Of a DNA stretch of 64,000 bases, positions 1 through 64,000 are shown in pieces. Position 1 is the stretch's first letter; the number at the start of each line of letters is the position of its first letter. This DNA comes from Arthrobacter sp. zg-Y20 (lineage in GTDB: Bacteria > Actinomycetota > Actinomycetes > Actinomycetales > Micrococcaceae): positions 3,162,001 to 3,226,000 of the forward strand of contig NZ_CP126241.1 of the NCBI RefSeq assembly GCF_030142075.1, written 5' to 3'. A program made the position numbers and the translations under genes. A model generated the notes under the pieces. It was not told the origin of the DNA and did not search any database. It worked only from the letters and a program-made list of their open reading frames with translations.

Positions 1-22
1 GCTGAATACCCTCCCGGACGGA

Positions 23-1066
23 TCAGGCCAGGTCCAGCACCACCTTGATGTCGCCGTCGCGGTCTTCGAAGGCCTGCTCGTAGTCGGCCAGCGCAACTCG
101 GCGGGAAATTATCTTGTCCAGCCATGATGTGTCGGCTTTGGCCAGTGCCTCCGCCGCCTTGAGGTAGTGCCGGCGGTTGGCGTTGATGGTTCCGAAAACC
201 ACCCGGTTGTCCATCACCAGGGACAGGTTCAGCGCCCCCAGGTCCAAGGACTCTTCACCGCCTTCCTCGGAGACCCCGGTCAGGCAGGTGACGGAGTTTT
301 TGGCGCCGTTCTGCAACACCTCGCGAATCACGGCGGGAGCACCGGTGCACTCGATGGTGATATCGGCACTGACGCCGGATTCGGCGAGGGACTCGGTGTG
401 GAATACGGCACCGAGTTCCTTGGTGAGGGCTTCCTTGGGTCCGCCTTCTTCCAGGTCGAAGACATGCACCTCCATTCCGCGCTGGATGCCCAGCAGCGCG
501 GCCAGCAGGCCCACCGGTCCTGCACCGGTTACGGCAACCACGTGCGGGCGGAAATAGGCGCGGCTGCCAATCCTGTCTACCTGTTCCCATGCCTTGGCGA
601 GGATGGTGGCCGGTTCCAGCAGCACGCCCACGCGTTCCAGGGAAGGCTTCAGCTTCACCATGTCCTCCGGTTCACCCCGCCAGCGTTCGCGGGCAAAGCC
701 GTCCAGGGCTTCGATGCCGTGCTCGGTGTAATTGCCGGTATGGCACATGTCCCATTCACCGGCAGCGCAGGCACGGCAGTTCTCCGCACAGGGACGGCGG
801 ACAATCCCCACCACCAGGTCCCCCGCGGCCAGCCCGGAGCCTTCCGGCGCTTCCAGCACCCGGCCCAGGTTCTCGTGGCCCATCACCAGGTAGTCCCGGC
901 CCTCGGGAGCAGTACCGAACTCGTCCGCGATCACTTCCCGGTCCGTGGCGCACAGCCCCACAGCAAGCGTTTCCACCAGTACGCTGCCTTCGGCCGCTTC
1001 CGGCTCCGGCAGGTCCGCCAGGTCCAGCGAATCCTTCTGCCCGGGGGTAATGGTCAATGCCTGCAT
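23..1066 (-). CDS. Glucose 1-dehydrogenase, zinc-dependent MDR family
   Basis: A 347-residue medium-chain dehydrogenase resembling the archaeal-type glucose dehydrogenases that oxidise aldoses to lactones with NAD(P). The catalytic zinc site is visible as Cys39, His64-Glu65 and Glu151; a structural zinc lobe is visible as Cys93, Cys97, Cys100 and Cys108. The Rossmann motif GAGPVG lies at 181-186. Length fits the family. It is a single minus-strand gene whose start lies about 85 bases downstream of the tmRNA terminator. An SMP-30/gluconolactonase gene occurs 14 kb away, but nothing links the two. Substrate is inferred from family resemblance; another sugar or polyol is possible. Confidence 0.85.
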   Translation of the reverse strand: MQALTITPGQKDSLDLADLPEPEAAEGSVLVETLAVGLCATDREVIADEFGTAPEGRDYLVMGHENLGRVLEAPEGSGLAAGDLVVGIVRRPCAENCRACAAGEWDMCHTGNYTEHGIEALDGFARERWRGEPEDMVKLKPSLERVGVLLEPATILAKAWEQVDRIGSRAYFRPHVVAVTGAGPVGLLAALLGIQRGMEVHVFDLEEGGPKEALTKELGAVFHTESLAESGVSADITIECTGAPAVIREVLQNGAKNSVTCLTGVSEEGGEESLDLGALNLSLVMDNRVVFGTINANRRHYLKAAEALAKADTSWLDKIISRRVALADYEQAFEDRDGDIKVVLDLA

Positions 1067-1149
1067 GGGTGTCCCTTCACGCGTACCGAGTTTCTTCCCC
1101 CCAGATTAGCGCCCGCTCAACGCGGCGTTGGAAGCGCATGCCGCCGGAC

Positions 1150-1182
1150 AAAGAAAAACACCCCGGTCCGAAGACCGGGGTG
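1150..1182 (-). terminator. Rho-independent terminator of ssrA
   Basis: On the minus strand an 8-bp perfect stem CCCCGGTC/GACCGGGG closed by a tetraloop (1161-1180) is followed by a T-rich tail. It lies 50 bases past the tmRNA 3' end, so it ends tmRNA transcription and insulates the dehydrogenase gene. Confidence 0.85.
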
Positions 1183-1230
1183 TCAACGTTGACCCGACTC
1201 ACCCGTAAAGGATGTCTCGGCGCAACATAC

Positions 1231-1599
1231 GGTGGAGATGGGGGGAATCGAACCCCCGTCCGGTGTTGTATTGTCAGGGCTTCTCCGGGCGCAGTATGCG
1301 TCGGATTTTCTCGGCCCCAGCCATCTTGCAAACGAGTGGCTGATCCGGGCCCAGCCGTCATAAAGTCCCGAACACCCCGACGGCAGAGGTATTCAGCAGT
1401 GGCCCTCTAAACGACGCCAGCATCCGGAGCGAGAGCGACTCCGGGCTGACGGACTACTCCGGCTGCTTAGGCAGCGAGAGCGAAGTCAGTGCGCATAGGT
1501 TTGGCACTTATTTTTTTGCAGAGAGCGTTAACGAGATAACTCTGCGTTCTCGGCCCGCTTCCCCTGGCTCAACAAACATCGTCGAAACCGATCATCCCC
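1231..1599 (-). ncRNA. ssrA: Transfer-messenger RNA (tmRNA)
   Basis: Rescues stalled ribosomes and adds a degradation tag. The 5' end GGGGATG pairs with CATCTCC at the 3' end (one G-U pair), the discriminator is A, and the T arm with GGTTCGATTCC is intact. The CCA tail is not fully encoded (CCG follows). The tag reading frame lies at 1467-1505 and reads AKPMRTDFALAA then TAA; the ending ALAA is the expected ClpXP signal and the middle resembles tags of other Micrococcaceae. The length of about 369 nt is typical of one-piece actinobacterial tmRNA. Ends were chosen from the acceptor stem. Confidence 0.96.
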
Positions 1600-1804
1600 G
1601 TGTTCAGTTGCCAAGTACTTCCGGTGTTTCTTCAACTGCGTGTTACCTCAACTGCCGGCCCTCTCGGTCCAGCATTGGGTATAACGACGGCGGCGCGCGG
1701 ATGATTCCCGCCGTTTGCGGCAGATTTCCGGGCCGGCAGTACATGCTGCGCTGCCCGGCGGCCGGGGGTCAAGCCGCAGGTCCGGCGCGTTGTACCATAA
1801 CGGA

Positions 1805-2671
1805 ATGATCAAGGAAGTGCCGCCTGCGGCGGAAATGCAGGAAGGCACGGTGCCCCGGCACCACCAATTGATCGTTACGCTGTTTGGCCTCTATGCCCGG
1901 ACCCCGGGAGCAGGCATTCAGGTGGCCACCATCATCCGGCTTCTACAGGACGCCGGTGTCGGTCCGGCGGGGGTGCGCTCCTCCATCTCACGCTTGAAGA
2001 AGCGGGGTGTCCTGGAAAGTGTGACCGTCCAGGGCCGCAGCGGATACGCCCTGTCGTCCGGGATGCAGGACACCTTCCGCGAAGGTGACGAGAGGATTTT
2101 CCATCCCCGCCGCGCCGGCATTGAGGATCCCTGGCTGCTCGCCACCTTCACCGTCCCTGAATCCCAGCGCAATATCCGGCACAAGATCCGCAGCTCACTG
2201 GTGCGGATGGGTTTCGGATCAGTCACCCCGGGGCTATGGATTGCCCCCGGACATTTGCGTCCCTCGGTTCTGTCCTACTTCGAAAACCGCGGTATGGGCC
2301 AGTACCTGGAGTTTTTCCTCGCCGACCACGTTGGCAGCAGTGACATGCGGGCCAATGTGGCGCAGTGGTGGGACCTGCCGGCGCTCGAGCTTCAGTACGC
2401 CGAGTTCATCCGCCTCCAGCAACCGCTGCTGGAACGCTGGCTCGACGGCGGGCAGCCCGTTGCGGACCGCATGGCCCGCGCGTTCGTGGACCACTTGCTA
2501 CTGCTCACCGAATGGCGTCGGCTCCCGTACCTGGACCCGGGGCTGCCGGTGGAGCTGCTCTCCAAGGACTGGAATGCGCTGGAGGCACACGACCTCTTTT
2601 CCCGGCTGCACTCCGTTCTGGGTCCGCTGGCCGAAGCGCACGCGACCGCCGTCATCGACGACGTTCCCTAG
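1805..2671 (+). CDS. PaaX-family transcriptional regulator
   Basis: Transcription factor of the PaaX family, whose members repress aryl-CoA catabolic genes and respond to aryl-CoA thioesters. The 288-residue protein has an N-terminal winged helix (about 20-75) with the typical VRSSISRLKKRG recognition segment, then the PaaX central and C-terminal domains. An upstream in-frame ATG at 1715 would add 30 unconserved residues, so the ATG at 1805 was chosen. It faces the RidA gene and lies 0.6 kb before the aryl-CoA operon, making it the likely regulator of that operon; that role is inferred from position and family. Confidence 0.88.
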   Translation: MIKEVPPAAEMQEGTVPRHHQLIVTLFGLYARTPGAGIQVATIIRLLQDAGVGPAGVRSSISRLKKRGVLESVTVQGRSGYALSSGMQDTFREGDERIFHPRRAGIEDPWLLATFTVPESQRNIRHKIRSSLVRMGFGSVTPGLWIAPGHLRPSVLSYFENRGMGQYLEFFLADHVGSSDMRANVAQWWDLPALELQYAEFIRLQQPLLERWLDGGQPVADRMARAFVDHLLLLTEWRRLPYLDPGLPVELLSKDWNALEAHDLFSRLHSVLGPLAEAHATAVIDDVP

Positions 2672-2687
2672 TTCCGGCTCGTCCCGG

Positions 2688-3089
2688 CTAGTCCCGGTCC
2701 TGGATTACGGCGACGCCCTGGATCTCGATGACCGCTTCCTTCTGCCACAGCCGGCTGACACCGATCCCGGCCATCGCCGGATACTCCGACCCCGCCATCT
2801 CACGCCAGATACGGCCAATTTCGCGGCCGTTGGCCATGTAGTCGTCCACATCCGTGAGGTAAATGGTCACGGATACCAGATCCTCGGGACGACCGCCCGC
2901 CTCGGCCAGCGTTGTCAGCACATTGCCGAAGGCCTGCCGGAACTGTGCAACCACACCGCCTTCCACAATCCGCATCTCTGCATCCAGGGCAGTCTGCCCG
3001 CCCAGATAGACCGTGTTCCCCGACAGCACGCCGTGCGCATACCCCGACGGTTTGGGCAGCGAAGAGGGGTTGATGACCTTATTCTGCAT
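2688..3089 (-). CDS. RidA-family protein, non-canonical
   Basis: A 133-residue YjgF/YER057c/UK114-fold protein. Canonical RidA hydrolyses enamine/imine intermediates using an Arg in a PAR motif near residue 105; here the equivalent segment reads YPAMAG, so Met106 replaces that Arg and the canonical imine deaminase reaction is unlikely. The ATG at 3089 was preferred to one 27 bases upstream because it has AGGAGG at the right distance. It is divergent from the aryl-CoA operon across about 160 bp holding two inverted repeats, so a role on an amino- or oxo-aryl intermediate is plausible. Function is inferred from context only. Confidence 0.85.
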   Translation of the reverse strand: MQNKVINPSSLPKPSGYAHGVLSGNTVYLGGQTALDAEMRIVEGGVVAQFRQAFGNVLTTLAEAGGRPEDLVSVTIYLTDVDDYMANGREIGRIWREMAGSEYPAMAGIGVSRLWQKEAVIEIQGVAVIQDRD

Positions 3090-3124
3090 TGCGGTTTTTC
3101 CTCCTGAGCGGATCACTTTCCTGC

Positions 3125-3155
3125 GTGCAAATGCCTCTGTTCAAGCCATTTGCAC
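3125..3155. promoter_or_regulatory. Inverted repeat in the RidA/FAH divergent promoter
   Basis: Perfect 9-bp arms GTGCAAATG (3125-3133) and CATTTGCAC (3147-3155) are separated by 13 bp, giving 22 bp between arm centres, about two helical turns. It lies 36 bases upstream of the RidA start and about 95 bases before the FAH gene. This is what a dimeric repressor site looks like; PaaX is the nearest candidate. There is no second copy at the transporter operon. Confidence 0.55.
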
Positions 3156-3175
3156 CGTGCTACATTGAGCCTACG

Positions 3176-3190
3176 TGACGCCAGTCACAA
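3176..3190. promoter_or_regulatory. Candidate operator TGACG-N3-GTCACAA, copy 1
   Basis: The 15-mer from 3176 matches the element at 12852-12866 in 12 of 15 positions, with only the three central bases differing. Arms GTGAC/GTCAC make it an inverted repeat. It lies about 60 bases before the FAH start. The shared site suggests co-regulation of the catabolic and transport operons. Confidence 0.55.
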
Positions 3191-3250
3191 AGTCGACATA
3201 TTCCTCGGGACTGCTTCCACGGCCGGGGAAGACACAGGCAGGGAGAGCAT

Positions 3251-4108
3251 ATGAAGCTGGCAACCATAGCCGCCGGGGGCGGCACAAGCGCGGCCGTTGT
3301 GCTGCCGGACGGAAGCTACCTCCCCTTGGACGCACCAAACCTCAGCGCCCTGCTTCAGCAGGACCAATGGCGCGAAGAGGCAACCCGGCAGGCCGCCGCA
3401 TCGGACGCCGTCGCCCGTTCCGTCCCGCGGGAAGGGACCACGCTGCTCAACCCGCTCCCGGTGCCGGCCAAGGTCATTTGCTGCGGCCTGAACTACAGCG
3501 AGCACATCTTGGAGATGGGCCGGGAGCTTCCCCGGTTCCCCACACTCTTCGCGAAATTCGCGGACACCCTCACCGACCCCTTCGCGGACCTGGACATCAG
3601 CGGCAGTGAAAGCGTGGATTGGGAGGGCGAACTCGCCGTCGTGGTGGGAACCGCCCTCCGCCATGCCGACGAGGCTGAAGCAGCAGCAGGAATTGCCGGC
3701 TACACCGCGGCGAACGATATCTCCATGCGGGACTGGCAGAACCGGACACTGCAGTGGTTCCAAGGCAAGGCCTTTGACCGGAGCACGCCCCTGGGGCCGA
3801 TGCTCGTCACCGCCGACGAACTGGATCCGGAGGCCGGAGTGGAGGTCAGCTGCTACCTCAACGGCGAGCGCATGCAGCACGGCAATACGGCCAGCCTGGT
3901 CTTCAGCGCCGCCCGCCTGCTCTCCTATATTTCCACCTTCACCGAGCTGCGTCCGGGCGACATTGTCCTCACCGGGACCCCCGGCGGAGTGGGCATGGGC
4001 ATGAATCCTCCCCGCTATCTGTCCGACGGCGATGTCCTCACCACCGAGGTGGGCGGGATCGGCCGGCTGGAAAACCACATCCGGGTCTCCTCCCGGGTCA
4101 CCGCCTAG
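3251..4108 (+). CDS. Fumarylacetoacetate hydrolase (FAH) family protein
   Basis: FAH-fold enzyme of 285 residues. The family hydrolyses or decarboxylates diketo acids such as fumarylpyruvate or oxo-heptenedioate with a divalent metal. The metal ligands are visible as E135-G-E137 and Asp166, with the GLNY motif at 89-92 and a KAFD substrate loop near 183. The start has GGGAGAG upstream. It is first of five genes reading in one direction with short gaps or overlaps, followed by cupin, thioesterase, CoA ligase and monooxygenase/reductase. In this setting it probably cleaves a late, ring-opened or dearomatised intermediate. The exact substrate cannot be read from sequence. Confidence 0.85.
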   Translation: MKLATIAAGGGTSAAVVLPDGSYLPLDAPNLSALLQQDQWREEATRQAAASDAVARSVPREGTTLLNPLPVPAKVICCGLNYSEHILEMGRELPRFPTLFAKFADTLTDPFADLDISGSESVDWEGELAVVVGTALRHADEAEAAAGIAGYTAANDISMRDWQNRTLQWFQGKAFDRSTPLGPMLVTADELDPEAGVEVSCYLNGERMQHGNTASLVFSAARLLSYISTFTELRPGDIVLTGTPGGVGMGMNPPRYLSDGDVLTTEVGGIGRLENHIRVSSRVTA

Positions 4109-4151
4109 AGCATCCACCCACCGGCGCCCACGGTGCCAGGAAAGGAAAATC

Positions 4152-4622
4152 ATGACCGCGTACAGCGTCGAAGGAGACAACTCCGTTTATGCCGGCCCCG
4201 ACGGGCAGGTGGTGCCCGTGGTGACGCGGGCCGGGGAGGAAGACACCAACACCGCCCAGTCCGGGGACTGCGTCCGGGTCTCCGGCGTAAGCATCCAGCA
4301 CACTCCGGCCACCAAAATCTGGTTCGGGCAGGTATCCAATGTGCCCGGTTACCGGTCGCTCCCGCATCACCACGGCGAAGCGGAAACCGGCGGCTATGTC
4401 CTCCGCGGCCACGGACGCATCTATTTCGGTGCGGACTACTCCGAGTACCTGGACATGAAAGCCGGAGACTGGGTCTTCGTGCCCCCCTTCATGCCCCATG
4501 TGGAGGCCAACATGTCGGTCACAGAGGAGCTCGTCTGGCTCACCGCGCGGACCCCGGAAAACATTGTGGTCAACCTGGACGACGTGCCGGACGAAACGCT
4601 GGACGGATACCGCCGCTCGTGA
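4152..4622 (+). CDS. Small single-domain cupin, possible metal enzyme
   Basis: A 156-residue protein with one cupin barrel. Motif 1 gives His72-His73-His74 with Glu76/Glu78, and motif 2 gives PPFMPHVEAN with His116, so a full metal site is present. It is far shorter than gentisate 1,2-dioxygenase (bicupin, about 350 residues). Good RBS (AGGAAAGG) 44 bases after the FAH stop; its TGA overlaps the GTG start of the thioesterase, implying translational coupling. Because the operon has no other oxygenase able to open a ring, this cupin is the candidate ring-cleavage or isomerising enzyme; that is inference. Confidence 0.85.
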   Translation: MTAYSVEGDNSVYAGPDGQVVPVVTRAGEEDTNTAQSGDCVRVSGVSIQHTPATKIWFGQVSNVPGYRSLPHHHGEAETGGYVLRGHGRIYFGADYSEYLDMKAGDWVFVPPFMPHVEANMSVTEELVWLTARTPENIVVNLDDVPDETLDGYRRS

Positions 4623-5488
4623 ACTCGGACACCTTCCTGCAGGCCATCGAGCTCAAGCCCACCGTGGCGGAGATCTTTGACCAGGCCTACACCGCCATGC
4701 CCCAGTACGTTCCCTGGCCCAAGGCCTACGGCGGGGACATGGTGGCGCAGGGTGCGCTGGCCATGATGCAGTCAGCCGCCGCGGACCGCCGGCTGCACTC
4801 CATGCACAGCTACTTCCTGCGGCCGGTGGATGTGGGGATTCCGGTCCGGTACGAGGTGGAGCTCCTGCGCGACGGGCGCGGCTACTCCACGCGGCAGGTG
4901 CGGGGCTACCAGAACGGAAAGCCGGTCTACGCAGCACTCGGGTCCTTCCACGTGCCCGAAGACGGCCCGGAGTATGAGCCGGACCTGCCGGCGTCGTACG
5001 CAGGCGTGGATCCTGAGTCCCTCGCCAGCGCCGCCGACGTGCTGGACGGCCACGACGGCGACGACGCCCGCTACTGGTCGGCCGGCCGCAGCTTCGACAT
5101 GCGCCATGTTCCGGGACCGCTGTACCTGGAAACCGGCAGCGGCGTCACCGCCCACCAGGCCGTGTGGGTCAAGGCTTTCTCGGAACTCCCCGATGATCCG
5201 GCGATCCAGCGTGCGGCCCTGGCCTATGTCTGTGACTACACCATCCTGGAACCCCTGCTCCGGGCCCACGGACTGGCCTGGGCAACCCCCGGGTTGACCA
5301 CCGCAAGCCTGGACCACGCCATGTGGTTCCACCGTGACGGCCGGGTCGATGACTGGGTGCTCTACGCCCAGGACGCCGTTTCCTCCCAAAACAACCGGGG
5401 GCTGGCAGCGGGCCGGTTCTTCACCCGGGACGGGACCCTGCTGGCCACGGTGGCCCAGGAGGGCATGATCCGCGGTCCCCGCTCCTAA
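4619..5488 (+). CDS. Acyl-CoA thioesterase II (TesB family)
   Basis: Double-hotdog thioesterase of 289 residues that hydrolyses acyl-CoA to free acid and CoA. Features of TesB are visible: the N-terminal YGGDMVAQ segment, the C-terminal LAYVCDYTIL with the catalytic Asp, LDHAMWFHR, and SSQNNRGLA with the catalytic Gln. The GTG start at 4619 overlaps the cupin TGA by four bases; longer in-frame readings upstream have no support. In an operon that also encodes an aryl-CoA ligase it likely releases CoA from the hydroxylated product or relieves CoA trapping. Confidence 0.88.
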   Translation: MNSDTFLQAIELKPTVAEIFDQAYTAMPQYVPWPKAYGGDMVAQGALAMMQSAAADRRLHSMHSYFLRPVDVGIPVRYEVELLRDGRGYSTRQVRGYQNGKPVYAALGSFHVPEDGPEYEPDLPASYAGVDPESLASAADVLDGHDGDDARYWSAGRSFDMRHVPGPLYLETGSGVTAHQAVWVKAFSELPDDPAIQRAALAYVCDYTILEPLLRAHGLAWATPGLTTASLDHAMWFHRDGRVDDWVLYAQDAVSSQNNRGLAAGRFFTRDGTLLATVAQEGMIRGPRS

Positions 5489-5529
5489 CCCATCCCAGGG
5501 ACACCAGCCCAGCTACGGAAAGAGGCACC

Positions 5530-7155
5530 ATGGAACTATCCCCCTCGGCCCATCAGGACACCTTCACGCGCGACCACCTTCCGCCCGGGGAACAATGGCC
5601 GGTGCTGGAGTTCACCCTTCCCGAACTGCAGTACCCCGACCGGCTCAACGCTGCTGAAGCACTGATTGATGACACCGCTGCCGCGATGGGCGCCGACCGC
5701 ACCGCGCTGCTGACCCCGGACGGTGAGCGGTGGAGCTACGGACTGCTGCTTGAGCGTTCCAACCAGGTTGCCCGGGTACTGGCCGAAGACCTTGGCGTTG
5801 TTCCGGGCAACCGGGTGATGCTGCGCGCGCCCAACAACCCGTGGCTCGTGGCCTGCTGGCTGGGCGTACTGAAGGCGGGCGCCGTTGTGGTGACCACCAT
5901 GCCTGCCCTTCGTGCCGGGGAAATCGGCACACTGATGGAACTGACCCGCCCCACGGCGGTGCTCTGCGACCACCGGTTCCTGGCGGACATGAGGACCGCG
6001 GCCGGCGAGGTGCCGGTGGTCCCGGTGGGCGGCGACGACGACGGCGACCTCACCGTCCTGTCTGCAGCCAAACCCGCCAGCTTCACCAACGTGCAGACTG
6101 CCGCCGACGATGTTGCCTTGCTGGGGCCCACCTCCGGAACCACGGGCACACCCAAAATCACCATGCACTTCCACCGCGACATCCTGGCCAATGCCGACAC
6201 TTTCGCGCGGCACATCCTGCAGCCGGTTGCCGATGATGTCTTCGCCGGCTCACCGCCCCTGGCCTTCACCTTCGGCCTCGGCGGACTGGTGGTTTTTCCG
6301 CTCCGGTTCGGTGCCAGCGCCCTGCTGACCGAGCGCACCACTCCGGCCCAGCTGGCCGAACTGAGCCGGAAGGCCGGTGCCACCGTGCTGTTCACCGCGC
6401 CCACCGCTTACCGGGCCATCATCAAGGAAGGGCTCGCCGATCTGCTGCGCCCGCTGCGCATGGCCGTCTCGGCCGGCGAGCATCTGCCGGAGGCAACGTG
6501 GCGGGAAGTGAAGAAGGAGACCGGTCTTGAACTGGTCAACGGAATCGGCTCCACCGAAATGCTGCACGTCTTCATTTCCGCTGCGGGCAGCGATATCCGC
6601 CCGGGTGCCACCGGACGTACCGTGCCCGGTTTCCGGGCCACCATCCTGGGACCCGATGACGAGGAAGTGGCCCCCGGGGAGATCGGGCGCCTGGCCGTCA
6701 TTGGTCCCACCGGCTGCCGGTACCTGGATGACCCGCGGCAGGAAAACTATGTGGTCAACGGCTGGAACGTCACCGGGGATACCTTCCGCCAGGACGCCGA
6801 CGGCTACTTCTACTACCAGGCCCGGTCCGACGACATGATTGTCTCCTCCGGCTACAACATCGGCGCCCCGGAAGTTGAGGCCGCCCTGAACCAGCACCCC
6901 GACGTACTGGAAAGCGCTGTGATCGGCCGCCCCGATCCCGAACGGGGATCCATAGTCCTCGCCTTTGTGGTGCTGCGGGAGAACGTTCCGCCGGGGGACG
7001 CGAAGGCCGTCGAACTGCAGGACTTCGTCAAACAGGTGATCGCGCCGTACAAGTATCCGCGCGCCATTTCGTTTGTCGACGAGTTGCCCCGGAACCCCAG
7101 CGGCAAGCTCCAGCATTTCAAGCTCCGCGAAATCGTTGAAACGGCCCAGGCCTAG
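5530..7155 (+). CDS. Benzoate/2-aminobenzoate-type CoA ligase
   Basis: A 541-residue ANL-superfamily adenylate-forming enzyme: aryl acid + ATP + CoA to aryl-CoA. The phosphate loop TSGTTGTPK, the NGIGSTEMLHVF motif characteristic of the benzoate-CoA ligase branch, the hinge RSDDMIVSSGYNI, and the catalytic Lys in NPSGKL near the C-terminus are all present. It starts behind AAAGAGG. It lies directly before the fused monooxygenase/reductase, the arrangement known for 2-aminobenzoate-CoA ligase and 2-aminobenzoyl-CoA monooxygenase/reductase in Azoarcus evansii. Substrate (2-aminobenzoate or salicylate) is inferred from that neighbour. Confidence 0.9.
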   Translation: MELSPSAHQDTFTRDHLPPGEQWPVLEFTLPELQYPDRLNAAEALIDDTAAAMGADRTALLTPDGERWSYGLLLERSNQVARVLAEDLGVVPGNRVMLRAPNNPWLVACWLGVLKAGAVVVTTMPALRAGEIGTLMELTRPTAVLCDHRFLADMRTAAGEVPVVPVGGDDDGDLTVLSAAKPASFTNVQTAADDVALLGPTSGTTGTPKITMHFHRDILANADTFARHILQPVADDVFAGSPPLAFTFGLGGLVVFPLRFGASALLTERTTPAQLAELSRKAGATVLFTAPTAYRAIIKEGLADLLRPLRMAVSAGEHLPEATWREVKKETGLELVNGIGSTEMLHVFISAAGSDIRPGATGRTVPGFRATILGPDDEEVAPGEIGRLAVIGPTGCRYLDDPRQENYVVNGWNVTGDTFRQDADGYFYYQARSDDMIVSSGYNIGAPEVEAALNQHPDVLESAVIGRPDPERGSIVLAFVVLRENVPPGDAKAVELQDFVKQVIAPYKYPRAISFVDELPRNPSGKLQHFKLREIVETAQA

Positions 7156-7191
7156 ATCCACACCGGACACCCGGTATTGAAAGGACACACC

Positions 7192-9588
7192 ATGAAGATC
7201 GCAGTTGTCGGCGGCGGCCCCGGAGGGCTCTACTTTGCCGCATTGATGAAGCAGCTGGATCCTGCGCACGAGGTGACCGTGTGGGAGCGCAACGCCGCGA
7301 GCGACACGTTCGGGTTCGGCGTCGTGTTCTCCGACGAGACCCTTGGCGGCATCGGGAACGCGGACACCGAGATTGCCGCCGCCATGTCCCGGCGTTTTGC
7401 CCGCTGGACGGACATCGACATCCATTTCCGGGGTGAGCAGCACACCGTGGGCGGACAGGGCTTCGCCGCCATGAGCCGCAAGGAACTGCTCGAACTGCTG
7501 CAGCAGCGGTGCGGAGACCTCGGCGTCGACGTCCGGTTCTCCACGCTGGCCCCCGACGTCGCCGAGCTCAGCCGCACCCATGACCTGGTCCTCGCCGCCG
7601 ACGGCCTCAATTCCGCCATCCGCGGCGCCTACGCGGATTCCTTCAAACCGTCGCTGGACCTGCGCCGTTCCAAGTACATGTGGCTGGGAACCGACCTTGT
7701 GTTCGAGGCCTTCAAGTTCTTCATCAAGGACACCGAGCACGGCGTCATGCAGATCCACGGTTACCCGTATTCGGACCAGGGCTCCACCTTCATTGTCGAA
7801 ATGCATGAGGATGTATGGCGTTCGGCCGGCTTCGACGAAACTGAAGGGCAGGTGTTCCCTCCCGGCGTCAGCGACGAAGCAGCAATCGCCCGGATCACGG
7901 AAATCTTCCGGGACGAACTGCAGGGACACAGCGTTCTGTCCAACAACTCCAAGTGGCTGAACTTCACCACCGTGCGCAACGAAAACTGGCGGCACGGGAA
8001 CATCGTCCTGCTTGGCGACGCCGCCCACACCGCGCATTTCTCGATCGGCTCAGGCACCAAACTCGCCATGGAGGACTCCTTGGCGCTGGCTGCCTGCCTG
8101 CACGAGCATCCCGATGTGGAGACCGCGCTGGCGGCCTATGAGGCGGAGCGGCGTCCCGTGGTGGAATCCACCCAGCGTGCCGCACAGGCTTCGCTCGAAT
8201 GGTTTGAGAACATCGGCCAGTATGCGGGCCAGGATCCGGTGCAGTTCTGCTTCAACCTGCTCACCCGCAGCCGCCGCATCACCTACGACAACCTCAAGCT
8301 CCGCGACCCTGGCTTCGCCGCCCTGGCGGACAAGGCCTTCGCCGAGTCCGCCGGCGTGCAGGACGTGGCACCGGCCATGTTCCAGCCGGCCCGCATCGGC
8401 AGCCTGGAACTCAAGAACCGCATAGTGGTCTCCCCCATGGACATGTATTCGGCGGTGGACGGGCTGCCGGGGGACTTCCACCTCACCCACCTGGGCAGCA
8501 AGGCGCTGGGCGGCGCCGGACTGGTGATGACCGAGATGGTCTGCGTGTCCGACGTCGGCCGGATCACCCCGGGCTGCACCGGCCTGTACTCCGATGAGCA
8601 AGCTGCCGGCTGGCGGCGGATCGTGGACTTTGTCCACCAGCAGTCCACGGCCAAGATCGGTGCGCAGATCGGGCACTCCGGACGCAAGGGGTCCACCCGG
8701 CTCATGTGGGAGGGTATTGATGTTCCGCTGGAGGACGGCTGGGACGTGATGGGTCCGTCGGCGCTTCCCTACGGCGAGAACTGCAACGTGCCGCGGGAAA
8801 TGGACCGATCCGACATGCAGCAGGTCTTGGCGGAGTTTACCGACGCGGCCCGCCGTGCTGCCGATGCCGGCTTTGATTTGCTCGAACTCCACGCCGCGCA
8901 CGGATACCTTCTGTCCTCCTTCCTCTCCCCGCTCTCCAACCGGCGCACGGATGAATACGGCGGCAGCCTGGCGAACCGGCTGCGCTATCCCCTCGAAGTT
9001 TTCGACGCCGTCCGGGCGGCCTGGCCGGCCGAGCGCCCGCTCACCGTCCGACTGTCCGCCACGGATTGGGTTGAGGGCGGAAACACCGACGACGACGCCG
9101 TGGAGATCGCGCGTGCGTTCATCGCCCACGGGGCAGACGGAATCGACGTGTCCTCCGGCCAGGTCTCGAAGGAGGAAAAGCCGGCGTTCGGCCGCAGCTA
9201 CCAGACACCCTTTGCGGACAAAATCCGCAACCAGGCGGCAGCTGCTGCCGGCGTGGCCGTTATCGCCGTCGGCGCTGTTTCCTCCTACGACGACGTGAAT
9301 TCCATCCTGCTCGCGGGGCGCGCCGACTTCTGCGCGTTGGGCCGCACCCACCTGTACAACCCGCAGTGGACGCTGCAGGCCGCGGCGGAGCAGGACTACC
9401 GGGGGCCGGGAGCGGATTGGCCCCTGCCGTTCAAGGCCGGCCGGCGCAAGCCGCCCAGTGCCCGGACCGACGCCGTCCGGCCCCGGCTGTCGCTGCTGCG
9501 TGAACTGGAACCGGAATCCGCTGCGACGCACGTGCGGTGGACACCAAACGCCGCCCGGTCTGCGGAAGTCCTGGCTTCGGGCGTATAA
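7192..9588 (+). CDS. 2-Aminobenzoyl-CoA (or salicylyl-CoA) monooxygenase/reductase fusion
   Basis: Two-domain flavoenzyme of 798 residues. Residues 1-390 are a class A flavin monooxygenase with GGGPGG at 7-12, a DG motif (AADGLNS) and LLGDAAHTAHFSIGSG. From residue 396 an old-yellow-enzyme domain begins (QPARIGSLELKNRIVVSPM) with LELHAAHGYL and SNRRTDEYGG. This is the architecture of Azoarcus 2-aminobenzoyl-CoA monooxygenase/reductase, which hydroxylates and then reduces the ring, and of proteins annotated as salicylyl-CoA 5-hydroxylase/oxidoreductase. The ATG at 7192 has GAAAGGA upstream; a TTG 15 bases earlier is less likely. Last gene of the operon, followed by a strong terminator. Which aryl-CoA it uses is not decidable here. 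Confidence 0.9.
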   Translation: MKIAVVGGGPGGLYFAALMKQLDPAHEVTVWERNAASDTFGFGVVFSDETLGGIGNADTEIAAAMSRRFARWTDIDIHFRGEQHTVGGQGFAAMSRKELLELLQQRCGDLGVDVRFSTLAPDVAELSRTHDLVLAADGLNSAIRGAYADSFKPSLDLRRSKYMWLGTDLVFEAFKFFIKDTEHGVMQIHGYPYSDQGSTFIVEMHEDVWRSAGFDETEGQVFPPGVSDEAAIARITEIFRDELQGHSVLSNNSKWLNFTTVRNENWRHGNIVLLGDAAHTAHFSIGSGTKLAMEDSLALAACLHEHPDVETALAAYEAERRPVVESTQRAAQASLEWFENIGQYAGQDPVQFCFNLLTRSRRITYDNLKLRDPGFAALADKAFAESAGVQDVAPAMFQPARIGSLELKNRIVVSPMDMYSAVDGLPGDFHLTHLGSKALGGAGLVMTEMVCVSDVGRITPGCTGLYSDEQAAGWRRIVDFVHQQSTAKIGAQIGHSGRKGSTRLMWEGIDVPLEDGWDVMGPSALPYGENCNVPREMDRSDMQQVLAEFTDAARRAADAGFDLLELHAAHGYLLSSFLSPLSNRRTDEYGGSLANRLRYPLEVFDAVRAAWPAERPLTVRLSATDWVEGGNTDDDAVEIARAFIAHGADGIDVSSGQVSKEEKPAFGRSYQTPFADKIRNQAAAAAGVAVIAVGAVSSYDDVNSILLAGRADFCALGRTHLYNPQWTLQAAAEQDYRGPGADWPLPFKAGRRKPPSARTDAVRPRLSLLRELEPESAATHVRWTPNAARSAEVLASGV

Positions 9589-9600
9589 ACCGCCCCCTCC

Positions 9601-9650
9601 AAGGGAAAGGTCCCGTCTTTACAAGAGACGGGACCTTTCCCTTTGTGCTT
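9601..9650 (+). terminator. Strong terminator of the aryl-CoA operon
   Basis: Perfect 18-bp stem (9601-9618 with 9626-9643) and a 7-base loop, ending in CCCTTT and a T-rich stretch. The stem begins with AAGGGAAAGG, so the minus strand also ends in a pyrimidine run and the hairpin may work in both directions between the convergent operons. Confidence 0.9.
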
Positions 9651-9690
9651 TTGCCGGGCTCTTGGCAGGCTCTCTTTGGCCGGGCTGCTC

Positions 9691-9734
9691 AGTGGCTGCT
9701 TAGTGGCTGCTTAGTGGCTGCTTAGTGGCTGCTG
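9691..9734. repeat. Four tandem 11-bp units at the 3' end of the ThDP gene
   Basis: AGTGGCTGCTT is repeated three times, with a fourth copy ending in G. The unit spans the TAA stop and last codons (Ser-Ser-His) of the ThDP-dependent enzyme, so the gene end is followed by extra in-series copies of its own stop region. Confidence 0.9.
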
Positions 9735-11380
9735 AAGGCCTCGGCGAGCCACCAGGCACCGTTGTCCGACGTGATTTTGGCGTCGATGACCAGCGGCCGG
9801 CGCGGGCCTGATGCCAGCCACTGAGTTACGGCTTCCAGGTCCTCGGCCTTTCGGACGGTGAGCCCGTCTGCACCGAAACCACGTCCGATGGCTGCCGCGT
9901 CCGTTTCCGGGAACACCACCGTGCCCATGTCAGCATGCGGATTGTCCGCACCGAAGTGATGGACCTCTGCTCCGTAGGCGGCATCGTTGTACACAACGCA
10001 GACCAACGGCAGGTGGAGCCTCACGGCGGTTTCCAGTTCCGCCAGGGCCATGTGGAAGCCGCCGTCTCCGGTCCCGAGGACCGGGAGACGGTCCGGGCGG
10101 GCTACAGCTGCTCCGATCGCGGTGGCCAGGCCTAAGCCAACGGACTGGAACGCCTGCGTGAAACAGAACCCGAACTCGTCCGGAACGTCGAGGAACTGGC
10201 TTGGATAGCCCATGAAATTGCCGGAGTCCACAGCAACAATCCGTTCTGCCGGCAGCAGCTCGTCTAGCCTGCGGGTCAGGACGCGCGGATCGATCCTGCC
10301 GCCGGCTGAGGAATCCACCAGCGGCTCATCCCGCCACCGGATGGAGGCGGCGATGCGCCGGCGGACGGCGTCGGTCCGGTACCCGGTGCGCGCCGCGTTC
10401 CCGCGGCTGGACAGTTCCGCAAGTACCGCCGTCGCCGTTTCGGCCGCGTCGCCCTGCACTCCCAAGGTGATCGGACGGTTGGCGCCGAGCGCTTCGTCCT
10501 CCAGATCGACCTGGACCACGGCGGTTTCGGGGCCCACAAGATGCCCGTGCCGCATGGTCCACATATTCAAGGCGCAGCCGAAACCGACCAGCAGATCCGC
10601 GTCCGTGATCAGCTCAGCCGCCAGGGGTGAGGCGAACCCGCCGGAAATGCCCAGGCTGAACGGGTCTGCGTTGAACAGCCCCTTGGCCACCGCGGAGGTA
10701 GCCACCAGGGCACCGCTGCGGCGGGCCAACGCCAGCAGTTCGTTCCGTGCCCCTCTGCCTCCCCGGCCGGCAATGATTACCGGACGCCGGGCCTTTTCCA
10801 GCAGGTCTGCGAGCGCGGCAACAGATCCTGCACCCGGCCGCACCGGATCGGGCCGCCGCAGGGCGGGGACCGGCTGCGAAGGAATTTGCGGCACTGCTTG
10901 GGCCTGTACGTCCAGGGGAAGATTCAGCACAACCGTGCGCCTGTCATTAACTGCCCGGCGATAGGCCCTGACCGTGTCCGCGACTGCGGTCCGGGCAGAG
11001 TGGATCCGTTCGGGAACGGCCAGGACGGACCGGGCGAAGCTGTCCTGATCCATGCTGAAGTTTGAGTTCACGGACGCGGACGGGGCCTCGGCAGCCAGCA
11101 CGATCACCGGTGTCCGGGACTTGGCCGCCTCGCCTATTCCTGTTGCCGCGTTTGTCAGCCCGCACCCCTGGTGCACCGAGACGAGGCCCACCCGGCCGGA
11201 CATGCGGGCATAGGCGTCCGCCATGGTGGCAGCGCCGCCCTCATGCCGTGCGGCGGTAAACGCTACTCCGTGCTCGCGCAGAGAATTTGTCAGGGTGAAG
11301 TTTCCCGACCCCACCACGCCGAAGCAGTGCCCGGCACCCAGTTCCGCCAAGGTCCGGCCCACCAGCTGCGCTACGTTCAT
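9722..11380 (-). CDS. ThDP-dependent acetolactate synthase/benzoylformate decarboxylase-like enzyme
   Basis: A 552-residue three-domain thiamine diphosphate enzyme: PYR domain with catalytic Glu47 in RHEGGA, a central Rossmann-like domain, and a PP domain with the GDGGF cofactor motif near residue 430. The family includes acetolactate synthase, benzoylformate decarboxylase and other 2-oxo acid lyases; I cannot assign the substrate. It starts behind GGAGGA, 58 bases after the transporter gene on the same strand, so the two form an operon converging on the aryl-CoA operon. Decarboxylation or carboligation of a 2-oxo acid from the pathway is a reasonable guess. Confidence 0.85.
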   Translation of the reverse strand: MNVAQLVGRTLAELGAGHCFGVVGSGNFTLTNSLREHGVAFTAARHEGGAATMADAYARMSGRVGLVSVHQGCGLTNAATGIGEAAKSRTPVIVLAAEAPSASVNSNFSMDQDSFARSVLAVPERIHSARTAVADTVRAYRRAVNDRRTVVLNLPLDVQAQAVPQIPSQPVPALRRPDPVRPGAGSVAALADLLEKARRPVIIAGRGGRGARNELLALARRSGALVATSAVAKGLFNADPFSLGISGGFASPLAAELITDADLLVGFGCALNMWTMRHGHLVGPETAVVQVDLEDEALGANRPITLGVQGDAAETATAVLAELSSRGNAARTGYRTDAVRRRIAASIRWRDEPLVDSSAGGRIDPRVLTRRLDELLPAERIVAVDSGNFMGYPSQFLDVPDEFGFCFTQAFQSVGLGLATAIGAAVARPDRLPVLGTGDGGFHMALAELETAVRLHLPLVCVVYNDAAYGAEVHHFGADNPHADMGTVVFPETDAAAIGRGFGADGLTVRKAEDLEAVTQWLASGPRRPLVIDAKITSDNGAWWLAEAFSSH

Positions 11381-11438
11381 GCAGGTCCTCCGCGGACAGG
11401 GCTGGTGCCCGGCACGCGGCCGGGCACCAGCCGTAGGT

Positions 11439-12803
11439 TTATTTGGTGGAACCGGCCGCAGGGGAGGCGGCCGGTACGGCGGTATCCGCAGCCAGGCCGT
11501 CCAGCTGGGGAACCCGCTTGGGGATCATGGCGACCGCGCCGGCGGCAACCAGGCCGATGATGGCAAAGACGGCAAAGTTCCATTCGAACGGAACTCCGGC
11601 ACCGGCGATCCAGCCGCCGATGATTGGACCGCTGATGGCACCGATCCGCGCGAAGCTGAGCGCCCAGCCCGTGGCCGTGGCTCGGGTGGCCGCCGGGTAG
11701 TAGTCCGCAATATAGCCGGTGAGGACCAAGGACGTGGAGATGGATCCAATGCCAGCGAAGGCAACGAAGGCCAGGTTCACCACCATGGAGTTGGGGAACA
11801 TCAGCAGCAGGATTCCCGCTGCACCGAGGATGTAGAAGACCACCAGGATGCGCTTTTGCCCCACCCGGTCTGCGGCGTATCCCAGGACCAGGCCACCGAT
11901 GGCGGAGGCCAGGCTGAAGACTAGAAGGAAGGTCAGCGAGGATCCCAGGTCATAGCCGGCCTTGCGCATGATCTGCGGCAGCCAGGTGTTGAGGCCGTAG
12001 ACCAGGACCATGCCGCAGAACAGCGAGATCCAGAAGAAGACCGTGGACCGGAGGAACCGCTTGGAGAACATGGTGGCCATGACTTCGCGCCAGGGAATTG
12101 CCGCCGTCCCTCGGGCAGGCGGTGCGGGGTTGTAGTTGGGGATGTTCTGGCGTGCGGCGAGGGCTTTGGCCTGCGTGATCCGGCCCTTGGAGACGAGGTA
12201 CTCCAGCGATTCGGGCAGCAGGTAGGCCACGACGGGCAGGATGACCACCGGGAGCGCCCCCACGGCAATGACTGCCCGCCAGCCGAATGCCGGCAGCAGG
12301 GCCATGGCGACCAGTGCCGAGGCAACAATGCCCAGCGAGTAGCCCGAATACATCAAGCCGTAGTTGAAAGAGCGCTTCTTCGGTGCGGAGTACTCGATGG
12401 TCAGCGCGGCAGCCACCGGGATGACGCCGCCCATGCCGAGTCCGCCCAGGAAGCGGAAGAGGCCGAACATTTCCGGGGTGGGTGCCATCGCGGCGCCCGC
12501 CTGCGTCACGGTGAAGATCAGCATGGAAAGCAGCAGCATTTTCTTGCGGCCGATGATGTCGCTGAGGGTGCCGATAAACAGGGCGCCAAAGAGCATGCCT
12601 ACCAGTGCGTAAGCGCCCAGCCCGCCCAGTTCAAGGGGTGAGAGGTCCCATTCCTTGTATTCCGCGAGTGCGGGAAGCACGGCGCCGAGGACGCCGACGT
12701 CGTATCCCTCGGCCAGGATTGCCAGCCAGCAGGCAAACAGCACCAGGCCCGTGGTGCGGCGGGGAATGTTCCATTCAGTCGATGATGGTGCCTGTGTAGC
12801 CAC
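11439..12803 (-). CDS. MFS transporter, AAHS (aromatic acid:H+ symporter) type
   Basis: A 454-residue, 12-helix major facilitator resembling PcaK/BenK-type importers of aromatic acids. The first helix motif EGYDVGVLG with its Asp, the loop 2-3 motif GTLSDIIGRKK, and the repeated loop 8-9 motif GYAADRVGQKR are visible. GTG start with AAGGAG. It is upstream of the ThDP gene and carries a perfect palindrome TGACGATCGTCA about 50 bases before its start. Likely imports the substrate of the aryl-CoA pathway. Confidence 0.87.
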   Translation of the reverse strand: MATQAPSSTEWNIPRRTTGLVLFACWLAILAEGYDVGVLGAVLPALAEYKEWDLSPLELGGLGAYALVGMLFGALFIGTLSDIIGRKKMLLLSMLIFTVTQAGAAMAPTPEMFGLFRFLGGLGMGGVIPVAAALTIEYSAPKKRSFNYGLMYSGYSLGIVASALVAMALLPAFGWRAVIAVGALPVVILPVVAYLLPESLEYLVSKGRITQAKALAARQNIPNYNPAPPARGTAAIPWREVMATMFSKRFLRSTVFFWISLFCGMVLVYGLNTWLPQIMRKAGYDLGSSLTFLLVFSLASAIGGLVLGYAADRVGQKRILVVFYILGAAGILLLMFPNSMVVNLAFVAFAGIGSISTSLVLTGYIADYYPAATRATATGWALSFARIGAISGPIIGGWIAGAGVPFEWNFAVFAIIGLVAAGAVAMIPKRVPQLDGLAADTAVPAASPAAGSTK

Positions 12804-12851
12804 GGTGCTCCTTGCGTTGCAGTGCTTGGACGCTCCATTATTGACAGACTA

Positions 12852-12866
12852 TGACGATCGTCACAA
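12852..12866. promoter_or_regulatory. Candidate operator TGACG-N3-GTCACAA, copy 2
   Basis: Contains the perfect 12-bp palindrome TGACGATCGTCA followed by CAA, matching the site before the FAH operon. It lies within the likely promoter of the transporter/ThDP operon, in an AT-rich patch. Confidence 0.6.
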
Positions 12867-12910
12867 TAGATAAATAGAATTACTTTCTGCCGCTGCCGCC
12901 ACCCACAGAT

Positions 12911-12940
12911 AGGGCCGGACAGGTATTCCTGTCCGGCCCT
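12911..12940. terminator. Hairpin downstream of the 98-residue membrane protein gene
   Basis: Perfect 13-bp stem AGGGCCGGACAGG with tetraloop TATT. It follows the stop of the minus-strand gene at 12967. The T run is on the plus side (TTGTGTTTTT), so minus-strand termination would lack a U tail; it probably separates this gene from the transporter operon. Confidence 0.6.
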
Positions 12941-12966
12941 ATGGGTACTTGTGTTTTTCGCTGCGG

Positions 12967-13263
12967 CTAGCGCTTCCGGCCGAAGACCAGCGAAGCCAGG
13001 GCGACGGCCCCGGTTACGGTGAAGACGGACGGCCAGGCGCCCATCTTCTTGGCCAGCGGGTGGGACAGGCCGAAGGCGGCAACGTAGCCGGTGGTGAGTG
13101 CGGCAGCGGTGCCCGTGCCGGCGTCGCGCTTCCACAGGGCGAAGGCGGCGGCGCCCGCCGCGGCGAGGACGGCTCCGCCGAGCTGGCGGTTCCCGGTATC
13201 ACGGGCGGTCTTGTAGCCGCCGATCAGGCCGGCGCTGGTAATCAAGGGGGTCAGCAGGGACAA
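12967..13263 (-). CDS. Small membrane protein, unknown function
   Basis: A 98-residue Ala/Gly-rich protein with three or four hydrophobic segments (about 5-20, 27-45, 53-68, 78-95) separated by short basic loops, ending in GRKR. The TTG start at 13263 is chosen because AGGAGA precedes it at good distance. It lies 69 bases from the next minus-strand membrane gene and may be co-transcribed. Not recognised as a named family. Confidence 0.65.
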   Translation of the reverse strand: MSLLTPLITSAGLIGGYKTARDTGNRQLGGAVLAAAGAAAFALWKRDAGTGTAAALTTGYVAAFGLSHPLAKKMGAWPSVFTVTGAVALASLVFGRKR

Positions 13264-13331
13264 CGTATTTCTCCTCGGATAGGCAACATCCCCAGCTTAG
13301 GCCGGGACGGGTGCGGCCCGCACGCCTCGGG

Positions 13332-13820
13332 TCAGTGGCTGGTGGTGCCCTGCCGGGATTCCAGGATCGGGGCGATCCAGGCGTCTGAGACAAGCCCGGT
13401 GGCCCAGGCGTAGACGGCTTTGTGCCACACATCCACGGCCGTTTCGGGCAGCGGCCAGGAGGTGGGCGGCGCGCCGATGCCGGTGGCGTTTTCCAGTGTC
13501 TGGTCCGTTGCCAGACGCACCACGGTGAACGTGGTGTTGGCCACCGGACCGCGGATGCCCGTCACCGACCAGATGCCGCGCAGTCCGCCGAGCACGGCGC
13601 CGGTTCCCCAGTGCATCGCGTGGTTCCATATCGGCGGCTGCGCGTCCGGAGCCGGGTGCCTGCCCAGCATGCTCAGCAGGGTCCGGCCCGGCACGTAGGA
13701 GTTGGGCCGGCGGGTCAGTGCCTGTTCGGCCTTTTCGCCTGCGGTCATCACGGCCACCCCGGCCAAACCTGCGACGGCGCCCTGCGCGGCGGCCTTCAAA
13801 AGCGTACGTCCACGGCCCAC
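13332..13820 (-). CDS. Conserved hypothetical membrane-associated protein
   Basis: A 162-residue protein starting at GTG behind AGGAGG. An N-terminal hydrophobic helix (LLKAAAQGAVAGLAGVAVM) is followed by polar segments and a second possible helix near 'WGTGAVLGGLRGIW', with several Trp/His residues. It resembles uncharacterised actinobacterial YagU/DUF1440-like proteins loosely; no function can be given. Upstream of the previous small membrane gene on the same strand. Confidence 0.6.
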   Translation of the reverse strand: MGRGRTLLKAAAQGAVAGLAGVAVMTAGEKAEQALTRRPNSYVPGRTLLSMLGRHPAPDAQPPIWNHAMHWGTGAVLGGLRGIWSVTGIRGPVANTTFTVVRLATDQTLENATGIGAPPTSWPLPETAVDVWHKAVYAWATGLVSDAWIAPILESRQGTTSH

Positions 13821-13997
13821 GGCCGCCTCCTAGGCAGGTTTTCCCTTGGGTTTTCTCCTGGGCACACAGCGTAGGAGAAGTCACGGCCAATGTCCCGGGT
13901 GGACCGGCATCGCCGCCATAGACTGGGCCAAACCGGAACCTGCATGAAGAAAAGACCTGTCCGGAGCAGACCGGGACGGAGGAGGAGCGGAAGGACC

Positions 13998-14657
13998 GTG
14001 TCCAGTGCTACCACCCTGACCGAGTTGAAAACGCGGCTCCTGGCGTTGGCCGGGACCACGGACGGGCCTGTGATCGTCGGCGTCACCGGTGCGCCCGGAG
14101 CGGGAAAAACCACCCTGGTGGAAGCACTGGTCCAAGCCCTGAATCCGGAGGACCAACCCCTGGAATCGCGCCGCTTTGCCCATGTGCCCATGGACGGCTT
14201 CCACCTCTCCGACCGGGAACTGACCCGCCTGGGCCTGCTGCAGCGCAAAGGCGCACCGGAGACCTTCGACGCCGGCGGGTACGCCGCACTGCTGGAGCGG
14301 CTGACCGCTCCGCGCACCGCCGTCGTCTACGCCCCGGGGTTTGAACGGACCCTGGAGCAGCCGCTGGCCGGGGACATCCCGGTGTTCCCCGCCGCACGCG
14401 TCATCCTCACCGAGGGCAACTACCTGCTGCTGGACCGGCCGGAATGGCGGCAGGTCCGTTCCCGCTGCGCTGAGGTTTGGTTCTGCGAACCCGAGGAGGA
14501 ACTGCGGGTGGAACGCCTGGTGGAACGGCACATCCGTTTCGGCAAGGACCCAGTGACGGCAGCAGCGTGGGTGCGGGACGTGGACCAGCCCAACGCGGAC
14601 CTGGTGCGCGCTTTTCGGCAGCACGCCGACCTCCTGATCCACGGTTGGGTCGCCTAG
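13998..14657 (+). CDS. Nucleoside/nucleotide kinase family protein
   Basis: P-loop kinase of 219 residues, related to uridine kinase and the PanK/phosphoribulokinase-like group. Walker A GAPGAGKT occurs near residue 25, the MDGFH segment (base binding/catalytic Asp) follows, and ILTEGNYLLL is the Walker B-like strand typical of this group. GTG at 13998 has GGAGGAG upstream; in-frame ATGs at 13890 and 13944 would add basic, unconserved tails. It stands alone, divergent from the membrane genes. Probably phosphorylates a small sugar or nucleoside; substrate unknown. Confidence 0.78.
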   Translation: MSSATTLTELKTRLLALAGTTDGPVIVGVTGAPGAGKTTLVEALVQALNPEDQPLESRRFAHVPMDGFHLSDRELTRLGLLQRKGAPETFDAGGYAALLERLTAPRTAVVYAPGFERTLEQPLAGDIPVFPAARVILTEGNYLLLDRPEWRQVRSRCAEVWFCEPEEELRVERLVERHIRFGKDPVTAAAWVRDVDQPNADLVRAFRQHADLLIHGWVA

Positions 14658-14790
14658 CCTTGCGCGCGCTTCGCAACCCCGGAGCACATCCGCGGTGCTG
14701 CCCGGCTTGGGACCGGCGGCCGCCTCGCGTATAAAAGGACGCAGACCGCACACGCTTGGGCCCGCAGGGGCTGCGAAAAGGAGACAACGC

Positions 14791-15699
14791 ATGGACGCAC
14801 TGCTGGAAGACGGAGCCGAGCTGGAGCAGGTGGGCACCGGGGCGGTCTGGGCCGAAGGACCAACCTGGGTTCCGCAGCGCAATGCTGTCCGGTACAGCGA
14901 CGTGCGGTCCAACCGAATCCTGGAATACAGCGAAACCACGGGCGAGCTCAGCGTGTACGGCCGGGATGTGGAATTCACCAACGGCCGCGCACTCGACGCC
15001 GACGGCTCCGTGGTCCAGTGCTCGCACGGACGCCGGGCCATTGAGCGCGATACCAACGGCACCGTTCAGACCTTGGTGGACCGCTTCGGCGAGGTGCGCT
15101 TCAACTCCCCCAACGACGTCGTGGTCAAGTCCGACGGCACCGTCTGGTTCTCGGATCCCTCCTACGGCATCGACAATCCGGCGGAAGGCCACGGCGGAGA
15201 GCTGGAATACGGGGACCGGTACGTGTTCCGCTTCGATCCGGCCAGCGGGGAACTGACCGCAGTCATCACGGACATCATGGCGCCCAACGGCCTGGCGTTC
15301 TCGCCGGATGAGTCCGTCCTGTACGTTTCGGATACCGCCGAGGAAACCGTCTCCCCCGCCGGGCCGGCGCAGCCTGCGGGCAACCCCATCCGCGCCTACG
15401 ACGTCGTCGACGGGCGGCAGGCGAAAAACGGCCGCGTCTTCGTGCGGGTGGCCCCGGGCGTGCCGGATGGTTTCCGGGTGGATACCGACGGCAATATCTG
15501 GTCTTCCGGCGGCGACGGGGTGCGGGTCTTCTCCCCTGCAGGGGAAGTGCTCCTGCACATTCCGGTGCCGGAAACGGTCAGCAACGTCTGCTTCGGCGGC
15601 GCCGACGGCCGCACGCTGTACATGACCGCGACGTCGAGCCTCTACCGGATCCGGACCACTGCCAGCGACGCCGCCGCGGCCCTGCGCGGCCAGCGCTAG
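14791..15699 (+). CDS. SMP-30/gluconolactonase family protein
   Basis: Six-bladed beta-propeller lactonase family, 302 residues. Metal-site features are visible: Glu in AEGPTW near residue 20, Asn in NDVVVKSDG, and the Asp in SPDESVLYVSD. Enzymes of this group hydrolyse sugar lactones. The ATG at 14791 has AAAAGGAG just upstream. It stands alone after the kinase; a link to the glucose dehydrogenase at the window start is possible but not shown. The stop region is tandemly duplicated (15693-15720). Confidence 0.85.
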   Translation: MDALLEDGAELEQVGTGAVWAEGPTWVPQRNAVRYSDVRSNRILEYSETTGELSVYGRDVEFTNGRALDADGSVVQCSHGRRAIERDTNGTVQTLVDRFGEVRFNSPNDVVVKSDGTVWFSDPSYGIDNPAEGHGGELEYGDRYVFRFDPASGELTAVITDIMAPNGLAFSPDESVLYVSDTAEETVSPAGPAQPAGNPIRAYDVVDGRQAKNGRVFVRVAPGVPDGFRVDTDGNIWSSGGDGVRVFSPAGEVLLHIPVPETVSNVCFGGADGRTLYMTATSSLYRIRTTASDAAAALRGQR

Positions 15700-15720
15700 G
15701 CGGCCCGCGCTAGGCGGCCC
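15693..15720. repeat. Two tandem 14-bp units over a stop codon
   Basis: GCGCTAGGCGGCCC is present twice, back to back. The first copy contains the TAG stop of the SMP-30 gene. Confidence 0.9.
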
Positions 15721-15917
15721 GTCCGATCCGGTCTTCCGGCTTCCGGGCCCGCAACGCTTGCGTGCCCTGCTGCCTGCCCGTTTCCCGACGGTGCCCGCGC
15801 CGGTTGAACAGATAACGGCGCAGGGGTACCCGGATGGCAGTGCAGGGGTCCATACTTCTGCCCTAGCGGGTGCCCGGCACCCGGTCCCGGCACTGCCGCG
15901 TACGGAACGGAGCAGAT

Positions 15918-17384
15918 ATGTCCACAGTTGCGGGCCGCGGAGGTTCCGTCCTCCGCCGCAAGCCCATCGAAGAGATCGACGACGAGAAGACCGGCAACAA
16001 GCTGTTCAAAAGCCTGGGCCTGTGGCAACTGACCGCCATCGGGGTGGGCGGAATTATCGGCATCGGCATTTTCACCCTCGCCGGCCTGGTGGCCAACGGT
16101 GGACCGGACGCTGCCCCGGTGGGTCCGGCCGTGCTGATTTCCTTCCTCGTCGCCGGTCTGGCCAGTGCGGCTGCCGCGCTTTCCTACGCTGAGTTCGCCG
16201 GCATGGTGCCGCGGGCCGGGTCCGCTTACACCTACGGGTACGTGGCTTTGGGGGAGCTGATCGGCTGGTTCATCGGCTGGGATTTGCTCCTGGAGTACAC
16301 GGCCATCGTGGCGGTGGTCGCCATTGGTATTTCCGGGTACTTCACCGAGTTCCTGGCGGGCTTCGGTATCGACATGCCGGTGTGGATGCAGGGGACCGGT
16401 GACACCGTGGAGGGCGGTCTGATCAACCTGCCCGCCGCCGTCGTCTGCTTGTTCATCACCTTCATCCTGAGCCGCGGCACCAAGACCTTCGGCAGGTTCG
16501 AGCTGGTGGCCGTGGGGTTGAAGGTGCTGCTGATCCTGTTCATCGTCGGTCTTGGTTTCTTCTTCATCAACACGGACAACTACACGCCCTTCCTGCCCAG
16601 CGGATTCGGCGCCGTGTTCACCGGTGCCGCCACTGTGTTCTTCGCCGTTTTCGGCTACGACGCCATGAGCACTGCAGCAGAGGAAGCCAAGGACGGCAAA
16701 AAACACATGCCCAAGGCCATCCTGCTGTCCCTGGGCGTGGCCATGGTCCTGTACATCCTGGCCACCCTGGTGCTCACCGGGATGCAGAATTACGGGGACA
16801 TCAGCCCAACGGCCGGGTTCGCGTCGGCCTTCCAGTCCGTGGGGCTGCCGGTCATTGCCACCGTCATTTCGGCTTTCGCGGTGCTCTCCATCCTGACCGT
16901 GATGCTCACGTTCCTGCTGGGCGTCACCCGGGTGTGGTTCTCCATGAGCCGGGACGGGCTGCTGCCGGGCTGGTTCGCCGGCACCGACCGGCGCGGCACT
17001 CCGCAGCGGGTTACCTGGATTGCCGGCGGTGCCTCGGCCCTGCTCGCCGGGTTCTTCCCCATCCGCGCCGTGGCCGACCTGACGAACATCGGCATCCTGG
17101 CCGCCTTTGTGGTGGTAAGTGTTGCCGTGATTGTGCTCCGCTACCGCCAGCCGGAAGCCCCGCGGGAATTCCGGCTGCCGCTGATGCCATGGATCCCGGC
17201 ATTCGGGGTCTTGTCCTCCGGCTTCCTGATGCTGCAGCTGCACTGGGAAACCTGGCTGCGGTTCGCCATCTGGCTGGTGATCGGCATGGCCGTGTACGGG
17301 TTCTACGGCTACCGCCACTCCCTGCTGAACCCCAACAGTCCGCGGCATTCCCAGCTGCGCGCAGATCCCCAGCCAGGAAGCTGA
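15918..17384 (+). CDS. APC-superfamily amino acid permease
   Basis: A 488-residue permease with 12 predicted helices, of the cationic amino acid transporter-like branch. The first helix has GVGGIIGIGIFTL, the substrate-binding unwound region of APC proteins; FFAVFGYDAMSTAAEE in helix 6 is also characteristic. The ATG at 15918 is preferred to 15870 because of the nearby GGAG and because the family starts with a short cytosolic tail. Single gene. Substrate probably a cationic or neutral amino acid. Confidence 0.87.
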   Translation: MSTVAGRGGSVLRRKPIEEIDDEKTGNKLFKSLGLWQLTAIGVGGIIGIGIFTLAGLVANGGPDAAPVGPAVLISFLVAGLASAAAALSYAEFAGMVPRAGSAYTYGYVALGELIGWFIGWDLLLEYTAIVAVVAIGISGYFTEFLAGFGIDMPVWMQGTGDTVEGGLINLPAAVVCLFITFILSRGTKTFGRFELVAVGLKVLLILFIVGLGFFFINTDNYTPFLPSGFGAVFTGAATVFFAVFGYDAMSTAAEEAKDGKKHMPKAILLSLGVAMVLYILATLVLTGMQNYGDISPTAGFASAFQSVGLPVIATVISAFAVLSILTVMLTFLLGVTRVWFSMSRDGLLPGWFAGTDRRGTPQRVTWIAGGASALLAGFFPIRAVADLTNIGILAAFVVVSVAVIVLRYRQPEAPREFRLPLMPWIPAFGVLSSGFLMLQLHWETWLRFAIWLVIGMAVYGFYGYRHSLLNPNSPRHSQLRADPQPGS

Positions 17385-17502
17385 GCCGGCGGGAAGCGCC
17401 CTTGTGGCCTCGGCGGTAAAAGCCCATCTCCCAATTCGGCCAAAAACGGCTATTATCTGCATAGGTCCAGATAGGGACCTTTAGTTGGGGAGAAAAACCG
17501 AA

Positions 17503-17922
17503 ATGGGCAGTCAGTCTCAGGCCATGCCTTCCACCCGGAAGCGGTCGGCCATGCTCTACCGCCGGGCGCGCAGCGGTCTTGTACTGATCGGCGTCTTCTG
17601 GCTGTGGATGCTGTTCGGGGCTGCTGACCTGGTCGGCGCCCTGTTCGGTTCCCCCGTGCATGCCGCCCTGGCTGTCTTCGCGCTCGGTGCCCTCACCCTG
17701 ATTTCGCTGCTTTTCCTGCCGATTTGCGTTGCCTACCTGGTGCTGAACCGGTCTGCCATGAAGGCCCCCGGGAAACCGGCGAACGCCGCCGAGCGGCACG
17801 AGGGCACCGCACCCGCTGCAGGCCTTGCCCCCGTGATCCGCATGATGCCCCGCCGAGCTGCTGAACGCGGCGCGGAGCTCACCGGCCGTGCTGCTGCGAA
17901 ATGGCGGGACCTGGCTTCCTAG
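17503..17922 (+). CDS. Small two-helix membrane protein, unknown
   Basis: A 139-residue protein with two hydrophobic helices (about 27-48 and 55-80) and a hydrophilic Ala/Arg-rich C-terminus. The ATG at 17503 has GGGGAG upstream; a TTG 18 bases earlier is weaker. The preceding intergenic stretch has TATTAT near 17450 as a possible -10 box and the hairpin GGTCC-N6-GGACC (17466-17481). Not recognised. Confidence 0.55.
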   Translation: MGSQSQAMPSTRKRSAMLYRRARSGLVLIGVFWLWMLFGAADLVGALFGSPVHAALAVFALGALTLISLLFLPICVAYLVLNRSAMKAPGKPANAAERHEGTAPAAGLAPVIRMMPRRAAERGAELTGRAAAKWRDLAS

Positions 17923-17976
17923 CCGTCTCTCCCCCGCACCGGCAGAAATGTCAGTGCCACTTGCCATGGTTTATCC

Positions 17977-18279
17977 ATGAGCTCCTCCGCCGGCACCTCC
18001 GCCCTCTCCGCTGTTCCCACCACACCTGTCACCCACGCCCATTACCGCCGGGAACCGTACGTTCGGTGCACCACCCGCGGCGGCGGAACCGTGGACGGCA
18101 AGGCCGTGGCCTGGACCCGCACCCAGGTGCTCCTGCACTGGATTGACGACGACGGCGTGGCCCACAACCGCTGGGTACCGGCACCGGCGGTGCAGCGCAT
18201 TCCCCGCGACGACTCCGCCTGGCGGGATCCGTACGACGATTTCCGTTTTTACTACAGCCCCTCCCCAGCAGCCGCCTGA
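17977..18279 (+). CDS. Hypothetical protein
   Basis: A 100-residue soluble protein with a Ser/Thr-rich N-terminus and a central beta-rich part (VRCTTRGGGTVDGKAVAWT, VLLHWIDDDG, NRWVPAPAVQRI) like a small barrel fold, then an acidic/aromatic tail. It lies 55 bases after the preceding gene and 40 bases before the DUF1622 gene, so it may be part of a short operon. No known function; the composition supports a real gene. Confidence 0.6.
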   Translation: MSSSAGTSALSAVPTTPVTHAHYRREPYVRCTTRGGGTVDGKAVAWTRTQVLLHWIDDDGVAHNRWVPAPAVQRIPRDDSAWRDPYDDFRFYYSPSPAAA

Positions 18280-18318
18280 CCCTTGACGCAGGCGCTCCGG
18301 GAGGAGCTGATAGTTGGA

Positions 18319-18681
18319 ATGGATTTCAAGCACTTTATCGAAACGGTCGGGGAGCTGGTGGACCTGGCCGGGGTTGCCGCCATAGTGCTGGGAGCCATTG
18401 CCGCAAGCGTTGCCGCCGTCGTCGCCTTGGCTCAAAGGAAGCCCCGGGTCTACGCGGATTACCGGCAGCGGCTGGGCCGCAGCATCCTGCTGGGACTGGA
18501 ACTCCTCGTCGCTGCGGACATCATCCGCACCGTAGCCGTGACCCCCACGTTTGAATCACTGGGAGTGCTGGCGGTCATTGTGCTGATCCGGACCTTTCTG
18601 AGTTATTCGCTGCAGCTGGAGGTCACGGGATATCTGCCGTGGAAGCGCCCGCCCGGCGAATTATCGAATGTCAGCGAATAG
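18319..18681 (+). CDS. DUF1622 family membrane protein
   Basis: A 120-residue protein with three hydrophobic segments. Family signature is visible: IVLGAIAASVAAV, then YRQRLGRSILLGLELLVAADIIRTVAV, then IRTFLSYSLQLEVTG. These proteins are widespread in bacteria with no assigned role. ATG at 18319 follows GGGAGGAGCTG; the TTG at 18283 would add 12 residues. Its 3' end overlaps a 37-codon ORF. Confidence 0.8.
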   Translation: MDFKHFIETVGELVDLAGVAAIVLGAIAASVAAVVALAQRKPRVYADYRQRLGRSILLGLELLVAADIIRTVAVTPTFESLGVLAVIVLIRTFLSYSLQLEVTGYLPWKRPPGELSNVSE

Positions 18682-18781
18682 TCCACCGAAACAGTTCCGT
18701 CCTTTCGGTCCGCAGGCCAGCAAGGGCCCCTTCGGTCTCGCCAACCAGCCCGGTCAGCAGGCCTACGCACCCCAGCCCTAA
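18668..18781 (+). CDS. Possible 37-residue Pro/Gln-rich peptide
   Basis: An ORF starting ATG inside the last 14 bases of the DUF1622 gene. It encodes a peptide rich in Pro, Gln and Phe-Gly pairs (FRPFGPQ, GPFGLANQPGQQ). The overlap would allow coupled translation, but there is no clear ribosome site of its own. It could be a real microprotein, a relic of a longer low-complexity gene, or chance. Confidence 0.3.
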   Translation: MSANSPPKQFRPFGPQASKGPFGLANQPGQQAYAPQP

Positions 18782-18895
18782 GTGCCCCGGGCATCCGATG
18801 CGCCCAAAGCACACCTGAACCGATCCAAGGCCACCTGGTTAGTCAGCGTCCGGAACACCAATCCACCCGGTGACAAGGCAGACCTGGAAAAATTG

Positions 18896-18909
18896 TTAGG
18901 CGCACCGAA
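18896..18909. promoter_or_regulatory. DtxR/MntR-like half-palindrome before mntH
   Basis: TTAGG-CGCA-CCGAA is an inverted repeat with one mismatch, 23 bases before the mntH start, and a second TTAGG follows at 18919-18923. DtxR/IdeR/MntR boxes of actinobacteria have TTAGG-type arms. A metal-dependent repressor is expected for a manganese importer, but the match is partial. Confidence 0.35.
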
Positions 18910-18931
18910 CTTTGAGTGTTAGGTTGCTGTC

Positions 18932-20206
18932 ATGGCTCGTACAGTCCCTTCCCCAGAGACCGTTGTGCCGGACCCCGGCACCCGCTCGGCAGGACGGCCG
19001 CGCAATATCCTGTGGCTGCTCGGGCCCGCGCTCGTAGCCGGTGTGGCCTATCTGGACCCGGGCAATGTTGCCAGCAACATGACCGCTGGGGCCCGGTTCG
19101 GCTACCTGTTGGTCTGGGTGGTGGTAGTCGGCAACATCATGGCCTGGCTCATCCAGTACCTTTCAGCCAAGCTGGGCCTGGTCACGGGCCGCAGCCTGCC
19201 GGAACTGCTTGGTGAGCGGATCGGCCGGAAGCCCGCCCGCCGGCTGTACTGGCTGCAGGCCGAGCTGGTGGCCATGGCAACCGACGTGGCGGAGGTAATC
19301 GGCGGCGCCGTCGCCCTCTGGCTGCTCTTTGACTTGCCGTTGTTCCTGGGCGGACTGATTACCGGCATCATTTCGATTGTGGTGCTGCAGCTGCAGAACA
19401 GCGGCCGCCAGCGCGGCTTCGAATACGTCATTGTCACCCTGATGGCGGTGATCGTGGTGGGGTTCACGGTAGGGGTGTTCGTCAGCCCACCGGACGCTGG
19501 CGGGGTGGCCGAAGGCCTGGTCCCGCGTTTTGAAGGCAGCGAATCGGTGCTGCTGGCAGCTTCCATCCTGGGCGCCACCGTAATGCCGCACGCCATCTAC
19601 GCACACTCGGCCCTGACCCGCGACCGGTTCCCCGGACGCACTGACACGCTGACCACCCCGCGGCTGATCAAGGCCACCAAGGTGGACGTCACCATTGCCC
19701 TGGCGGTGGCAGGGTCAGTGAACCTGGCCATCCTGCTGCTGGCCGCCAGCTCCCTGCAGGGAGTGGACGGGACCGACACGCTGCAGGGCGCGCATGCCGC
19801 CATTGCCGGGTCCCTGGGCGGAGTGGTGGCCACACTGTTCGCCGTGGGGCTGCTCGCGTCCGGGCTGGCGTCGACGTCGGTGGGCGCCTACGCGGGAGCG
19901 GAGATCATGCAGGGGCTGCTGAAAATCCGCATCCCGATGCTCTTGCGCCGCCTGATCACGCTGATTCCGGCCCTGGCGATCCTCGCCGTCGGCATCGATC
20001 CCACCTGGGCCCTGATCCTCAGCCAGGTCATCCTCTCCTTCGGCATCCCGTTTGCCCTGATACCGCTGGTCTGGCTGACCGCGCAGCAGGCGGTGATGGG
20101 TGTGCACCGCAACCACTGGTGGACCACGGCACTGGGCGTGCTGGTCTCACTGCTGCTGGTCACACTGAACGTCACGCTGCTGGTGCTGACCTTTACCGGC
20201 GCCTGA
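18932..20206 (+). CDS. mntH: Nramp-family divalent metal transporter (manganese)
   Basis: Proton-coupled Mn2+/Fe2+ importer of 424 residues with 11 predicted helices. The first helix carries DPGN near residue 42, and helix 6 carries ATVMPHAIY with the MPH motif; both bind the metal. Length is normal. Single gene with a DtxR/MntR-like site in its leader; convergent with trxB. Confident family call; Mn preference is inferred from the bacterial Nramp family. Confidence 0.92.
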   Translation: MARTVPSPETVVPDPGTRSAGRPRNILWLLGPALVAGVAYLDPGNVASNMTAGARFGYLLVWVVVVGNIMAWLIQYLSAKLGLVTGRSLPELLGERIGRKPARRLYWLQAELVAMATDVAEVIGGAVALWLLFDLPLFLGGLITGIISIVVLQLQNSGRQRGFEYVIVTLMAVIVVGFTVGVFVSPPDAGGVAEGLVPRFEGSESVLLAASILGATVMPHAIYAHSALTRDRFPGRTDTLTTPRLIKATKVDVTIALAVAGSVNLAILLLAASSLQGVDGTDTLQGAHAAIAGSLGGVVATLFAVGLLASGLASTSVGAYAGAEIMQGLLKIRIPMLLRRLITLIPALAILAVGIDPTWALILSQVILSFGIPFALIPLVWLTAQQAVMGVHRNHWWTTALGVLVSLLLVTLNVTLLVLTFTGA

Positions 20207-20274
20207 GCTGAGGAGGGCACCCGGCCCGGTACGTCCGGACTCCGGTACGTCCGGACAGGGCTGGGCCCGCATGC

Positions 20275-21252
20275 CTAGCCCTGCAGGGAGCCTTCCACCA
20301 GTGCGGTGGCAATGCTGTCCGCATCTTCCACTGCTGCCAAGTACCGCTCGGCGTCGAGCGCCGCCGAGCATCCGGTGCCGGCCGCGGTGATCGCCTGCCG
20401 GTACCGGTGGTCCACCGCGTCGCCGCACGCGAACACACCGTCGAGGTTGGTCTGCGTGGTGGGGGCGGCCACCCGGATGTAGCCGTTTTCGTCCAGGTCC
20501 ACCTGCCCGGCCAGCAGATCGGTGCGCGGCGCGTGGCCAATGGCCACGAAGATACCGGTAGCCGGCACCTCCCGCGTGCTCCCCGTGACGGTGTCCGTCA
20601 GCGTCACTCCGGTGACTTTGTCCGTGCCGTGGATGGCGGTGACCTCGCTGTTGAACTCGAAGCGGATCTTGCCGTGGTCGCGGGCGCGCTGGGACATGAT
20701 CCGCGAGGCACGCAGGGCATCGCGGCGTACGACGACGGTCACCGACTCCCCGAACCGGGTCAGGAACAGTGCCTCCTCCATGGCCGAATCCCCGCCGCCC
20801 ACCACCACAATGGGCTGGTTCCGGAAGAAGAAGCCGTCGCATGTGGCGCACCAGGAAATGCCCCGCCCGTTGAGCTGTTTCTCCTCGGGCAGTCCCAGCT
20901 CCTTGTATACGGAACCGGTGGCGAGGATGACGCTGCGGGCCTTGTAGGTTTTCCCGCCTCCAGTGGCCACCCGTTTGGTGTGGCCGGCCAGCTCGACCGA
21001 GACGACGTCGTCGTACTCCACCACCGCACCGAACTTCTCCGCCTGCCGGCGCAGGTTTTCCATCAGGTCCGGGCCTTGGATGCCGTCGGCGAAGCCGGGA
21101 AAGTTCTCCACCTCGGTAGTATTCATCAGCGCCCCGCCAGCGGTGACCGAGCCGGCCAGGATGCGCGGCTTCAGCCCGGCCCTCGCCGCGTAGATCCCGG
21201 CCGTGTACCCGGCGGGTCCGGAGCCGATGATGAGGACGGAGTCGGTGGCCAT
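20275..21252 (-). CDS. trxB: Thioredoxin reductase
   Basis: FAD- and NADPH-dependent reductase of thioredoxin, 325 residues. GSGPAGYTAG (FAD), the redox motif CATC in SWCATCDG, GGGDSAMEEA (NADPH) and the C-terminal GDAVDHRYRQAITAAGTG are all present. The same frame stays open far upstream, but that extension is low-complexity read-through with no conserved content, so the ATG at 21252 is taken. No thioredoxin gene is adjacent, so this may be a second copy. Convergent with mntH across a gap that has two copies of GGTACGTCCGGAC. Confidence 0.92.
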   Translation of the reverse strand: MATDSVLIIGSGPAGYTAGIYAARAGLKPRILAGSVTAGGALMNTTEVENFPGFADGIQGPDLMENLRRQAEKFGAVVEYDDVVSVELAGHTKRVATGGGKTYKARSVILATGSVYKELGLPEEKQLNGRGISWCATCDGFFFRNQPIVVVGGGDSAMEEALFLTRFGESVTVVVRRDALRASRIMSQRARDHGKIRFEFNSEVTAIHGTDKVTGVTLTDTVTGSTREVPATGIFVAIGHAPRTDLLAGQVDLDENGYIRVAAPTTQTNLDGVFACGDAVDHRYRQAITAAGTGCSAALDAERYLAAVEDADSIATALVEGSLQG

Positions 21253-21498
21253 GGGGTGTCCCTTCGCTGCGGCGTCGCGGGTTTCTTCAAGTCTGGCGGG
21301 GAACCGGTTAGGGTCGGAACCCCGGCCGCATATTCGCGCTGCCGGATCAGGCAAAGGAGCCGGCAGCGGCCGCAAGGACGGCGGCAGGGGAAGGTAAGTA
21401 GCCAGGTCCTCAAGACAGGTATTTTTGGTGTGAGCATGCACCCCTTTTTCGCCTGTTTTGGGGCCGGAATTGTCAGTGCCGGATGAAATCCTTGGGGC

Positions 21499-23133
21499 AT
21501 GGATCAGCTCGGGAACACCGAACGGATAACCGAAGAAGCAGGGTATGTACACCAGTCGGCTAAAGGCCAGGCTGGTAAGGCGGATGCCTCCGACTCGGAG
21601 CGCACACTCGCGGTTTTCCGGGCAGATATCCGTGCTGAAGCGGCCGACGGCGGCTCCCGGTCCGGCGATTCTGCCGCAGGCGCGGATGCGGCCACCGCCT
21701 TTCCGGACGGGTTCAGCGGACTGCTGGCCCTGCAGAACCTTGAATCCTTTGACGAACAGACCACCTGCGATGTTTTGGCCCGCGTGGTCCATCTGGTTCG
21801 GTGGACGCAGGCACAGGAGGCCCGCCTGATCCACCATATGGAGGAACTCTTCCGGTCCGGTCTCTGCAAGGATTTGGGCCGGGAAGAAGCCGGGCAGGCG
21901 TTCAGCCTCGCGGCCTCTGAATGCGCAGCCATTCTGAACGTCCCGCAGACCACCGCGCAGGGGATGATGTTCGAAGCGGACAGGCTCTGCAGCACCCATA
22001 CCGCCACCCTGGCCGGACTGGAAGACGGACGCTTCAGCTACGGGCACGCTCAAGTGGTGCTCGACCAGTGTGAGAACATTCCGGCGTCGGAGCTTCCCGG
22101 GTTCGAGTCCGAACTGCTGGGCAAAGCCGAGGGCGTAACGAGGAGCCAGTTCTGTGCCAAGGCCAGGCGGCTAAGGGAGCGCAAATACCCGGAGACTGTT
22201 CCTGAACGGCATCTGACTGCCTTCGATAAGCGGCGCGTCGTCCTGGACCGGGACGAGGACGGCATGTCGTGGCTGTCGGCGCATTTGCGGGCCGCGGAAG
22301 CCCAGCAGATCTACACGGCCTTGAGCACTGCAGCCCGCGGTGAACAGGCCGGCGGTGACTCCCGGACTGCGGACCAGCTGCGCGCCGATGTCCTGGCCCA
22401 GCTGCTGATGGGCGGCCTCGGCTCAGCCCCGTCAGGTGCACGAAGCGGAGCAGGCGGCGAAGGAGGCAGTGGAGCAGGCGGTCGAGCAGCCGACCGTGCA
22501 GGCGGTCGAGCAGCCGGCGGAGCGGGCGGTCGAGCAGCCGGCGGAGCGGGCAGTCGAGCAGCCGGCGGAGCGGGCAGTGGACCTGCCGATGCCGATCCCG
22601 ACGCCTCAACAGTCCTGCCGCGGGCCGAAATCATGGTCCTGATCAACGCCGAAACCCTCTTTGGCGCCAACGAGGAGCCGGCTGAGCTCCACGGCTACGG
22701 TCCGATCAGCGCCGAAGAAGCCCGCCGACTGGCCCGCAACGCGGTGGGGTGGACAGGTCTGGCCCAGGATCCGAAGACAGGCGAAATCCTCGCGGTGGGC
22801 AGGCGCCGGAAAGTCCCCGCCGGGCTGGCCCGCTGGCTACGCGCCCGCGACGGGACCTGCCGGTTCCCCGGTTGCAGGGTTAGCACCGCCGTCACGGAAA
22901 TAGACCACACCACCGACTGGGCAGACGGCGGTCCCACCGACCACGGAAACCTGGCGCACCTGTGCCGCCGGCATCACCGCTTCAAGACCCTGGGCTATTG
23001 GAAAGCCCACCAGCCAACACCGGGTGTGATCGAGTGGACCTCACCGGCCGGACGCACCTACCGCACTGATCCTTTCCTGGAAACCGAACGCCCCACCGCT
23101 GACCATCCAAGTGCGGAGCCTGCACCGTTCTGA
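21499..23133 (+). CDS. DUF222/HNH endonuclease-domain protein (13E12-type)
   Basis: A 544-residue protein of the multi-copy actinobacterial family with an N-terminal DUF222 helical region (about 60-280) and a C-terminal HNH domain. The HNH core is readable: CRFPGCRVS, EIDHTTDWADGGPT, then NLAHLCRRHHRFK. Between the domains lies a Gly/Ala/Arg-rich linker encoded by tandem 24-bp repeats (22478-22573). Such genes occur in many copies in Arthrobacter; some behave like mobile or selfish genes. Function not known. Confidence 0.85.
   Translation: MDQLGNTERITEEAGYVHQSAKGQAGKADASDSERTLAVFRADIRAEAADGGSRSGDSAAGADAATAFPDGFSGLLALQNLESFDEQTTCDVLARVVHLVRWTQAQEARLIHHMEELFRSGLCKDLGREEAGQAFSLAASECAAILNVPQTTAQGMMFEADRLCSTHTATLAGLEDGRFSYGHAQVVLDQCENIPASELPGFESELLGKAEGVTRSQFCAKARRLRERKYPETVPERHLTAFDKRRVVLDRDEDGMSWLSAHLRAAEAQQIYTALSTAARGEQAGGDSRTADQLRADVLAQLLMGGLGSAPSGARSGAGGEGGSGAGGRAADRAGGRAAGGAGGRAAGGAGSRAAGGAGSGPADADPDASTVLPRAEIMVLINAETLFGANEEPAELHGYGPISAEEARRLARNAVGWTGLAQDPKTGEILAVGRRRKVPAGLARWLRARDGTCRFPGCRVSTAVTEIDHTTDWADGGPTDHGNLAHLCRRHHRFKTLGYWKAHQPTPGVIEWTSPAGRTYRTDPFLETERPTADHPSAEPAPF
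22478..22573. repeat. 24-bp tandem repeats in the DUF222/HNH linker
   Basis: Four units of about 24 bp built on GCGGTCGAGCAGCCGGCGG; units 2-4 are nearly identical and unit 1 is diverged. They encode the eight-residue unit GRAAGGAG and keep the frame, so copy number can change without disrupting the protein. Confidence 0.85.
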
Positions 23134-23172
23134 GCCTGCGGGTTTCTGACTGGAGTCGGTTAGGCTTCCCGG

Positions 23173-23616
23173 ATGACATCGTGGGCAGAAATCACAGACG
23201 CCGTGGGGGTAGCCCTGAGCGGGGACCGGGCCGAGGGCAAACGCCGTCTCCTCGAGTGCTGGGAGGGTACCGTTCCGGGCGAGCACGCCCACCGCTGCGT
23301 CCTGGCGCACTATCTGGCGGACACGGAAACTGACCTGGCAGCGGAAATCGCCTGGGACGAGGCCGCCTTGGCCGAGCATGCAGGCGTCAAGGACGAGGAC
23401 CTGGTGCCGCTCGGCATCCCCTCCGCCCGCGGGTTTGCACCCTCACTGCATCTGAACCTCGGGGATGGCTATCTCCGCCGCGGCGAGCCCGAACCGGCAC
23501 ACCGCCACCTTGTCCTGGGACTCTCCTCCGCAGAGGTGCTGGACAGCGACGGCTATGGCTCCATGATCCGCGCAGGCTTGGAAAACTTGGCCCTGCGGAT
23601 CGAGGCAGCCCGCTGA
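23173..23616 (+). CDS. Conserved hypothetical, TPR-like
   Basis: A 147-residue soluble helical protein. Segments such as RRLLECWEGTVPGEHAHRC, LAHYLADTETD, HLNLGDGYLRRGEPEPAHRH look like helix pairs of tetratricopeptide-type repeats. ATG start 40 bases after the HNH gene. Similar short proteins are common in actinobacteria as hypothetical proteins. No function assignable. Confidence 0.65.
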   Translation: MTSWAEITDAVGVALSGDRAEGKRRLLECWEGTVPGEHAHRCVLAHYLADTETDLAAEIAWDEAALAEHAGVKDEDLVPLGIPSARGFAPSLHLNLGDGYLRRGEPEPAHRHLVLGLSSAEVLDSDGYGSMIRAGLENLALRIEAAR

Positions 23617-23712
23617 CGGACGCGCCGAACGGATCCGTCAGCGGCCGCCGTCGTGCCTGCCGCCCCGTCGTGCCTGCCGCGCCCTCGAACCTGCACCGGC
23701 GTCGGACGCTGC

Positions 23713-24588
23713 TCAGCGAATGCGGGACCGGATCCGAAGCGCGGCCAGGACCGAAAAGACCACCACCATCGCCGCCAGGACAAACAGCACATATCCGGTG
23801 GGCACGGCCCAGTCCCCCACATAGGCGGTGATGCCGAAGAGACGCTCTACCTCCGCGACCGCCCCCGGCTGGTCCGTCACCGCATCCATGGGCCCTTCGG
23901 TCATTTCCTGGCGCACCACCATGGACGCCTGCATAAACGGCAGCGCGCTGACAAAGTTCCGCACACCCTCGGGAAAGGCACCCACCGGAATGTAGGACCC
24001 GGCTGCGAAACCGAGAATGGTGCCCACCAGCGTGGACAGAGCCGCGAAGGACCCCGGCGTGCGGACGAACGTCACCACAAAGCAGCTCAACGCCCCGAAC
24101 GCAACACAACTGAGAACCAGATAGCCGTAGGAGCGGGCCACCTGCCCCACAGCGAGCACCACCCCGTCCACTAAGCCCAGGTAGGCCAGGCTCACGGCGA
24201 ACACCACCGTGGTCATGATCAGCGCTATCGCTACCGTGGACAGCAGGTACCCCAGCACCAGCTGGCCGCGGCTGATGGGCGACACCAGGAAGTCGCGGAA
24301 GCGGCCGGTGGCGGTGTCGTCCACAATCACGTTCACGGCGGCAAGTCCGGTGGTGATAGCGGTGATGCCCACAATCCCGGCGAACATCCAGGCGTCCACG
24401 AAGCCCTTTATGTCCTCTTCGGCGGCTTGCGGAAAGCTCTCGGCCAGCCCCTGGGTCTGCTGGTTGCCCAAGAACAGGGTGTACAGCAGGAACAGGACCA
24501 GAGCCCCGAGGAGGGAAAAGAAGACGTTCAGCCGGTCCCGGAAGTACAGGCGCAAGTTCCGTCCGGTGATGTCCATAACTACGTTCAT
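23713..24588 (-). CDS. ABC-2 type exporter permease (DrrB-like)
   Basis: Membrane subunit of 291 residues with six predicted helices (first near residue 20, then at about 73, 115, 140, 175 and 260). It includes the ABC-2 signature region 'SPISRGQLVLGYLLSTVA'. The start ATG overlaps the TGA of the upstream ATPase gene (ATGA), so the two are coupled. Together they form a DrrAB-type export pump for a hydrophobic compound or drug. Substrate unknown. Confidence 0.87.
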   Translation of the reverse strand: MNVVMDITGRNLRLYFRDRLNVFFSLLGALVLFLLYTLFLGNQQTQGLAESFPQAAEEDIKGFVDAWMFAGIVGITAITTGLAAVNVIVDDTATGRFRDFLVSPISRGQLVLGYLLSTVAIALIMTTVVFAVSLAYLGLVDGVVLAVGQVARSYGYLVLSCVAFGALSCFVVTFVRTPGSFAALSTLVGTILGFAAGSYIPVGAFPEGVRNFVSALPFMQASMVVRQEMTEGPMDAVTDQPGAVAEVERLFGITAYVGDWAVPTGYVLFVLAAMVVVFSVLAALRIRSRIR

Positions 24589-25541
24589 TCCGCTTCCCCC
24601 CGACGGCCGGTCAGGGCCAGAAACACATCGTCCATGGTGCCGTGGCGGAACTCGAAGTCCAGTACGTTTTCGCCGTGCCCGGCCAGCAGCTCCCGGGCAG
24701 TGTCGGAGCGGTCCACCGCCAGCCGGAGCACGTTCGACTCCTCACCCACGACGTCGACTCCGGCGCCGCGCGCGAGGAGCCGCAGTGCCTCCGGGTCGGC
24801 GGAGCTGATCGAGAGGATGCTGCGGCTGTACTTTGCCCGCAGCTCGGTGGGTGTTCCGTCCGCAATGATCCGGCCCTTCTCGATCACGCAGACCCGGTCC
24901 GCTTCCTCGGTTTCCTCCATGTAGTGCGTGGTGAGGAAAACGGTGAGGCCGTGGTTTTCCCGCAGGTCGTGGATGGTGGACCAGACCAGAGCACGGCTGG
25001 CCGGATCCAGGCCGGCGGTGGGTTCGTCCAGGAAAATGATCGACGGCGCGTGCAGCAGGGCGCGGGCAATGTCCACCCGCCGGCGCTGGCCGCCCGAATA
25101 GGTGCTGTAGCGGCGGTCAAGGAAGTCCTCCAATCCGACCATCCGGCTCAGCTCCTCGATGCGGGCATTGTTGGCCGCCTTGTCAGGGGAATAGAAGCGC
25201 GCCCTGGTCTGCAGGTTCTCGCGGCCGGTCAGGATGGGGTCCAGCATGGAGTCCTGGAACACCACCCCGATGGTTTCACGGACTCCGGTGCCGCTGCGCA
25301 GCACATCATTTCCGGCCACTTCCACCGTGCCGGAGTCGAACGGCAGGACCGTGGTGAGGCAGGAGATGGTGGTGGACTTCCCCGCGCCGTTGGCCCCGAG
25401 GAAAGCAAAGACGGTTCCGGCGGCCACTTCGAAGGACAGATCATCGACAGCGGCCACGCTACCGAAGCGTTTCGTTAATCCGCGTACAGAAATAGCGGGA
25501 GTGGTAGCTGCCAAAGGGTTTCCTCGGTTACTGGGGATCAC
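24585..25541 (-). CDS. ABC exporter ATPase (DrrA-like)
   Basis: ATPase subunit with Walker A GANGAGKSTT near residue 50, signature YSGGQRRR, Walker B IIFLDEP, the H-loop TTHYMEE and a C-terminal DrrA-type tail (about 230-318). The GTG at 25541 gives 318 residues, but a TTG at 25514 has GAGGAAA correctly placed and may be the real start. The gene begins inside the last 14 bases of the GNAT gene, giving a three-gene unit: GNAT, ATPase, permease. Confidence 0.88.
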   Translation of the reverse strand: MIPSNRGNPLAATTPAISVRGLTKRFGSVAAVDDLSFEVAAGTVFAFLGANGAGKSTTISCLTTVLPFDSGTVEVAGNDVLRSGTGVRETIGVVFQDSMLDPILTGRENLQTRARFYSPDKAANNARIEELSRMVGLEDFLDRRYSTYSGGQRRRVDIARALLHAPSIIFLDEPTAGLDPASRALVWSTIHDLRENHGLTVFLTTHYMEETEEADRVCVIEKGRIIADGTPTELRAKYSRSILSISSADPEALRLLARGAGVDVVGEESNVLRLAVDRSDTARELLAGHGENVLDFEFRHGTMDDVFLALTGRRGEAE

Positions 25542-26079
25542 AAAAGGGGAAATCGTCGAATTCCAGCGGGGTTACTGTGTTGGTTTCCCAATCCGACCGA
25601 AGTATCGCATAGGCAACCGATGCAACCCGGGAACCGTCCGCCGTCGGCCATGCCTGACGGTAATGGGCCTCCTTGACGAACCCGGCGCGCAAGAACGTTT
25701 TCCGCATGGCAATGTTGTCTTCCCGCGTCTGGCCTTCAAACCGGACACTGCCGGCGTGCCCGGTAAACACGAGCCCACAAAGCGCCCGCAAAATACCCGC
25801 GCCCCGGCCCTGCCCGCGGTGTTCCTCAGCCAGTCGGAGGTCGAACATCGGGTTTTCATCCTCAGGATCCTCAACGACCACCAGCCCCAGGTCCTGATTG
25901 CCATCCTGGATCCAGTACCCCTGCGCCGCCGTCGACCAGAAGTGCCCCTGCTGCACCCGGTCCCGTGCCTGCGCCGCGGTGGGCGCGGGGGACGCGTGAA
26001 AAGGAAACGTGTTGGAGGCCAGGAAAGAGGTAAGGACGTCGGCGTCGCCGGCGGTCATCCTGCGGAAGGTGAACGTCAT
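25528..26079 (-). CDS. GNAT-family N-acetyltransferase
   Basis: A 183-residue acetyltransferase of the RimJ/RimL-like type. The acetyl-CoA loop EEHRGQGRGAGIL lies near residue 88, followed by the NIAMRKTFLRAGFVKEAHYRQ segment typical of the C-terminal half. ATG at 26079 is taken because the protein fold begins there; the open frame continues upstream without similarity. First gene of a set with the ABC exporter, so its product may modify the exported compound or give self-protection. Confidence 0.82.
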   Translation of the reverse strand: MTFTFRRMTAGDADVLTSFLASNTFPFHASPAPTAAQARDRVQQGHFWSTAAQGYWIQDGNQDLGLVVVEDPEDENPMFDLRLAEEHRGQGRGAGILRALCGLVFTGHAGSVRFEGQTREDNIAMRKTFLRAGFVKEAHYRQAWPTADGSRVASVAYAILRSDWETNTVTPLEFDDFPFCDPQ

Positions 26080-26111
26080 GACCGCGAGTCTAGCCGGGGG
26101 GTTCCGTACGG

Positions 26112-26288
26112 CTAGAGCGCGCCGATGCGGTCCTGGTTCCCGGCTGCCGCCGCTGCCTCGACCTCTTCCTCCAGCTTGCGGCGCCAACCGCGCGGCGGAG
26201 GCCAGGAGATTCCCCACTCGGCAAGCTGCTGCTTGGTGAAACCACCGGAGGGCGTACGGGCTGCATCGATTTCTTCGCGGGTCGGCAT
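26112..26288 (-). CDS. Small conserved protein (58 residues)
   Basis: Encodes a short polar protein beginning MPTREEIDAARTPSGGFTK and containing LAEWGISWPPPRGWRRKLEE. The compact, Trp/Pro-rich middle and alpha-helical ends look selected rather than random, and I recall similar short actinobacterial proteins with a 'GGFTKxQLAxWGVxWPPPxGWR' pattern. Reads with the GNAT gene, 32 bases upstream of it. Function unknown. Confidence 0.7.
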   Translation of the reverse strand: MPTREEIDAARTPSGGFTKQQLAEWGISWPPPRGWRRKLEEEVEAAAAAGNQDRIGAL

Positions 26289-26387
26289 GGCCAAATCATG
26301 ACATGCCGGCGGGGCTGTGTCACCGAATGAAACGAACGTTTTGGGAGGTGATTTCCACGTCAGTTATTGACTATTCACCAAACACGG

Positions 26388-26424
26388 GCTAACCCCCGGA
26401 AATCCGCGGATTCCGGGGGTTAGC
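26388..26424. terminator. Perfect-arm hairpin in an intergenic gap
   Basis: Arms GCTAACCCCCGGAA and TTCCGGGGGTTAGC with an inner TCCGCGGA extension form an 18-19-bp stem with one bulge. There is no T run on either side. It lies downstream of the 46-residue minus-strand gene, so it may end that transcript. Confidence 0.5.
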
Positions 26425-26485
26425 AGAACCCTGAGTATCACTCAAAAGATAGTATTAGGGACGTCCGGTACTGCCTAATAACCTT

Positions 26486-26626
26486 TTACGGGTGGGTGGT
26501 AACCATAATCAATTGCCAGCCTTCCGGGACCTGCTTTTGCAGGGCTTCCCGGGCGTCAAGAAAATTCTCGCCCTCCGCTTCCAGTTCCCGGGTTTCGATG
26601 GGGCGCATGATGCCAGTAACCTTCAT
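26486..26626 (-). CDS. Very small conserved protein (46 residues)
   Basis: Starts MKVTGIMRPIETRELEAEG and ends GWQLIMVTTHP. The sequence has a clear amphipathic middle (ENFLDAREALQKQVPEGWQL) and resembles short actinobacterial proteins of unknown function that pair a beta strand, a helix and a 'PEGWQLI' strand. No strong RBS, but codon use is that of a coding region. It is alone between the hairpin at 26388 and the truncated VOC gene. Confidence 0.65.
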   Translation of the reverse strand: MKVTGIMRPIETRELEAEGENFLDAREALQKQVPEGWQLIMVTTHP

Positions 26627-26730
26627 GGTTCCAGCCTAGGCACCGGACACCGGGAGCGAAAACCGGTTGCCCTGTTGTGTCCACCACCCGGCGGGTCGCC
26701 AGCGGCCAGGATCTCGTGCTCCGTCCGGCC

Positions 26731-26850
26731 CTAAGCCTTGTCGTGCACGGTGATCGCATAGCCTTCCGGGTCGCAGAAAGTGAAGGTGGTGCCGAAGAGA
26801 CCCCCGAAGGGCTCCTGAATCACAGGCGCACCGAGCGGCCGGCACGGCCG
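26731..26850 (-). pseudogene. VOC (glyoxalase/bleomycin resistance) family, C-terminal remnant
   Basis: The minus strand reads PLGAPVIQEPFGG, FGTTFTF, DPEGYAITVHDKA and a TAG stop, which is the C-terminal beta-strand module of a VOC-family protein. No start codon and no N-terminal three quarters exist upstream; similarity fades at about 26840. The adjacent plus-strand sequence is the C-terminus of a MarR regulator, so the 5' parts of both genes have been deleted. Confidence 0.7.
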
Positions 26851-26855
26851 GAATC

Positions 26856-27026
26856 CGGCAGATCACTGCCCGCTGTACTGACCCCGAAGGCACGGATCAC
26901 TTGGCACGTGCCGAAGCAGTGGTGGATACCGTGGACCGGCGGATGGTCTCCGGGCTCAGCGACGGGCAGGCCAAGGCACTGGCACAGGCACTGGGTGCCT
27001 GCATGGAGGCTTTGGAAGAGCCCTAG
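26856..27026 (+). pseudogene. MarR-family regulator, C-terminal remnant
   Basis: Plus-strand reading RQITARCTDPEGT, then VVDTVDRRMVSGLSDGQ and LAQALGACMEALEEP with TAG is the C-terminal dimerisation helix of a MarR-type regulator. The winged-helix part is missing. Together with the VOC fragment it looks like a divergent regulator/enzyme pair that lost the shared promoter and both N-terminal halves in one deletion. Confidence 0.7.
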
Positions 27027-27040
27027 TTGTACTGACCCGG

Positions 27041-27769
27041 CTAGGACTGCAGCGAAGTGCCGGTTTCCCGAGCCAAGGCGGACAGGAGCTCATCCTGGAA
27101 CGCTTCGTCATGGACTGCAGCGTGGGGCTGTTGCCGCTGCCGGTGATACCAGTAGCCGCCACTCGTGAGGGCTTCAGGTTGGTCGCTGGCGGCCAGCCAT
27201 TCCTGGGTTTGATGGCCCAGCTCCAAATCATCCGGAGCACCGGGGCCGCCCATCCGCGTCGGCACCCAGCCGGGGTCCACCGCGTTGCTCAGCACCTCCG
27301 GCCGCAGGCGTGCGAGCGCAGCCGAGAAAGCGGTCACAAACAGCTTGCTGTCCGCGTAGGACCCGGGCCTGCCGCCGGACCAGTCCGCGCCGGCCAGGGA
27401 CGGCTGTCCGGCGAAGTGGGAACCGCTGCTCAGGTACACGTGCCGCTGCGGGCCTTCCAGCAGCGCGGTAAGGAGATACGGCGCGACCGTGTTCACCGGC
27501 AGCACGGCCGGGCCCCTCCATACTCCGGCGTTATGGATCACCGAGTCCAGCGGCGCCCCGCTGTTCAATTCAGCAGCAACCTCCCGGACGGCGTCGCGGT
27601 CGGCAAAATCGCCCACCACAATCTCCGCCCCGCGGCTGACAAGGGGCGCCAGGCTGGCTGCACGGTCCCGGTTGCGTGCATGCACTACGACGTCGTGCCC
27701 CCGGGAGAGCAGCGCATCGGCGGCAGCGCGCCCGAGACCGTCGGCTGAACCGGTTACGAGGATCCTCAT
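27041..27769 (-). CDS. SDR-family oxidoreductase
   Basis: Short-chain dehydrogenase, 242 residues. The nucleotide motif TGSADGLG is at residues 6-13, HNAG follows at about 83, and the catalytic Ser and YADSK (Tyr-x-x-x-Lys) are present. It resembles the group with insertions before the active site seen in WwoX/RDH-like and plant-type SDRs. ATG at 27769 begins directly at the Rossmann strand; a further 14 codons upstream are not conserved. Single gene; substrate unknown. Confidence 0.85.
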   Translation of the reverse strand: MRILVTGSADGLGRAAADALLSRGHDVVVHARNRDRAASLAPLVSRGAEIVVGDFADRDAVREVAAELNSGAPLDSVIHNAGVWRGPAVLPVNTVAPYLLTALLEGPQRHVYLSSGSHFAGQPSLAGADWSGGRPGSYADSKLFVTAFSAALARLRPEVLSNAVDPGWVPTRMGGPGAPDDLELGHQTQEWLAASDQPEALTSGGYWYHRQRQQPHAAVHDEAFQDELLSALARETGTSLQS

Positions 27770-27835
27770 GGAACGCACCTTCCGCGAATACTGACCGTTT
27801 TCGGCAAACACTGACCACCGGCTGCTGGGGCTGTC

Positions 27836-27905
27836 CGGTTGCCAGGTTGCCGGGGTTGCCAGGTTGCCCGGTTGCCAGGATTACCAGGTTGCCCGGTTGC
27901 CCGCC
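27836..27905. repeat. Degenerate GGTTGCC(A/C)G tandem repeats
   Basis: About eight 8-9-bp units on a GGTTGCC core lie 70 bases upstream of the SDR start. They are imperfect and not part of a supported gene. Confidence 0.8.
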
Positions 27906-27969
27906 CAACGCTGGCCGCCAGGGCCGCCGGCACTGCGCGAGGTATCCCCGTCCCCCCTGCCGCGTGAAT

Positions 27970-28014
27970 CCCGCTCACGACTTTCCCGCTCACGACTTTC
28001 CCGCTCACGACTAT
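27970..28014. repeat. Three tandem 15-bp units
   Basis: CCCGCTCACGACTTT occurs three times; the last copy ends in TAT. It lies in the 570-bp gene-free stretch between the SDR start and the tRNA, which holds only repeats and hairpins. Confidence 0.9.
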
Positions 28015-28157
28015 AAGGACCACGGCAACCGGTGTCAGGAGGCCCCCGCGGAGGATCCCACCGAGTGGGGCTGCTGTGACCTATGGGGAAACACCGGCCC
28101 CACCGTTAACACTGCGTGGGAAGTTCCGCTCGCGGGCGGGCTGGCATACGAACGAAA

Positions 28158-28207
28158 GGGCAAAATTTACCGATTTTTGGCCCAGAATCGGTAAATTGTG
28201 CTTTTTC
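28158..28207. terminator. Hairpin with T run, bidirectional terminator or operator
   Basis: Perfect 12-bp arms AATTTACCGATT (28164-28175) and AATCGGTAAATT (28186-28197), weakly extended to about 20 bp, followed on the plus strand by GCTTTTTCG. The AT-rich arm is unlike the surrounding GC-rich DNA. No gene lies immediately before it on the plus strand, so an operator is also possible. Confidence 0.5.
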
Positions 28208-28285
28208 GTTTCCGGGGCGGACCCCACTGCCTCCGTCCCACCCCGAACCCGTAATCCCGATCCCGCAACCCCTGGCCCCGGGGCG

Positions 28286-28330
28286 CAGAAAAGGGGCCCG
28301 CTTCCCGGTAAACCGGGAAACAGACCCCTT
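28286..28330 (-). terminator. Terminator of tRNA-Ala
   Basis: On the minus strand AAGGGG and TTTCCCGG pair with CCGGGAA and CCCCTT around a TTTA loop, and the stem runs into TTTTCTG. It starts about 9 bases past the tRNA 3' end. Confidence 0.8.
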
Positions 28331-28338
28331 CGAATCTG

Positions 28339-28411
28339 TGGAGCCTAGGGGAATCGAACCCCTGACCTTTTCATTGCGAACGAAACGCTCTACCAACTGA
28401 GCTAAGGCCCC
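28339..28411 (-). tRNA. tRNA-Ala (anticodon CGC)
   Basis: A 73-nt cloverleaf. The acceptor stem GGGGCCT/AGGCTCC contains the G3-U70 pair that identifies alanine tRNA. The D arm GCTC-AGTTGGTA-GAGC is intact, the anticodon loop reads TTCGCAA (anticodon CGC, reading GCG), and the T loop is TTCGAAT. CCA is not encoded. Followed by a strong terminator. Confidence 0.97.
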
Positions 28412-28633
28412 AAACTGCACCGTACGGCGTCGGAACGACCAACATTTTTCCTGATCAACTCTGCCGATCAACCGACCCCGCTAGGCTACACCGATTCTAA
28501 TCACGCCGTCGCGCAGCGGCCAAACGACCGGCACTCTTGGGATGTCCTGCCGGCGTCGTTACCGTGGGGCAATGGGTCCATCCGCACCGGCGGCCGGGAC
28601 CTGCCAACGCACTGCGGAACGAAGGAGAATCCC

Positions 28634-29038
28634 ATGGCCCTGATCACCGAAATGCTCAAGAACCATCCCGGCGGACCCCGCACTTCGGACCCCCGTAAAC
28701 TCGCCGAATGTCTGCAGGCCTGCGCGGAGTGCGCCCAGGTCTGCAACGCCTGCGCAGACGCGTGTCTGGGCGAGGACATGCTGGGTGACCTGGTGGCCTG
28801 TATCCGCATTGACCTCGACTGCGCGGAGATCTGCGCGGTTACCTCGGCGGTACTGTCCCGTACCGCAGCGTCCGGCCCCGCAACGGCAACCCTGCTGCGC
28901 GCCTGCATGGCCGCCTGCGCCGCCTGCGGCGAGGAATGCATGCAGCACGCGTCCATGCATGAACACTGCCGGATCTGCGCGGAGGCATGCCGCCGTTGCG
29001 TCAACGCCTGCGAGGAACTGCTGACCTCGATGGGCTGA
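28634..29038 (+). CDS. Cys-rich four-helix bundle copper storage-type protein
   Basis: A 134-residue protein with 18 Cys, mostly in CxxxC spacing on helices (CLQACAECAQVCNAC, CAEICAV, CMAACAACGEEC, CRICAEACRRC). This is the pattern of DUF326/Csp proteins, whose four-helix bundles hold many Cu(I) ions. There is no Tat or Sec signal, so it fits the cytosolic Csp3 type. RBS AAGGAG before the ATG. A P1B-type ATPase lies 1 kb downstream on the same strand, which supports a metal-handling role. Confidence 0.88.
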   Translation: MALITEMLKNHPGGPRTSDPRKLAECLQACAECAQVCNACADACLGEDMLGDLVACIRIDLDCAEICAVTSAVLSRTAASGPATATLLRACMAACAACGEECMQHASMHEHCRICAEACRRCVNACEELLTSMG

Positions 29039-29058
29039 GTTGGTCCTCCGACAGGGCC

Positions 29059-29574
29059 CTAGGAACCTTCCGCGAGCACCAGGCCGCGCAGATACGCGGC
29101 TTGGCCGGCATGCTCCAGGCAGTCCGCCAGGATGCTCACCAGCCGCACGCCCAGGGTGACCGGCGGATCCCAGGCCCGGTCCACCACCTGGTCCAGGTCC
29201 GCCGCGGACAGTCCGGAAACAAACGCGGCAGTGCGGGAATGCACGTCGTCGTAGTAGCCCAGCAAAACCTCGGCCGAGGATACCTGCACCTGTGCCACCT
29301 GCTCGGAAGTGTGTCCGTAGCCGGTGTCTTCCACCGATAACGGCAGCCCCACGCGTTTCGCCCAGCCGTCCGCCGTCCAGGCCTGTTCCTGCCCGGCGGC
29401 ATCGGCCACTTGGGCGTCCTCCACCCGGGCCAGATGCCAAATCAGCCAGGAAATGGAGTTTCCCTCCGGGTAGGGGCGGTGGTTCAGGGCCTTCGCGTCC
29501 AGGTCCTTCACCGTGCGCCGTACGGTGCCGGGCAGCCGGCCGAAGGCGTCAATCAGCAGATCACTTTGGTCCAT
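29059..29574 (-). CDS. DinB-like/DUF664 family protein
   Basis: A 171-residue four-helix protein of the DinB/mycothiol-dependent transferase superfamily. Metal-binding histidines are visible in ISWLIWHLARVEDAQ (near 45) and in CLEHAGQAAYLRG at the C-terminus. ATG at 29574 chosen; the upstream open frame (58 more codons) is basic and unconserved. In actinobacteria such proteins often use mycothiol as thiol cofactor. Specific reaction unknown. Confidence 0.83.
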   Translation of the reverse strand: MDQSDLLIDAFGRLPGTVRRTVKDLDAKALNHRPYPEGNSISWLIWHLARVEDAQVADAAGQEQAWTADGWAKRVGLPLSVEDTGYGHTSEQVAQVQVSSAEVLLGYYDDVHSRTAAFVSGLSAADLDQVVDRAWDPPVTLGVRLVSILADCLEHAGQAAYLRGLVLAEGS

Positions 29575-29720
29575 GGTGGCAGGCTCCCGAAGGTCGGCGG
29601 CAGGGTGCGGCCATCCTTTCACGCCACCCCGCCGCCGGGAAGAGCCGGGGTTCGTGTGCGACAGCAGAAAAAGCCGGCCTAACCGGTGCGCCGGCACTCC
29701 GTCGGTCCTAAAATTGCCGG

Positions 29721-29945
29721 ATGAGCTGGACTGACGAGCGGCCCGCATGGCTTCCGCCCATTCCGTCCCCGCACCGCGGCCTGATCCGGATCACGCTGGG
29801 CATGATCCTGGTCTGCGCGAGCATGCTCACCTGCCTGGTCATCGCCGCATTCGGCGCCCTGCTGAGCATGTACCTGCTCTGGCCGCTGGCAATCGGCCTG
29901 CTGTTGCTGATGTCCGGGCTGCTCAGCCGGCGCCGCGGCGCCTAG
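29721..29945 (+). CDS. Small two-helix membrane protein
   Basis: A 74-residue protein with two adjacent hydrophobic helices (about 21-44 and 47-66) and a basic tail SRRRGA. The N-terminal SWTDERPAWLPPIP is probably cytosolic. It lies 147 bases from the divergent DinB gene. No recognisable family. Confidence 0.6.
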   Translation: MSWTDERPAWLPPIPSPHRGLIRITLGMILVCASMLTCLVIAAFGALLSMYLLWPLAIGLLLLMSGLLSRRRGA

Positions 29946-30030
29946 CGCCCCGGACCGCTCCGGAACCCCGGCGGCCCGCACGCTTCCGCGGCAACGGCCC
30001 GCCCCGGACGCAACGGCCGCTCCGCGGGGG

Positions 30031-30040
30031 TTAGGTTAGC
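30031..30040. promoter_or_regulatory. IdeR/DtxR-like half site
   Basis: TTAGGTTAGC matches the first half of the actinobacterial iron box (TTAGGTTAG-type), but the second half is not conserved. It lies 47 bases before the P1B-type ATPase start. Confidence 0.3.
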
Positions 30041-30086
30041 TTTCTCTTGCTGGAAACCGCGGTGCCGGCGGGCTTACAACAGAGGC

Positions 30087-32024
30087 ATGGTCACTGTTCG
30101 CATGAACCGAAGCCGCACCCTGATCCGGCGTTATCCGCTGGTGGTCGCCACCGTGCTGGTGGGGGTGGCGTTCCTCGTACTGCAGGCGGCCGGCGCGGGC
30201 ACCGCCGCGGACTGGACGGGCGGCGTCTATGCCTGCGCAGTAGCGGCAAAAACCGGAGCGGGCATGATCCGGGACATCCGCGCCGGACGCTACGGGTTGG
30301 ACATCCTGGCCGTAATCGCGATCCTGAGCACCGTCGTCGTCGGCGAGTACCTGGCCGCGCTGATCATCGTGCTGATGCTTACCGGCGGGGAGGCGCTGGA
30401 GGACTACGCCGCTGGCCGGGCCCGCCGGGAGCTGGATGCCCTGCTCACCCGGGCCCCCCAACAGGCGCACCGGTTTCCGGGCGGAAACACCCAGCGCGGT
30501 GCCGTGGATGTCCCGGCCACCGACGTGGTGCCAGGCGACCTGCTGCTGATCCGGCCCGCCGAGGTGGTTCCCGTGGACGGGATCCTGGTCTCCTCTGCCG
30601 CGGACTTCGACGAATCCTCACTCACCGGCGAATCCCTTCCCGTGGGCAGGCACGCCGGGGATCCGGTGATGAGCGGTTCCGTCAACGGTGCCCGCGCCGT
30701 GCTGCTGCAGGCCACGGCGACGACGACGGACAGCCAGTACCAGCGCATCGTGGCCCTGGTGGCCGAGGCCGCCGAGTCGAAGGCGCCGGTGGTCCGCTTG
30801 GCCGACCGGTTTGCGGTGCCCTTCACCGTGGTGTCGCTGCTGATCGCCTCCTTGGCCTGGGCACTGAGCGGGGATCCCGTGCGTTTCGCGGAGGTGCTGG
30901 TCCTGGCAACCCCGTGCCCGCTGCTGATCGCAGCCCCGGTCGCGTTCCTGGGCGGTATGAGCCGTTCGGCCCGCACCGGGATCATCGTCAAGGGCGGAGC
31001 CGTACTGGAACAGCTCGCCAAGGCCGGCACCGCGGCGTTCGACAAGACCGGAACACTCACCCACGGGCATCCCGAACTGGTGGAGGTCCGCCCGCAGCCC
31101 GGCTTCAGCGCCGAGGACGTGCTGGCCCTGGCCGCTTCCGCCGAACAGTATTCCTCCCATGTGCTGGCTGCCGCCGTGCAGCAGGCCGCTGCCGTCCGCG
31201 GACTGGAACCACACTCCGCCGCGGACGCGCGGGAAACGGCCACGAACGGTGTGGAGGCCGTGCTGGACGGGCATTCTGTCCGGGTGGGCAAGGAACGTTT
31301 CGTGGCCGAAACCGCCCCGGATACCCGGCCGGCAGACCTGCAGCCGGGCCAGATGGTGGTTTACATCGGCGTGGACGGACACTTTGCCGGCACCCTGATC
31401 ATGAGCGATGCCGTGCGGGACAACGCCGCCGCGACCCTGCACCGGCTGGCGGAACTGGGCATCGGCCGCACGGTCATGCTCACCGGTGACAGTGCGGCGA
31501 CCGCGGAGGCCGTAGCCGCGGGGCTCGGCATAACCGATGTGCGGGCGGGCCTGCTACCCGCCGGCAAGGTTGACGCCGTGCGGACGCTCGCGCCGCGGCC
31601 GGTGATCATGGTGGGCGACGGCGTCAATGACGCTCCGGTACTGGCGGTGGCCGACGTCGGCATTGCCATGGGAGCGCGCGGATCCACCGCCGCGAGCGAG
31701 TCCGCCGACGTCGTGCTGGTGGCGGATGACATTTCAAAGGTGGCCGACGCGGTTCAGATTGGCCGCCGGACCATGCGGGTGGCTTTGGGCAGCATCTGGC
31801 TGGGGATCGCGCTCAGCCTGGCACTGATGCTGACCGCCGCCTTCGGGTTCATTCCGGCGGTAGCCGGGGCATTGACCCAGGAGCTGGTGGACCTGGCCGC
31901 CATCCTCAACGCCCTGCGCGCCCTGCACGGCGGCCGGCAACTTCCGGGTACCGCCCGCGAAACGCCCTCCGCGGCGGACAGCGTCGCGGCAGCGCGGCCG
32001 AAGCCGGTCCCCCGGGCCGGCTGA
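30087..32024 (+). CDS. P1B-type heavy metal-translocating ATPase
   Basis: A 645-residue cation pump. It has the phosphatase loop SLTGES, the transmembrane metal motif TPCPLL (CPx), the phosphorylation motif DKTGTLT near residue 318, the nucleotide-domain segment EQYSSHVLA, and GDGVNDAP. The usual His-Pro of the HP motif is Ser-His-Val here. No N-terminal HMA domain or His-rich region is present, and only about six helices are expected. It resembles the Zn/Cd/Co- or Cu-pumping group common in actinobacteria; the metal cannot be read with certainty. Nearby: copper-storage protein upstream, IdeR-like half site in the leader. Confidence 0.88.
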   Translation: MVTVRMNRSRTLIRRYPLVVATVLVGVAFLVLQAAGAGTAADWTGGVYACAVAAKTGAGMIRDIRAGRYGLDILAVIAILSTVVVGEYLAALIIVLMLTGGEALEDYAAGRARRELDALLTRAPQQAHRFPGGNTQRGAVDVPATDVVPGDLLLIRPAEVVPVDGILVSSAADFDESSLTGESLPVGRHAGDPVMSGSVNGARAVLLQATATTTDSQYQRIVALVAEAAESKAPVVRLADRFAVPFTVVSLLIASLAWALSGDPVRFAEVLVLATPCPLLIAAPVAFLGGMSRSARTGIIVKGGAVLEQLAKAGTAAFDKTGTLTHGHPELVEVRPQPGFSAEDVLALAASAEQYSSHVLAAAVQQAAAVRGLEPHSAADARETATNGVEAVLDGHSVRVGKERFVAETAPDTRPADLQPGQMVVYIGVDGHFAGTLIMSDAVRDNAAATLHRLAELGIGRTVMLTGDSAATAEAVAAGLGITDVRAGLLPAGKVDAVRTLAPRPVIMVGDGVNDAPVLAVADVGIAMGARGSTAASESADVVLVADDISKVADAVQIGRRTMRVALGSIWLGIALSLALMLTAAFGFIPAVAGALTQELVDLAAILNALRALHGGRQLPGTARETPSAADSVAAARPKPVPRAG

Positions 32025-32169
32025 TCCGCCTAAGCCGGCTCAGCAGGCGCCGCTATGGCATTGCAAAGGTTCCGGGGGCAGGCTATTGAAGCGGGGGAAC
32101 ACCGCGTGCACGAACCGTCGGGGACCACACACAGGGGTGAGACGTGGATACAACCGAAAGCCCGGCCGC

Positions 32170-33765
32170 ATGATCCCGCCAATGCTCGCCACCTTTGTGG
32201 TCCTGGCCCTGGCGGTAGCGGGCTTCATGACCAACCGGCTGCCCCTCGTGGTCGTCGCGCTCTTCGTTCCGGTGGCACTGTGGGCCACCGGAGTGCTTCC
32301 CCTCAACGAATCCCTGCAGGGTTTCAGCGACCCGATCACCCTGTTCATCGCCTCGCTGTTTGTGCTCAGCGAGGCCCTGGACGCCACGGGGATCACCGCC
32401 TGGGTTGGGCAGCAGCTGGAACTTCGCTCGTCGCTGAGCCGCACCGGCCTGCTCGTCACGATCATGGCTGCCGCCGCGCTCCTCTCCGCGGTCATCAGCA
32501 TTAACGGTGCCGTCGCGGCGCTCCTGCCCGTGGTCGTCGTTGCAACGGCGCGGGCCGGGGTCATTCCCTCGCACATGCTCATCCCGCTGGCCTTCGCCGC
32601 CAGTGCGGGATCGCTGCTGACCCTTACGGGAACGCCGGTGAACATCATCGTCTCCGAGCTCTCCGCCAGCTCCGGAGGACGCGAGTTCGGGTACTTCGAG
32701 TTCGCGCTGGTGGGGCTTCCCCTCGTCGCCGTGACAACCCTCCTCGTTGTACTGCTGGGGCGAAGGCTCCTGCCGAAGCGTGCACCCGAGCAGCTGGCAA
32801 AGGCGGGCACCGACCCGCGGGAGCGGGTGCGGTCCTGGCGGGAGATGTACACAGCCGACCTCGACACGGAGCGGCTGTTCACGGGACGGCTGGGCGTGGT
32901 GGAGGTTCTCATCGCGCCCCGTTCAACACTGATCGGGCGCATCGTCAGTCCCGGCATGACCACGCGCGACGAGGACCTGGTGATCGTCGCCCTGCACCGC
33001 GGCGGAACCACCGCGGTGCGCCCCGACGCCCCCGCGCCTCCCGGCACGCTGACGCTGCGGGCCGGAGACTCGGTGCTGGTCCACGGCCCCTGGGATGCCC
33101 TGAACCGATACGTCCAGTCCTCCGATGTCATCGCCGTCGAACCTCCGCATACCCTCCAGCGGGGAGTGCCGCTGGGCCGCGGATGGCGCCGCTGCCTCGC
33201 GGTGCTGTCCGCCACGATCGCGCTGCTGGCCACCGGGCTCATCCCGCCGGTGATCGTGGGGCTCCTCGCCGCGGCTGCCCTGGTGCTCCTTGGAGTGGTG
33301 ACCGTACCCCAGGGGTTTCGGGCTATTTCGTGGAACACGGTGGTCCTGATCGGGGCGCTCATCCCGCTGTCCTCCGCGTTTGTGTCCTCGGGTGCCGCGG
33401 ATGCGATCGCTTCGCTGGTGCTGAACTCGACCGGCAGCATGTCCCCGCACCTCGCCCTCCTGGTGATCTGCGTTCTCGCGCTCATCCTCAGCCAGTTCAT
33501 CTCCAACGTGGCCACCGTGCTCGTGATGGGACCCGTAGCAGTGACTTTCGCCCAAACGCTCGAGGTCAGCGTGCTCCCGTTCATGATGGGGCTCAGCGTG
33601 GTCGGGGCAGCAGCCTTCCTCACTCCCATCGCAACCCCTGCCAACCTCATGGTGATGCAGCCGGGCGGCTACCGTTTCGGCGACTACTGGCGCCTCGGGC
33701 TGCCGCTCTCCTTCGTCTTCCTCGCCGCCGCGGTGCTGTATGTGCCGCTCATCTGGCGGTTCTGA
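32170..33765 (+). CDS. SLC13-family permease with RCK_C domain
   Basis: A 531-residue transporter with about 11 helices, split by a central soluble TrkA-C/RCK_C domain (about 225-340; the segment LTLRAGDSVLVHGP is typical). The two Na+/anion motifs SLLTLTGTPVNIIV and FLTPIATPANLMV mark the DASS/SLC13 fold (sulfate, dicarboxylate or similar anions). The start is uncertain: the ATG at 32170 leads into the first helix; an in-frame ATG at 32086 and a GTG at 32137 would add basic residues. It follows the ATPase by 145 bases. Confidence 0.83.
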   Translation: MIPPMLATFVVLALAVAGFMTNRLPLVVVALFVPVALWATGVLPLNESLQGFSDPITLFIASLFVLSEALDATGITAWVGQQLELRSSLSRTGLLVTIMAAAALLSAVISINGAVAALLPVVVVATARAGVIPSHMLIPLAFAASAGSLLTLTGTPVNIIVSELSASSGGREFGYFEFALVGLPLVAVTTLLVVLLGRRLLPKRAPEQLAKAGTDPRERVRSWREMYTADLDTERLFTGRLGVVEVLIAPRSTLIGRIVSPGMTTRDEDLVIVALHRGGTTAVRPDAPAPPGTLTLRAGDSVLVHGPWDALNRYVQSSDVIAVEPPHTLQRGVPLGRGWRRCLAVLSATIALLATGLIPPVIVGLLAAAALVLLGVVTVPQGFRAISWNTVVLIGALIPLSSAFVSSGAADAIASLVLNSTGSMSPHLALLVICVLALILSQFISNVATVLVMGPVAVTFAQTLEVSVLPFMMGLSVVGAAAFLTPIATPANLMVMQPGGYRFGDYWRLGLPLSFVFLAAAVLYVPLIWRF

Positions 33766-33856
33766 TCCCGGCGGAGCCGGGAACGGGGATAATGGTCAGT
33801 GGTCCGGCCGGCAGTGCCGCTCCGCTGACGGTAATCAAGGATTCGACGCTAGGGGT

Positions 33857-34858
33857 ATGTCCATGACGCTGATCGACAACGCGGTGTACGTGGACGGCAA
33901 GCGTGTCCACGACCCGGACAACCTGGATGAGACCTTCGAGCTGACCCGAACCTCCGACGGCATGGCCTGGATCGGCCTGTACCGCCCGGACGAGGTGGAG
34001 CTGCTGGCCGTCGCCGAGGAATTCGGCCTGAACCTGCTCATTGTCGAAGACGCCCTCGCCGGACACCAGCGTTCGAAGCTGGAGCAGTACAACGACCAGC
34101 TGTTTGTGGTGCTGCGCCCCGCCCGCTACCTGGACGACGTCGAACGGGTGGAATTCGGTGAGCTGCACCTGTTTGTGGGCCCGAACTTCGTGGTCACCGT
34201 GCGGCACGCCGAGTCCCCGGACCTGGCCCGGGTACGCAAACGGGTGGAGCAGGAACCGGATCTGCTGGCCCTGGGGCCGCAGGCCGTGCTGTACGCAGTG
34301 CTGGACCAGGTGGTGGACGAATACGCGCCGGTCGCTGCAGGGCTGGAAAACGACATTGACGAGATCGAAGACCAGCTGTTCAGCGGCGACGCCGAAGTAT
34401 CCCGCCGCATCTACGAACTGTCCCGTGAGGTCATCCAGTTCCAGCGCGCCATCTCCCCGCTGCAGACCGTGGTGGGGGAACTGCGGCATGCCGCAGACCA
34501 GTACGGGGTTCCGCCCGAACTGCGGGACAACCTCGGCGACGTCCTGGACCATGTGCTGCGCCTGATCGACCGGGCCAACGCGTACCGCGCCATCCTGGAA
34601 AACGCGCTGACCCTGTCCTCCACGCTGGCCTCGAACCGGCTGGCCGAAACCAGCATTGAGCAGAACGAACAGGTCAAGCGGATTTCCTCCTGGGCCGCCA
34701 TCCTGTTCGCTCCCACCCTGGTGGGCACCGTGTACGGGATGAACTTCGACAACATGCCCGAGCTGTCCTGGCAGTTCGGCTACCCGCTGGCACTGCTGGG
34801 GATGCTGGTCACCGGCATCGTCCTGTACCTGACCTTCAAACGGAACAAGTGGCTGTGA
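33857..34858 (+). CDS. corA: CorA-family magnesium/cobalt channel
   Basis: Pentameric divalent cation channel, 333 residues. A large N-terminal cytosolic domain with alpha/beta and long helices ends in the two membrane helices. The selectivity motif GMN occurs in VYGMNFDNMPE between them, and the basic tail KRNKW closes the protein. Start ATG 33857 or 33863. Its TGA overlaps the GTG of the META lipoprotein gene, so the two are coupled. Confidence 0.92.
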   Translation: MSMTLIDNAVYVDGKRVHDPDNLDETFELTRTSDGMAWIGLYRPDEVELLAVAEEFGLNLLIVEDALAGHQRSKLEQYNDQLFVVLRPARYLDDVERVEFGELHLFVGPNFVVTVRHAESPDLARVRKRVEQEPDLLALGPQAVLYAVLDQVVDEYAPVAAGLENDIDEIEDQLFSGDAEVSRRIYELSREVIQFQRAISPLQTVVGELRHAADQYGVPPELRDNLGDVLDHVLRLIDRANAYRAILENALTLSSTLASNRLAETSIEQNEQVKRISSWAAILFAPTLVGTVYGMNFDNMPELSWQFGYPLALLGMLVTGIVLYLTFKRNKWL

Positions 34859-35277
34859 CGCGCCGCCTGCCGGTTCCGGCCCTCTTGTCCGTCCTGCTGC
34901 TGCCCGCGCTGCTGCCGCTCGCGGCGTGCGGGGACGTCGCAGGCAGTACTTCCCCGGACGACGGCGGTGCCACCCCGGATGCCGACGTCACCGGGGCCTG
35001 GGGCGACACGGCCAACACCGAAGCACCGTCGCTGGACTTCGATCCCAACGGGCGGGTCAGCGGAACCGACGGCTGCAACCGGCTGATGGGCCACTGGAGC
35101 GTCAAAGGCAACCGGGTCACCATGCAGGACATGGCCTCCACCATGATGCTCTGCCACGGCATCGACACCTGGCTTTCCGGCGGTGCCGCCGCCGACGTGG
35201 ACGGCGACACCCTGCGGATTTATGACCAGGCGGGCACCGAAATAGGCGTCCTGGAGCGCCCGAAGCCCGGGTCCTAG
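34855..35277 (+). CDS. META domain-containing lipoprotein
   Basis: A 140-residue exported lipoprotein: basic start, hydrophobic core, then lipobox LAAC with Cys near 25. The mature part is a META domain with GTDGCNRLMGHW and MASTMMLCHG, as in HslJ-like proteins associated with stress or antibiotic tolerance. The GTG start is inside the corA stop codon (GTGA). Its TAG stop shares the palindrome CTAG with the stop of the convergent MFS gene. Confidence 0.85.
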   Translation: MTRRLPVPALLSVLLLPALLPLAACGDVAGSTSPDDGGATPDADVTGAWGDTANTEAPSLDFDPNGRVSGTDGCNRLMGHWSVKGNRVTMQDMASTMMLCHGIDTWLSGGAAADVDGDTLRIYDQAGTEIGVLERPKPGS

Positions 35278-36641
35278 CGCGGACGCCGCTTGGCCGCGGT
35301 CTCCACATGCAGGTCCGTGCCCCGGGTTTCCTTCACCATCGAAACTGCCGCGAAGGAAATGACGCACAGCACCATGATGTAGAGGCCGATGGCCGGGGAC
35401 CAGCCCGTCCCGTTCAGCAGTGCCTGGGCAATGGTGGGCGCGAAGGCACCGCCCAGGATGGCGCCGAGGGCGTATCCGATGGACACCCCCGAGTAGCGCA
35501 CCCGGGCCGGGAACATCTCCGCATACAGCGCGGACTGCGGCCCGTAGGACAAGCCCAGGCCGATGGTCAGCACAAAGATCGCCACCGCAAACAGGACAAT
35601 GTTGGTGGTGTCGATCAGCAGGAACATCGGCACCGACCACAGGAACACCCAGACGTAGCCAAGCTGGAAGGTGCGTATCCGTCCAATCCGGTCCGAGAGG
35701 ATGCCTCCGTACAGGGTGAAGATCAGCCAGCCGAAAGAGCCCAGGGTGGTGGCCAACAGCACCGAGGGGCGGTCCATGCCAAGCCCGCCGCCGCCGTCGG
35801 GATTGGGCTTGCCGCTGGCATAGGAGGCGAAGAACGCGATGACCAGGTAGCCGGCCGCGTTGTTCGCCACGAAGATCAGGGCGCTGAGGATGACCTCCCG
35901 GCTGTTGTGCCGGAACAGCTGCCGCAGCGGGGCGGAGGACTCCTTCTTCCGCTCCTGGATTTCCTTGAAGATTGGGCTTTCGGACACGGAACGGCGGATG
36001 ACGTAGCCCACGGCAATCAGCACCACGGAAAGCAGGAACGGAATACGCCAGCCCCAGCTTTCGAACTGGTCCTCGGTGAGGCTGGTGCTCAGCACGTACA
36101 TCACGAAGGTTGCCAGGATCATGCCGATGGGTACGCCAATCTGCGGATACGCACCGAAGAGCCCGCGCTTGGCCACCGGGGCGTGCTCCACGGACAGCAG
36201 GGCAGCTCCGCCCCATTCCCCGCCGGCGGAGAAGCCCTGCAGGATGCGCAGCAGGATCAGCAGGATCGGGCCGGCGATACCGATCTGCGCGTAGGTGGGC
36301 ACCACCCCGATCAGGGCGGTGGAGGCGCCCATCATGATCAAAGTGAACACGAGCATCTTTTTCCGGCCGATCCGGTCCCCCAGGTGCCCTGCGACAATGG
36401 CTCCCAGCGGACGGAACAGGAAGCTGATGCCGATGGTGGCGAAGGAGACCACCTGGCCCAGCGGGCCGTCATTGATGGGACCGAAGTACAGCGTTGCCAG
36501 CACCAGACCCGCGGCCTGGGCGTAAATAAAGAAGTCGTACCACTCGATGGTGGTGCCAACCAGCGTTCCGGCGAGGACTTTGCGTTCCTCCCGGCTCATC
36601 CGGCCGGCGGAAGGCGCGGCGGAGGCGGCGTTGACGCTCAT
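35274..36641 (-). CDS. MFS transporter, MHS (metabolite:H+ symporter) type
   Basis: A 455-residue major facilitator like ShiA/ProP/KgtP. The first helix has GTTIEWYDFFIYAQAAG, loop 2-3 has GHLGDRIGRKKML, and loop 4-5 has RILQGFSAGGEWGGA, all hallmarks of the MHS branch. ATG 36641 has GGAG correctly placed; a second ATG 12 bases upstream is possible. Imports an organic acid or osmolyte; substrate unknown. It ends convergently on the META gene. Confidence 0.87.
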   Translation of the reverse strand: MSVNAASAAPSAGRMSREERKVLAGTLVGTTIEWYDFFIYAQAAGLVLATLYFGPINDGPLGQVVSFATIGISFLFRPLGAIVAGHLGDRIGRKKMLVFTLIMMGASTALIGVVPTYAQIGIAGPILLILLRILQGFSAGGEWGGAALLSVEHAPVAKRGLFGAYPQIGVPIGMILATFVMYVLSTSLTEDQFESWGWRIPFLLSVVLIAVGYVIRRSVSESPIFKEIQERKKESSAPLRQLFRHNSREVILSALIFVANNAAGYLVIAFFASYASGKPNPDGGGGLGMDRPSVLLATTLGSFGWLIFTLYGGILSDRIGRIRTFQLGYVWVFLWSVPMFLLIDTTNIVLFAVAIFVLTIGLGLSYGPQSALYAEMFPARVRYSGVSIGYALGAILGGAFAPTIAQALLNGTGWSPAIGLYIMVLCVISFAAVSMVKETRGTDLHVETAAKRRPR

Positions 36642-36792
36642 CTGAAACTCCATTGTTCGAGACGGACAGTGTGGTGCGACGGACCCCGATTTGAGACCCT
36701 TGCTGCAGGAATCCGGTTGCACGCATCCTAAGCCCAGCCCGGATGCAACCGGCAGAGCCCTGCAGGACCCGGGCGAGTCACGGAAGGTCCTC

Positions 36793-37470
36793 ATGTCCAC
36801 CGCCCTGCCGCCACCGCCGCCGGCGGAACCGGCACCCACTGTCCTGGGCCTGCCGTTCACCGGCCGCTGGCTCACGCAGAACAGCCCGGCGAACCGCGTC
36901 CCCAGCCACGGCACGGACCTGTTCGGAACTACCTATGCCATAGATTTCGTGGCCGTGGACGGGCATGGCCGGTCCGGTCCGCCGGGCTGGCGGGCATTGT
37001 TCGCCACCGAGGCGCCGGAAGATTTCCGCGGGTTCGGCACACCGGTGCTGGCGCCGTCGTCGGGCACCGTGGTCTCCGTGCACGACGGCGAGCCCGACCA
37101 CGAAGCGCGCCGCTCGCAGCCCGCGCTGCTCGCCTACGCCCTGACGCAGGCGGGCCGGGTGCGGCAGGGACCGAATGCCATTGCCGGCAACCACGTGGTC
37201 ATCGCCCTCGCCCCCGACGGCCCGTATGTGCTGCTGGCCCATCTGCGCCGGGGATCGATTGCCGCCGTGCCGGGCGCCTTGGTCGCCGAAGGTGCACGGA
37301 TCGGTGGATGCGGGAACTCCGGCAACAGCACCGAACCGCATGTCCACCTCCAGGTCACGGACTCAACGGACTGGTCCGCCTGCCGCGGCCTGCCGCTGGC
37401 GTTCCGGCATCCCGACGGCGGTCCCGGGCCGTGGCTGCCGCGCAACGGCACGGTCTTCAACGCCTGGTGA
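36793..37470 (+). CDS. M23-fold (LytM-like) peptidase without signal peptide
   Basis: A 225-residue protein. The M23 zinc site is recognisable: HGTDLFGTTYAIDFV with His and Asp, then EPHVHLQV with the HxH motif. Before these is a Pro-rich N-terminus (PPPPPAEPAP) but no hydrophobic signal or transmembrane helix, so the product appears cytosolic, unlike usual cell-wall M23 enzymes. ATG at 36793 follows GGAAGG. A related cytosolic or degenerate role is possible. Confidence 0.78.
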   Translation: MSTALPPPPPAEPAPTVLGLPFTGRWLTQNSPANRVPSHGTDLFGTTYAIDFVAVDGHGRSGPPGWRALFATEAPEDFRGFGTPVLAPSSGTVVSVHDGEPDHEARRSQPALLAYALTQAGRVRQGPNAIAGNHVVIALAPDGPYVLLAHLRRGSIAAVPGALVAEGARIGGCGNSGNSTEPHVHLQVTDSTDWSACRGLPLAFRHPDGGPGPWLPRNGTVFNAW

Positions 37471-37542
37471 TTGCACGGATTACCGGAGGCCGGAATATGC
37501 GGGCACCGTCACGGGTTTGCCTCTAGGGCACGCAGGGCCAGA

Positions 37543-39117
37543 ATGGACTTCGGCCTTTTCCGACACCACTATTCCGAACGGCAGCGACGCACCTTGAAAA
37601 ACCTCTCCCCGGACACCGTCAGGCCCTGGCCTGCCCTGTGGTCCCTGGTCATCGGATTCTTCATGATCCTGGTGGACTCCACGATCGTTAACATTGCCAC
37701 CCCGGCCATCATGGAGGACCTGGGCGCCGGCCTGGACAAGGTCATCTGGGTGATCAGTGCCTACCTGCTGGCCTACGCCGTGCCGCTGCTGATCACCGGC
37801 CGGCTCGGTGACCGCTTCGGCCCGCGCCGCGTCTACCTGATCGGCCTGGTGGTCTTCACCCTCTCCAGCCTCTGGTGCGGTTTTGCGGGCAGCGTTGACG
37901 GGCTCATCCTGGCCCGTGTCTTCCAGGGCTTCGGCGCCGCACTGATGACGCCGCAGACCATGTCCGTGATCACCCGGATCTTCCCGCCGGAAAAGCGCGG
38001 CACCGCCCTGGGCCTGTGGGGCGCCACGGCCGGCGTCGCGACCCTGGTCGGGCCGATCCTCGGCGGCGTCCTGGTGGACGGCCTGGGCTGGGAATGGATC
38101 TTCTTCATCAACGTCCCCGTGGGCATTGTGGGCTTCATCCTCGCCTACCGGCTGGTACCGAAGCTCTCCACCTCAGTGCACCGCTTCGACTACCTGGGTG
38201 TCCTGCTCAGCGCCGCGGGCATGTTCGCCCTGGTCTTCGGCATCCAGGAAGGCGAAAGCTACAACTGGGGCACCATTGCCGGTCCCATTTCGGTCTGGTC
38301 GCTGATCATTGCCGGCATTGTGCTGCTGGCCCTGTTTGTCCTCTGGCAGCGCCTGAACCGGGCCGAGCCGCTGCTGCCCCTGAAGCTCTTCCGGGACCGC
38401 AACTTCTCCCTGGCCAACATCTCCATCACCGGTATGGGCTTCGCCGTGACGGCGTTCTCCCTGCCGCTGATCCTCTTTGCGCAGAACGTGCGCGGCCTCA
38501 GCCCCACGCAGGCAGCCCTGCTGCTCGCCCCCATGGCGGTGCTGTCCGGTGTGCTGGCCCCGCTCGCGGGCAAGACCGTGCAGCGCGGCAATCCCAAGTT
38601 CATCGCCGTGTTCGGCTTCGCGGCCATGGCGGCGTCGCTGATCTGGCTCGGCGCCCTGCTCAGCCCGGATGTCCCCTACTGGCAGCTGGTCCTGCCGATG
38701 CTGCTGATGGGCCTGGCGAACGCCTGCATCTGGCCCTCCGTATCGCTGACCGCCACCCGCAACCTGGCGGCCAACGTCGCCGGTGCCGGGTCCGGCGTCT
38801 ACAACACCACGCGCCAGTTCGGTGCGGTGATCGGCAGCAGCGCCATTGCTGCGATCATGCAGTCCCGCCTGACCGCGCACCTGGGCGGCGGGGCGGCCGA
38901 CGGCGGCACCGCACCTGCCGCGGGCGCGTTCCCGGAGGCGCTGAAGGCCGGCTATTCCGAGGCCATGGGCCAGTCGCTGTACCTGCCGGCCGCTGTGATT
39001 GTCGTGGCGCTGCTGGCGTCGCTGTTCTACGCCAAGCCGGCTCCGCACCTCACCTCTGCCGGGGCCCGCAGCGCGAAGAGTCCCGCAGAGAGTCCCGCAG
39101 AGAACACTGTCGCCTAG
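37543..39117 (+). CDS. MFS drug exporter, DHA2 (EmrB/QacA) family
   Basis: A 524-residue, 14-helix antiporter. Helix 1 has LVDSTIVNIATPAI (motif D1 of DHA2), loop 2-3 has GRLGDRFGPRR, and helix 5 has GPILGGVLVDGLGWEWIF (motif C of exporters). The start ATG at 37543 is moderate; a TTG at 37594 is an alternative. No adjacent regulator. The C-terminal tail contains an in-frame 12-bp duplication (39077-39100, SPAE twice). Confidence 0.87.
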   Translation: MDFGLFRHHYSERQRRTLKNLSPDTVRPWPALWSLVIGFFMILVDSTIVNIATPAIMEDLGAGLDKVIWVISAYLLAYAVPLLITGRLGDRFGPRRVYLIGLVVFTLSSLWCGFAGSVDGLILARVFQGFGAALMTPQTMSVITRIFPPEKRGTALGLWGATAGVATLVGPILGGVLVDGLGWEWIFFINVPVGIVGFILAYRLVPKLSTSVHRFDYLGVLLSAAGMFALVFGIQEGESYNWGTIAGPISVWSLIIAGIVLLALFVLWQRLNRAEPLLPLKLFRDRNFSLANISITGMGFAVTAFSLPLILFAQNVRGLSPTQAALLLAPMAVLSGVLAPLAGKTVQRGNPKFIAVFGFAAMAASLIWLGALLSPDVPYWQLVLPMLLMGLANACIWPSVSLTATRNLAANVAGAGSGVYNTTRQFGAVIGSSAIAAIMQSRLTAHLGGGAADGGTAPAAGAFPEALKAGYSEAMGQSLYLPAAVIVVALLASLFYAKPAPHLTSAGARSAKSPAESPAENTVA

Positions 39118-39125
39118 CGTTCCGC

Positions 39126-39193
39126 TTCTGCTGCCGGTTTCGGTTTCTGCTGCCGGTTCAAACCCGCAGCAGAAACGTAAACCGGCGGCAGAA
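39126..39193. repeat. TTCTGCTGCCGGTTT motif pair, hairpin
   Basis: TTCTGCTGCCGGTTT (39126-39140) and a second similar copy are followed by the reverse complement AAACCGGCGGCAGAA (39179-39193). The same motif recurs at 45.06-45.46 kb and flanks the palindromic elements there. It may double as the terminator of the DHA2 gene. Confidence 0.7.
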
Positions 39194-39214
39194 CCTCCGG
39201 GGTACGCTCGCCCC

Positions 39215-39577
39215 ATGACTATGGTTTCCAAGTTCTTCGCCGGGGTGCTCTTGGCCAACGCTGTACCGCACGGCGTCAGCGCCGTGCAGGGCCGGCAGTT
39301 TCCATCACCGTTTGCCTCGCCGCCCGGCGTAGGCCTCTCCGGTCCGGTAACCAACGCCGCCTGGAGTGCCGTCAACGCCGTGGGCGGCGCCGCGCTGCTG
39401 GGCCGGGGCGGACTGGACCAGCGGAACCGCGCGGCCGTGACCGCCGGAGCCGTGGCGATGGGTTTCTTCCTGGCGCATTACTTCGGGAAGAACAGCAGCC
39501 ATTCTGCAACCGGGACCGGCACCGGCGCGGGCACCGGCGCCGACCCCGTACCCGGGCCCGGGCCGGCGGCCGGCTAG
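39215..39577 (+). CDS. Small membrane protein, unknown
   Basis: A 120-residue protein with an N-terminal helix (KFFAGVLLANAVPHGVSAV), a second and third hydrophobic stretch (about 45-60 and 75-90) and a Gly/Thr/Pro-rich C-terminus. The GVSAVQGR and FPSPFASPPG region looks conserved-like. Its TAG stop shares the tetranucleotide CTAG with the stop of the convergent P450 gene. No assigned family. Confidence 0.65.
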   Translation: MTMVSKFFAGVLLANAVPHGVSAVQGRQFPSPFASPPGVGLSGPVTNAAWSAVNAVGGAALLGRGGLDQRNRAAVTAGAVAMGFFLAHYFGKNSSHSATGTGTGAGTGADPVPGPGPAAG

Positions 39578-40833
39578 ACCGTACCCCTGCCGGCGGGCCC
39601 GGCCGCGGTGAGCAGCAGCCCGGACCGCGGGATTGAGGGCAGCTGGGACAGCGAGATGCTCAGGTCCTGCGCCGGAACCCCGTACCCGCCTTCGGCCAAC
39701 AGCCGCACGGCGGTTTTCACCAGTTCCAGGGTCAGCCCCTCCCCCGGGCAGCGGTGGGCCGTGGACACCTGCCCGGCACCCTGCGGCACCAGCCGGTAGG
39801 GGTTGTCATCCCAGGTGCGGAACCGTTCGGGGCGGAAAGCCTCCGGATCCGGCCACAGCCGGGAATCGTGGTTGGTGCCGTAGATATCCAGCATCACCCA
39901 GGAACCTGGCCGGAAGTCGTGGCCGTTCCAGGAAAAGTCCTTCAGCACAGTGCCGGCGATGGCCGGGAAGAACGGATAAAAGCGCCGGACCTCCTGCGCA
40001 AACGGCTCCAGGTCGGCTCGGTCCTCGTCGCTGCCGCCGGCGAACTGCTGCCGCCACTGCGGGTGTTCCACCAGCGCCGTGCCGGCGAAGGTGATGAAGC
40101 GGGCCACGGCCACAATCGGGCGCAGCACGTTGAGCAGTTCCACCGCAGCAATGTCCACCGGCAGCAGCTGCCCCTCCGGGTCCCGGTGCCCGGCTACCAG
40201 GCCGGCGGCCGACGTCGGCGACACCTCCAGCGAACCGGAGCGGATGGCGCTGACGATTCCCTGCGCCCATCTCTCGGTACTGCGGCGGCGCAGCTGCGCC
40301 CACCAGTTGGCCGGGCCGAAGGACCCGGCCTGGTCCACCATCAGGCCGAACTCGGCGGCCCGCCGGTCCACCACGGCGTCGGGCTGCGGGATGCCGGCCC
40401 ATTCGCACGCGGCGGCGGTAAGCATCCAGCGGGATTCCTCGTGCAGCACCACGGGTTTCCCGGACCAGCCGGCGGTGCGGCGGCACCACACGTCCTCAAA
40501 GATGGAGCCGATCCGGGCAATGGACTCCGGTGCCATCATGGCCGTGAACATAGCCTTGCGGTGATGATGCGCGGCGCCGTCGAGCGTCTGGACGCTGCCC
40601 TTGTCCTGGAGCAGGTGCACCACAGTGGGCGGCAGGGCGCCCTTGCGGCTGAACCGGTCGCCGTCGTAAAAGATCTGCGCCGCTTCGGCACCGCGCATGC
40701 AGTACACGGGGCGGCCGGCAATCCGGGTCCGGAACAGGTCGGTGCCCAGGCGGTCGCAGCGGGATGAAATGAACGTGTAGCCCTCGCGCAGGAAGGCCAG
40801 GGAGCTGTCCGGTGCGGGCAGTTTCGGAATCAA
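39574..40833 (-). CDS. CYP152-family cytochrome P450 (fatty acid peroxygenase)
   Basis: A 419-residue P450 of the H2O2-using group that includes P450-BSbeta, SPalpha and OleT. The haem loop reads VPQGAGQVSTAHRCPGEG with the Cys ligand, and RRFYPFFP carries the Arg-x-x-Pro that binds the fatty-acid carboxylate. At the position where OleT has His85 this protein has Gln (VQTLDG, residue 82), the residue found in hydroxylating members, so hydroxylation rather than decarboxylation to alkenes is expected. No redox partner gene is adjacent, as expected for a peroxygenase. It starts at ATG 40833. Confidence 0.87.
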   Translation of the reverse strand: MIPKLPAPDSSLAFLREGYTFISSRCDRLGTDLFRTRIAGRPVYCMRGAEAAQIFYDGDRFSRKGALPPTVVHLLQDKGSVQTLDGAAHHHRKAMFTAMMAPESIARIGSIFEDVWCRRTAGWSGKPVVLHEESRWMLTAAACEWAGIPQPDAVVDRRAAEFGLMVDQAGSFGPANWWAQLRRRSTERWAQGIVSAIRSGSLEVSPTSAAGLVAGHRDPEGQLLPVDIAAVELLNVLRPIVAVARFITFAGTALVEHPQWRQQFAGGSDEDRADLEPFAQEVRRFYPFFPAIAGTVLKDFSWNGHDFRPGSWVMLDIYGTNHDSRLWPDPEAFRPERFRTWDDNPYRLVPQGAGQVSTAHRCPGEGLTLELVKTAVRLLAEGGYGVPAQDLSISLSQLPSIPRSGLLLTAAGPAGRGTV

Positions 40834-41006
40834 AGGACGTCCTCGATAGTCAGGGTGCTTTGTTTCCCAGCCTACCGAGGGGCCCGCCGCGGCGGGAATC
40901 AGCCGGTGCGCGGCTTGCCCGGCTTCCCCGGCGGTGCCCGGGCACGGCAGGACCGGGCGCCGTGCTGCCGCGCCCGGTTCTGCCGGTCATGCCGCCCCCG
41001 GGGCCG

Positions 41007-41888
41007 CTACTCCTTCTTGAGCTTGTCCTGCGCGCTGCCCGCTGCCTTCTCCACGGTGTTGGGCACCTCCGTGGTGCCGTAGAACCGTACATCGGGGTGG
41101 GTGGGCGGCGGCATGGGGGCCGATGTCGTGGGTCCGTCGTGGTAGCTGAACTCACCGTGCCCGTCGGGGGTGGGGCCCTTCGCCCAGGAGCCCTCGGACG
41201 CATGCTGGCCGTCGGAGAAGTTCAGGTACTGGTAGGACACCTCCCGGTATTCCTTGCTCAGCGGGAAATTGCTGGGGACCGGAAGCTGTTCCATGTTCTC
41301 CGCCTGAAGTTCCAGGGCCGCGGTGGTCCACTGGTTCTGATGCATGGTGTCCCGCGCCAGGAGGAAGGACAGCAGGTCCCGGATTCCGTGGTCATCGGTC
41401 ATGTGATAGAGCCGGGCCACGGCAAGGCGGCCCTGCATCTCGATGTTGGCGTTGGAGGTGAAGTCGGCCAGCATGTTGCCGCTGGCCGTGACGAAACCGC
41501 CCGTCCACGGGTTGCCGTTGCTGTCCACCGGGCGGGCACCCGCACCGGCAACAATCGCGTGCTGCACGTCCATGCCGCCCATCACTGCCGCTACCGTCGG
41601 ATCGGATTGGACGGCGTCATTGGTAATTCCCAGCGGAGCCTTTTCCAGCAGCTGGGCAATCATGATGGCAAGCATTTCGACGTGGCCCATTTCCTCTGCG
41701 GCGATGCCGTAGAGCAGATCCCGGTATTTGCCCGGTATATGGGAGTTCCACGACTGGAAGCCGTACTGCATGGCCACAGTGATTTCACCGTACTGGCCGC
41801 CCAGGACCTCCTGTAGCTTCCGGGCATAAACGGCGTCTGGCTTGTCCGGGGTGGACTTGAACTGGAGTTCCTGTTTATGGAAAAACAT
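41007..41888 (-). CDS. Manganese catalase
   Basis: Dimanganese enzyme that dismutates hydrogen peroxide, 293 residues. Metal ligands are recognisable: Glu35 in GGQYGEITVA, then AAEEMGHVEML (Glu and His), and later Glu and His in MLADFTSNANIEMQGR and RDTMHQNQW. The C-terminal tail (about 245-293) is polar and Pro-rich. ATG at 41888 has GGAGGAATT upstream. It sits next to a peroxide-using P450 in the same orientation, a notable pairing, though transcription may be separate. Confidence 0.92.
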   Translation of the reverse strand: MFFHKQELQFKSTPDKPDAVYARKLQEVLGGQYGEITVAMQYGFQSWNSHIPGKYRDLLYGIAAEEMGHVEMLAIMIAQLLEKAPLGITNDAVQSDPTVAAVMGGMDVQHAIVAGAGARPVDSNGNPWTGGFVTASGNMLADFTSNANIEMQGRLAVARLYHMTDDHGIRDLLSFLLARDTMHQNQWTTAALELQAENMEQLPVPSNFPLSKEYREVSYQYLNFSDGQHASEGSWAKGPTPDGHGEFSYHDGPTTSAPMPPPTHPDVRFYGTTEVPNTVEKAAGSAQDKLKKE

Positions 41889-42082
41889 GCAATTCCTCCG
41901 CACCTTGGGGACCGCCGCGCGAGACAGAACCCGCATGTCGGGAGCCGCGGCCGGTCACGGTGGTCCCAACGTAGACCGATGGCCGGAGGCATGGAAGAGC
42001 AAAGCGGACGCTGCCCGCCCCGAAAAGTGAAACCGTCCGTAGAGACCGGGTAAACCGGTTCCGGGCAGGTAGTGTGCTTGCC

Positions 42083-43612
42083 ATGGTCTCCCCGGAACAT
42101 CCCGAAACCCCTGCCCCGCCGGCTTCCGGCATCTCCGGCGACGGCGCCTCCTCCGCCTCCTCCGCATCCGGCACCGCCGCGGCCGGCGCCAAGGTCGACG
42201 TGAGCGACGACTTCGCCGTCCGCCGCCACACGCTGCCCTCAGGCCGGGAATACACCACCACCGCCGGCCGGCTGGTGTTCCGCAAGGAAGAGGTCAAGGA
42301 CGGCAAGTCGGACGGCTTTCGGCCCAAGGCGGAAATTTTCATGGTCGCCTACACTGCGGATGCTCCCGAGACCGGCCCCAACCGCCGTCCGGTGGTGTTC
42401 GCTTTCAACGGCGGGCCCGGGTCCGCCTCGGTCTGGCTGCACATGGGCCTGCTCGGTCCGCGGATGGTGGTTTCCGGCGACGCCGGTGCGCTGGCTCCGC
42501 CGCCGTTCGGCCTGGTCGACAACCCGGACACCCTGCTCGAGCACGCGGACCTCGTGATGATCGACCCGGTGAACACCGGCTTCTCCCGCGTAGTGGACGG
42601 CAACGACGCAGGCGAGTTCCACGGCTTCGAAGAGGACCGGGACCTGGTGGCGGAGGTGATCCGGCTATGGACCACCCGCAACAACCGCTGGCTGAGCCCC
42701 AAGTACCTTGTGGGCGAGTCCTACGGCACCCTGCGCGCCGTCGCTGTGGCGGGGAAGCTGTTTGATGCTTACGGTTTGGCGGTCAACGGCCTGGGCCTGG
42801 TCTCCACCGTGCTGAACATGGCGACCCTGGATTTCGCGCCGGGCCGGGACACGCCTTATCCGCTGCATCTGCCCACGTACGCCGCCGTTGCGCACTACCA
42901 CGGCCGCCATCCCGGCCGGGAGCTGGCCGACGTCGTGCGGGAAGCCGAAGAGTACGCGTCCGGGGACTACGTGCTGGCCCTGCACAAGGGGTCCCGGCTG
43001 GGCGCGCAGGAGTACGACGACGTCGTCCGCCGGCTCGCGGAAATCACCACCCTGAGCGAGGGGTTCATCCGCCGCACCAACCTGCGCTGGGACTACTCCA
43101 TGTTCTCGGCCGAGCTACTGCGGGAAGAGAACCTGGCGGTGGGCCGAATCGACGGGCGGTTCACCGCGGCGCCGGCGCACCAGCAGGACTGGATCAACTG
43201 GGACGATCCGAGCATGACGGCAATCAACGGTCCCTACTCGGCAGCGGTCAACCACTATCTGCGCGCCGAACTGGGTTACGAGAATGACCTGCCCTACGAA
43301 ATCCTTACCGGCCGGGTCCGGCCTTGGAGCTACAAGAGTTTCGAGGGCGTCCCGGTGGATGTCACCGGCACCCTGGAACGGTTGCTGGTGCACATTCCGG
43401 CGCTTCGGGTGCATGTGGACTACGGCTATTACGACGGCGCGACCCCGCATTTCGCCGCGGAATACGTGTGGGCGCACCTGCGGATGGACGACGCCGCCCG
43501 GGCCCGGTTCAGCCACCACTACTACGAGGCCGGGCACATGATGTACGTGAAGCCCGAGTGCCGGGTGGATCAGCTGCGGAACCTGGCGGAATTCGTGACC
43601 GCGGCGGAGTAG
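42083..43612 (+). CDS. S10 family serine carboxypeptidase
   Basis: A 509-residue alpha/beta-hydrolase peptidase. FNGGPGSASVWLHMGLLGPR (oxyanion region), the nucleophile in GESYGTLRA, the Asp in YYDGATPHFAAEY and the His in EAGHMMYV form a full catalytic set. The N-terminus is Ala/Pro/Gly rich without a clear signal peptide, so export is doubtful. ATG at 42083 chosen over the GTG at 42074. Stands alone, convergent with a methyltransferase gene. Confidence 0.9.
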   Translation: MVSPEHPETPAPPASGISGDGASSASSASGTAAAGAKVDVSDDFAVRRHTLPSGREYTTTAGRLVFRKEEVKDGKSDGFRPKAEIFMVAYTADAPETGPNRRPVVFAFNGGPGSASVWLHMGLLGPRMVVSGDAGALAPPPFGLVDNPDTLLEHADLVMIDPVNTGFSRVVDGNDAGEFHGFEEDRDLVAEVIRLWTTRNNRWLSPKYLVGESYGTLRAVAVAGKLFDAYGLAVNGLGLVSTVLNMATLDFAPGRDTPYPLHLPTYAAVAHYHGRHPGRELADVVREAEEYASGDYVLALHKGSRLGAQEYDDVVRRLAEITTLSEGFIRRTNLRWDYSMFSAELLREENLAVGRIDGRFTAAPAHQQDWINWDDPSMTAINGPYSAAVNHYLRAELGYENDLPYEILTGRVRPWSYKSFEGVPVDVTGTLERLLVHIPALRVHVDYGYYDGATPHFAAEYVWAHLRMDDAARARFSHHYYEAGHMMYVKPECRVDQLRNLAEFVTAAE

Positions 43613-43634
43613 TCGGGGCGGGGGCAGCGGGCCT

Positions 43635-44387
43635 CTAGGCCTCGGGCTTGCGGAAAAGTGCGGTGAGTAGGAACGGTTCTCCAAACAAGGGCGAGTCTTT
43701 GCCCTGGGGAATCATGGGCCGAATCGCGATCTCTTCGAAGTCCTCGAAAATCCAGCGGAGATCTGCCGGGCTGAAGGCCATGCCCGCCTCGAACTGTCCG
43801 TCCCGGTACAGCTGGTCATCGGGGAGCTCGGATCCCATCTGCCCGCTGGCGAAACAGGCCAGGCCGAAGTAGCCGCCCGGGGCTAGCGTGCGCTCAAGCA
43901 GCTGCAGGTAGCTGATCCGCCGGTGCGGCGGAAGATGGTGGAGGCAGCCGGAATCGTAGACCAGTCCGTAAGGTCCGGGGATTGCCTCCGGCGGGAGCGT
44001 AAACGCGTCGCCACAGGTGAAAGCGACGTCGAGATTCCGGTCCCGGGCCCGTTCCTTCCCCCACTCGACCGCGGTGGACGAGAGGTCCACGGCGTCGACA
44101 GTGCAGCCCTGCTCCGCGAGGAACAGGGCGTTGCGTCCCGGTCCAGAGCCCAGATCCAAGACTCGGATTGGTGCATGCAGGGTGTTCCGGACCAGTGCGG
44201 CAAGGTTTTCATCCGGTTTGTCCGCGAAGAACGGGACCGGACGGCTCCGGTCGGAGTAAAAAGAGTTCCACCATGCTCCCCCGGCCGTTTCGGTCCACCG
44301 CACTGCGTCCTGGACAAACAGGCCGTCCATCAAGGTGAGGAGGTCCTCCACTGCCCGGAGACGGCGGTTGATCCCGGGCTCATTCAT
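43635..44387 (-). CDS. Class I SAM-dependent methyltransferase
   Basis: A 250-residue Rossmann methyltransferase. Motif I reads VLDLGSGPGRNALFLA near residue 75, then VDAVDLS (ribose-binding acidic residue) and TCGDAFTLP. It resembles TehB/thiopurine-type small-molecule methyltransferases. The C-terminal GKDSPLFGEPFLLTALF is typical of that group. Single gene; substrate unknown. Confidence 0.83.
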   Translation of the reverse strand: MNEPGINRRLRAVEDLLTLMDGLFVQDAVRWTETAGGAWWNSFYSDRSRPVPFFADKPDENLAALVRNTLHAPIRVLDLGSGPGRNALFLAEQGCTVDAVDLSSTAVEWGKERARDRNLDVAFTCGDAFTLPPEAIPGPYGLVYDSGCLHHLPPHRRISYLQLLERTLAPGGYFGLACFASGQMGSELPDDQLYRDGQFEAGMAFSPADLRWIFEDFEEIAIRPMIPQGKDSPLFGEPFLLTALFRKPEA

Positions 44388-44484
44388 GTCCAGAGCCTAC
44401 TGGTCCATGCTGCGGCGCGGGAAGGGCGCTGCCGCCTGGGAAGGGTGCTGCCGGCACCGGTACTGGCTGGCCGCCGTCGTCGAC

Positions 44485-44985
44485 CTAGCGGGTGGCGAAG
44501 TGCACCCAGACGCCCGCACCCCAGATACCGCCGGCGGTTAGCGCCAGCGCGAGTTCGGCCAGGATGCCGATCCCCATGGCCTTCAGCGTAGCCAGGCTGG
44601 AGGACCAGGCGGTGCGCAGGTCCCGCTGGCGCAGCCACTCGCTCAGCAGCAGGCCGACGGCGAATCCCACGAACAGCCCGACGGCCGGGATGGTGAACAT
44701 ACCCACGACGCCCAGCACCACACCGGCGACGATGGAGCGGGTGGGGATTTTCCGTTCCTTCAGCTGCCTCCCGGTGAGGAACGTGCTGGCGAGCATGCCG
44801 GCGACCAGCAGCACCGCGCCGATCCCGAAGGTCCACCAGCCAGCCGGGCTCTGCACGCCGTAGGCCCAGCCCAGCAGGGCAATGATGATCAGGATGCTGC
44901 CGGGAAGCACGGGCACCACAATGCCGGTCAGCCCCACGGCGATCACCAGGGCTGCGACGAGGGTTATCAGAAGGTCGGGATCCAT
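44485..44985 (-). CDS. DUF456 family membrane protein
   Basis: A 166-residue protein with about four or five membrane helices: Gly-rich segments VGLTGIVVPVLPGSILIII, IVAGVVLGVVGMFTIPAVGLFVGFAVG and a C-terminal hydrophobic helix near LALALTAGGIWGAG. The 'VPxLPG' motif near the start is characteristic of DUF456. ATG at 44985; the 49 codons upstream in the same frame come from the repeat region and are not coding. Unknown function. Confidence 0.82.
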   Translation of the reverse strand: MDPDLLITLVAALVIAVGLTGIVVPVLPGSILIIIALLGWAYGVQSPAGWWTFGIGAVLLVAGMLASTFLTGRQLKERKIPTRSIVAGVVLGVVGMFTIPAVGLFVGFAVGLLLSEWLRQRDLRTAWSSSLATLKAMGIGILAELALALTAGGIWGAGVWVHFATR

Positions 44986-45094
44986 GGCACCAGTCTTCCA
45001 CCGGTTTCGGGCCACCTGCGCATTTCGGCATCGGGGTGGTTTGGCGTCCGGTTTGGGATTCTGCTGCCAGTTTGGGCTTCTGCTGCCGGTTTGA

Positions 45095-45141
45095 AGTGGC
45101 AGGGAATTCCCAAACCGGTCGAATTTCCCCAAAACGGAGCG
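45095..45141. repeat. 47-bp direct repeat, copy A
   Basis: Identical over 47 bp to 45478-45524, starting AGTGGCAGGGAATTCCC. It contains the right arm of the palindromic element (AATTCCCAAACCGG). This copy lacks a matching left arm: the sequence to its left is a TTCTGCTGCCGGTTT motif instead. Confidence 0.9.
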
Positions 45142-45362
45142 AAAACGGAGTGATTCGGCCGCCCGGTGCGCCCTGACTCTGTGGAACGCGCCGCCGCGAC
45201 GTTCATAGTGCAGCAGATGCTCCTTCGGGACCGGCCAGGCCGCATCTGCTGCCCACTGAATGGGCTTGGCGGGCTTGCGGACAGGTTCACCGGGTGCCGC
45301 GACGGGATGCGGGCGGGTTCACCGGGGTAGGTCATGTGCCCGGGACGTGTTGCCGCCAGCCT

Positions 45363-45457
45363 GGGATTCTGCCGCCGGTTTGGGAATCCGCCGCCGGTTT
45401 GGGAATCCGCCGCCGGTTTGGGAATCCGCCGCCGGTTTGGGATTCTGCTGCCAGTTT
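45363..45457. repeat. Five tandem 19-bp units
   Basis: Units built on GGGAATCCGCCGCCGGTTT; the first and last carry GGGATTCTG variants. The central three are identical. There are no spacers, so this is not a CRISPR array. The repeat merges with the left arm of the palindromic element at 45451. Open frames through it are artefacts of repetition. Confidence 0.92.
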
Positions 45458-45501
45458 GGGAAATCCCTCCGCTGCGCAGTGGCAGGGAATTCCCAAACCG
45501 G
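45451..45501. repeat. 51-bp palindromic element, copy 1
   Basis: Arms CCAGTTTGGGAAATCCCT and AGGGAATTCCCAAACCGG (16 of 18 paired) enclose the 15-bp loop CCGCTGCGCAGTGGC, which is itself nearly palindromic. Same loop as the copy at 61605. Confidence 0.88.
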
Positions 45502-45524
45502 TCGAATTTCCCCAAAACGGAGCG
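45478..45524. repeat. 47-bp direct repeat, copy B
   Basis: Second copy of the repeat at 45095-45141; it overlaps the right arm of the palindromic element and continues with TCGAATTTCCCCAAAACGG. The stretch after it (CGGCCCGGTG) also resembles copy A's flank. Confidence 0.9.
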
Positions 45525-45585
45525 ATTCGGCGGCCCGGTGCCCGGAAATTCCGCAAACTGCCCGCCACGTCGGGTGGAGAAATTA

Positions 45586-45599
45586 GTAAGGATGCTTAT
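45586..45599. promoter_or_regulatory. GTAAG-N-ATGCTTAT motif, copy 1
   Basis: GTAAGGATGCTTAT, 52 bases before the stress-type membrane protein gene. It differs by one base from the motif at 47851-47864 before a stress-type SDR. The core TAAG-N4-CTTA is an inverted repeat. Likely a shared stress promoter or operator. Confidence 0.5.
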
Positions 45600-45650
45600 A
45601 TGGTGGCATCTTCAGCCCGAATCACCGGACGGAAAACAGGAGATGCAGTA

Positions 45651-46787
45651 ATGAGCACCGAACCAGGGAACACCTCTAACGCTTCCGCGGCCGGCCGCGG
45701 CGCCGGTGACGGCGGTCCGATGCGGGACCGCTCAGACCGGCCCACTGCCGATGACGCCGCCCGCACTGCCCCGGAACACCGCACCGAAGATACCGGCACC
45801 AGGGTGATCCGCACGGACTCCGTACCTGCAGCCGATCCGGTTGAGGGTACCGGCCGCCGTACGGGCAGCCACACGGCCCAGCCCGCGGACGGATATGAGG
45901 AAACGCGGGTTGCACCGGCCGCTTCGAATGAGCACCCGACCGCTGGCCACACCGCCGACGAGAACACCCGTACGCGCGCGGTCCCCGCCACCGAGGAAAC
46001 CGCCACGCGCGCGGTCCCCGCGACGGACTCCCGCCACGCCGAAGACACCCGCACGCGGGTTGCCCCGGTAACGGCCAGCCGGGACCTCCCGGAGGAGACG
46101 GACCACAACCGGCACACCGACCGCGCAGACCGGGATGTACGCGACGCCCACGGCACCCGCCACGACGACGCCGACCGTGACGGCGTGGTCCGCGAAGCTG
46201 CCCTCCCCAACCGGGAAGCACTGCTGGCCCGGGAAAAGGAGCGCTTCGGCGGCATGAAGTTCGGCTCGGCCTTCTTCGGCTGGCTGACCGCCACCGGCAT
46301 GGTGGTGCTGCTTTCGGCACTGGCCGCGGCTATCGGCGCCGCCATCGGCCTCTCCGCTGAAACGAATCTGGGTGCGGCACTGGAATCAGCCGCCGCCAAC
46401 CAGTCCGCGGGCATCATCGGCGCCATCATCATGCTTGTGGTGCTGCTGCTCTCCTACTACGCCGGCGGCTATGTGGCCGGCCGGATGGCACGCTTCAACG
46501 GGCTCAAGCAGGGACTCGCCGTCTGGCTGTGGGCACTGATCGCCGCCGCCGTCGTCGTCATCCTCGGCCTGATCTACGGCAGCGACATCCGCAGCATTAG
46601 CCAGCTGAACTCCGTGGCCCCGCTGCCGGAGAACCTGGAGAACGTGAGCGCCGGCACCTGGCTTGCCGTGGCCGCGAGCCTGGTGGTCACCCTGATCGGC
46701 GCCATCCTGGGCGGCCTGGCCGGCATGCGGTTCCACCGCCGCATTGACCGCGCCGACTTCCGCACCGAAGAGACGGTTAGCCGCTAA
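45651..46787 (+). CDS. Membrane protein with long repetitive polar N-terminus
   Basis: A 378-residue protein. Residues 1-190 are hydrophilic and disordered-looking, rich in Thr/Arg/Ala/Asp/His, with repeats such as TRVAP, TRAVPAT (several copies) and many RHDD-type stretches. Then follow ALLAREKERFGGMKFG and four hydrophobic helices (about 210-235, 250-275, 285-310, 335-360). The membrane part resembles small Gly/Ala-rich actinobacterial stress membrane proteins. RBS ACAGGAGAT. A GTAAG-N-ATGCTTAT element precedes it and a perfect palindromic terminator follows. Confidence 0.75.
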   Translation: MSTEPGNTSNASAAGRGAGDGGPMRDRSDRPTADDAARTAPEHRTEDTGTRVIRTDSVPAADPVEGTGRRTGSHTAQPADGYEETRVAPAASNEHPTAGHTADENTRTRAVPATEETATRAVPATDSRHAEDTRTRVAPVTASRDLPEETDHNRHTDRADRDVRDAHGTRHDDADRDGVVREAALPNREALLAREKERFGGMKFGSAFFGWLTATGMVVLLSALAAAIGAAIGLSAETNLGAALESAAANQSAGIIGAIIMLVVLLLSYYAGGYVAGRMARFNGLKQGLAVWLWALIAAAVVVILGLIYGSDIRSISQLNSVAPLPENLENVSAGTWLAVAASLVVTLIGAILGGLAGMRFHRRIDRADFRTEETVSR

Positions 46788-46803
46788 AACCCAGCGCACA
46801 ACA

Positions 46804-46841
46804 CACAGGAAGGGCCCCGCAGCTGCGGGGCCCTTCCTGTG
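46804..46841. terminator. Perfect 38-bp palindromic bidirectional terminator
   Basis: CACAGGAAGGGCCCCGCAG and its exact reverse complement meet with no loop bases. It lies between the ends of two convergent genes. Both sides are weakly T/A rich, so it can serve both. Confidence 0.88.
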
Positions 46842-46860
46842 GTTAAGCGGAAACCAACGC

Positions 46861-47769
46861 TTACGGCGCGGGGGTGCCGCCGTTGACGTTCAGCGTCTCG
46901 CCGATCACGTAGCTGGATTCCGGGGAGGCCAGGAAGACGTAGGCCGGAGCCAGTTCGGTCGGCTGGCCCGCGCGGCCCAGCGGAACGTCCTGGCCGAAGG
47001 TCGGCAGGGCGTCCTTCTGCTGTCCGTCCGAAGGCTGCAGCGGGGTCCAGAACGGACCCGGAGCCACGGCGTTCACGCGGATGCCCTTGGGTGCCAACTG
47101 CTGGCCCAGGCCCTTGGTGAAGTTGTTGATCGCGGCCTTGGTGCTGGCGTAATCCAGCAGGTCAGCGGAGGGCTGGTAGGCCTGGATCGAGGTGGTGTTG
47201 ATGATGCTGGAACCGGCCGGTAGGTGCTTCAGTGCTGCCTTGGTCACCCGGAAGAACGAGTAGATGTTCGTCTTGAAGGTGTGGTCCAGCTGCTCGTCGG
47301 AGAGATCCTCGAGGTTCTCCACGGCAATCTGCTTGCCGGCGTTGTTGACCAGGATGTCCAGCCCGCCCAGGGCAGACACCGCATCTTCCACCAGCTGGCT
47401 GCAGTACGCGGGGTCCTTCAGGTCACCGGGCAGCTTCACGAGCTTGCGGCCGGTTGCCTCCACCACCTCGGCGATGTGCGCGGCGTCGGGCTCCTCTTCG
47501 GGGAGGTAGGAGATGGCGACGTCGGCACCCTCACGGGCGAAGGCGATGGCCACGGCCGCGCCGATGCCGGAATCGCCGCCGGTAATGAGTGCCTTGCGGC
47601 CCTCGAGCCGCCCGGTGCCGCGGTAGGTGTCCTCGCCGTGGTCCACATGCGGAGTCATGTCCTTGTCCAGGCCGGGCTCCGACTGGTCCTGCACGGGCGG
47701 AGCGATGCTCGGGTAGCGGTCCACGGGGTTCTGGAAGGTGTACTGGTCCGTCTTGTTGCCGTTTGTCAC
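46861..47769 (-). CDS. SDR family oxidoreductase, general stress type (YghA-like)
   Basis: A 302-residue short-chain dehydrogenase with a 55-residue polar N-terminal extension (PVQDQSEPGLDKDMTP), the pattern of YghA/GsiB-neighbour SDRs linked to glucose/ribitol-type or aldehyde reduction under stress. TGGDSGIG (nucleotide), NNAG, Ser, YASTK catalytic residues and VNAVAPG are present. GTG at 47769 has GGGAAC upstream; longer starts are unlikely. A TAAG-N4-CTTA motif lies 80 bases upstream, shared with the gene at 45651. Confidence 0.87.
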   Translation of the reverse strand: MTNGNKTDQYTFQNPVDRYPSIAPPVQDQSEPGLDKDMTPHVDHGEDTYRGTGRLEGRKALITGGDSGIGAAVAIAFAREGADVAISYLPEEEPDAAHIAEVVEATGRKLVKLPGDLKDPAYCSQLVEDAVSALGGLDILVNNAGKQIAVENLEDLSDEQLDHTFKTNIYSFFRVTKAALKHLPAGSSIINTTSIQAYQPSADLLDYASTKAAINNFTKGLGQQLAPKGIRVNAVAPGPFWTPLQPSDGQQKDALPTFGQDVPLGRAGQPTELAPAYVFLASPESSYVIGETLNVNGGTPAP

Positions 47770-47850
47770 AGAAGTTCCCACTTTCGGTAGGTCAGTCCAT
47801 TCGGGCGGTCCGGATACGGGCCGCCGTAAAAGGCGGTCACTCACGCGAAC

Positions 47851-47864
47851 GTAAGTATGCTTAT
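47851..47864. promoter_or_regulatory. GTAAG-N-ATGCTTAT motif, copy 2
   Basis: GTAAGTATGCTTAT on the plus strand; on the minus strand it reads ATAAGCATACTTAC upstream of the SDR start. Differs by one base from copy 1 at 45586. Confidence 0.5.
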
Positions 47865-47868
47865 CACC

Positions 47869-49101
47869 CTATGCCCGGTTCCCGTTCCGGCTCAAGTCGG
47901 GAGCCGACGACGGCGCGCGGGTGGCCAGCAGCGCCAACAGGGCCACCAGCCCGGAGCCGCACATGACCAGGGCCAGCGGCAGGGCGGTGTCTTCGCCTGC
48001 AATCCCGGTCAGCGGGGAGACCATCGCACCGAACAGGAACTGTCCGCTGCCCAGCACGGCCGAGCCGCTGCCAGCGGCAAACCCCGCCTCGGCCAGGGCC
48101 AGGCTGGTGGTGTTGCCCATGATGAAGCCCACCGAAGAGGCGGCCAGGAAGATCGGCACGGCCAGCAGCAGCGGCGGAACATCGAGCAGCACCAGGAGCA
48201 GCAGCACGGCGGAGGCACCCAGCAGGACCGGAACGGCGATGCTGACAGTACGGCGCGGCGGCACCGTGCGGGCGAGCCGGGCGGAAATGAATCCGGCCAG
48301 CACCAGGCCAAGGGCATTGATGCCGAAGGCCACCCCGTATCCGGCCGGAGAAAGGCCCATCAGGGACTGGTAAATGAACGGGGACGCGGAAATGTAGCCC
48401 ATCAGCACGCCGAAGGTGGAGGCGAACAGCACCGCGTAACCTACAAACCGTCGGCGGCGCAGCACCGAGGCCAGACCGCCCAGGATCGGCCCGCTGCTGC
48501 GCTTTTCCGCCGGCCGGGTTTCCCGCACGACGCCGGCCACCCCGGCCAGCATGGCAGCGGCCAGGCCTGCCAGCACCCAGAGCACTCCGCGCCAGCCGAC
48601 GCTGCCGGCCAGGATGCCGCCAACGGTGGGGGCGAGCACCGGTGCAACGCCGCCGATGGTCATGAGCAGGCTGAAGGTGCGGGCCGCGGCAGGCCCGGAG
48701 GTCAGGTCCGCCACGATGGCACGGGCAATCACGACGCCGGCGGAGGCAAACAGGCCCTGGAAGAGCCGGCCGGCAATGAGCACCGGCAGGTTCGGGGCCA
48801 CGGCGCAGACCACTGAGGCGAGCACAAACAGCACCGAGCCGAGAAGCAGCGGACGGGACCTGCCGTACCGGTCCGAGAACGGCCCAAAGACCAGCTGCCC
48901 GGCGGCCATGCCGATCAGGAACGCGGTGAGGGTGAACTGCACCCCTGTGGCCGAAGCGCCCAGCTGGTCCGCCATCTGCGGGAAGGAGGGCAGGTACAGG
49001 TCGGTGGCAAACGGGCCGGTGGCCGAGAGCAGGGCGAGGACCAATAGGAGCCCGGTGGTCATGGCGGTGGTTGTCCGGGCGGATCCGGGTAGGGCAGGCA
49101 T
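47869..49101 (-). CDS. MFS drug exporter, Bcr/CflA family
   Basis: A 410-residue, 12-helix DHA1 exporter. LATDLYLPSFPQ-like sequence (FATDLYLPSFPQMA) in helix 1 and GPFSDRYGRSRPLL in loop 2-3 are family signatures; PTVGGILAGSVGWRGVLW is exporter motif C. ATG at 49101 with AGGATG upstream. Single gene, separated from the SDR gene by its promoter region. Substrate unknown; members export chloramphenicol, bicyclomycin and others. Confidence 0.87.
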   Translation of the reverse strand: MPALPGSARTTTAMTTGLLLVLALLSATGPFATDLYLPSFPQMADQLGASATGVQFTLTAFLIGMAAGQLVFGPFSDRYGRSRPLLLGSVLFVLASVVCAVAPNLPVLIAGRLFQGLFASAGVVIARAIVADLTSGPAAARTFSLLMTIGGVAPVLAPTVGGILAGSVGWRGVLWVLAGLAAAMLAGVAGVVRETRPAEKRSSGPILGGLASVLRRRRFVGYAVLFASTFGVLMGYISASPFIYQSLMGLSPAGYGVAFGINALGLVLAGFISARLARTVPPRRTVSIAVPVLLGASAVLLLLVLLDVPPLLLAVPIFLAASSVGFIMGNTTSLALAEAGFAAGSGSAVLGSGQFLFGAMVSPLTGIAGEDTALPLALVMCGSGLVALLALLATRAPSSAPDLSRNGNRA

Positions 49102-49203
49102 ATGCCACATCCTATTTGGGCCGGGCCGCCGTGCTCTGGCCATTACCGCTTCATAAAGCGCACACTGCTGGGTATCTGGACGCAAACATTGGAAGGAACC
49201 CCC

Positions 49204-49644
49204 ATGGCTGAGGCACACCGGAAACGGATTGTGGTGGGCATGGACGGCTCGGAGGAGTCCATTGCCGCGCTGCGCATGGCGGCCCGGCTCGCCGAGCTGC
49301 TCGGCTGCCGGATCCAGGCGGTCACCGTCTGGGAGTACCCGGCAATGCTGGCCATGCCGTTTCCCACCTCGGAGTTCTCACCGCGGGTGGAAGCGGAGCG
49401 GGCACTGGCCGAGGCGGTGGACGCCGCGTTCGAGGGCCGCGGAGCTCCGGAGGACCTCACCCAGGAAGCGGTGGCCGGCCAGCCCGCCAGGGTGCTGATG
49501 GAAGCCAGCCGGGGAGCGGAAATGCTGGTGGTGGGCAACCGCGGCCGGGGCGGTTTTGCCGGACTGCTGCTTGGCTCCGTAAGCGCCGCGGTCGCGTCCC
49601 ACGCCTATTGCCCGGTCCTGATCGCCCGGCCGCACCGGGACTAG
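49204..49644 (+). CDS. Universal stress protein, UspA family
   Basis: A 146-residue single USP domain. The ATP-binding pattern G-x2-G-x9-G-S is visible in GNRGRGGFAGLLLGSVSAA near the C-terminus, and VVGMDGSEES begins the first strand and loop. ATG at 49204 follows GGAAGGA. Divergent from the Bcr/CflA exporter. Confidence 0.92.
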   Translation: MAEAHRKRIVVGMDGSEESIAALRMAARLAELLGCRIQAVTVWEYPAMLAMPFPTSEFSPRVEAERALAEAVDAAFEGRGAPEDLTQEAVAGQPARVLMEASRGAEMLVVGNRGRGGFAGLLLGSVSAAVASHAYCPVLIARPHRD

Positions 49645-49681
49645 CGGGCACCGCGCGGCAGGGCACCGGGAGGCCCGGCTT

Positions 49682-51205
49682 TTAGTGCCCGGCGGGTGCC
49701 TTGCGCAGCAGCACGACGGCGCCGGCAGCGGCCGCCACCATCACCAGCACGCCGATCAGCGAGGTCAGGCTGACACCCGAGTCGAACGCGGCCTGGGCCG
49801 AGTGCAGCAGGGCCGAGGCGCTCTCCGCCGGCAGGGACTGCGCCGCGTCGAAGGCCCCGCCCAGGGTTTCCCCGGCGGAAGCCGCCTGCTCGGGGCTCAG
49901 CCCGTCCGGCACGGTGACGTGGGTGCGGTAGGCGGAGGTGAGAATGCTGCCCAGCACCGCGGTGCCCAGCACGGAGCCGATCTCGTAGGCGGTCTCGGAG
50001 ATCGCCGAGGCGGATCCGGCCCGGGACGGCGGCACGCTGGCAAGGATCAGGTCATTGGAAATGGTTTCCGCCGCACCCACGCCAACGCCGAGGAACAGGA
50101 ACGCCACCACCAGTTCCATCACGGTGACCGATTCCCCGGCGAAGAACACCAGGGCGTAGCCGGCCGCGTTGAAGAGCAGGCCGCCGGCCACCACGTAGGC
50201 GGGCTTCAAGTGCTTCACCAGCGGCACAACGGCCAGGCCGGTGATGATGGTCAGCACCAGTCCGGGCAGCATGGTCAGCCCGGCTTCGATGGGCGACTGC
50301 CCCACCACCAGCTGCAGGTGCTGGGAGAGGAAGAAGATGAAGCCCACCATGGCGAAGAGGCTGAGCAGGTTGGCACTGATGGAGCCGGTGAAGATGGGGT
50401 TGCGGAACAGCCGCACATCCAGCATCGGCTTCTCGCGGTGCAGTTGGCGGCGCACAAACAAGGTGCCGAGCACCAGGCCGGCGAGGATGATCGGCAGGCC
50501 GGGCACCACGCCGTCGTGCGCGAAGGTCTTGATGCCGTAGGTGATCGAAAGCATCGAACCCATAACCAGGACGACGCCGAGGATATCGACCGCGCCCGGG
50601 CTCGGGTCCTTGGATTCGGGCAGCAGGATGGGGCCGAAGATCAGCAGCGGCAGCAGCACGGGGATGGAGAGCAGGAAGACCGAGCCCCACCAGAAGTGCT
50701 CCAGCAGCACGCCGCCCACAATCGGACCCAGGGCTGCGCCGCCGGAGAAACCGGCTGCCCAGATGGCCACCGCCACGCGGCGCTGGGAAGGCACGGTGAA
50801 GATGTTGCGGATCAGCGACAGCGTGGCGGGCATCAGCATGGCACCGAAGACACCCATCAGGGCGCGGGCCAGGATCAGCATGGTGGCCGAAACGGAGAAC
50901 GCCGCCACCAGGGAGAGCACGCCGAATCCCACGCTGCCGATCATTAGCAGCCGCCGGCGTCCGATCCGGTCCCCGAGGCTGCCCATGGGAACCAGCAGTC
51001 CGGCGAGGACCAGGGCGTAAATGTCCACTATCCACAGCAGCTGCACGCCGCTGGGGGCCAGCGCCTGGGACAGCGACGGGATGGCGAAGCTGAGCACGTT
51101 GTTGTCGATGGAGATCAACAGAACCGGCAGCATCAGGACAGCAAGTCCCCACCATTCGCGCTTACCAGCGCGCGTTTCTGCGGGCCTTTCCTGAACCGCC
51201 AGCAC
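49682..51205 (-). CDS. MFS drug exporter, DHA2 family, TetR-controlled
   Basis: A 507-residue, 14-helix antiporter of the QacA/Stp type. SIDNNVLSFAIPSLS in helix 1, GSLGDRIGRRRLL in loop 2-3, and GPIVGGVLLEHFWWGSVF as motif C. The GTG start follows AGGAGGATGCC. It is divergent from a TetR-family gene with a palindromic operator between them, the common arrangement of repressor and exporter. Confidence 0.9.
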   Translation of the reverse strand: MLAVQERPAETRAGKREWWGLAVLMLPVLLISIDNNVLSFAIPSLSQALAPSGVQLLWIVDIYALVLAGLLVPMGSLGDRIGRRRLLMIGSVGFGVLSLVAAFSVSATMLILARALMGVFGAMLMPATLSLIRNIFTVPSQRRVAVAIWAAGFSGGAALGPIVGGVLLEHFWWGSVFLLSIPVLLPLLIFGPILLPESKDPSPGAVDILGVVLVMGSMLSITYGIKTFAHDGVVPGLPIILAGLVLGTLFVRRQLHREKPMLDVRLFRNPIFTGSISANLLSLFAMVGFIFFLSQHLQLVVGQSPIEAGLTMLPGLVLTIITGLAVVPLVKHLKPAYVVAGGLLFNAAGYALVFFAGESVTVMELVVAFLFLGVGVGAAETISNDLILASVPPSRAGSASAISETAYEIGSVLGTAVLGSILTSAYRTHVTVPDGLSPEQAASAGETLGGAFDAAQSLPAESASALLHSAQAAFDSGVSLTSLIGVLVMVAAAAGAVVLLRKAPAGH

Positions 51206-51262
51206 GGCATCCTCCTTCTGAAGTGTTTGGATTTCGTGAGGGAAAACCTCGACTAGCTACTG

Positions 51263-51278
51263 TACCGTCTAGACTGTA
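51263..51278. promoter_or_regulatory. TetR operator between exporter and regulator
   Basis: TACCGTCTAGACTGTA is a 16-bp inverted repeat (TAC-N-GTCTAGAC-N-GTA) with only one asymmetric pair. It is centred in the 122-bp divergent promoter region, about 65 bases from each start. Likely bound by the adjacent TetR protein to repress both genes. Confidence 0.75.
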
Positions 51279-51327
51279 TGGTTCCAAATGCCCGCATTTG
51301 AGTCCGCTCATGGCGTAGCGTAAAAGC

Positions 51328-51894
51328 ATGCCCAACTCTCGTCCCGCCCGGGACCGTATCCTCGATGCCTACGAGGAACTGCTGATCAACGAAGGCCCCC
51401 GCGGTGCCACCCTGGACGCCGTGGTGGCACGCGCCGAGGTCTCCAAGGGTGGCCTGCTGTACCACTTCAAGAACAAGGAAGCGATGGCCGGGGCGCTGAT
51501 CGAGCGGCTGCGCGAGCTGGCCGACGTCGATCTGCAGGCCATGCGGGAGGATCCCGAAGGTCCCGCCCGGTACCTGGTCCGCAGCTCGGTATACGTGGGC
51601 AGCCCGCTGGACCGGGCGCTGATCGGCGTGGTCCGGTTGGCGCAGGCTTCGGATCCCACGGCCTCCGACTTGCTGCAGCAGATCCACAGCAGCTGGTTCG
51701 ACATGGTGCAGCAGGAAGTGGGCGATCCGGCCATCGCCCGGGCCATCACGCTGCTGGCCGACGGACTGTATTACAACGAAGGGCTGCCCGGCGGCTGGCC
51801 CCAGTCCACACGGGACAACCGCTCGAGCTCGGTGGGTGACCTGCTCCAGATTGTGGATGTCCTGAAGTCCCACGCCCAGCCCGCCACGGCCTAG
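51328..51894 (+). CDS. TetR/AcrR-family repressor
   Basis: A 188-residue regulator. The helix-turn-helix spans about 10-55, with GATLDAVVARAEVSKGGLLYHFKNKEAM typical of TetR; the rest is the ligand domain. GLLYHFKNKEAL-type recognition helix is close to QacR-like regulators. Divergent from the DHA2 exporter; the operator lies between. Probably autoregulated and released by the exported compound. Confidence 0.88.
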   Translation: MPNSRPARDRILDAYEELLINEGPRGATLDAVVARAEVSKGGLLYHFKNKEAMAGALIERLRELADVDLQAMREDPEGPARYLVRSSVYVGSPLDRALIGVVRLAQASDPTASDLLQQIHSSWFDMVQQEVGDPAIARAITLLADGLYYNEGLPGGWPQSTRDNRSSSVGDLLQIVDVLKSHAQPATA

Positions 51895-51963
51895 CCCGGG
51901 CAACTTACCGGCGACGGCGTGGCAGCGCCGACACGGGGCACGGCCTCTGCCACAGTAGGTGCC

Positions 51964-52437
51964 ATGGAAACCCGATTGAGCACAGCTGACCTTTATGACG
52001 AGCGCGGCGACGAGCTGGCCTCCGTGTCCCTGCAGTTCCAGGACCTGGGCGGACACACTGCCTTCACCGGCCCCATCCGGACCGTGCGCTGCCTGGAGGA
52101 CAACGGCCTGGTGAAATCCCTGCTGAACTCCCCCGGAGACGGCGCGGTACTGGTGGTCGACGGCGGCGGCTCCCTGAACACGGCGCTGATGGGGGATCTG
52201 ATTGCCGGGGCCGCCGTGGAGAACGGCTGGGCCGGCGTCGTGATTCACGGACCCATCCGTGACCGCACCGCCGTCGCCAAGCTGCCGCTGGGTGTGAAGG
52301 CGCTGGGCTCGAATCCGCGCAAGAGCGCCAAAAACTCTGTCGGCGAGGTGGATGTGCCCGTAGAGTTCGGCGGCGTCACCTTCCGTCCCGGCGCGGTGCT
52401 GTACGCGGACGAGGACGGCATCCTCGTCGAGCCCTAG
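51964..52437 (+). CDS. rraA: RraA family protein
   Basis: A 157-residue protein of the RraA/HMG-aldolase fold: RNase E regulator-like or 4-hydroxy-4-methyl-2-oxoglutarate aldolase-type. MGDLIAGAAVENGWAG and GPIRDRTAV are the metal/substrate-binding motifs of the family. ATG at 51964 chosen as the conserved start. It lies nine bases before the next gene, which starts behind AGGAGA, so they are likely one operon. Confidence 0.87.
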   Translation: METRLSTADLYDERGDELASVSLQFQDLGGHTAFTGPIRTVRCLEDNGLVKSLLNSPGDGAVLVVDGGGSLNTALMGDLIAGAAVENGWAGVVIHGPIRDRTAVAKLPLGVKALGSNPRKSAKNSVGEVDVPVEFGGVTFRPGAVLYADEDGILVEP

Positions 52438-52445
52438 GAGAACCG

Positions 52446-53033
52446 ATGGCAAACGTCCTGCTCTTCCACCACGCCCTGGGCCTGACCGCGGGGATGGACG
52501 CCTTCGCTGAGGTGCTGCGCGAGGCCGGGCACACCGTGACCGTTCCGGACCTCTATGACGGGCGGATCTTCGGGAACCTGGACGAGGGGATCGAGTACGC
52601 CGCCGAACTCGGTATGGACACCGTCGAAGAGTTGGGCGTGCGGATTGCCGAGCGGTTTCCGCCGGAGATGGTCTACATCGGTTTTTCACTCGGCGTGATG
52701 CCGGCGCAGCGGCTGGCGCAGACCCGGCCCGGCGCCCGCGGTGCGGTGCTGATCAGCGCGTGCGCCCCGCTGGGCACCTTCGCCGACAGCTGGCCCGCAG
52801 CGGTGCCGGTGCAAATCCACGGCATGGACGCCGACCCGTACTTCGTGGAGGAGGGCGATCTGGACGCCGCGGAGAACCTGGCCGCGTCCAGCCCGGACGC
52901 GGACCTGATCCTGTATGCGGGCGCGGCGCATCTGTTCGCGGACATCAGCCAGCCGGACTACGACATGGACGCCGCGTTCGCCCTGACCCGGATGGTGCTG
53001 CGGCTGCTGGACCGGGCGGACGCGGCTGGCTGA
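52446..53033 (+). CDS. Dienelactone hydrolase family protein
   Basis: A 195-residue alpha/beta hydrolase. FHHALGLTAGMDAFAE starts the oxyanion region. The nucleophile normally Cys in dienelactone hydrolase is Ser in GFSLG, the acid Asp lies near DADPYF, and the His is in GAAHLF. So it is a DLH-fold esterase rather than a true dienelactone hydrolase. Coupled to rraA. Function unknown. Confidence 0.85.
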   Translation: MANVLLFHHALGLTAGMDAFAEVLREAGHTVTVPDLYDGRIFGNLDEGIEYAAELGMDTVEELGVRIAERFPPEMVYIGFSLGVMPAQRLAQTRPGARGAVLISACAPLGTFADSWPAAVPVQIHGMDADPYFVEEGDLDAAENLAASSPDADLILYAGAAHLFADISQPDYDMDAAFALTRMVLRLLDRADAAG

Positions 53034-53077
53034 CCCGCCGGTGAGACACCGCCGCTGATCAGCCGGCTAAAAACCGC

Positions 53078-53923
53078 TTAGGCGTTCCACAGTCCGTAGG
53101 AATCGGCCAGCGAGGAGATCTTCTGTGCACGGGCCAGGCGCGGCAGGTAGGAGCCGTCACCCACCACGGCGCCGGCTGCGTGCGCTTCGAGCAGCTCGTG
53201 CGCCCAGGTGATTTCGGATTCGCTCGGCGACAGTCCCTGGTTGATGAAGTCCGCGGCCTCGGGCATCAGGCAGAGCTTGCCGGTCATACCCATGCTCTGG
53301 GTGACCTTGCAGGCGTCCAGCAGCTTCTCGCCCAGGGCACCGACGGTGGGGCCGTCAATGGGGCCGGGCAGCTGGCCCACGCGGGAGGCGACCACGAGCT
53401 TGGAGCGGGCATAGGCCAGGGCCATCGGCTCGTCCGAGGCGCCGGTGTCGCGGCGGAAATCGCCGACGCCGAAGGCGAGCCGGAAGGTGCCGGGTGCGCT
53501 GGCGATGGCGGTGGCGTTTTCAATGCCGAGGGCGGATTCCACCAGGGCGAGCACCGGGGTGCCGGCCTGCAGCCGCATGGCGGTGTGGGTGACCTGCTCG
53601 GGCTTTTCGGTCATGGCCAGCATCACGCCACGCAGGCCCGGAGCCTTGGACAGGGCGGCCAGGTCATCAGCCCAGTAATCGGTTTCGATGCCGTTGACCC
53701 GCACCCAGGCGGTCATGCCGGTGGACAGTGCCTCGACAACGCGTTCACGGGCTTCGGCCTTGCCGGGCGCGGGGACGGCGTCTTCCATGTCGAAGACCAC
53801 GGAATCAGCCTCAGAAGCGAGCGCCGGTGCAAAGTTCGCTTCGTTGGCTGCGGAGGCCAGCAGCCAGGAACGGGAGAGTTTTGCGGGGAGCGCAGCCGCG
53901 CGGCTGTTTCGAAATGGGGCCAT
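53078..53923 (-). CDS. HpcH/HpaI aldolase/CitE-like lyase
   Basis: A 281-residue TIM-barrel enzyme. DMEDAVPAPGKAEAR (Mg-binding Glu-Asp), WVRVNG (CoA/substrate Arg) and ALVESALGIENATAIA are hallmarks of the CitE-like branch that includes malyl-CoA lyase/thioesterase. Single minus-strand gene; the 6-3-6 inverted repeat AAGTAG-ACC-CTACTT (53924-53938) overlaps its Shine-Dalgarno region and could be a control site. It is next to ureide genes that yield glyoxylate, the acceptor in malyl-CoA chemistry; that link is inference. Confidence 0.85.
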   Translation of the reverse strand: MAPFRNSRAAALPAKLSRSWLLASAANEANFAPALASEADSVVFDMEDAVPAPGKAEARERVVEALSTGMTAWVRVNGIETDYWADDLAALSKAPGLRGVMLAMTEKPEQVTHTAMRLQAGTPVLALVESALGIENATAIASAPGTFRLAFGVGDFRRDTGASDEPMALAYARSKLVVASRVGQLPGPIDGPTVGALGEKLLDACKVTQSMGMTGKLCLMPEAADFINQGLSPSESEITWAHELLEAHAAGAVVGDGSYLPRLARAQKISSLADSYGLWNA

Positions 53924-54064
53924 AAGTAGACCCTACTTTCAGGGCGCACGGTTCCTAAAATGCGACGGCCGTCATTGTGGGCACCCTCACCTGTGTGACG
54001 CCGGTATCAGTAGGGTCCCTCCTCATTGGGTGCGCCGGGCCCTCTGTTGGGACCCCTTTCCACC

Positions 54065-54925
54065 TCAGCTCCCCACACCGGCGCCGGGATCCTCCAGCCA
54101 GGCAAACGCGCCGTCCAGCGGTGCCCGGTACTCCAGGGACACTTCCCCGCGGTACCCGCCGGCCCGGAGGTCGGAGATCCACTGCGTCAGCGGCAGCTGC
54201 CCGGTACCCGGTGCACCCCGGCCGGGCGCATCGGCTATCTGCACGTGCCCGAACCGGGCGGCGGCTCCGCCAGCCAGCAGCGCCGCGACGTCGTCGCCGT
54301 TCACGGCCAGGTGGTACAGGTCCGCGAGCAGCGCCGCGTTGTCCGTTCCGGCGCCGTGCAGGTCCGCGAGCACCGCGAAGACGTCCGCGGCGGTTTTCAG
54401 CGGATAGTCCGGGGCGCCGCTGAGCGGTTCCAGCAGCACGGTGCCGCCGAACGGTGCGACGGCGGCGGCAGCTTCGCGCAGGTTCCGCAGCGCTTCGGCG
54501 TCCTGCTCGGCCGGGGAATACTCCGGGCTGCGGTTGCCGCACAGGGCGTTGAACAGCAAGCAGCCCAGCCGTTCGCCGATCCCGGCCACCACCTGCACGT
54601 TGGCGCGGAAGTCCGCCCCGCGGTGCGGCAGCGAGAGCAGCCCGCGTTCCCCGGCGTCCATGGTTCCGGCGTCGAAGTTCAGGGCGCCCAGCTGCACGCC
54701 GGCGTCGCGGATGGCTGCCTCAAAGGCGCGCACGTCCGCTTCCGGCGGGACGGGTTCGGCGAACGGCCACCAGAATTCCACGGTGTCGAACCCCGCCGCC
54801 CGCGCCGCGGCGGGACGTTGCAGCAGCGGCAGATCGGTGAAGAGGATGGAGCAGTTGACCGAATAGCCGGTCCGGGCACCGCCGGCCCGGGCATCTCCCA
54901 CCGGGACCGAAACCGGCCCGCTCAT
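54065..54925 (-). CDS. hyi: Hydroxypyruvate isomerase-like TIM barrel
   Basis: A 286-residue xylose-isomerase-like barrel. NCSILFTDLPLLQRP and VEFWWPF at the start and EPLSGAPDYPLKTA (metal-binding Glu) plus HVQIADAPGRGAPGTG are signatures of Hyi, which interconverts hydroxypyruvate and tartronate semialdehyde in glyoxylate use. ATG overlaps the allE stop (ATGA), so it is coupled to the ureide operon: uraD, small ORF, allE, hyi. Confidence 0.87.
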   Translation of the reverse strand: MSGPVSVPVGDARAGGARTGYSVNCSILFTDLPLLQRPAAARAAGFDTVEFWWPFAEPVPPEADVRAFEAAIRDAGVQLGALNFDAGTMDAGERGLLSLPHRGADFRANVQVVAGIGERLGCLLFNALCGNRSPEYSPAEQDAEALRNLREAAAAVAPFGGTVLLEPLSGAPDYPLKTAADVFAVLADLHGAGTDNAALLADLYHLAVNGDDVAALLAGGAAARFGHVQIADAPGRGAPGTGQLPLTQWISDLRAGGYRGEVSLEYRAPLDGAFAWLEDPGAGVGS

Positions 54926-55800
54926 CGCCGGCCGCCCAGCAGGACCTGGCGGTTCACGTCCTGATAGAGGAGGTAGCGGAAGTTGCCGGGCCCGCCGGCG
55001 TAACAGGCCTGCGGGCAGAAGGCGCGCAGGGACAGGTAGTCGCCGGCTTCCACCTCCACCCAGTCCTGGTTCAGCCGGTACACGGCCTTGCCCTCCAGCA
55101 CGTACCGCCCGTGCTCCATCACGTGGGTATCGGCGAACGGGCTCACTGCCCCGGGTTCGAAGGTCACCACGTTCACGTGCATGTCATAGGCGACGTCGTC
55201 CACGGGGATCAGCGAGGTGGTGCGCCACTTGTTGTCCGCGCCCGACATGCCCACCGGTTCAATCTCCGCCTCGTTGCCGAACACCGGCTGCGGGGTGCGC
55301 CCGGCCAGCGGCTGCCAGGCCTTGCGGATCCAGGCGAACGTGGCCGTTTCGTCCGTATCGTTGAAGGCGCCCCAGAGTGCTTCGGGCGGCAGGTAGGCGA
55401 ACCCGCCCGGGGACAGGGGGTGGTCGGTGCCCAGCAGCCGCACGGTGAGCGTGCCATCCAGGACAAAGACGAAGGACTCCACTTCCATTTCCGGTTCCGG
55501 AGCACGCGAGCCGCCGCCCGGGCCCACCTCCACCAGGTACTGCGCGAACGTGGTGGTGCCGCCGGCCACCGGGCGATTCAGGATCCAGGTGCGGGTGTCC
55601 GTCCATTCGGGCAGGACGCTGGTGACAATGTCGCGCAGCACCCCGCGGGGAATCACCGTGTAGGCCTCAGTGACCACGGCCCGGCCGGTGGGCAGTTCGG
55701 TTTGGGCGGGCAGGCCGCCACCGGGGGCGTAGTAGCGCGGTGCGGAGGTATTCGGGGGCGGGGTGTTCGGGGGCGGGGTGTTCGGGGGCGGGGTGCTCAT
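54922..55800 (-). CDS. allE: (S)-ureidoglycine aminohydrolase (bicupin)
   Basis: A 292-residue bicupin. It has YAPGGGLPAQTEL, EMEVESFVFVLDG (cupin motif of domain 1), HVMEHGRYVLEGKAVYRL and FCPQACYAGG at the end, which match AllE/UGlyAH. It removes ammonia from ureidoglycine in allantoin breakdown. The N-terminus has three PPNT repeats encoded by 15-bp units. ATG overlaps the TGA of the upstream 48-codon ORF and its own TGA overlaps hyi. Confidence 0.88.
   Translation of the reverse strand: MSTPPPNTPPPNTPPPNTSAPRYYAPGGGLPAQTELPTGRAVVTEAYTVIPRGVLRDIVTSVLPEWTDTRTWILNRPVAGGTTTFAQYLVEVGPGGGSRAPEPEMEVESFVFVLDGTLTVRLLGTDHPLSPGGFAYLPPEALWGAFNDTDETATFAWIRKAWQPLAGRTPQPVFGNEAEIEPVGMSGADNKWRTTSLIPVDDVAYDMHVNVVTFEPGAVSPFADTHVMEHGRYVLEGKAVYRLNQDWVEVEAGDYLSLRAFCPQACYAGGPGNFRYLLYQDVNRQVLLGGRR
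55751..55795. repeat. Three tandem 15-bp units at the 5' end of allE
   Basis: TTCGGGGGCGGGGTG three times, in frame, encoding PPNTP repeats in the first 20 residues. Such slippage-prone starts can change the length of the N-terminus without affecting the cupin core. Confidence 0.92.
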
Positions 55801-55943
55801 GACTGGACCTTTTCGGAAGCAGCGAATCTGGCGGGCGGAGAGGGCGGCGACGAGGCCTTTGGATACGCCGGCGCCGCCAGTTCGACGCCGCGCAGCCCGG
55901 TGCCGTCCTGCACTTCGGCCTCGGTGACGCGGTGGCGGGTCAT
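55797..55943 (-). CDS. 48-codon ORF between uraD and allE, possible uraH relic
   Basis: Starts at ATG inside the uraD stop (ATGA) and stops at TGA inside the allE start (ATGA). It encodes TRHRVTEAEVQDGTGLRGVEL, then a Pro/Ser-rich tail. The order uraD-uraH is common, and the first 20 residues faintly resemble the start of 5-hydroxyisourate hydrolase (HVTTHVLD-GTGRPARGV-type). It may therefore be a shortened, degenerate uraH or a coupling leader. Neither is proven. Confidence 0.45.
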   Translation of the reverse strand: MTRHRVTEAEVQDGTGLRGVELAAPAYPKASSPPSPPARFAASEKVQS

Positions 55944-56485
55944 GGGTGGAGCAGTCCGTCCAGGCGCAGGATGGCGATATCGCGCAGCTGGGCAGCGATG
56001 ACGGGCAGTTCTTCTTCTACCGTGTGCTGCAGGCGGTCCTGGAGCGAGGCCAGGATCTCCTCGGCGCTGCGGCCGGCGGCGCGGATCAGGAACACCCGGC
56101 CGAACCGGTCCTCATAGGCGCGGTTGCCTGCACCCAGCCGGTCCCTGACGCCGGACAAGCCGCTGACGGAGGCCTGCTCGCTGCGGGAAAAGGCGCCTTC
56201 AACCCCGGTGCCGGCCGGGCGCTCGCCGATCCGCGGATGGTGCGCCAGGGCGCCGTCAACTTCGGCTTCGGTGAAGTCCGGGGCCGCCAGTTCAGCAAAG
56301 CTCAGCAGCTCCCCGGCGGTGGCGAAGGGCCGGGCTGCGGCAATCTCGTTGCACCAGCGGGGAATGTCCAGGCAGGGGCGCAGCATGGCTTCCGCCTCAG
56401 CGAAGCGTGCGGTGTTGAATGCGGTGAGGAAGTCCGGTCCGGACGCCCTGTGATCCGGGGCGTCCGGCGCTGGTTCTGAGGACAC
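55940..56485 (-). CDS. uraD: OHCU decarboxylase (uric acid pathway)
   Basis: A 181-residue 2-oxo-4-hydroxy-4-carboxy-5-ureidoimidazoline decarboxylase, the third step from urate to S-allantoin. The catalytic HHPRIGERP and GNRAYEDRFGRVFLI motifs are present. First gene of the ureide operon: ATGA overlap with the next ORF. The urate oxidase and a normal 5-hydroxyisourate hydrolase gene are absent from the window. Confidence 0.92.
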   Translation of the reverse strand: MSSEPAPDAPDHRASGPDFLTAFNTARFAEAEAMLRPCLDIPRWCNEIAAARPFATAGELLSFAELAAPDFTEAEVDGALAHHPRIGERPAGTGVEGAFSRSEQASVSGLSGVRDRLGAGNRAYEDRFGRVFLIRAAGRSAEEILASLQDRLQHTVEEELPVIAAQLRDIAILRLDGLLHP

Positions 56486-56622
56486 GGGTGTCAGCTTTCC
56501 CTAGGGCTGCGTCGGCAGCCGGCGCTGAACGCCCTTGACCATCGGCTGCGCCGACTTGAATCGATCTTTCCGGCAGACGCAATTGATATTCCGGACAGTC
56601 TGGGCGAGCGGCGCCGAAGGTG

Positions 56623-57162
56623 TCAAGGATTTGTATAGGGGTCCGCGTACCGGACGTACTCTCCGGTAGGCGCCGTCCCGCTGAAGCTCGTCTCAGAACC
56701 GAACCGGCCGTCCAGCTGGCAGCTCTGCTGCGCGCCGGTAAAGGCAACTTCGTTGAACCCGTAAGTGACATCCATCGACTGGCCCGGGGACAGTGTGATG
56801 GCGCCAATTTTCTGGCCGGCACTCCAAGTCTGCTCCTCGAAGGCATCAATGCCATGGTCCGACTTCAGGGTAGAGAGGACGTCCGTCAGGGAGACGGACT
56901 CGGGGACCTTGACGGAAGACGCGGCAGCAGCCATCCGGGACGCCGGAACCGGCGTGGCTTCTGCGGAGGAGTTGGTGAGGGTTGCCGATTCCCGCGGCGC
57001 TCCCATGCCGGGAATGACCGAACCGGGCTCGAAGACTGTTCGAATATCACCGGGTTCGCACTCGGTCATCGCGGCCGCTGCCGGCAGTGCCAGGACCGCG
57101 GAGCCGGCCATCAGGCCGGCGGTGGACAATAGGACGGCCGTTCTTTTCGTCGCGTTCTTCAT
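56623..57162 (-). CDS. Secreted hypothetical protein
   Basis: A 179-residue exported protein with a Sec signal: KNATKRT, a hydrophobic core (AVLLSTAGLMAGSAVLAL) and AAA cleavage near residue 31. The mature part is polar and beta-rich, with two Cys (CEPGD near the start and QQSCQL) that could pair. RBS AGAGGAGC. No recognisable domain; no similarity to neighbours. Single gene between uraD and the DUF3995 gene. Confidence 0.7.
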   Translation of the reverse strand: MKNATKRTAVLLSTAGLMAGSAVLALPAAAAMTECEPGDIRTVFEPGSVIPGMGAPRESATLTNSSAEATPVPASRMAAAASSVKVPESVSLTDVLSTLKSDHGIDAFEEQTWSAGQKIGAITLSPGQSMDVTYGFNEVAFTGAQQSCQLDGRFGSETSFSGTAPTGEYVRYADPYTNP

Positions 57163-57303
57163 GTCGCTCCTCTGTGTGCCGGGCTCTGTCCGGCACCTTC
57201 GGGAGCCCCCCACGTTACCGGCCGGTAGTTTTCTGTCAACACCGTCCGGCGTTTGCCCGGCGCGGGTTCCGGTGCCCTGGCCTGCTTCTCACAATGGAAG
57301 GCG

Positions 57304-57882
57304 ATGGACGCCGACACCCGCCGGGATCTGAGCCTCTGGTGCATCTGGACGGCGTGCGCAGCCGGTCTGGTGCACGCTGCGTTCAGTCTGTACTGGGCGG
57401 TGGGCGGGCAGTGGCTGCTGGACACGGTGGGCAGGTGGGCGGTTGAGCAGTCCGTCTTGGAGCCGCGGCGGACCGGGCTGATCCTGGCAGTGGTGGCACT
57501 GATCAAAATTGCCGCTGCACTTCTTCCGGTGGCCCTCGCCTACGGCCAGCTGTCCGTAGCGGGTTACTGGCGGGCAGCCTGCTGGGCCGGTGCGGTGCTG
57601 CTGGTGCTCTACGGCGGCGCCAACATGGCCGTCAGCCATGCGGTGTTGAGCGGGCTGGGGCGCCCGGAAACCGGCTATGACAGGGCGGCAATGATCGGCC
57701 ATGCCTGGCTGTGGGATCCGCTGTTCCTGCTGTGGGGTGCTGCGCTGCTCGGCTATCTGCTGCTCACCCGGACCGGGCGGCGGACCGGCCCGCGGACCGG
57801 GCCGCGGACCGGGCCGCGGACCGGGCCCGCACCCGGGAGCGATGCCGGGAGCGATGCCGGCGCCGCACCCGGTTCGGGCTGA
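57304..57882 (+). CDS. DUF3995 family membrane protein
   Basis: A 192-residue protein with four membrane helices (about 12-30, 57-77, 87-104, 134-154). The core VGGQWLLDTVGRWA and GHAWLWDPLFLLWGAALL match the DUF3995 family. The C-terminus has a proline/arginine stretch encoded by tandem 12-bp units (RTGP four times, about 57778-57828), then a Ser/Asp/Ala-rich tail. Function unknown. Confidence 0.75.
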   Translation: MDADTRRDLSLWCIWTACAAGLVHAAFSLYWAVGGQWLLDTVGRWAVEQSVLEPRRTGLILAVVALIKIAAALLPVALAYGQLSVAGYWRAACWAGAVLLVLYGGANMAVSHAVLSGLGRPETGYDRAAMIGHAWLWDPLFLLWGAALLGYLLLTRTGRRTGPRTGPRTGPRTGPAPGSDAGSDAGAAPGSG

Positions 57883-57949
57883 CCCCCGGGGTATCCCGCC
57901 CGCCTGAACAGCGTGGTACGCTTCCCTGCAATTTGGAGGGTAGGCCGCA

Positions 57950-59128
57950 GTGTTGGAGATGCTCGAGGTGCTGGCGTCCGCAGGGGAACCATGCGTCGCA
58001 GCCACCATTGTGCGTGCTTCCGGATCGGTGCCGAGGCCGGTGGGCACCTCCATGCTCATCAGCGGCAGCGGGCAGGTCACCGGGTCGCTATCGGGCGGCT
58101 GCGTGGAAGCCTCCGTTATAGCAGTGGCCGAGGACGTGTTTGCGGACGAACGCGCGCGGCTGGAGGTCTTTGGCTACAGCGACGACGATGCCTTCGCCGT
58201 CGGGCTCAGCTGCGGCGGAACGCTGGACGTTCTGGTGGAGCCCGTGGCTGCGGGGACGTTCCCCGCGTTGACCGGCGCCCCGTGCGCCCTGATCCGTGCG
58301 CTCCCCGCCGGAGACGGCGACACCGCGTGCCTGCTTCCGCTGCTGGTTGCCGACCCCGCCGCTGCCGCCGCCCCGGCCGCACTGCTCGCCGCGCACGGCC
58401 CGGAGTTGGCCGCGCTGCTCAATGTCCGGCCTGGAGCTGCCCTCCCTAAGGGTGCCCTGCAACGTGCCGCCGCCCGGCTGTCGCCCCTGCTCGCTGCGGG
58501 CCGCACCGGCGTCGTCGAACTGGACGGTCCGGGCAGCGGGACATGCGAAGGCAGCGCTCCCGCACTGTTCCTGGAGTCCCGGCTGGCCCCGCCCCGGCTG
58601 GTGCTGATCGGCGCCAATGATTTTTCGGCCGCCCTCGCCCGGCAGGGCCGGCTACTGGGCTACCACGTCACCGTCTGCGACGCCCGCCCGGTGTTCACCA
58701 CCCCGGAGCGTTTTCCCGCCGCCCACTCGGTCCAGGTGCAGTGGCCGGACCAGTACCTGCGCGGGGAGGCGGCGGCGGGGAGGTTGGATGCCCGCACCGT
58801 GGTGTGCGTGCTCAGCCACGACGCGAAGTTCGACGTGCCGGCGCTGGCCGAAGCGCTGCGCCTGGATCTGGGCTATGTGGGGGCCATGGGCTCGCGCCGC
58901 AGCCACGACCAGCGCCTGACGGCCCTGCATGCTGCGGGGTTGGGCGCGGCGGAACTGCAGGCCCTGCACTCACCTCTAGGATTGGACATCGGCGCCGCTA
59001 CGCCCGAGGAAACGGCTGTGTCCGTTTTCGCCGAGATCGTGGCCGCCCGATCCGGGACCGCTGCCAGCGGGCGGCCCCTGCGGGCCGTGAGCGGCCCCAT
59101 CCACCCGCACACCTCATTAACCTCATAG
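57950..59128 (+). CDS. xdhC: XdhC/CoxI family Mo-enzyme maturation protein
   Basis: A 392-residue protein with an N-terminal XdhC/CoxI domain (ATIVRASGSVPRPVGTSM and GSLSGGCVEASV, with Cys) and a C-terminal Rossmann domain (LIGANDFSAALARQGRLLGY). Members insert sulfurated molybdenum cofactor into xanthine dehydrogenase-type enzymes. GTG at 57950 chosen, with GGAGGG upstream. Followed seven bases later by the FAD subunit gene. The Mo and Fe-S subunits are not here. Confidence 0.87.
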   Translation: MLEMLEVLASAGEPCVAATIVRASGSVPRPVGTSMLISGSGQVTGSLSGGCVEASVIAVAEDVFADERARLEVFGYSDDDAFAVGLSCGGTLDVLVEPVAAGTFPALTGAPCALIRALPAGDGDTACLLPLLVADPAAAAAPAALLAAHGPELAALLNVRPGAALPKGALQRAAARLSPLLAAGRTGVVELDGPGSGTCEGSAPALFLESRLAPPRLVLIGANDFSAALARQGRLLGYHVTVCDARPVFTTPERFPAAHSVQVQWPDQYLRGEAAAGRLDARTVVCVLSHDAKFDVPALAEALRLDLGYVGAMGSRRSHDQRLTALHAAGLGAAELQALHSPLGLDIGAATPEETAVSVFAEIVAARSGTAASGRPLRAVSGPIHPHTSLTS

Positions 59129-59135
59129 GGACATC

Positions 59136-59987
59136 ATGGACATATCCACCGTTTCCGAGCTGGTCCGCACCGCGGACCCGCAGCAGTGGCGTCCGGGCGA
59201 TGCCTGGCTCGCCGGGGGCACGGTGCTGTATTCCAACGGAAGCGGAGACCTGCAGCGCCTGCTGGACATCACCGGCGCAGGCTGGGAACCACTGACGGTG
59301 TCCGACGCCGGTCTGGAGATCGCTGCGACCTGCACCATCGCCGAACTATACGCATTTCCCGATGCCGTCCCCGCGGACCGCCAATGGCAGGCCCTGAAGC
59401 TGGTGCGGCCGTGCTGTGATTCCTTTGTGGCCTCTTTTAAGGTCTGGAATGTCTCCACCGTAGGCGGGAACATCTGCACCGGGCTGCCCGCCGGGCCCAT
59501 GACCGCACTGACCGCGGCCCTGGACGGCGTTGCCCTGATCCACTCCCCCGACGGCACGTCCCGCCGGGTTCCCGTGGCCGAGCTGGTGGTGGGAGACTGC
59601 CGCACCGCGCTGGCACCGGGCGAACTGCTGCGCAGCATCAGCGTGCCCGCCGCCGCGCTGCGCGCCCGGACCGCGTTCCGGCAGCTGTCCCTGACCCGGC
59701 TGGGCCGCTCGGGGGTGCTGCTCATTGGTCGGCTGGATGAGGACCGCGGGTTTGTCCTCACCGTCACCGCCGCCACCAAGCGCCCGGTCCAGCTGCGCTT
59801 TGCAACTCTGCCGGACGCGCCCGGGCTGCGTGCGGAACTGAACGAGACGATTGATGCCAGTCTCTGGCACGACGACGTGCACGGCCTGCCGCAGTGGCGG
59901 CACTACATGACGGACCGGCTGGGCGAGGAAATCCGCGCCCAGCTCGCGGCACCGGAGCCGGCACCGGTTCCGGCACCGGTTCCATAG
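59136..59987 (+). CDS. FAD-binding subunit of a molybdenum hydroxylase
   Basis: A 283-residue subunit of the xanthine dehydrogenase/CO dehydrogenase medium-chain type. The FAD motif WLAGGTVLYSN and VSTVGGNICTGLPAGPMTAL are clear, and the C-terminal CO-dehydrogenase flavoprotein domain follows. The last residues are a PAPVPAPVP stretch. It directly follows xdhC and is followed by palindromic repeats, not by the expected Fe-S and Mo subunits. So it is orphaned here. Confidence 0.87.
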   Translation: MDISTVSELVRTADPQQWRPGDAWLAGGTVLYSNGSGDLQRLLDITGAGWEPLTVSDAGLEIAATCTIAELYAFPDAVPADRQWQALKLVRPCCDSFVASFKVWNVSTVGGNICTGLPAGPMTALTAALDGVALIHSPDGTSRRVPVAELVVGDCRTALAPGELLRSISVPAAALRARTAFRQLSLTRLGRSGVLLIGRLDEDRGFVLTVTAATKRPVQLRFATLPDAPGLRAELNETIDASLWHDDVHGLPQWRHYMTDRLGEEIRAQLAAPEPAPVPAPVP

Positions 59988-60070
59988 CCGGAGCCTGCGG
60001 CAGCGCGGGCCTGCCCGGACGGAGGACTCGCTGGGGCCGCAAGCGCGAAGGTGATGGGCATTTCCCCGCA

Positions 60071-60116
60071 GTTTGTGCGTTTTCCCGCGCTGCGCACCGC
60101 GGGAAAATGCACAAAC
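60071..60116. repeat. Palindromic element, variant copy
   Basis: 18-bp arms GTTTGTGCGTTTTCCCGC and GCGGGAAAATGCACAAAC (one mismatch) enclose GCTGCGCACC. Architecture and loop are like the 51-bp family but arm sequence differs. It lies 84 bases after the orphan FAD-subunit gene. Confidence 0.75.
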
Positions 60117-60162
60117 GGCGGGGATTTGGAGCGCGAAATGCCTACGGTTTGCGCGTTCCCTG

Positions 60163-60213
60163 CCGCTTGGGGACATCCCTCCGCAGCGCACCGGCAGGGA
60201 TTTCCCAAACCGG
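60163..60213. repeat. 51-bp palindromic element, diverged copy
   Basis: Left arm CCGCTTGGGGACATCCCT has decayed; right arm AGGGATTTCCCAAACCGG is identical to that at 61638-61655. Loop CCGCAGCGCACCGGC. It ends 6 bases before the stop of the next minus-strand gene. Confidence 0.8.
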
Positions 60214-60218
60214 TCGGT

Positions 60219-61196
60219 TCAGGCTGTGGTGGTGCCGGTGCTGTTCCTGGAAAAGCTGATGACCGGGCTCTTCCAAGCCGCCCAGGCACTGACCAGGCCG
60301 GCTACGGAACACAGCCCGTAGAAAAATGCCGGTTGGACGCCTATCAGCCCGATGGAACTGTTACCCCCGAGGCTCAGGAACAGTCCGGACAGCGGCAGGG
60401 ACGTCAGCGGGACGAGAAGCAGGCATGCCCACGGCCGGATTCGTTGTCCGACGGCGACCAGCAGCGCCGCGATTACCAGCAGTTCCAGGAACCAGAACGC
60501 CAGCCGCTGGTCATTGATCAGGTACGGCCCACCCCAGAAGGTCCGCTGCGCGCCGCCGCCCTGAAGGTAGCTGGTTGCAGTGATGAGGACGCCCAGCGCC
60601 GGTGCACCGATGAACACATGCAGCCGTGCGGTCCGGACGGGGTTGCCCAGCAGTGCCAACAGGTTTGCGGCAGCGAAGAAGCAGAACACGAGCGGATGGA
60701 CTTTAATGCTTGGCTCGGTCACCGCGAGGGTAATCCCCACGCCGACCGCGGCCGCGAGGGCGGCACCATGCAGGATCTTCGCGGTGGTCCGACGGTGTGC
60801 AGCCACAGCGCCGAAGGCCGTGAGGGTGAGGATAAACACGATCACCGCGGGGGTAGTGAAGGCCCCGAACGGATGATCCACCAAGTTGTAACTGTTCCAC
60901 CGGAACCAGCGTCCGAGTTCGCCAAGGACCAGCATCACCAGCGCCAGCGAGGTGCCGCCGATGCAGCCGACGGCGGCCAGCCGGTCCCGGTGTCGTCGGG
61001 GCAGATACTGGTTCACCCGGGCCGCCGCTCCGTGCAGCACAACGTGCGCCAGTTCGGACCGCGTGGCCTTTTGCCTTCCCTCGGCGGCAGCGACGTCGAG
61101 CATCACCCCGACGAGTTCCTCGCCGTGCCTGCTGCGCCAGCGGGACGGGTAGGCCCGCAGCATCTGGCGGTACCGGCGTTCCAGGGCGTCGCTCAT
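60219..61196 (-). CDS. Membrane protein coupled to PadR regulator, unknown
   Basis: A 325-residue protein with a basic cytosolic N-terminus (LERRYRQMLRAYPSRWRSRHGEEL, common in PadR-linked membrane proteins) and about eight hydrophobic helices. ATG overlaps the padR stop (GCATGAGC), so it is coupled to the regulator. The N-terminal pattern is shared by many actinobacterial proteins of unknown function next to PadR genes. No transport or enzyme motif seen. Confidence 0.75.
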   Translation of the reverse strand: MSDALERRYRQMLRAYPSRWRSRHGEELVGVMLDVAAAEGRQKATRSELAHVVLHGAAARVNQYLPRRHRDRLAAVGCIGGTSLALVMLVLGELGRWFRWNSYNLVDHPFGAFTTPAVIVFILTLTAFGAVAAHRRTTAKILHGAALAAAVGVGITLAVTEPSIKVHPLVFCFFAAANLLALLGNPVRTARLHVFIGAPALGVLITATSYLQGGGAQRTFWGGPYLINDQRLAFWFLELLVIAALLVAVGQRIRPWACLLLVPLTSLPLSGLFLSLGGNSSIGLIGVQPAFFYGLCSVAGLVSAWAAWKSPVISFSRNSTGTTTA

Positions 61197-61531
61197 GCCG
61201 TTGCCCCCTTGGCCCGCAGGCTCAGGCTTTGCCGGGCGGCGCTCGCCGCGGCGTCCATCCTTGCGGCCTCGACGTGCAGGGCTTCGGCCCCGGCATCCGT
61301 CAGCGCGTAGTAGCGGCGCAGGCGTCCGGCCACCACTTCCTCGCCGGCGTCCTGCACCAAGCCTTCCTCCTGCAACCGGTCCAGGCTGGTGTAGAGGCTG
61401 CCCGGCTTCAGTGCCACCCGCCCGCCGGAGAGTTTCTTGGTTTCGGTGAGCAGCGAGTAGCCGTGCTGCCTGCTGCGGGCCAGGGCTGTGAGGATCAGGA
61501 ACGTGGGTTCGCGCATTTCCCGGTTAGTCAT
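61193..61531 (-). CDS. PadR-family transcriptional regulator
   Basis: A 112-residue winged-helix regulator: ILTALARSRQHGYSLLTETKKLSGG, LKPGSLYTSLDRLQEEGLV, RRYYALTDAG are characteristic of PadR. ATG at 61531 lies in a palindrome, ATGTG-N16-CACAT-like, typical of PadR autoregulation. Coupled to the membrane protein gene. The open frame continues far upstream, but only because the reading frame runs through EamA in another frame. Confidence 0.88.
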   Translation of the reverse strand: MTNREMREPTFLILTALARSRQHGYSLLTETKKLSGGRVALKPGSLYTSLDRLQEEGLVQDAGEEVVAGRLRRYYALTDAGAEALHVEAARMDAAASAARQSLSLRAKGATA

Positions 61532-61559
61532 GTGAGCAATATATGTATTGCACATGACT
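61526..61559. promoter_or_regulatory. PadR-type operator over the padR start
   Basis: AGTCATGTG at 61526 and CACATGACT ending at 61559 form an inverted repeat with inner GCAATA/TATTGC, one base off symmetry. It covers the start codon and also the EamA stop codon. Confidence 0.6.
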
Positions 61560-62526
61560 ATGCGGGGAAGTGCGACCTTGGCGTGTCGGATTGTGTATTT
61601 CCTGCCGGTTTGGGAAATCCCTCCGCTGCGCAGTGGCAGGGATTTCCCAAACCGGAGGGACCCGGGGCGCCCCGCCGCACACCCGCGGGTCCCGCCAGCA
61701 CCAGGGTGGCCAGGACCACCGCGGCACCCACACACTGGCCGGGGCTGAGTGACTGCCCCACGAGCAGCCAGCCGGCCGCGGCCGCCACTACCGGACTGAG
61801 GAGCCCAAGCAGCGCCGTCCCGGAAGCGGGCAGCCGGTGCAGGCCGCGGAACCATAGCGAGTAGGCCAGCGCGGTGCCGACCAGACCCAGATAGGCATAC
61901 CCGGCCAAGTTGGTGCCGGTCAGGGCGGGCGGCGGCCCCTCCACCAGCAGTGCCACCGGCAGCAGGAACAACCCGCCGGCCACCAGCTGCCACGAGGTGG
62001 CGGCCAGCAGCGTGTCCGGGGTGCCCCATTTCTTGGTCAGGACCACCCCGGCGGCCATGGCCACCGCGCCGCCCAGCGCGGCTGCCACGCCGAGCGCATC
62101 CAGCCGGGCTTCCGCCTGCAGCACCAGCAGCCCGACGCCGGCCAGCCCGGCGGCGCCGGCCGCCACTTTCCGCTCGGTGAGCCGCTCGCCGATCCAGCGC
62201 GAGGCAAACAGCGCCACCAGCAGCGGCTGCACCGCACCCACCGTGGCGGCCACTCCCCCGGGCAGCCGGTACGCGGCAACGAACAGCAGGGCGAAGAACA
62301 GCCCGATATTGAGCATCCCCAGCACTGCCGAACGCCACCACCATCCGCCGCGGGGCAGGCGCCGGACCAGCAGGAGCAGCAGCAGCCCCGCCGGCAACGG
62401 GCGCAGCAGGGCGGCCAGCAGCGGCCGGTCCGGCGGCAGCAGCTCCGAGGCCACAATGTAGGTGGTACCCCAGACGATCGGCGCCAGGGCCGTCGTCGCC
62501 GTCAAAGTCCACGTTTTGCTAAGCAC
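61558..62526 (-). CDS. EamA-family drug/metabolite transporter with repeat-derived tail
   Basis: A 322-residue, 10-helix EamA exporter. APIVWGTTYIVASELLPPDRP at the start and AYRLPGGVAATVGAVQPLLVAL are family signatures. Residues 291-322 (SGLGNPCHCAAEGFPKPAG and onwards) are encoded by the palindromic repeat and flank, replacing the natural C-terminus. Start uncertain: GTG at 62526 within the operator, or a TTG at 62505. Divergent from a MarR gene. Confidence 0.8.
   Translation of the reverse strand: MLSKTWTLTATTALAPIVWGTTYIVASELLPPDRPLLAALLRPLPAGLLLLLLVRRLPRGGWWWRSAVLGMLNIGLFFALLFVAAYRLPGGVAATVGAVQPLLVALFASRWIGERLTERKVAAGAAGLAGVGLLVLQAEARLDALGVAAALGGAVAMAAGVVLTKKWGTPDTLLAATSWQLVAGGLFLLPVALLVEGPPPALTGTNLAGYAYLGLVGTALAYSLWFRGLHRLPASGTALLGLLSPVVAAAAGWLLVGQSLSPGQCVGAAVVLATLVLAGPAGVRRGAPGPSGLGNPCHCAAEGFPKPAGNTQSDTPRSHFPA
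61605..61655. repeat. 51-bp palindromic element, intact copy
   Basis: Perfect 18-bp arms CCGGTTTGGGAAATCCCT and AGGGATTTCCCAAACCGG around CCGCTGCGCAGTGGC; the loop is also nearly self-complementary, so the whole 51 bp can fold into one hairpin. It lies inside the 3' end of the EamA gene. Confidence 0.9.
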
Positions 62527-62552
62527 TTAGCAAATGTAGCTAAGTGCTTAGC
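62515..62552. promoter_or_regulatory. Two palindromic MarR operators
   Basis: TTTGCTAAG-CA-CTTAGCAAA (62515-62534) and GCTAAG-TG-CTTAGC (62539-62552) share the GCTAAG/CTTAGC arms. Their centres are 21 bp apart, two helical turns, so two dimers could bind side by side. They lie between the divergent EamA and MarR genes, the first overlapping the EamA start. Confidence 0.75.
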
Positions 62553-62571
62553 AAATTGCTAGGGTCGGGGC

Positions 62572-63048
62572 ATGACTGATCATGTGGGCAGCGTGTTGCA
62601 GCAGTGGGCGGCCGAGCGCCCGGACCTCGACGTCTCGCCGATGGCCGTGGTGGGCCGGCTGTCACGCACGGCCCGCCGGTTCGACGGCGAGCTGGCGGAA
62701 ACCTTCGCTGCGCACGGCCTGGATGCGCCGTCCTTTGATGTGCTGGCCACGCTGCGCCGCTCGGGCCCCCCGTACACGCTCAGCCCCCGCGAGCTCACCG
62801 CCAGTTCCATGGTTACCTCCGCCGCCATCGCGCAGCGGCTGAACCGGCTGGAGGCGCAGGGGTTTGTGCGCCGCTCCCCCAACGCCGCCGACGGGCGCGG
62901 CAAGCAGGTGGCGCTCACCGATGCCGGCCGGGCCGCCGTCGACGCCGCCCTACCGGACCATGTGGCCACCGAACACCGGCTGCTCGCACCCTTGGATGAG
63001 GACGAACGGAAGACGCTGGCGGGCCTGCTGGCCAAGCTGGACACCTGA
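62572..63048 (+). CDS. MarR-family transcriptional regulator
   Basis: A 158-residue winged-helix regulator: GLDAPSFDVLATLRRSG, LSPRELTASSMVTSAAIAQRLNRLEAQGFVRRSPNAADGRGK and LTDAGRAAVDA are typical MarR motifs. Good RBS is weak; ATG start 20 bases after the second operator. Divergent from the EamA exporter, so it probably represses both. Ligand unknown. Confidence 0.9.
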   Translation: MTDHVGSVLQQWAAERPDLDVSPMAVVGRLSRTARRFDGELAETFAAHGLDAPSFDVLATLRRSGPPYTLSPRELTASSMVTSAAIAQRLNRLEAQGFVRRSPNAADGRGKQVALTDAGRAAVDAALPDHVATEHRLLAPLDEDERKTLAGLLAKLDT

Positions 63049-63137
63049 CCGCTGCCGCATTTCGCCGTTTGTGACACCGCCCTGACACGTTGGAGGGGCG
63101 CCGCGGAACGGCCGGGAGCAGCGGTTAGACTCAGCGC

Positions 63138-64000
63138 ATGAGACGTGGCGGGGGCCCAACAGCTGCAGCAGTCTGGTGGGGTATCGCCGGCTGCTCCGCT
63201 GTATGCGCCTACGCCGCCGTCGGACTGTTCCACATCCTCGTCTGGAACCCCCGGGCCGCGGTTCCCGGAGCGTCCCTGGACGACATTTCCCGCACGCTCG
63301 CCGACGCCGGCACCAGCCTCTCCGCTCCGCTGGTCATGGCGTGGGCGGGGTTCGGCTGCCTGGCTGCACTAGCAGTGCTCGTGGCCGGCCTGCGCGGCAA
63401 GCTTCCCTCGGCGCGGGGCACGGCGAACTGGCACCTGGGGCTGCTGGCGCTGGGCGCACCGGCGCTTTATATCGCCTCCTTCAGCGCGGCCGCCGCCCTG
63501 CGGAACACGTTTGCCGTGCGCGGGGGTTCGCGGTGGGACCTGGTCCTGTACGGCGTCAGTGCCGCTGCAGCGGCGGCCCTGCTGGTGGTGCCGGTGCGGA
63601 ACTGGGCACGACGACGGCGCGAGCCCGGCGAGGCTGTCCACGCCGCCCCCGAGGCATCAACCGTGCCTGCACCGCAGCTTGCGGCTGTACCGGTTCCCTT
63701 GGGCGAACCGGCACCTGCACCGGCGCCAGCCCTTGCCCCCGACCCGGCACTTTCGCCTGACCCGGCACTTTCGCCTGACCCGGCATCGTCACCTGCACCA
63801 GCACCGGCACCGGCCGTTCCGCCGGAAACCCCTCCCCTCTCCGTCCCCTCGTTGGAAGAAGAAGTAGCAACAATGTCCCAATTCATCCCAACGCCGCCGA
63901 TCAAGACCCCGGCACCCCTTCCCTTTGCCGCCCCGGGTCAGCGGGCCGCCCCGGCTGCCCCGCAGCCCTCGCTCCACGACACCCTGCGCACCCTCCGGCC
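63138..64000 (+). CDS. Proline-rich membrane protein, cut by window end
   Basis: An open frame from ATG 63138 to the end of the window without stop, at least 287 codons. Four hydrophobic segments (about 10-30, 65-85, 102-120, 133-150) are followed by a basic stretch RNWARRRRE and a long Pro/Ala-rich region with PDPALS and APAPAP repeats, then FIPTPPIKTPAP. An internal ATG at about 63871 could start a separate gene. The C-terminus is off the window, so the family cannot be named. Confidence 0.7.
   Translation, partial: MRRGGGPTAAAVWWGIAGCSAVCAYAAVGLFHILVWNPRAAVPGASLDDISRTLADAGTSLSAPLVMAWAGFGCLAALAVLVAGLRGKLPSARGTANWHLGLLALGAPALYIASFSAAAALRNTFAVRGGSRWDLVLYGVSAAAAAALLVVPVRNWARRRREPGEAVHAAPEASTVPAPQLAAVPVPLGEPAPAPAPALAPDPALSPDPALSPDPASSPAPAPAPAVPPETPPLSVPSLEEEVATMSQFIPTPPIKTPAPLPFAAPGQRAAPAAPQPSLHDTLRTLR

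What the first reader, a model, noticed from the sequence alone, without database searches (positions are those of the whole stretch)
2688..12803. Aryl-CoA island without a standard ring-cleavage enzyme: a candidate undescribed route for 2-aminobenzoate or salicylate
Seen: PaaX regulator, Arg-less RidA, FAH hydrolase, small cupin with a full metal site, TesB thioesterase, benzoate/2-aminobenzoate-type CoA ligase, flavin monooxygenase/OYE fusion, ThDP enzyme, AAHS transporter. Known: the ligase plus fusion pair matches Azoarcus 2-aminobenzoyl-CoA metabolism, where later steps were thought to be beta-oxidation-like; salicylyl-CoA hydroxylation instead leads to gentisate and a large bicupin dioxygenase. 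Here neither beta-oxidation genes nor a gentisate dioxygenase are present; thioesterase, cupin, FAH and a ThDP enzyme stand in their place. Inference: activation, 5-hydroxylation/reduction, loss of nitrogen, CoA release, cleavage by the cupin or FAH, and decarboxylation by the ThDP enzyme.
Basis: partly seen in the sequence, partly recalled or inferred. Interest (0 to 1): 0.78.

Follow-up and report, generated by a model that had tools for sequence, protein, structure and literature searches.

The report
Alternative ring-opening route for anthranilate
A conserved bacterial gene cluster appears to break down anthranilate (from tryptophan, indoles and quinolines) by reducing its ring and then opening the reduced ring with a small cupin enzyme that uses oxygen, which would fill the unknown second half of a pathway known since around 1990.

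Summary
The genes are real and intact. The block RidA–FAH–cupin–TesB–ligase–fusion is an anthranilate (2-aminobenzoate) cluster, not a salicylate one. [quoted passage not shown] In 296 genomes sampled evenly from the window's class, all 7 with this cupin carry it 3.0–5.1 kb from the fusion. The other 43 fusion loci lack cupin and TesB; 28 of 43 carry acyl-CoA dehydrogenase plus enoyl-CoA hydratase instead. The two downstream toolkits thus appear to replace one another, in two phyla. Proposed mechanism (inferred): the fusion makes 2-amino-5-oxocyclohexenecarboxyl-CoA; RidA helps remove ammonia; TesB releases CoA; the cupin (probably 3-His) opens dihydrogentisate between C1 and C2 with O2; FAH splits succinylpyruvate into succinate and pyruvate. 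The ThDP enzyme is probably not downstream: in relatives it often sits beside isatin hydrolase and may feed in anthranilate. The ring-cleavage step is untested, and the cupin has no detectable sequence kinship to gentisate dioxygenase.

The parts
1814..2671 (+). PaaX-type transcriptional repressor, likely sensing an aryl-CoA (ligand inferred)
   Evidence: PF20803/PF08223/PF07848 over Pfam cut-offs; PaaX-like gene in 64 of 80 related loci
2688..3116 (-). RidA-family protein without the catalytic Arg; candidate enamine deaminase for 2-amino-5-oxocyclohexenecarboxyl-CoA
   Evidence: PF01042; present in 79 of 80 loci; M/L at the Arg position in 64 of 64 aligned
3251..4108 (+). FAH-family C-C hydrolase; candidate succinylpyruvate (acylpyruvate) hydrolase
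   Evidence: PF01557; H85/E88, E125/E127/D156 invariant in 38 aligned rows; 44-47% identical to the FAH beside 7 of 11 gentisate dioxygenase loci, though other FAHs are nearly as close
4152..4622 (+). small single-domain cupin, probable 3-His metal centre; candidate ring-opening dioxygenase
   Evidence: PF07883; H72, H74, H116 with T79 probably at the Glu position; co-located with the fusion in 7 of 7 sampled cupin genomes
4619..5488 (+). TesB-like acyl-CoA thioesterase, start overlaps the cupin stop
   Evidence: PF02551/PF20789/PF13622; 80 of 80 cupin loci, 0 of 43 no-cupin loci
5530..7155 (+). 2-aminobenzoate (anthranilate)-CoA ligase
   Evidence: benzoate-CoA ligase family match, below its cut-off; 72% identical to the ligase at the same place in the pAL1 block, which by position is the one assayed as anthranilate-CoA ligase (PMC3534580)
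7177..9588 (+). 2-aminobenzoyl-CoA monooxygenase/reductase (FAD hydroxylase fused to an old-yellow-enzyme domain)
   Evidence: NF006101 over cut-off, 1224.9 bits; PF00724; 77% identical to the pAL1 enzyme
9722..11380 (-). ThDP enzyme, candidate isatinate (2-aminophenylglyoxylate) decarboxylase supplying anthranilate; accessory, not part of the core
   Evidence: three TPP domains; homologues share the stretch with isatin hydrolase in 16 of the 25 loci that have them
11439..12803 (-). AAHS-family aromatic acid:H+ symporter, probable uptake of the substrate; accessory
   Evidence: TIGR00895 family match below cut-off; AAHS-like gene in 16 of 80 loci

Best explanation
This is an anthranilate degradation cluster with an oxidative, beta-oxidation-free lower pathway. 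(1) The ligase makes 2-aminobenzoyl-CoA (shown for the pAL1 homologue). [quoted passage not shown] inferred here). (3) The Arg-less RidA hydrolyses the enamine to 2,5-dioxocyclohexanecarboxyl-CoA plus ammonia (a CoA ester of that formula was seen in Rue61a; RidA's role inferred). (4) TesB releases the free acid, a dihydro-gentisate (inferred; it could also act after step 5). (5) The cupin, a 3-His metalloenzyme, cleaves C1-C2 with O2, as gentisate 1,2-dioxygenase does on the aromatic analogue or as Dke1 does on a beta-diketone, giving succinylpyruvate, 2,4-dioxoheptanedioate (inferred). (6) FAH hydrolyses it to succinate and pyruvate (inferred). Because the C3-C4 bond is saturated, no maleylpyruvate isomerase is needed. 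PaaX regulates; AAHS imports; the ThDP enzyme may feed anthranilate in from isatinate.
Confidence: 0.47

Rival explanations
1. Hydrolytic ring opening: FAH itself cleaves the 2,5-dioxocyclohexane ring between C1 and C2 without oxygen (retro-Claisen) to 4-oxopimelate or its CoA ester, and the cupin does a side job such as tautomerisation, decarboxylation or repair.
For: FAH-family enzymes hydrolyse C-C bonds of dicarbonyls (family knowledge); the cupin's profile hits lead to decarboxylases and, weakly, KdgF; L092 pairs cupin and FAH with SDR genes, which would also fit sugar-acid chemistry.
Against: 4-oxopimelate would need further genes that the block lacks; it gives the conserved cupin no essential step although the cupin is in all 80 loci (the best 80 by fusion similarity) while FAH varies in lineage and is not seen in the stretch in 15 of 80.
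Confidence: 0.23
2. Aromatic route: the fusion makes 5-hydroxyanthraniloyl-CoA (as reported for the Azoarcus enzyme when NADH is limiting); TesB frees 5-hydroxyanthranilate (or gentisate after deamination) and the cupin is a miniature gentisate-type dioxygenase on the aromatic ring, followed by FAH.
For: 5-hydroxyanthranilate and gentisate were proposed as anthranilate intermediates in Nocardia opaca (Cain 1968, cited in PMC4539516) and gentisate in Alcaligenes (PMC6221969); a CoA ester presumed to be hydroxyanthraniloyl-CoA was seen in Rue61a, which also converts 5-hydroxyanthranilate co-metabolically; FAH is related to gentisate-pathway FAH.
Against: Rue61a does not grow on gentisate or 5-hydroxyanthranilate (I saw no uptake test in the passages read); the fused OYE domain would be pointless; C7H8O4-CoA is a reduced species; no isomerase is annotated in the pAL1 block.
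Confidence: 0.16
3. The island handles a different aryl acid (salicylate or a benzoate) in the window's organism, and the pAL1 relation misleads.
For: NCBIfam names the fusion salicylyl-CoA 5-hydroxylase; Rue61a extracts contained benzoyl-CoA when grown with glucose plus benzoate, possibly made by the same ligases.
Against: Ligase and fusion are 72% and 77% identical to the pAL1 pair; RidA accompanies the block in 79 of 80 loci, which fits an amino substrate; tryptophan, isatin and quinolone neighbours.
Confidence: 0.06

Closest known systems
Aerobic 2-aminobenzoyl-CoA pathway of Azoarcus evansii (ligase plus monooxygenase/reductase)
   Same: Same first two enzymes; the Ruegeria and Paracoccus clusters of that kind also have an Arg-less RidA
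   Different: Clusters of that kind continue with acyl-CoA dehydrogenase, enoyl-CoA hydratase and SDR (Ruegeria, Paracoccus, actinomycetes; Azoarcus by review text only); here cupin, FAH and TesB replace them
Quinaldine/anthranilate plasmid pAL1 (pARUE113) of Arthrobacter sp. Rue61a
   Same: The same six-gene block in the same order with PaaX genes
   Different: There fed by quinaldine genes; no lower pathway was assigned in the passages I read (supplements not seen)
Gentisate pathway (gentisate 1,2-dioxygenase plus FAH-type maleyl/fumarylpyruvate hydrolase)
   Same: Cupin plus FAH pair; same C1-C2 cleavage logic; FAH 44-47% identical to FAHs beside 7 of 11 gentisate dioxygenase loci
   Different: Single small cupin instead of a bicupin, no sequence kinship detected; proposed substrate is non-aromatic, so no isomerase is needed
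Acetylacetone dioxygenase Dke1 (beta-diketone-cleaving cupin; recalled, papers only listed)
   Same: Works like it: small 3-His cupin opening a beta-dicarbonyl with O2 (by inference)
   Different: No sequence relation was tested; substrate proposed here is cyclic with a carboxylate
Isatin hydrolase with ThDP enzyme (indole degradation)
   Same: Window ThDP enzyme belongs to the type found with isatin hydrolase in 16 of 25 relatives
   Different: The window genome has no isatin hydrolase hit

Membership tests
2-aminobenzoyl-CoA monooxygenase/reductase clusters | fused FAD monooxygenase/OYE protein | tested here: met
   NF006101 over cut-off, PF00724 domain
2-aminobenzoyl-CoA monooxygenase/reductase clusters | 2-aminobenzoate-CoA ligase next to it | tested here: met
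   72% identity to the pAL1 ligase; activity of the window protein not assayed
2-aminobenzoyl-CoA monooxygenase/reductase clusters | beta-oxidation-like genes (acyl-CoA dehydrogenase, enoyl-CoA hydratase) in the cluster | tested here: not met
   no hit in the 64-kb window; two weak hits (37%, 33%) in 80 cupin loci
Gentisate 1,2-dioxygenase (TIGR02272) | bicupin sequence family match | tested here: not met
   cupin is 156 aa with one cupin domain; own genome, which contains it, gives no hit to TIGR02272; hhalign 3%
Gentisate 1,2-dioxygenase (TIGR02272) | 3-His iron site without Glu | tested here: inconclusive
   H72, H74, H116 with T79 near the Glu position in 50 of 51 rows, but E78 is one residue away
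Gentisate 1,2-dioxygenase (TIGR02272) | cupin fold close to solved gentisate/salicylate dioxygenases | tested here: inconclusive
FAH-family acylpyruvate hydrolase | His/Glu catalytic dyad and E/E/D metal ligands (roles recalled from FAHD1) | tested here: met
   H85, E88, E125, E127, D156 invariant in 38 rows
FAH-family acylpyruvate hydrolase | cleaves an acylpyruvate | not testable with these tools
   only sequence kinship to gentisate-linked and other FAHs
RidA (Rid1) imine deaminase | catalytic Arg in the PxR motif (recalled) | tested here: not met
   M or L at that place in 64 of 64 aligned
Salicylyl-CoA/gentisate route (sdg type, recalled) | gentisate dioxygenase in cluster or genome | tested here: not met
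   0 hits in own genome; full-length hits in 11 of 50 cupin genomes searched

The most novel reading that the evidence does not exclude
A family of small 3-His cupins oxidatively opens a non-aromatic, partly reduced ring (dihydrogentisate) to succinylpyruvate, and with an acylpyruvase forms a portable ring-opening module (cupin+FAH) that has replaced beta-oxidation in anthranilate pathways of two phyla and also serves other cyclic substrates, as on Alloyangia plasmid 4, where it lies without CoA ligase or monooxygenase.
Probability: 0.38. Interest if true: 0.78.

Novelty: new variant of a known kind. Interest (0 to 1): 0.62.

Why it matters
The lower half of the aerobic 2-aminobenzoyl-CoA pathway is described only as 'enzymes of beta-oxidation' in the review passages read here (PMC4539516), and the link from anthranilate to gentisate in indole degraders is called unresolved (PMC6221969). 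A conserved alternative toolkit with a simple chemical logic (reduce the ring, remove N and CoA, open a diketone with O2, split an acylpyruvate to two central metabolites) makes that question directly testable with four small proteins. It would add a new substrate class for single-domain cupins, correct the misleading label 'salicylyl-CoA 5-hydroxylase' for this group, and suggest a gene for isatinate decarboxylation.

Tried and rejected
Salicylate as substrate: rejected (pAL1 ligase data and lack of growth in Rue61a; neighbours). ThDP enzyme as a terminal decarboxylase: rejected (25 of 80 loci have it; isatin hydrolase in 19 of 80; 16 with both, within 150 bases of each other in 12 of the 16; 9 of the 25 have no isatin hydrolase in the stretch). 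Gentisate dioxygenase elsewhere completing the pathway: no hit in the own genome; 15 of 50 cupin genomes searched have some match, 11 a full-length one. No genome and none of the 14 controls reached the family cut-off (4 of 14 controls matched below it). Cupin as a gentisate dioxygenase family member: no sequence support.

Distant cupins (34-41% identity, 5 loci opened) lie in unrelated surroundings; an intermediate one, L098 (about 50%), again lies beside FAH and an SDR gene, so the border is not sharp. Of 18 plasmid records with a cupin of 60% or more I opened 12: fusion in the stretch in 9, absent in L092, L177 and L097; a clear FAH gene in 10, only a weak and perhaps broken one in L090, and a distant one in L177, where an acyl-CoA dehydrogenase gene also lies nearby, so cupin and ACAD are not exclusive outside the fusion clusters.

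Class sample: all 43 no-cupin fusion loci were fetched (19, 24); 35 of 43 stretches exceed 15 kb, so absences on the rest are weaker, and L211 holds only part of a fusion. Of the 15 without the ACAD+ECH pair, two have ECH only (L201, L205, short stretches), six have isatin hydrolase (L125-L127, L139, L189, L206), three an FAH match (L141, L204, L206) and the rest none of these. Cut-offs: ACAD 40%, ECH 38% identity. The 80 loci are the best 80 of 267 relatives by fusion similarity, so 80 of 80 cupin is not an unbiased rate; the class sample is. The ORF picker was poor and was not used for counts. Proteobacterial whole genomes could not be sampled, so that side rests on six plasmid stretches. 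The FAH tree had open forks and long branches. For the RidA residue only sequences that translated cleanly were kept (64). On re-checking, the window FAH proved only slightly closer to gentisate-linked FAH than to other FAHs; I lowered the main odds from 0.50 to 0.47 and the novel case from 0.40 to 0.38 for that.

Not-in-print claims rest on searches in an open-access library; the 2001 Azoarcus paper was not held and supplements of PMC3534580, which may hold a pathway figure, were not seen. Papers seen: passages of PMC3534580, PMC4539516, PMC6221969, PMC12538310 and PMC13253752; all others only as search listings.
Full report
What is there. Nine intact genes lie at 1814-12803: PaaX, RidA(-), FAH, cupin, TesB, ligase, fusion, then ThDP enzyme(-) and AAHS transporter(-). 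The TesB start overlaps the cupin stop (4619/4622). The fusion exceeds the NCBIfam cut-off of NF006101. The organism's genome is one contig of 3.53 Mb with one full-length copy of the fusion and no hit to the gentisate dioxygenase family. The nearest relative of the fusion found is from Arthrobacter gandavensis, 91% identical.

It is a conserved unit. Among 80 loci found by fusion similarity (the best 80 of 267) the order cupin-TesB-ligase-fusion is kept in 79, RidA is present in 79, and the full order RidA-FAH-cupin-TesB-ligase-fusion in 52. FAH is of another type, strand or place in 12 and not seen in the stretch in 15, one of these (L085) cut by the contig end. The unit is on pAL1 of Arthrobacter Rue61a and on plasmids of Tsukamurella and, partly rearranged, of Rhodococcus.

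The substrate is anthranilate. In pAL1 the ligase (by position the one in this block; the record uses newer gene tags) was expressed and shown to be an anthranilate-CoA ligase; anthraniloyl-CoA, and CoA esters of C7H7NO3 and C7H8O4 acids (identities tentative), were found in anthranilate-grown cells, the last two in those cells only. The strain did not grow on salicylate, gentisate or hydroxyanthranilates, though it converted hydroxyanthranilates co-metabolically (PMC3534580, passages). The window ligase and fusion are 72% and 77% identical to that pair. Neighbours in relatives make anthranilate: tryptophan dioxygenase and a likely kynureninase (L179), kynureninase (L090), both (L079), alkylquinolone genes (L089), isatin hydrolase. 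The NCBIfam name salicylyl-CoA 5-hydroxylase is therefore misleading for this group.

A swap of downstream toolkits. In 296 genomes drawn evenly from the class, the cupin (E 1e-25 or better) is in 7 and the fusion in 48. All 7 cupin genomes have the fusion 3.0-5.1 kb away, and they are the 7 highest-scoring fusion genomes. The other 43 fusion loci were all fetched: 28 of 43 have both an acyl-CoA dehydrogenase and an enoyl-CoA hydratase of the Ruegeria kind, 30 of 43 at least one, 0 of 43 the cupin and 0 of 43 TesB. Conversely the 80 cupin loci gave only two weak ACAD/ECH hits (37% and 33%). G208 carries one locus of each kind. The split also exists in Alphaproteobacteria: four plasmid stretches with fusion, cupin and FAH and two with ACAD+ECH. 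On a tree of 18 fusion proteins the toolkit changed at least three times (gains and losses not told apart). The cupins of the two phyla are 72-80% identical to the window's while the fusions are about 49%. So the cupin moved as a part, and cupin+FAH seems to do the work that ACAD+ECH do elsewhere.

Cupin and FAH work together. At least three FAH lineages partner the same cupin family: the main one, a reverse-strand type in Streptomyces, Kitasatospora, Lentzea and Nocardia, and an alphaproteobacterial type at 35-39% identity. The main FAH is 44-47% identical to the FAH gene lying beside 7 of 11 gentisate dioxygenase loci, in a pathway where FAH enzymes split an acylpyruvate (family knowledge). 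This closeness is not special: over the main-type FAHs the mean is 47.9% to those and 44.8% to other FAHs fetched, and the tree does not join them as sisters. The His/Glu dyad and metal ligands are invariant (roles recalled from FAHD1).

The cupin. H74 and H116 are invariant and H72, H73, E78 and T79 are in 50 of 51 rows. In one profile alignment to oxalate decarboxylase domain 2, T79 stands at the metal-binding Glu; in another (domain 1) E78 does (ligand roles recalled). Counting back from the invariant G86 favours T79, hence a 3-His centre, but this is not settled. The model (pLDDT 68.8) aligns with gentisate and salicylate 1,2-dioxygenases at rmsd about 2 over 97-99 residues, among many tied cupins. 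There is no sequence-level kinship to gentisate dioxygenase.

Proposed mechanism. 2-Aminobenzoyl-CoA is converted to 2-amino-5-oxocyclohexenecarboxyl-CoA; RidA hydrolyses the enamine to 2,5-dioxocyclohexanecarboxyl-CoA, which has the formula seen in Rue61a; TesB frees the acid; the cupin inserts O2 between C1 and C2, the bond that gentisate dioxygenase cuts in the aromatic analogue; the product succinylpyruvate is split by FAH to succinate and pyruvate. This uses every core gene, leaves no product without an enzyme and needs no isomerase, since the ring was reduced. Shown (in a relative): ligase activity and the CoA esters. Inferred: RidA, TesB, cupin and FAH steps and their order. The order thioesterase before cupin is suggested by Alloyangia plasmid 4, where a cupin 80% identical lies with FAH and SDR genes but without ligase, fusion or thioesterase in the stretch.

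The ThDP enzyme. Homologues at 60% identity or more lie within 10 kb in 25 of 80 loci, 16 of them with an isatin hydrolase in the same stretch, next door in 12. The hydrolase matches solved isatin hydrolases (5nmp, E 1.4e-75). I propose isatinate decarboxylation. The window genome gave no hit for the hydrolase but has a kynureninase-like gene (40%).

Novelty. The first two steps and their genes are known; a lower pathway by cupin and FAH was not found in the papers searched, within an open-access library and without supplements. A 2018 review lists the anthranilate gene cluster and the gentisate link in indole degraders as open (PMC6221969, passages).

Noticed in passing
L092 8992-9420 and 12247-13089: Alloyangia pacifica plasmid 4: cupin (80% identical to the window's) and FAH with three SDR genes and a TRAP transporter, without ligase or fusion in the stretch; suggests a CoA-free cyclic substrate for the module.
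   Followed up: partly
   Followed up: partly
L177 7878-9426: Pacificitalea plasmid: stand-alone alkene reductase directly before a cupin of the same family (80%), beside TRAP transporter genes; resembles an OYE-plus-cupin pair as in the window.
   Followed up: no
L090 5863-7012: Arthrobacter sp. ERGS1:01 plasmid: only a weak FAH match (39%) and no annotated gene between RidA and cupin, so this FAH may be broken; another plasmid of the strain (NZ_CP012478.1) also carries a fusion and a cupin.
   Followed up: no
window 1231-1599: A tmRNA gene lies just upstream of the PaaX gene, a possible insertion neighbourhood.
   Followed up: no
L097 7962-8390: Rhodococcus ruber plasmid: cupin relative (61-67%) with one metal-site His replaced by Arg (position 72), beside MaoC, CoA-ester lyase and FAH genes; possibly a decaying or re-purposed copy.
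   Followed up: no
RidA genes of no-cupin fusion loci L128-L143: An Arg-less RidA (M in 13 of 14, S in 1) also accompanies no-cupin clusters, so it belongs to the shared upper part of the pathway.
   Followed up: yes
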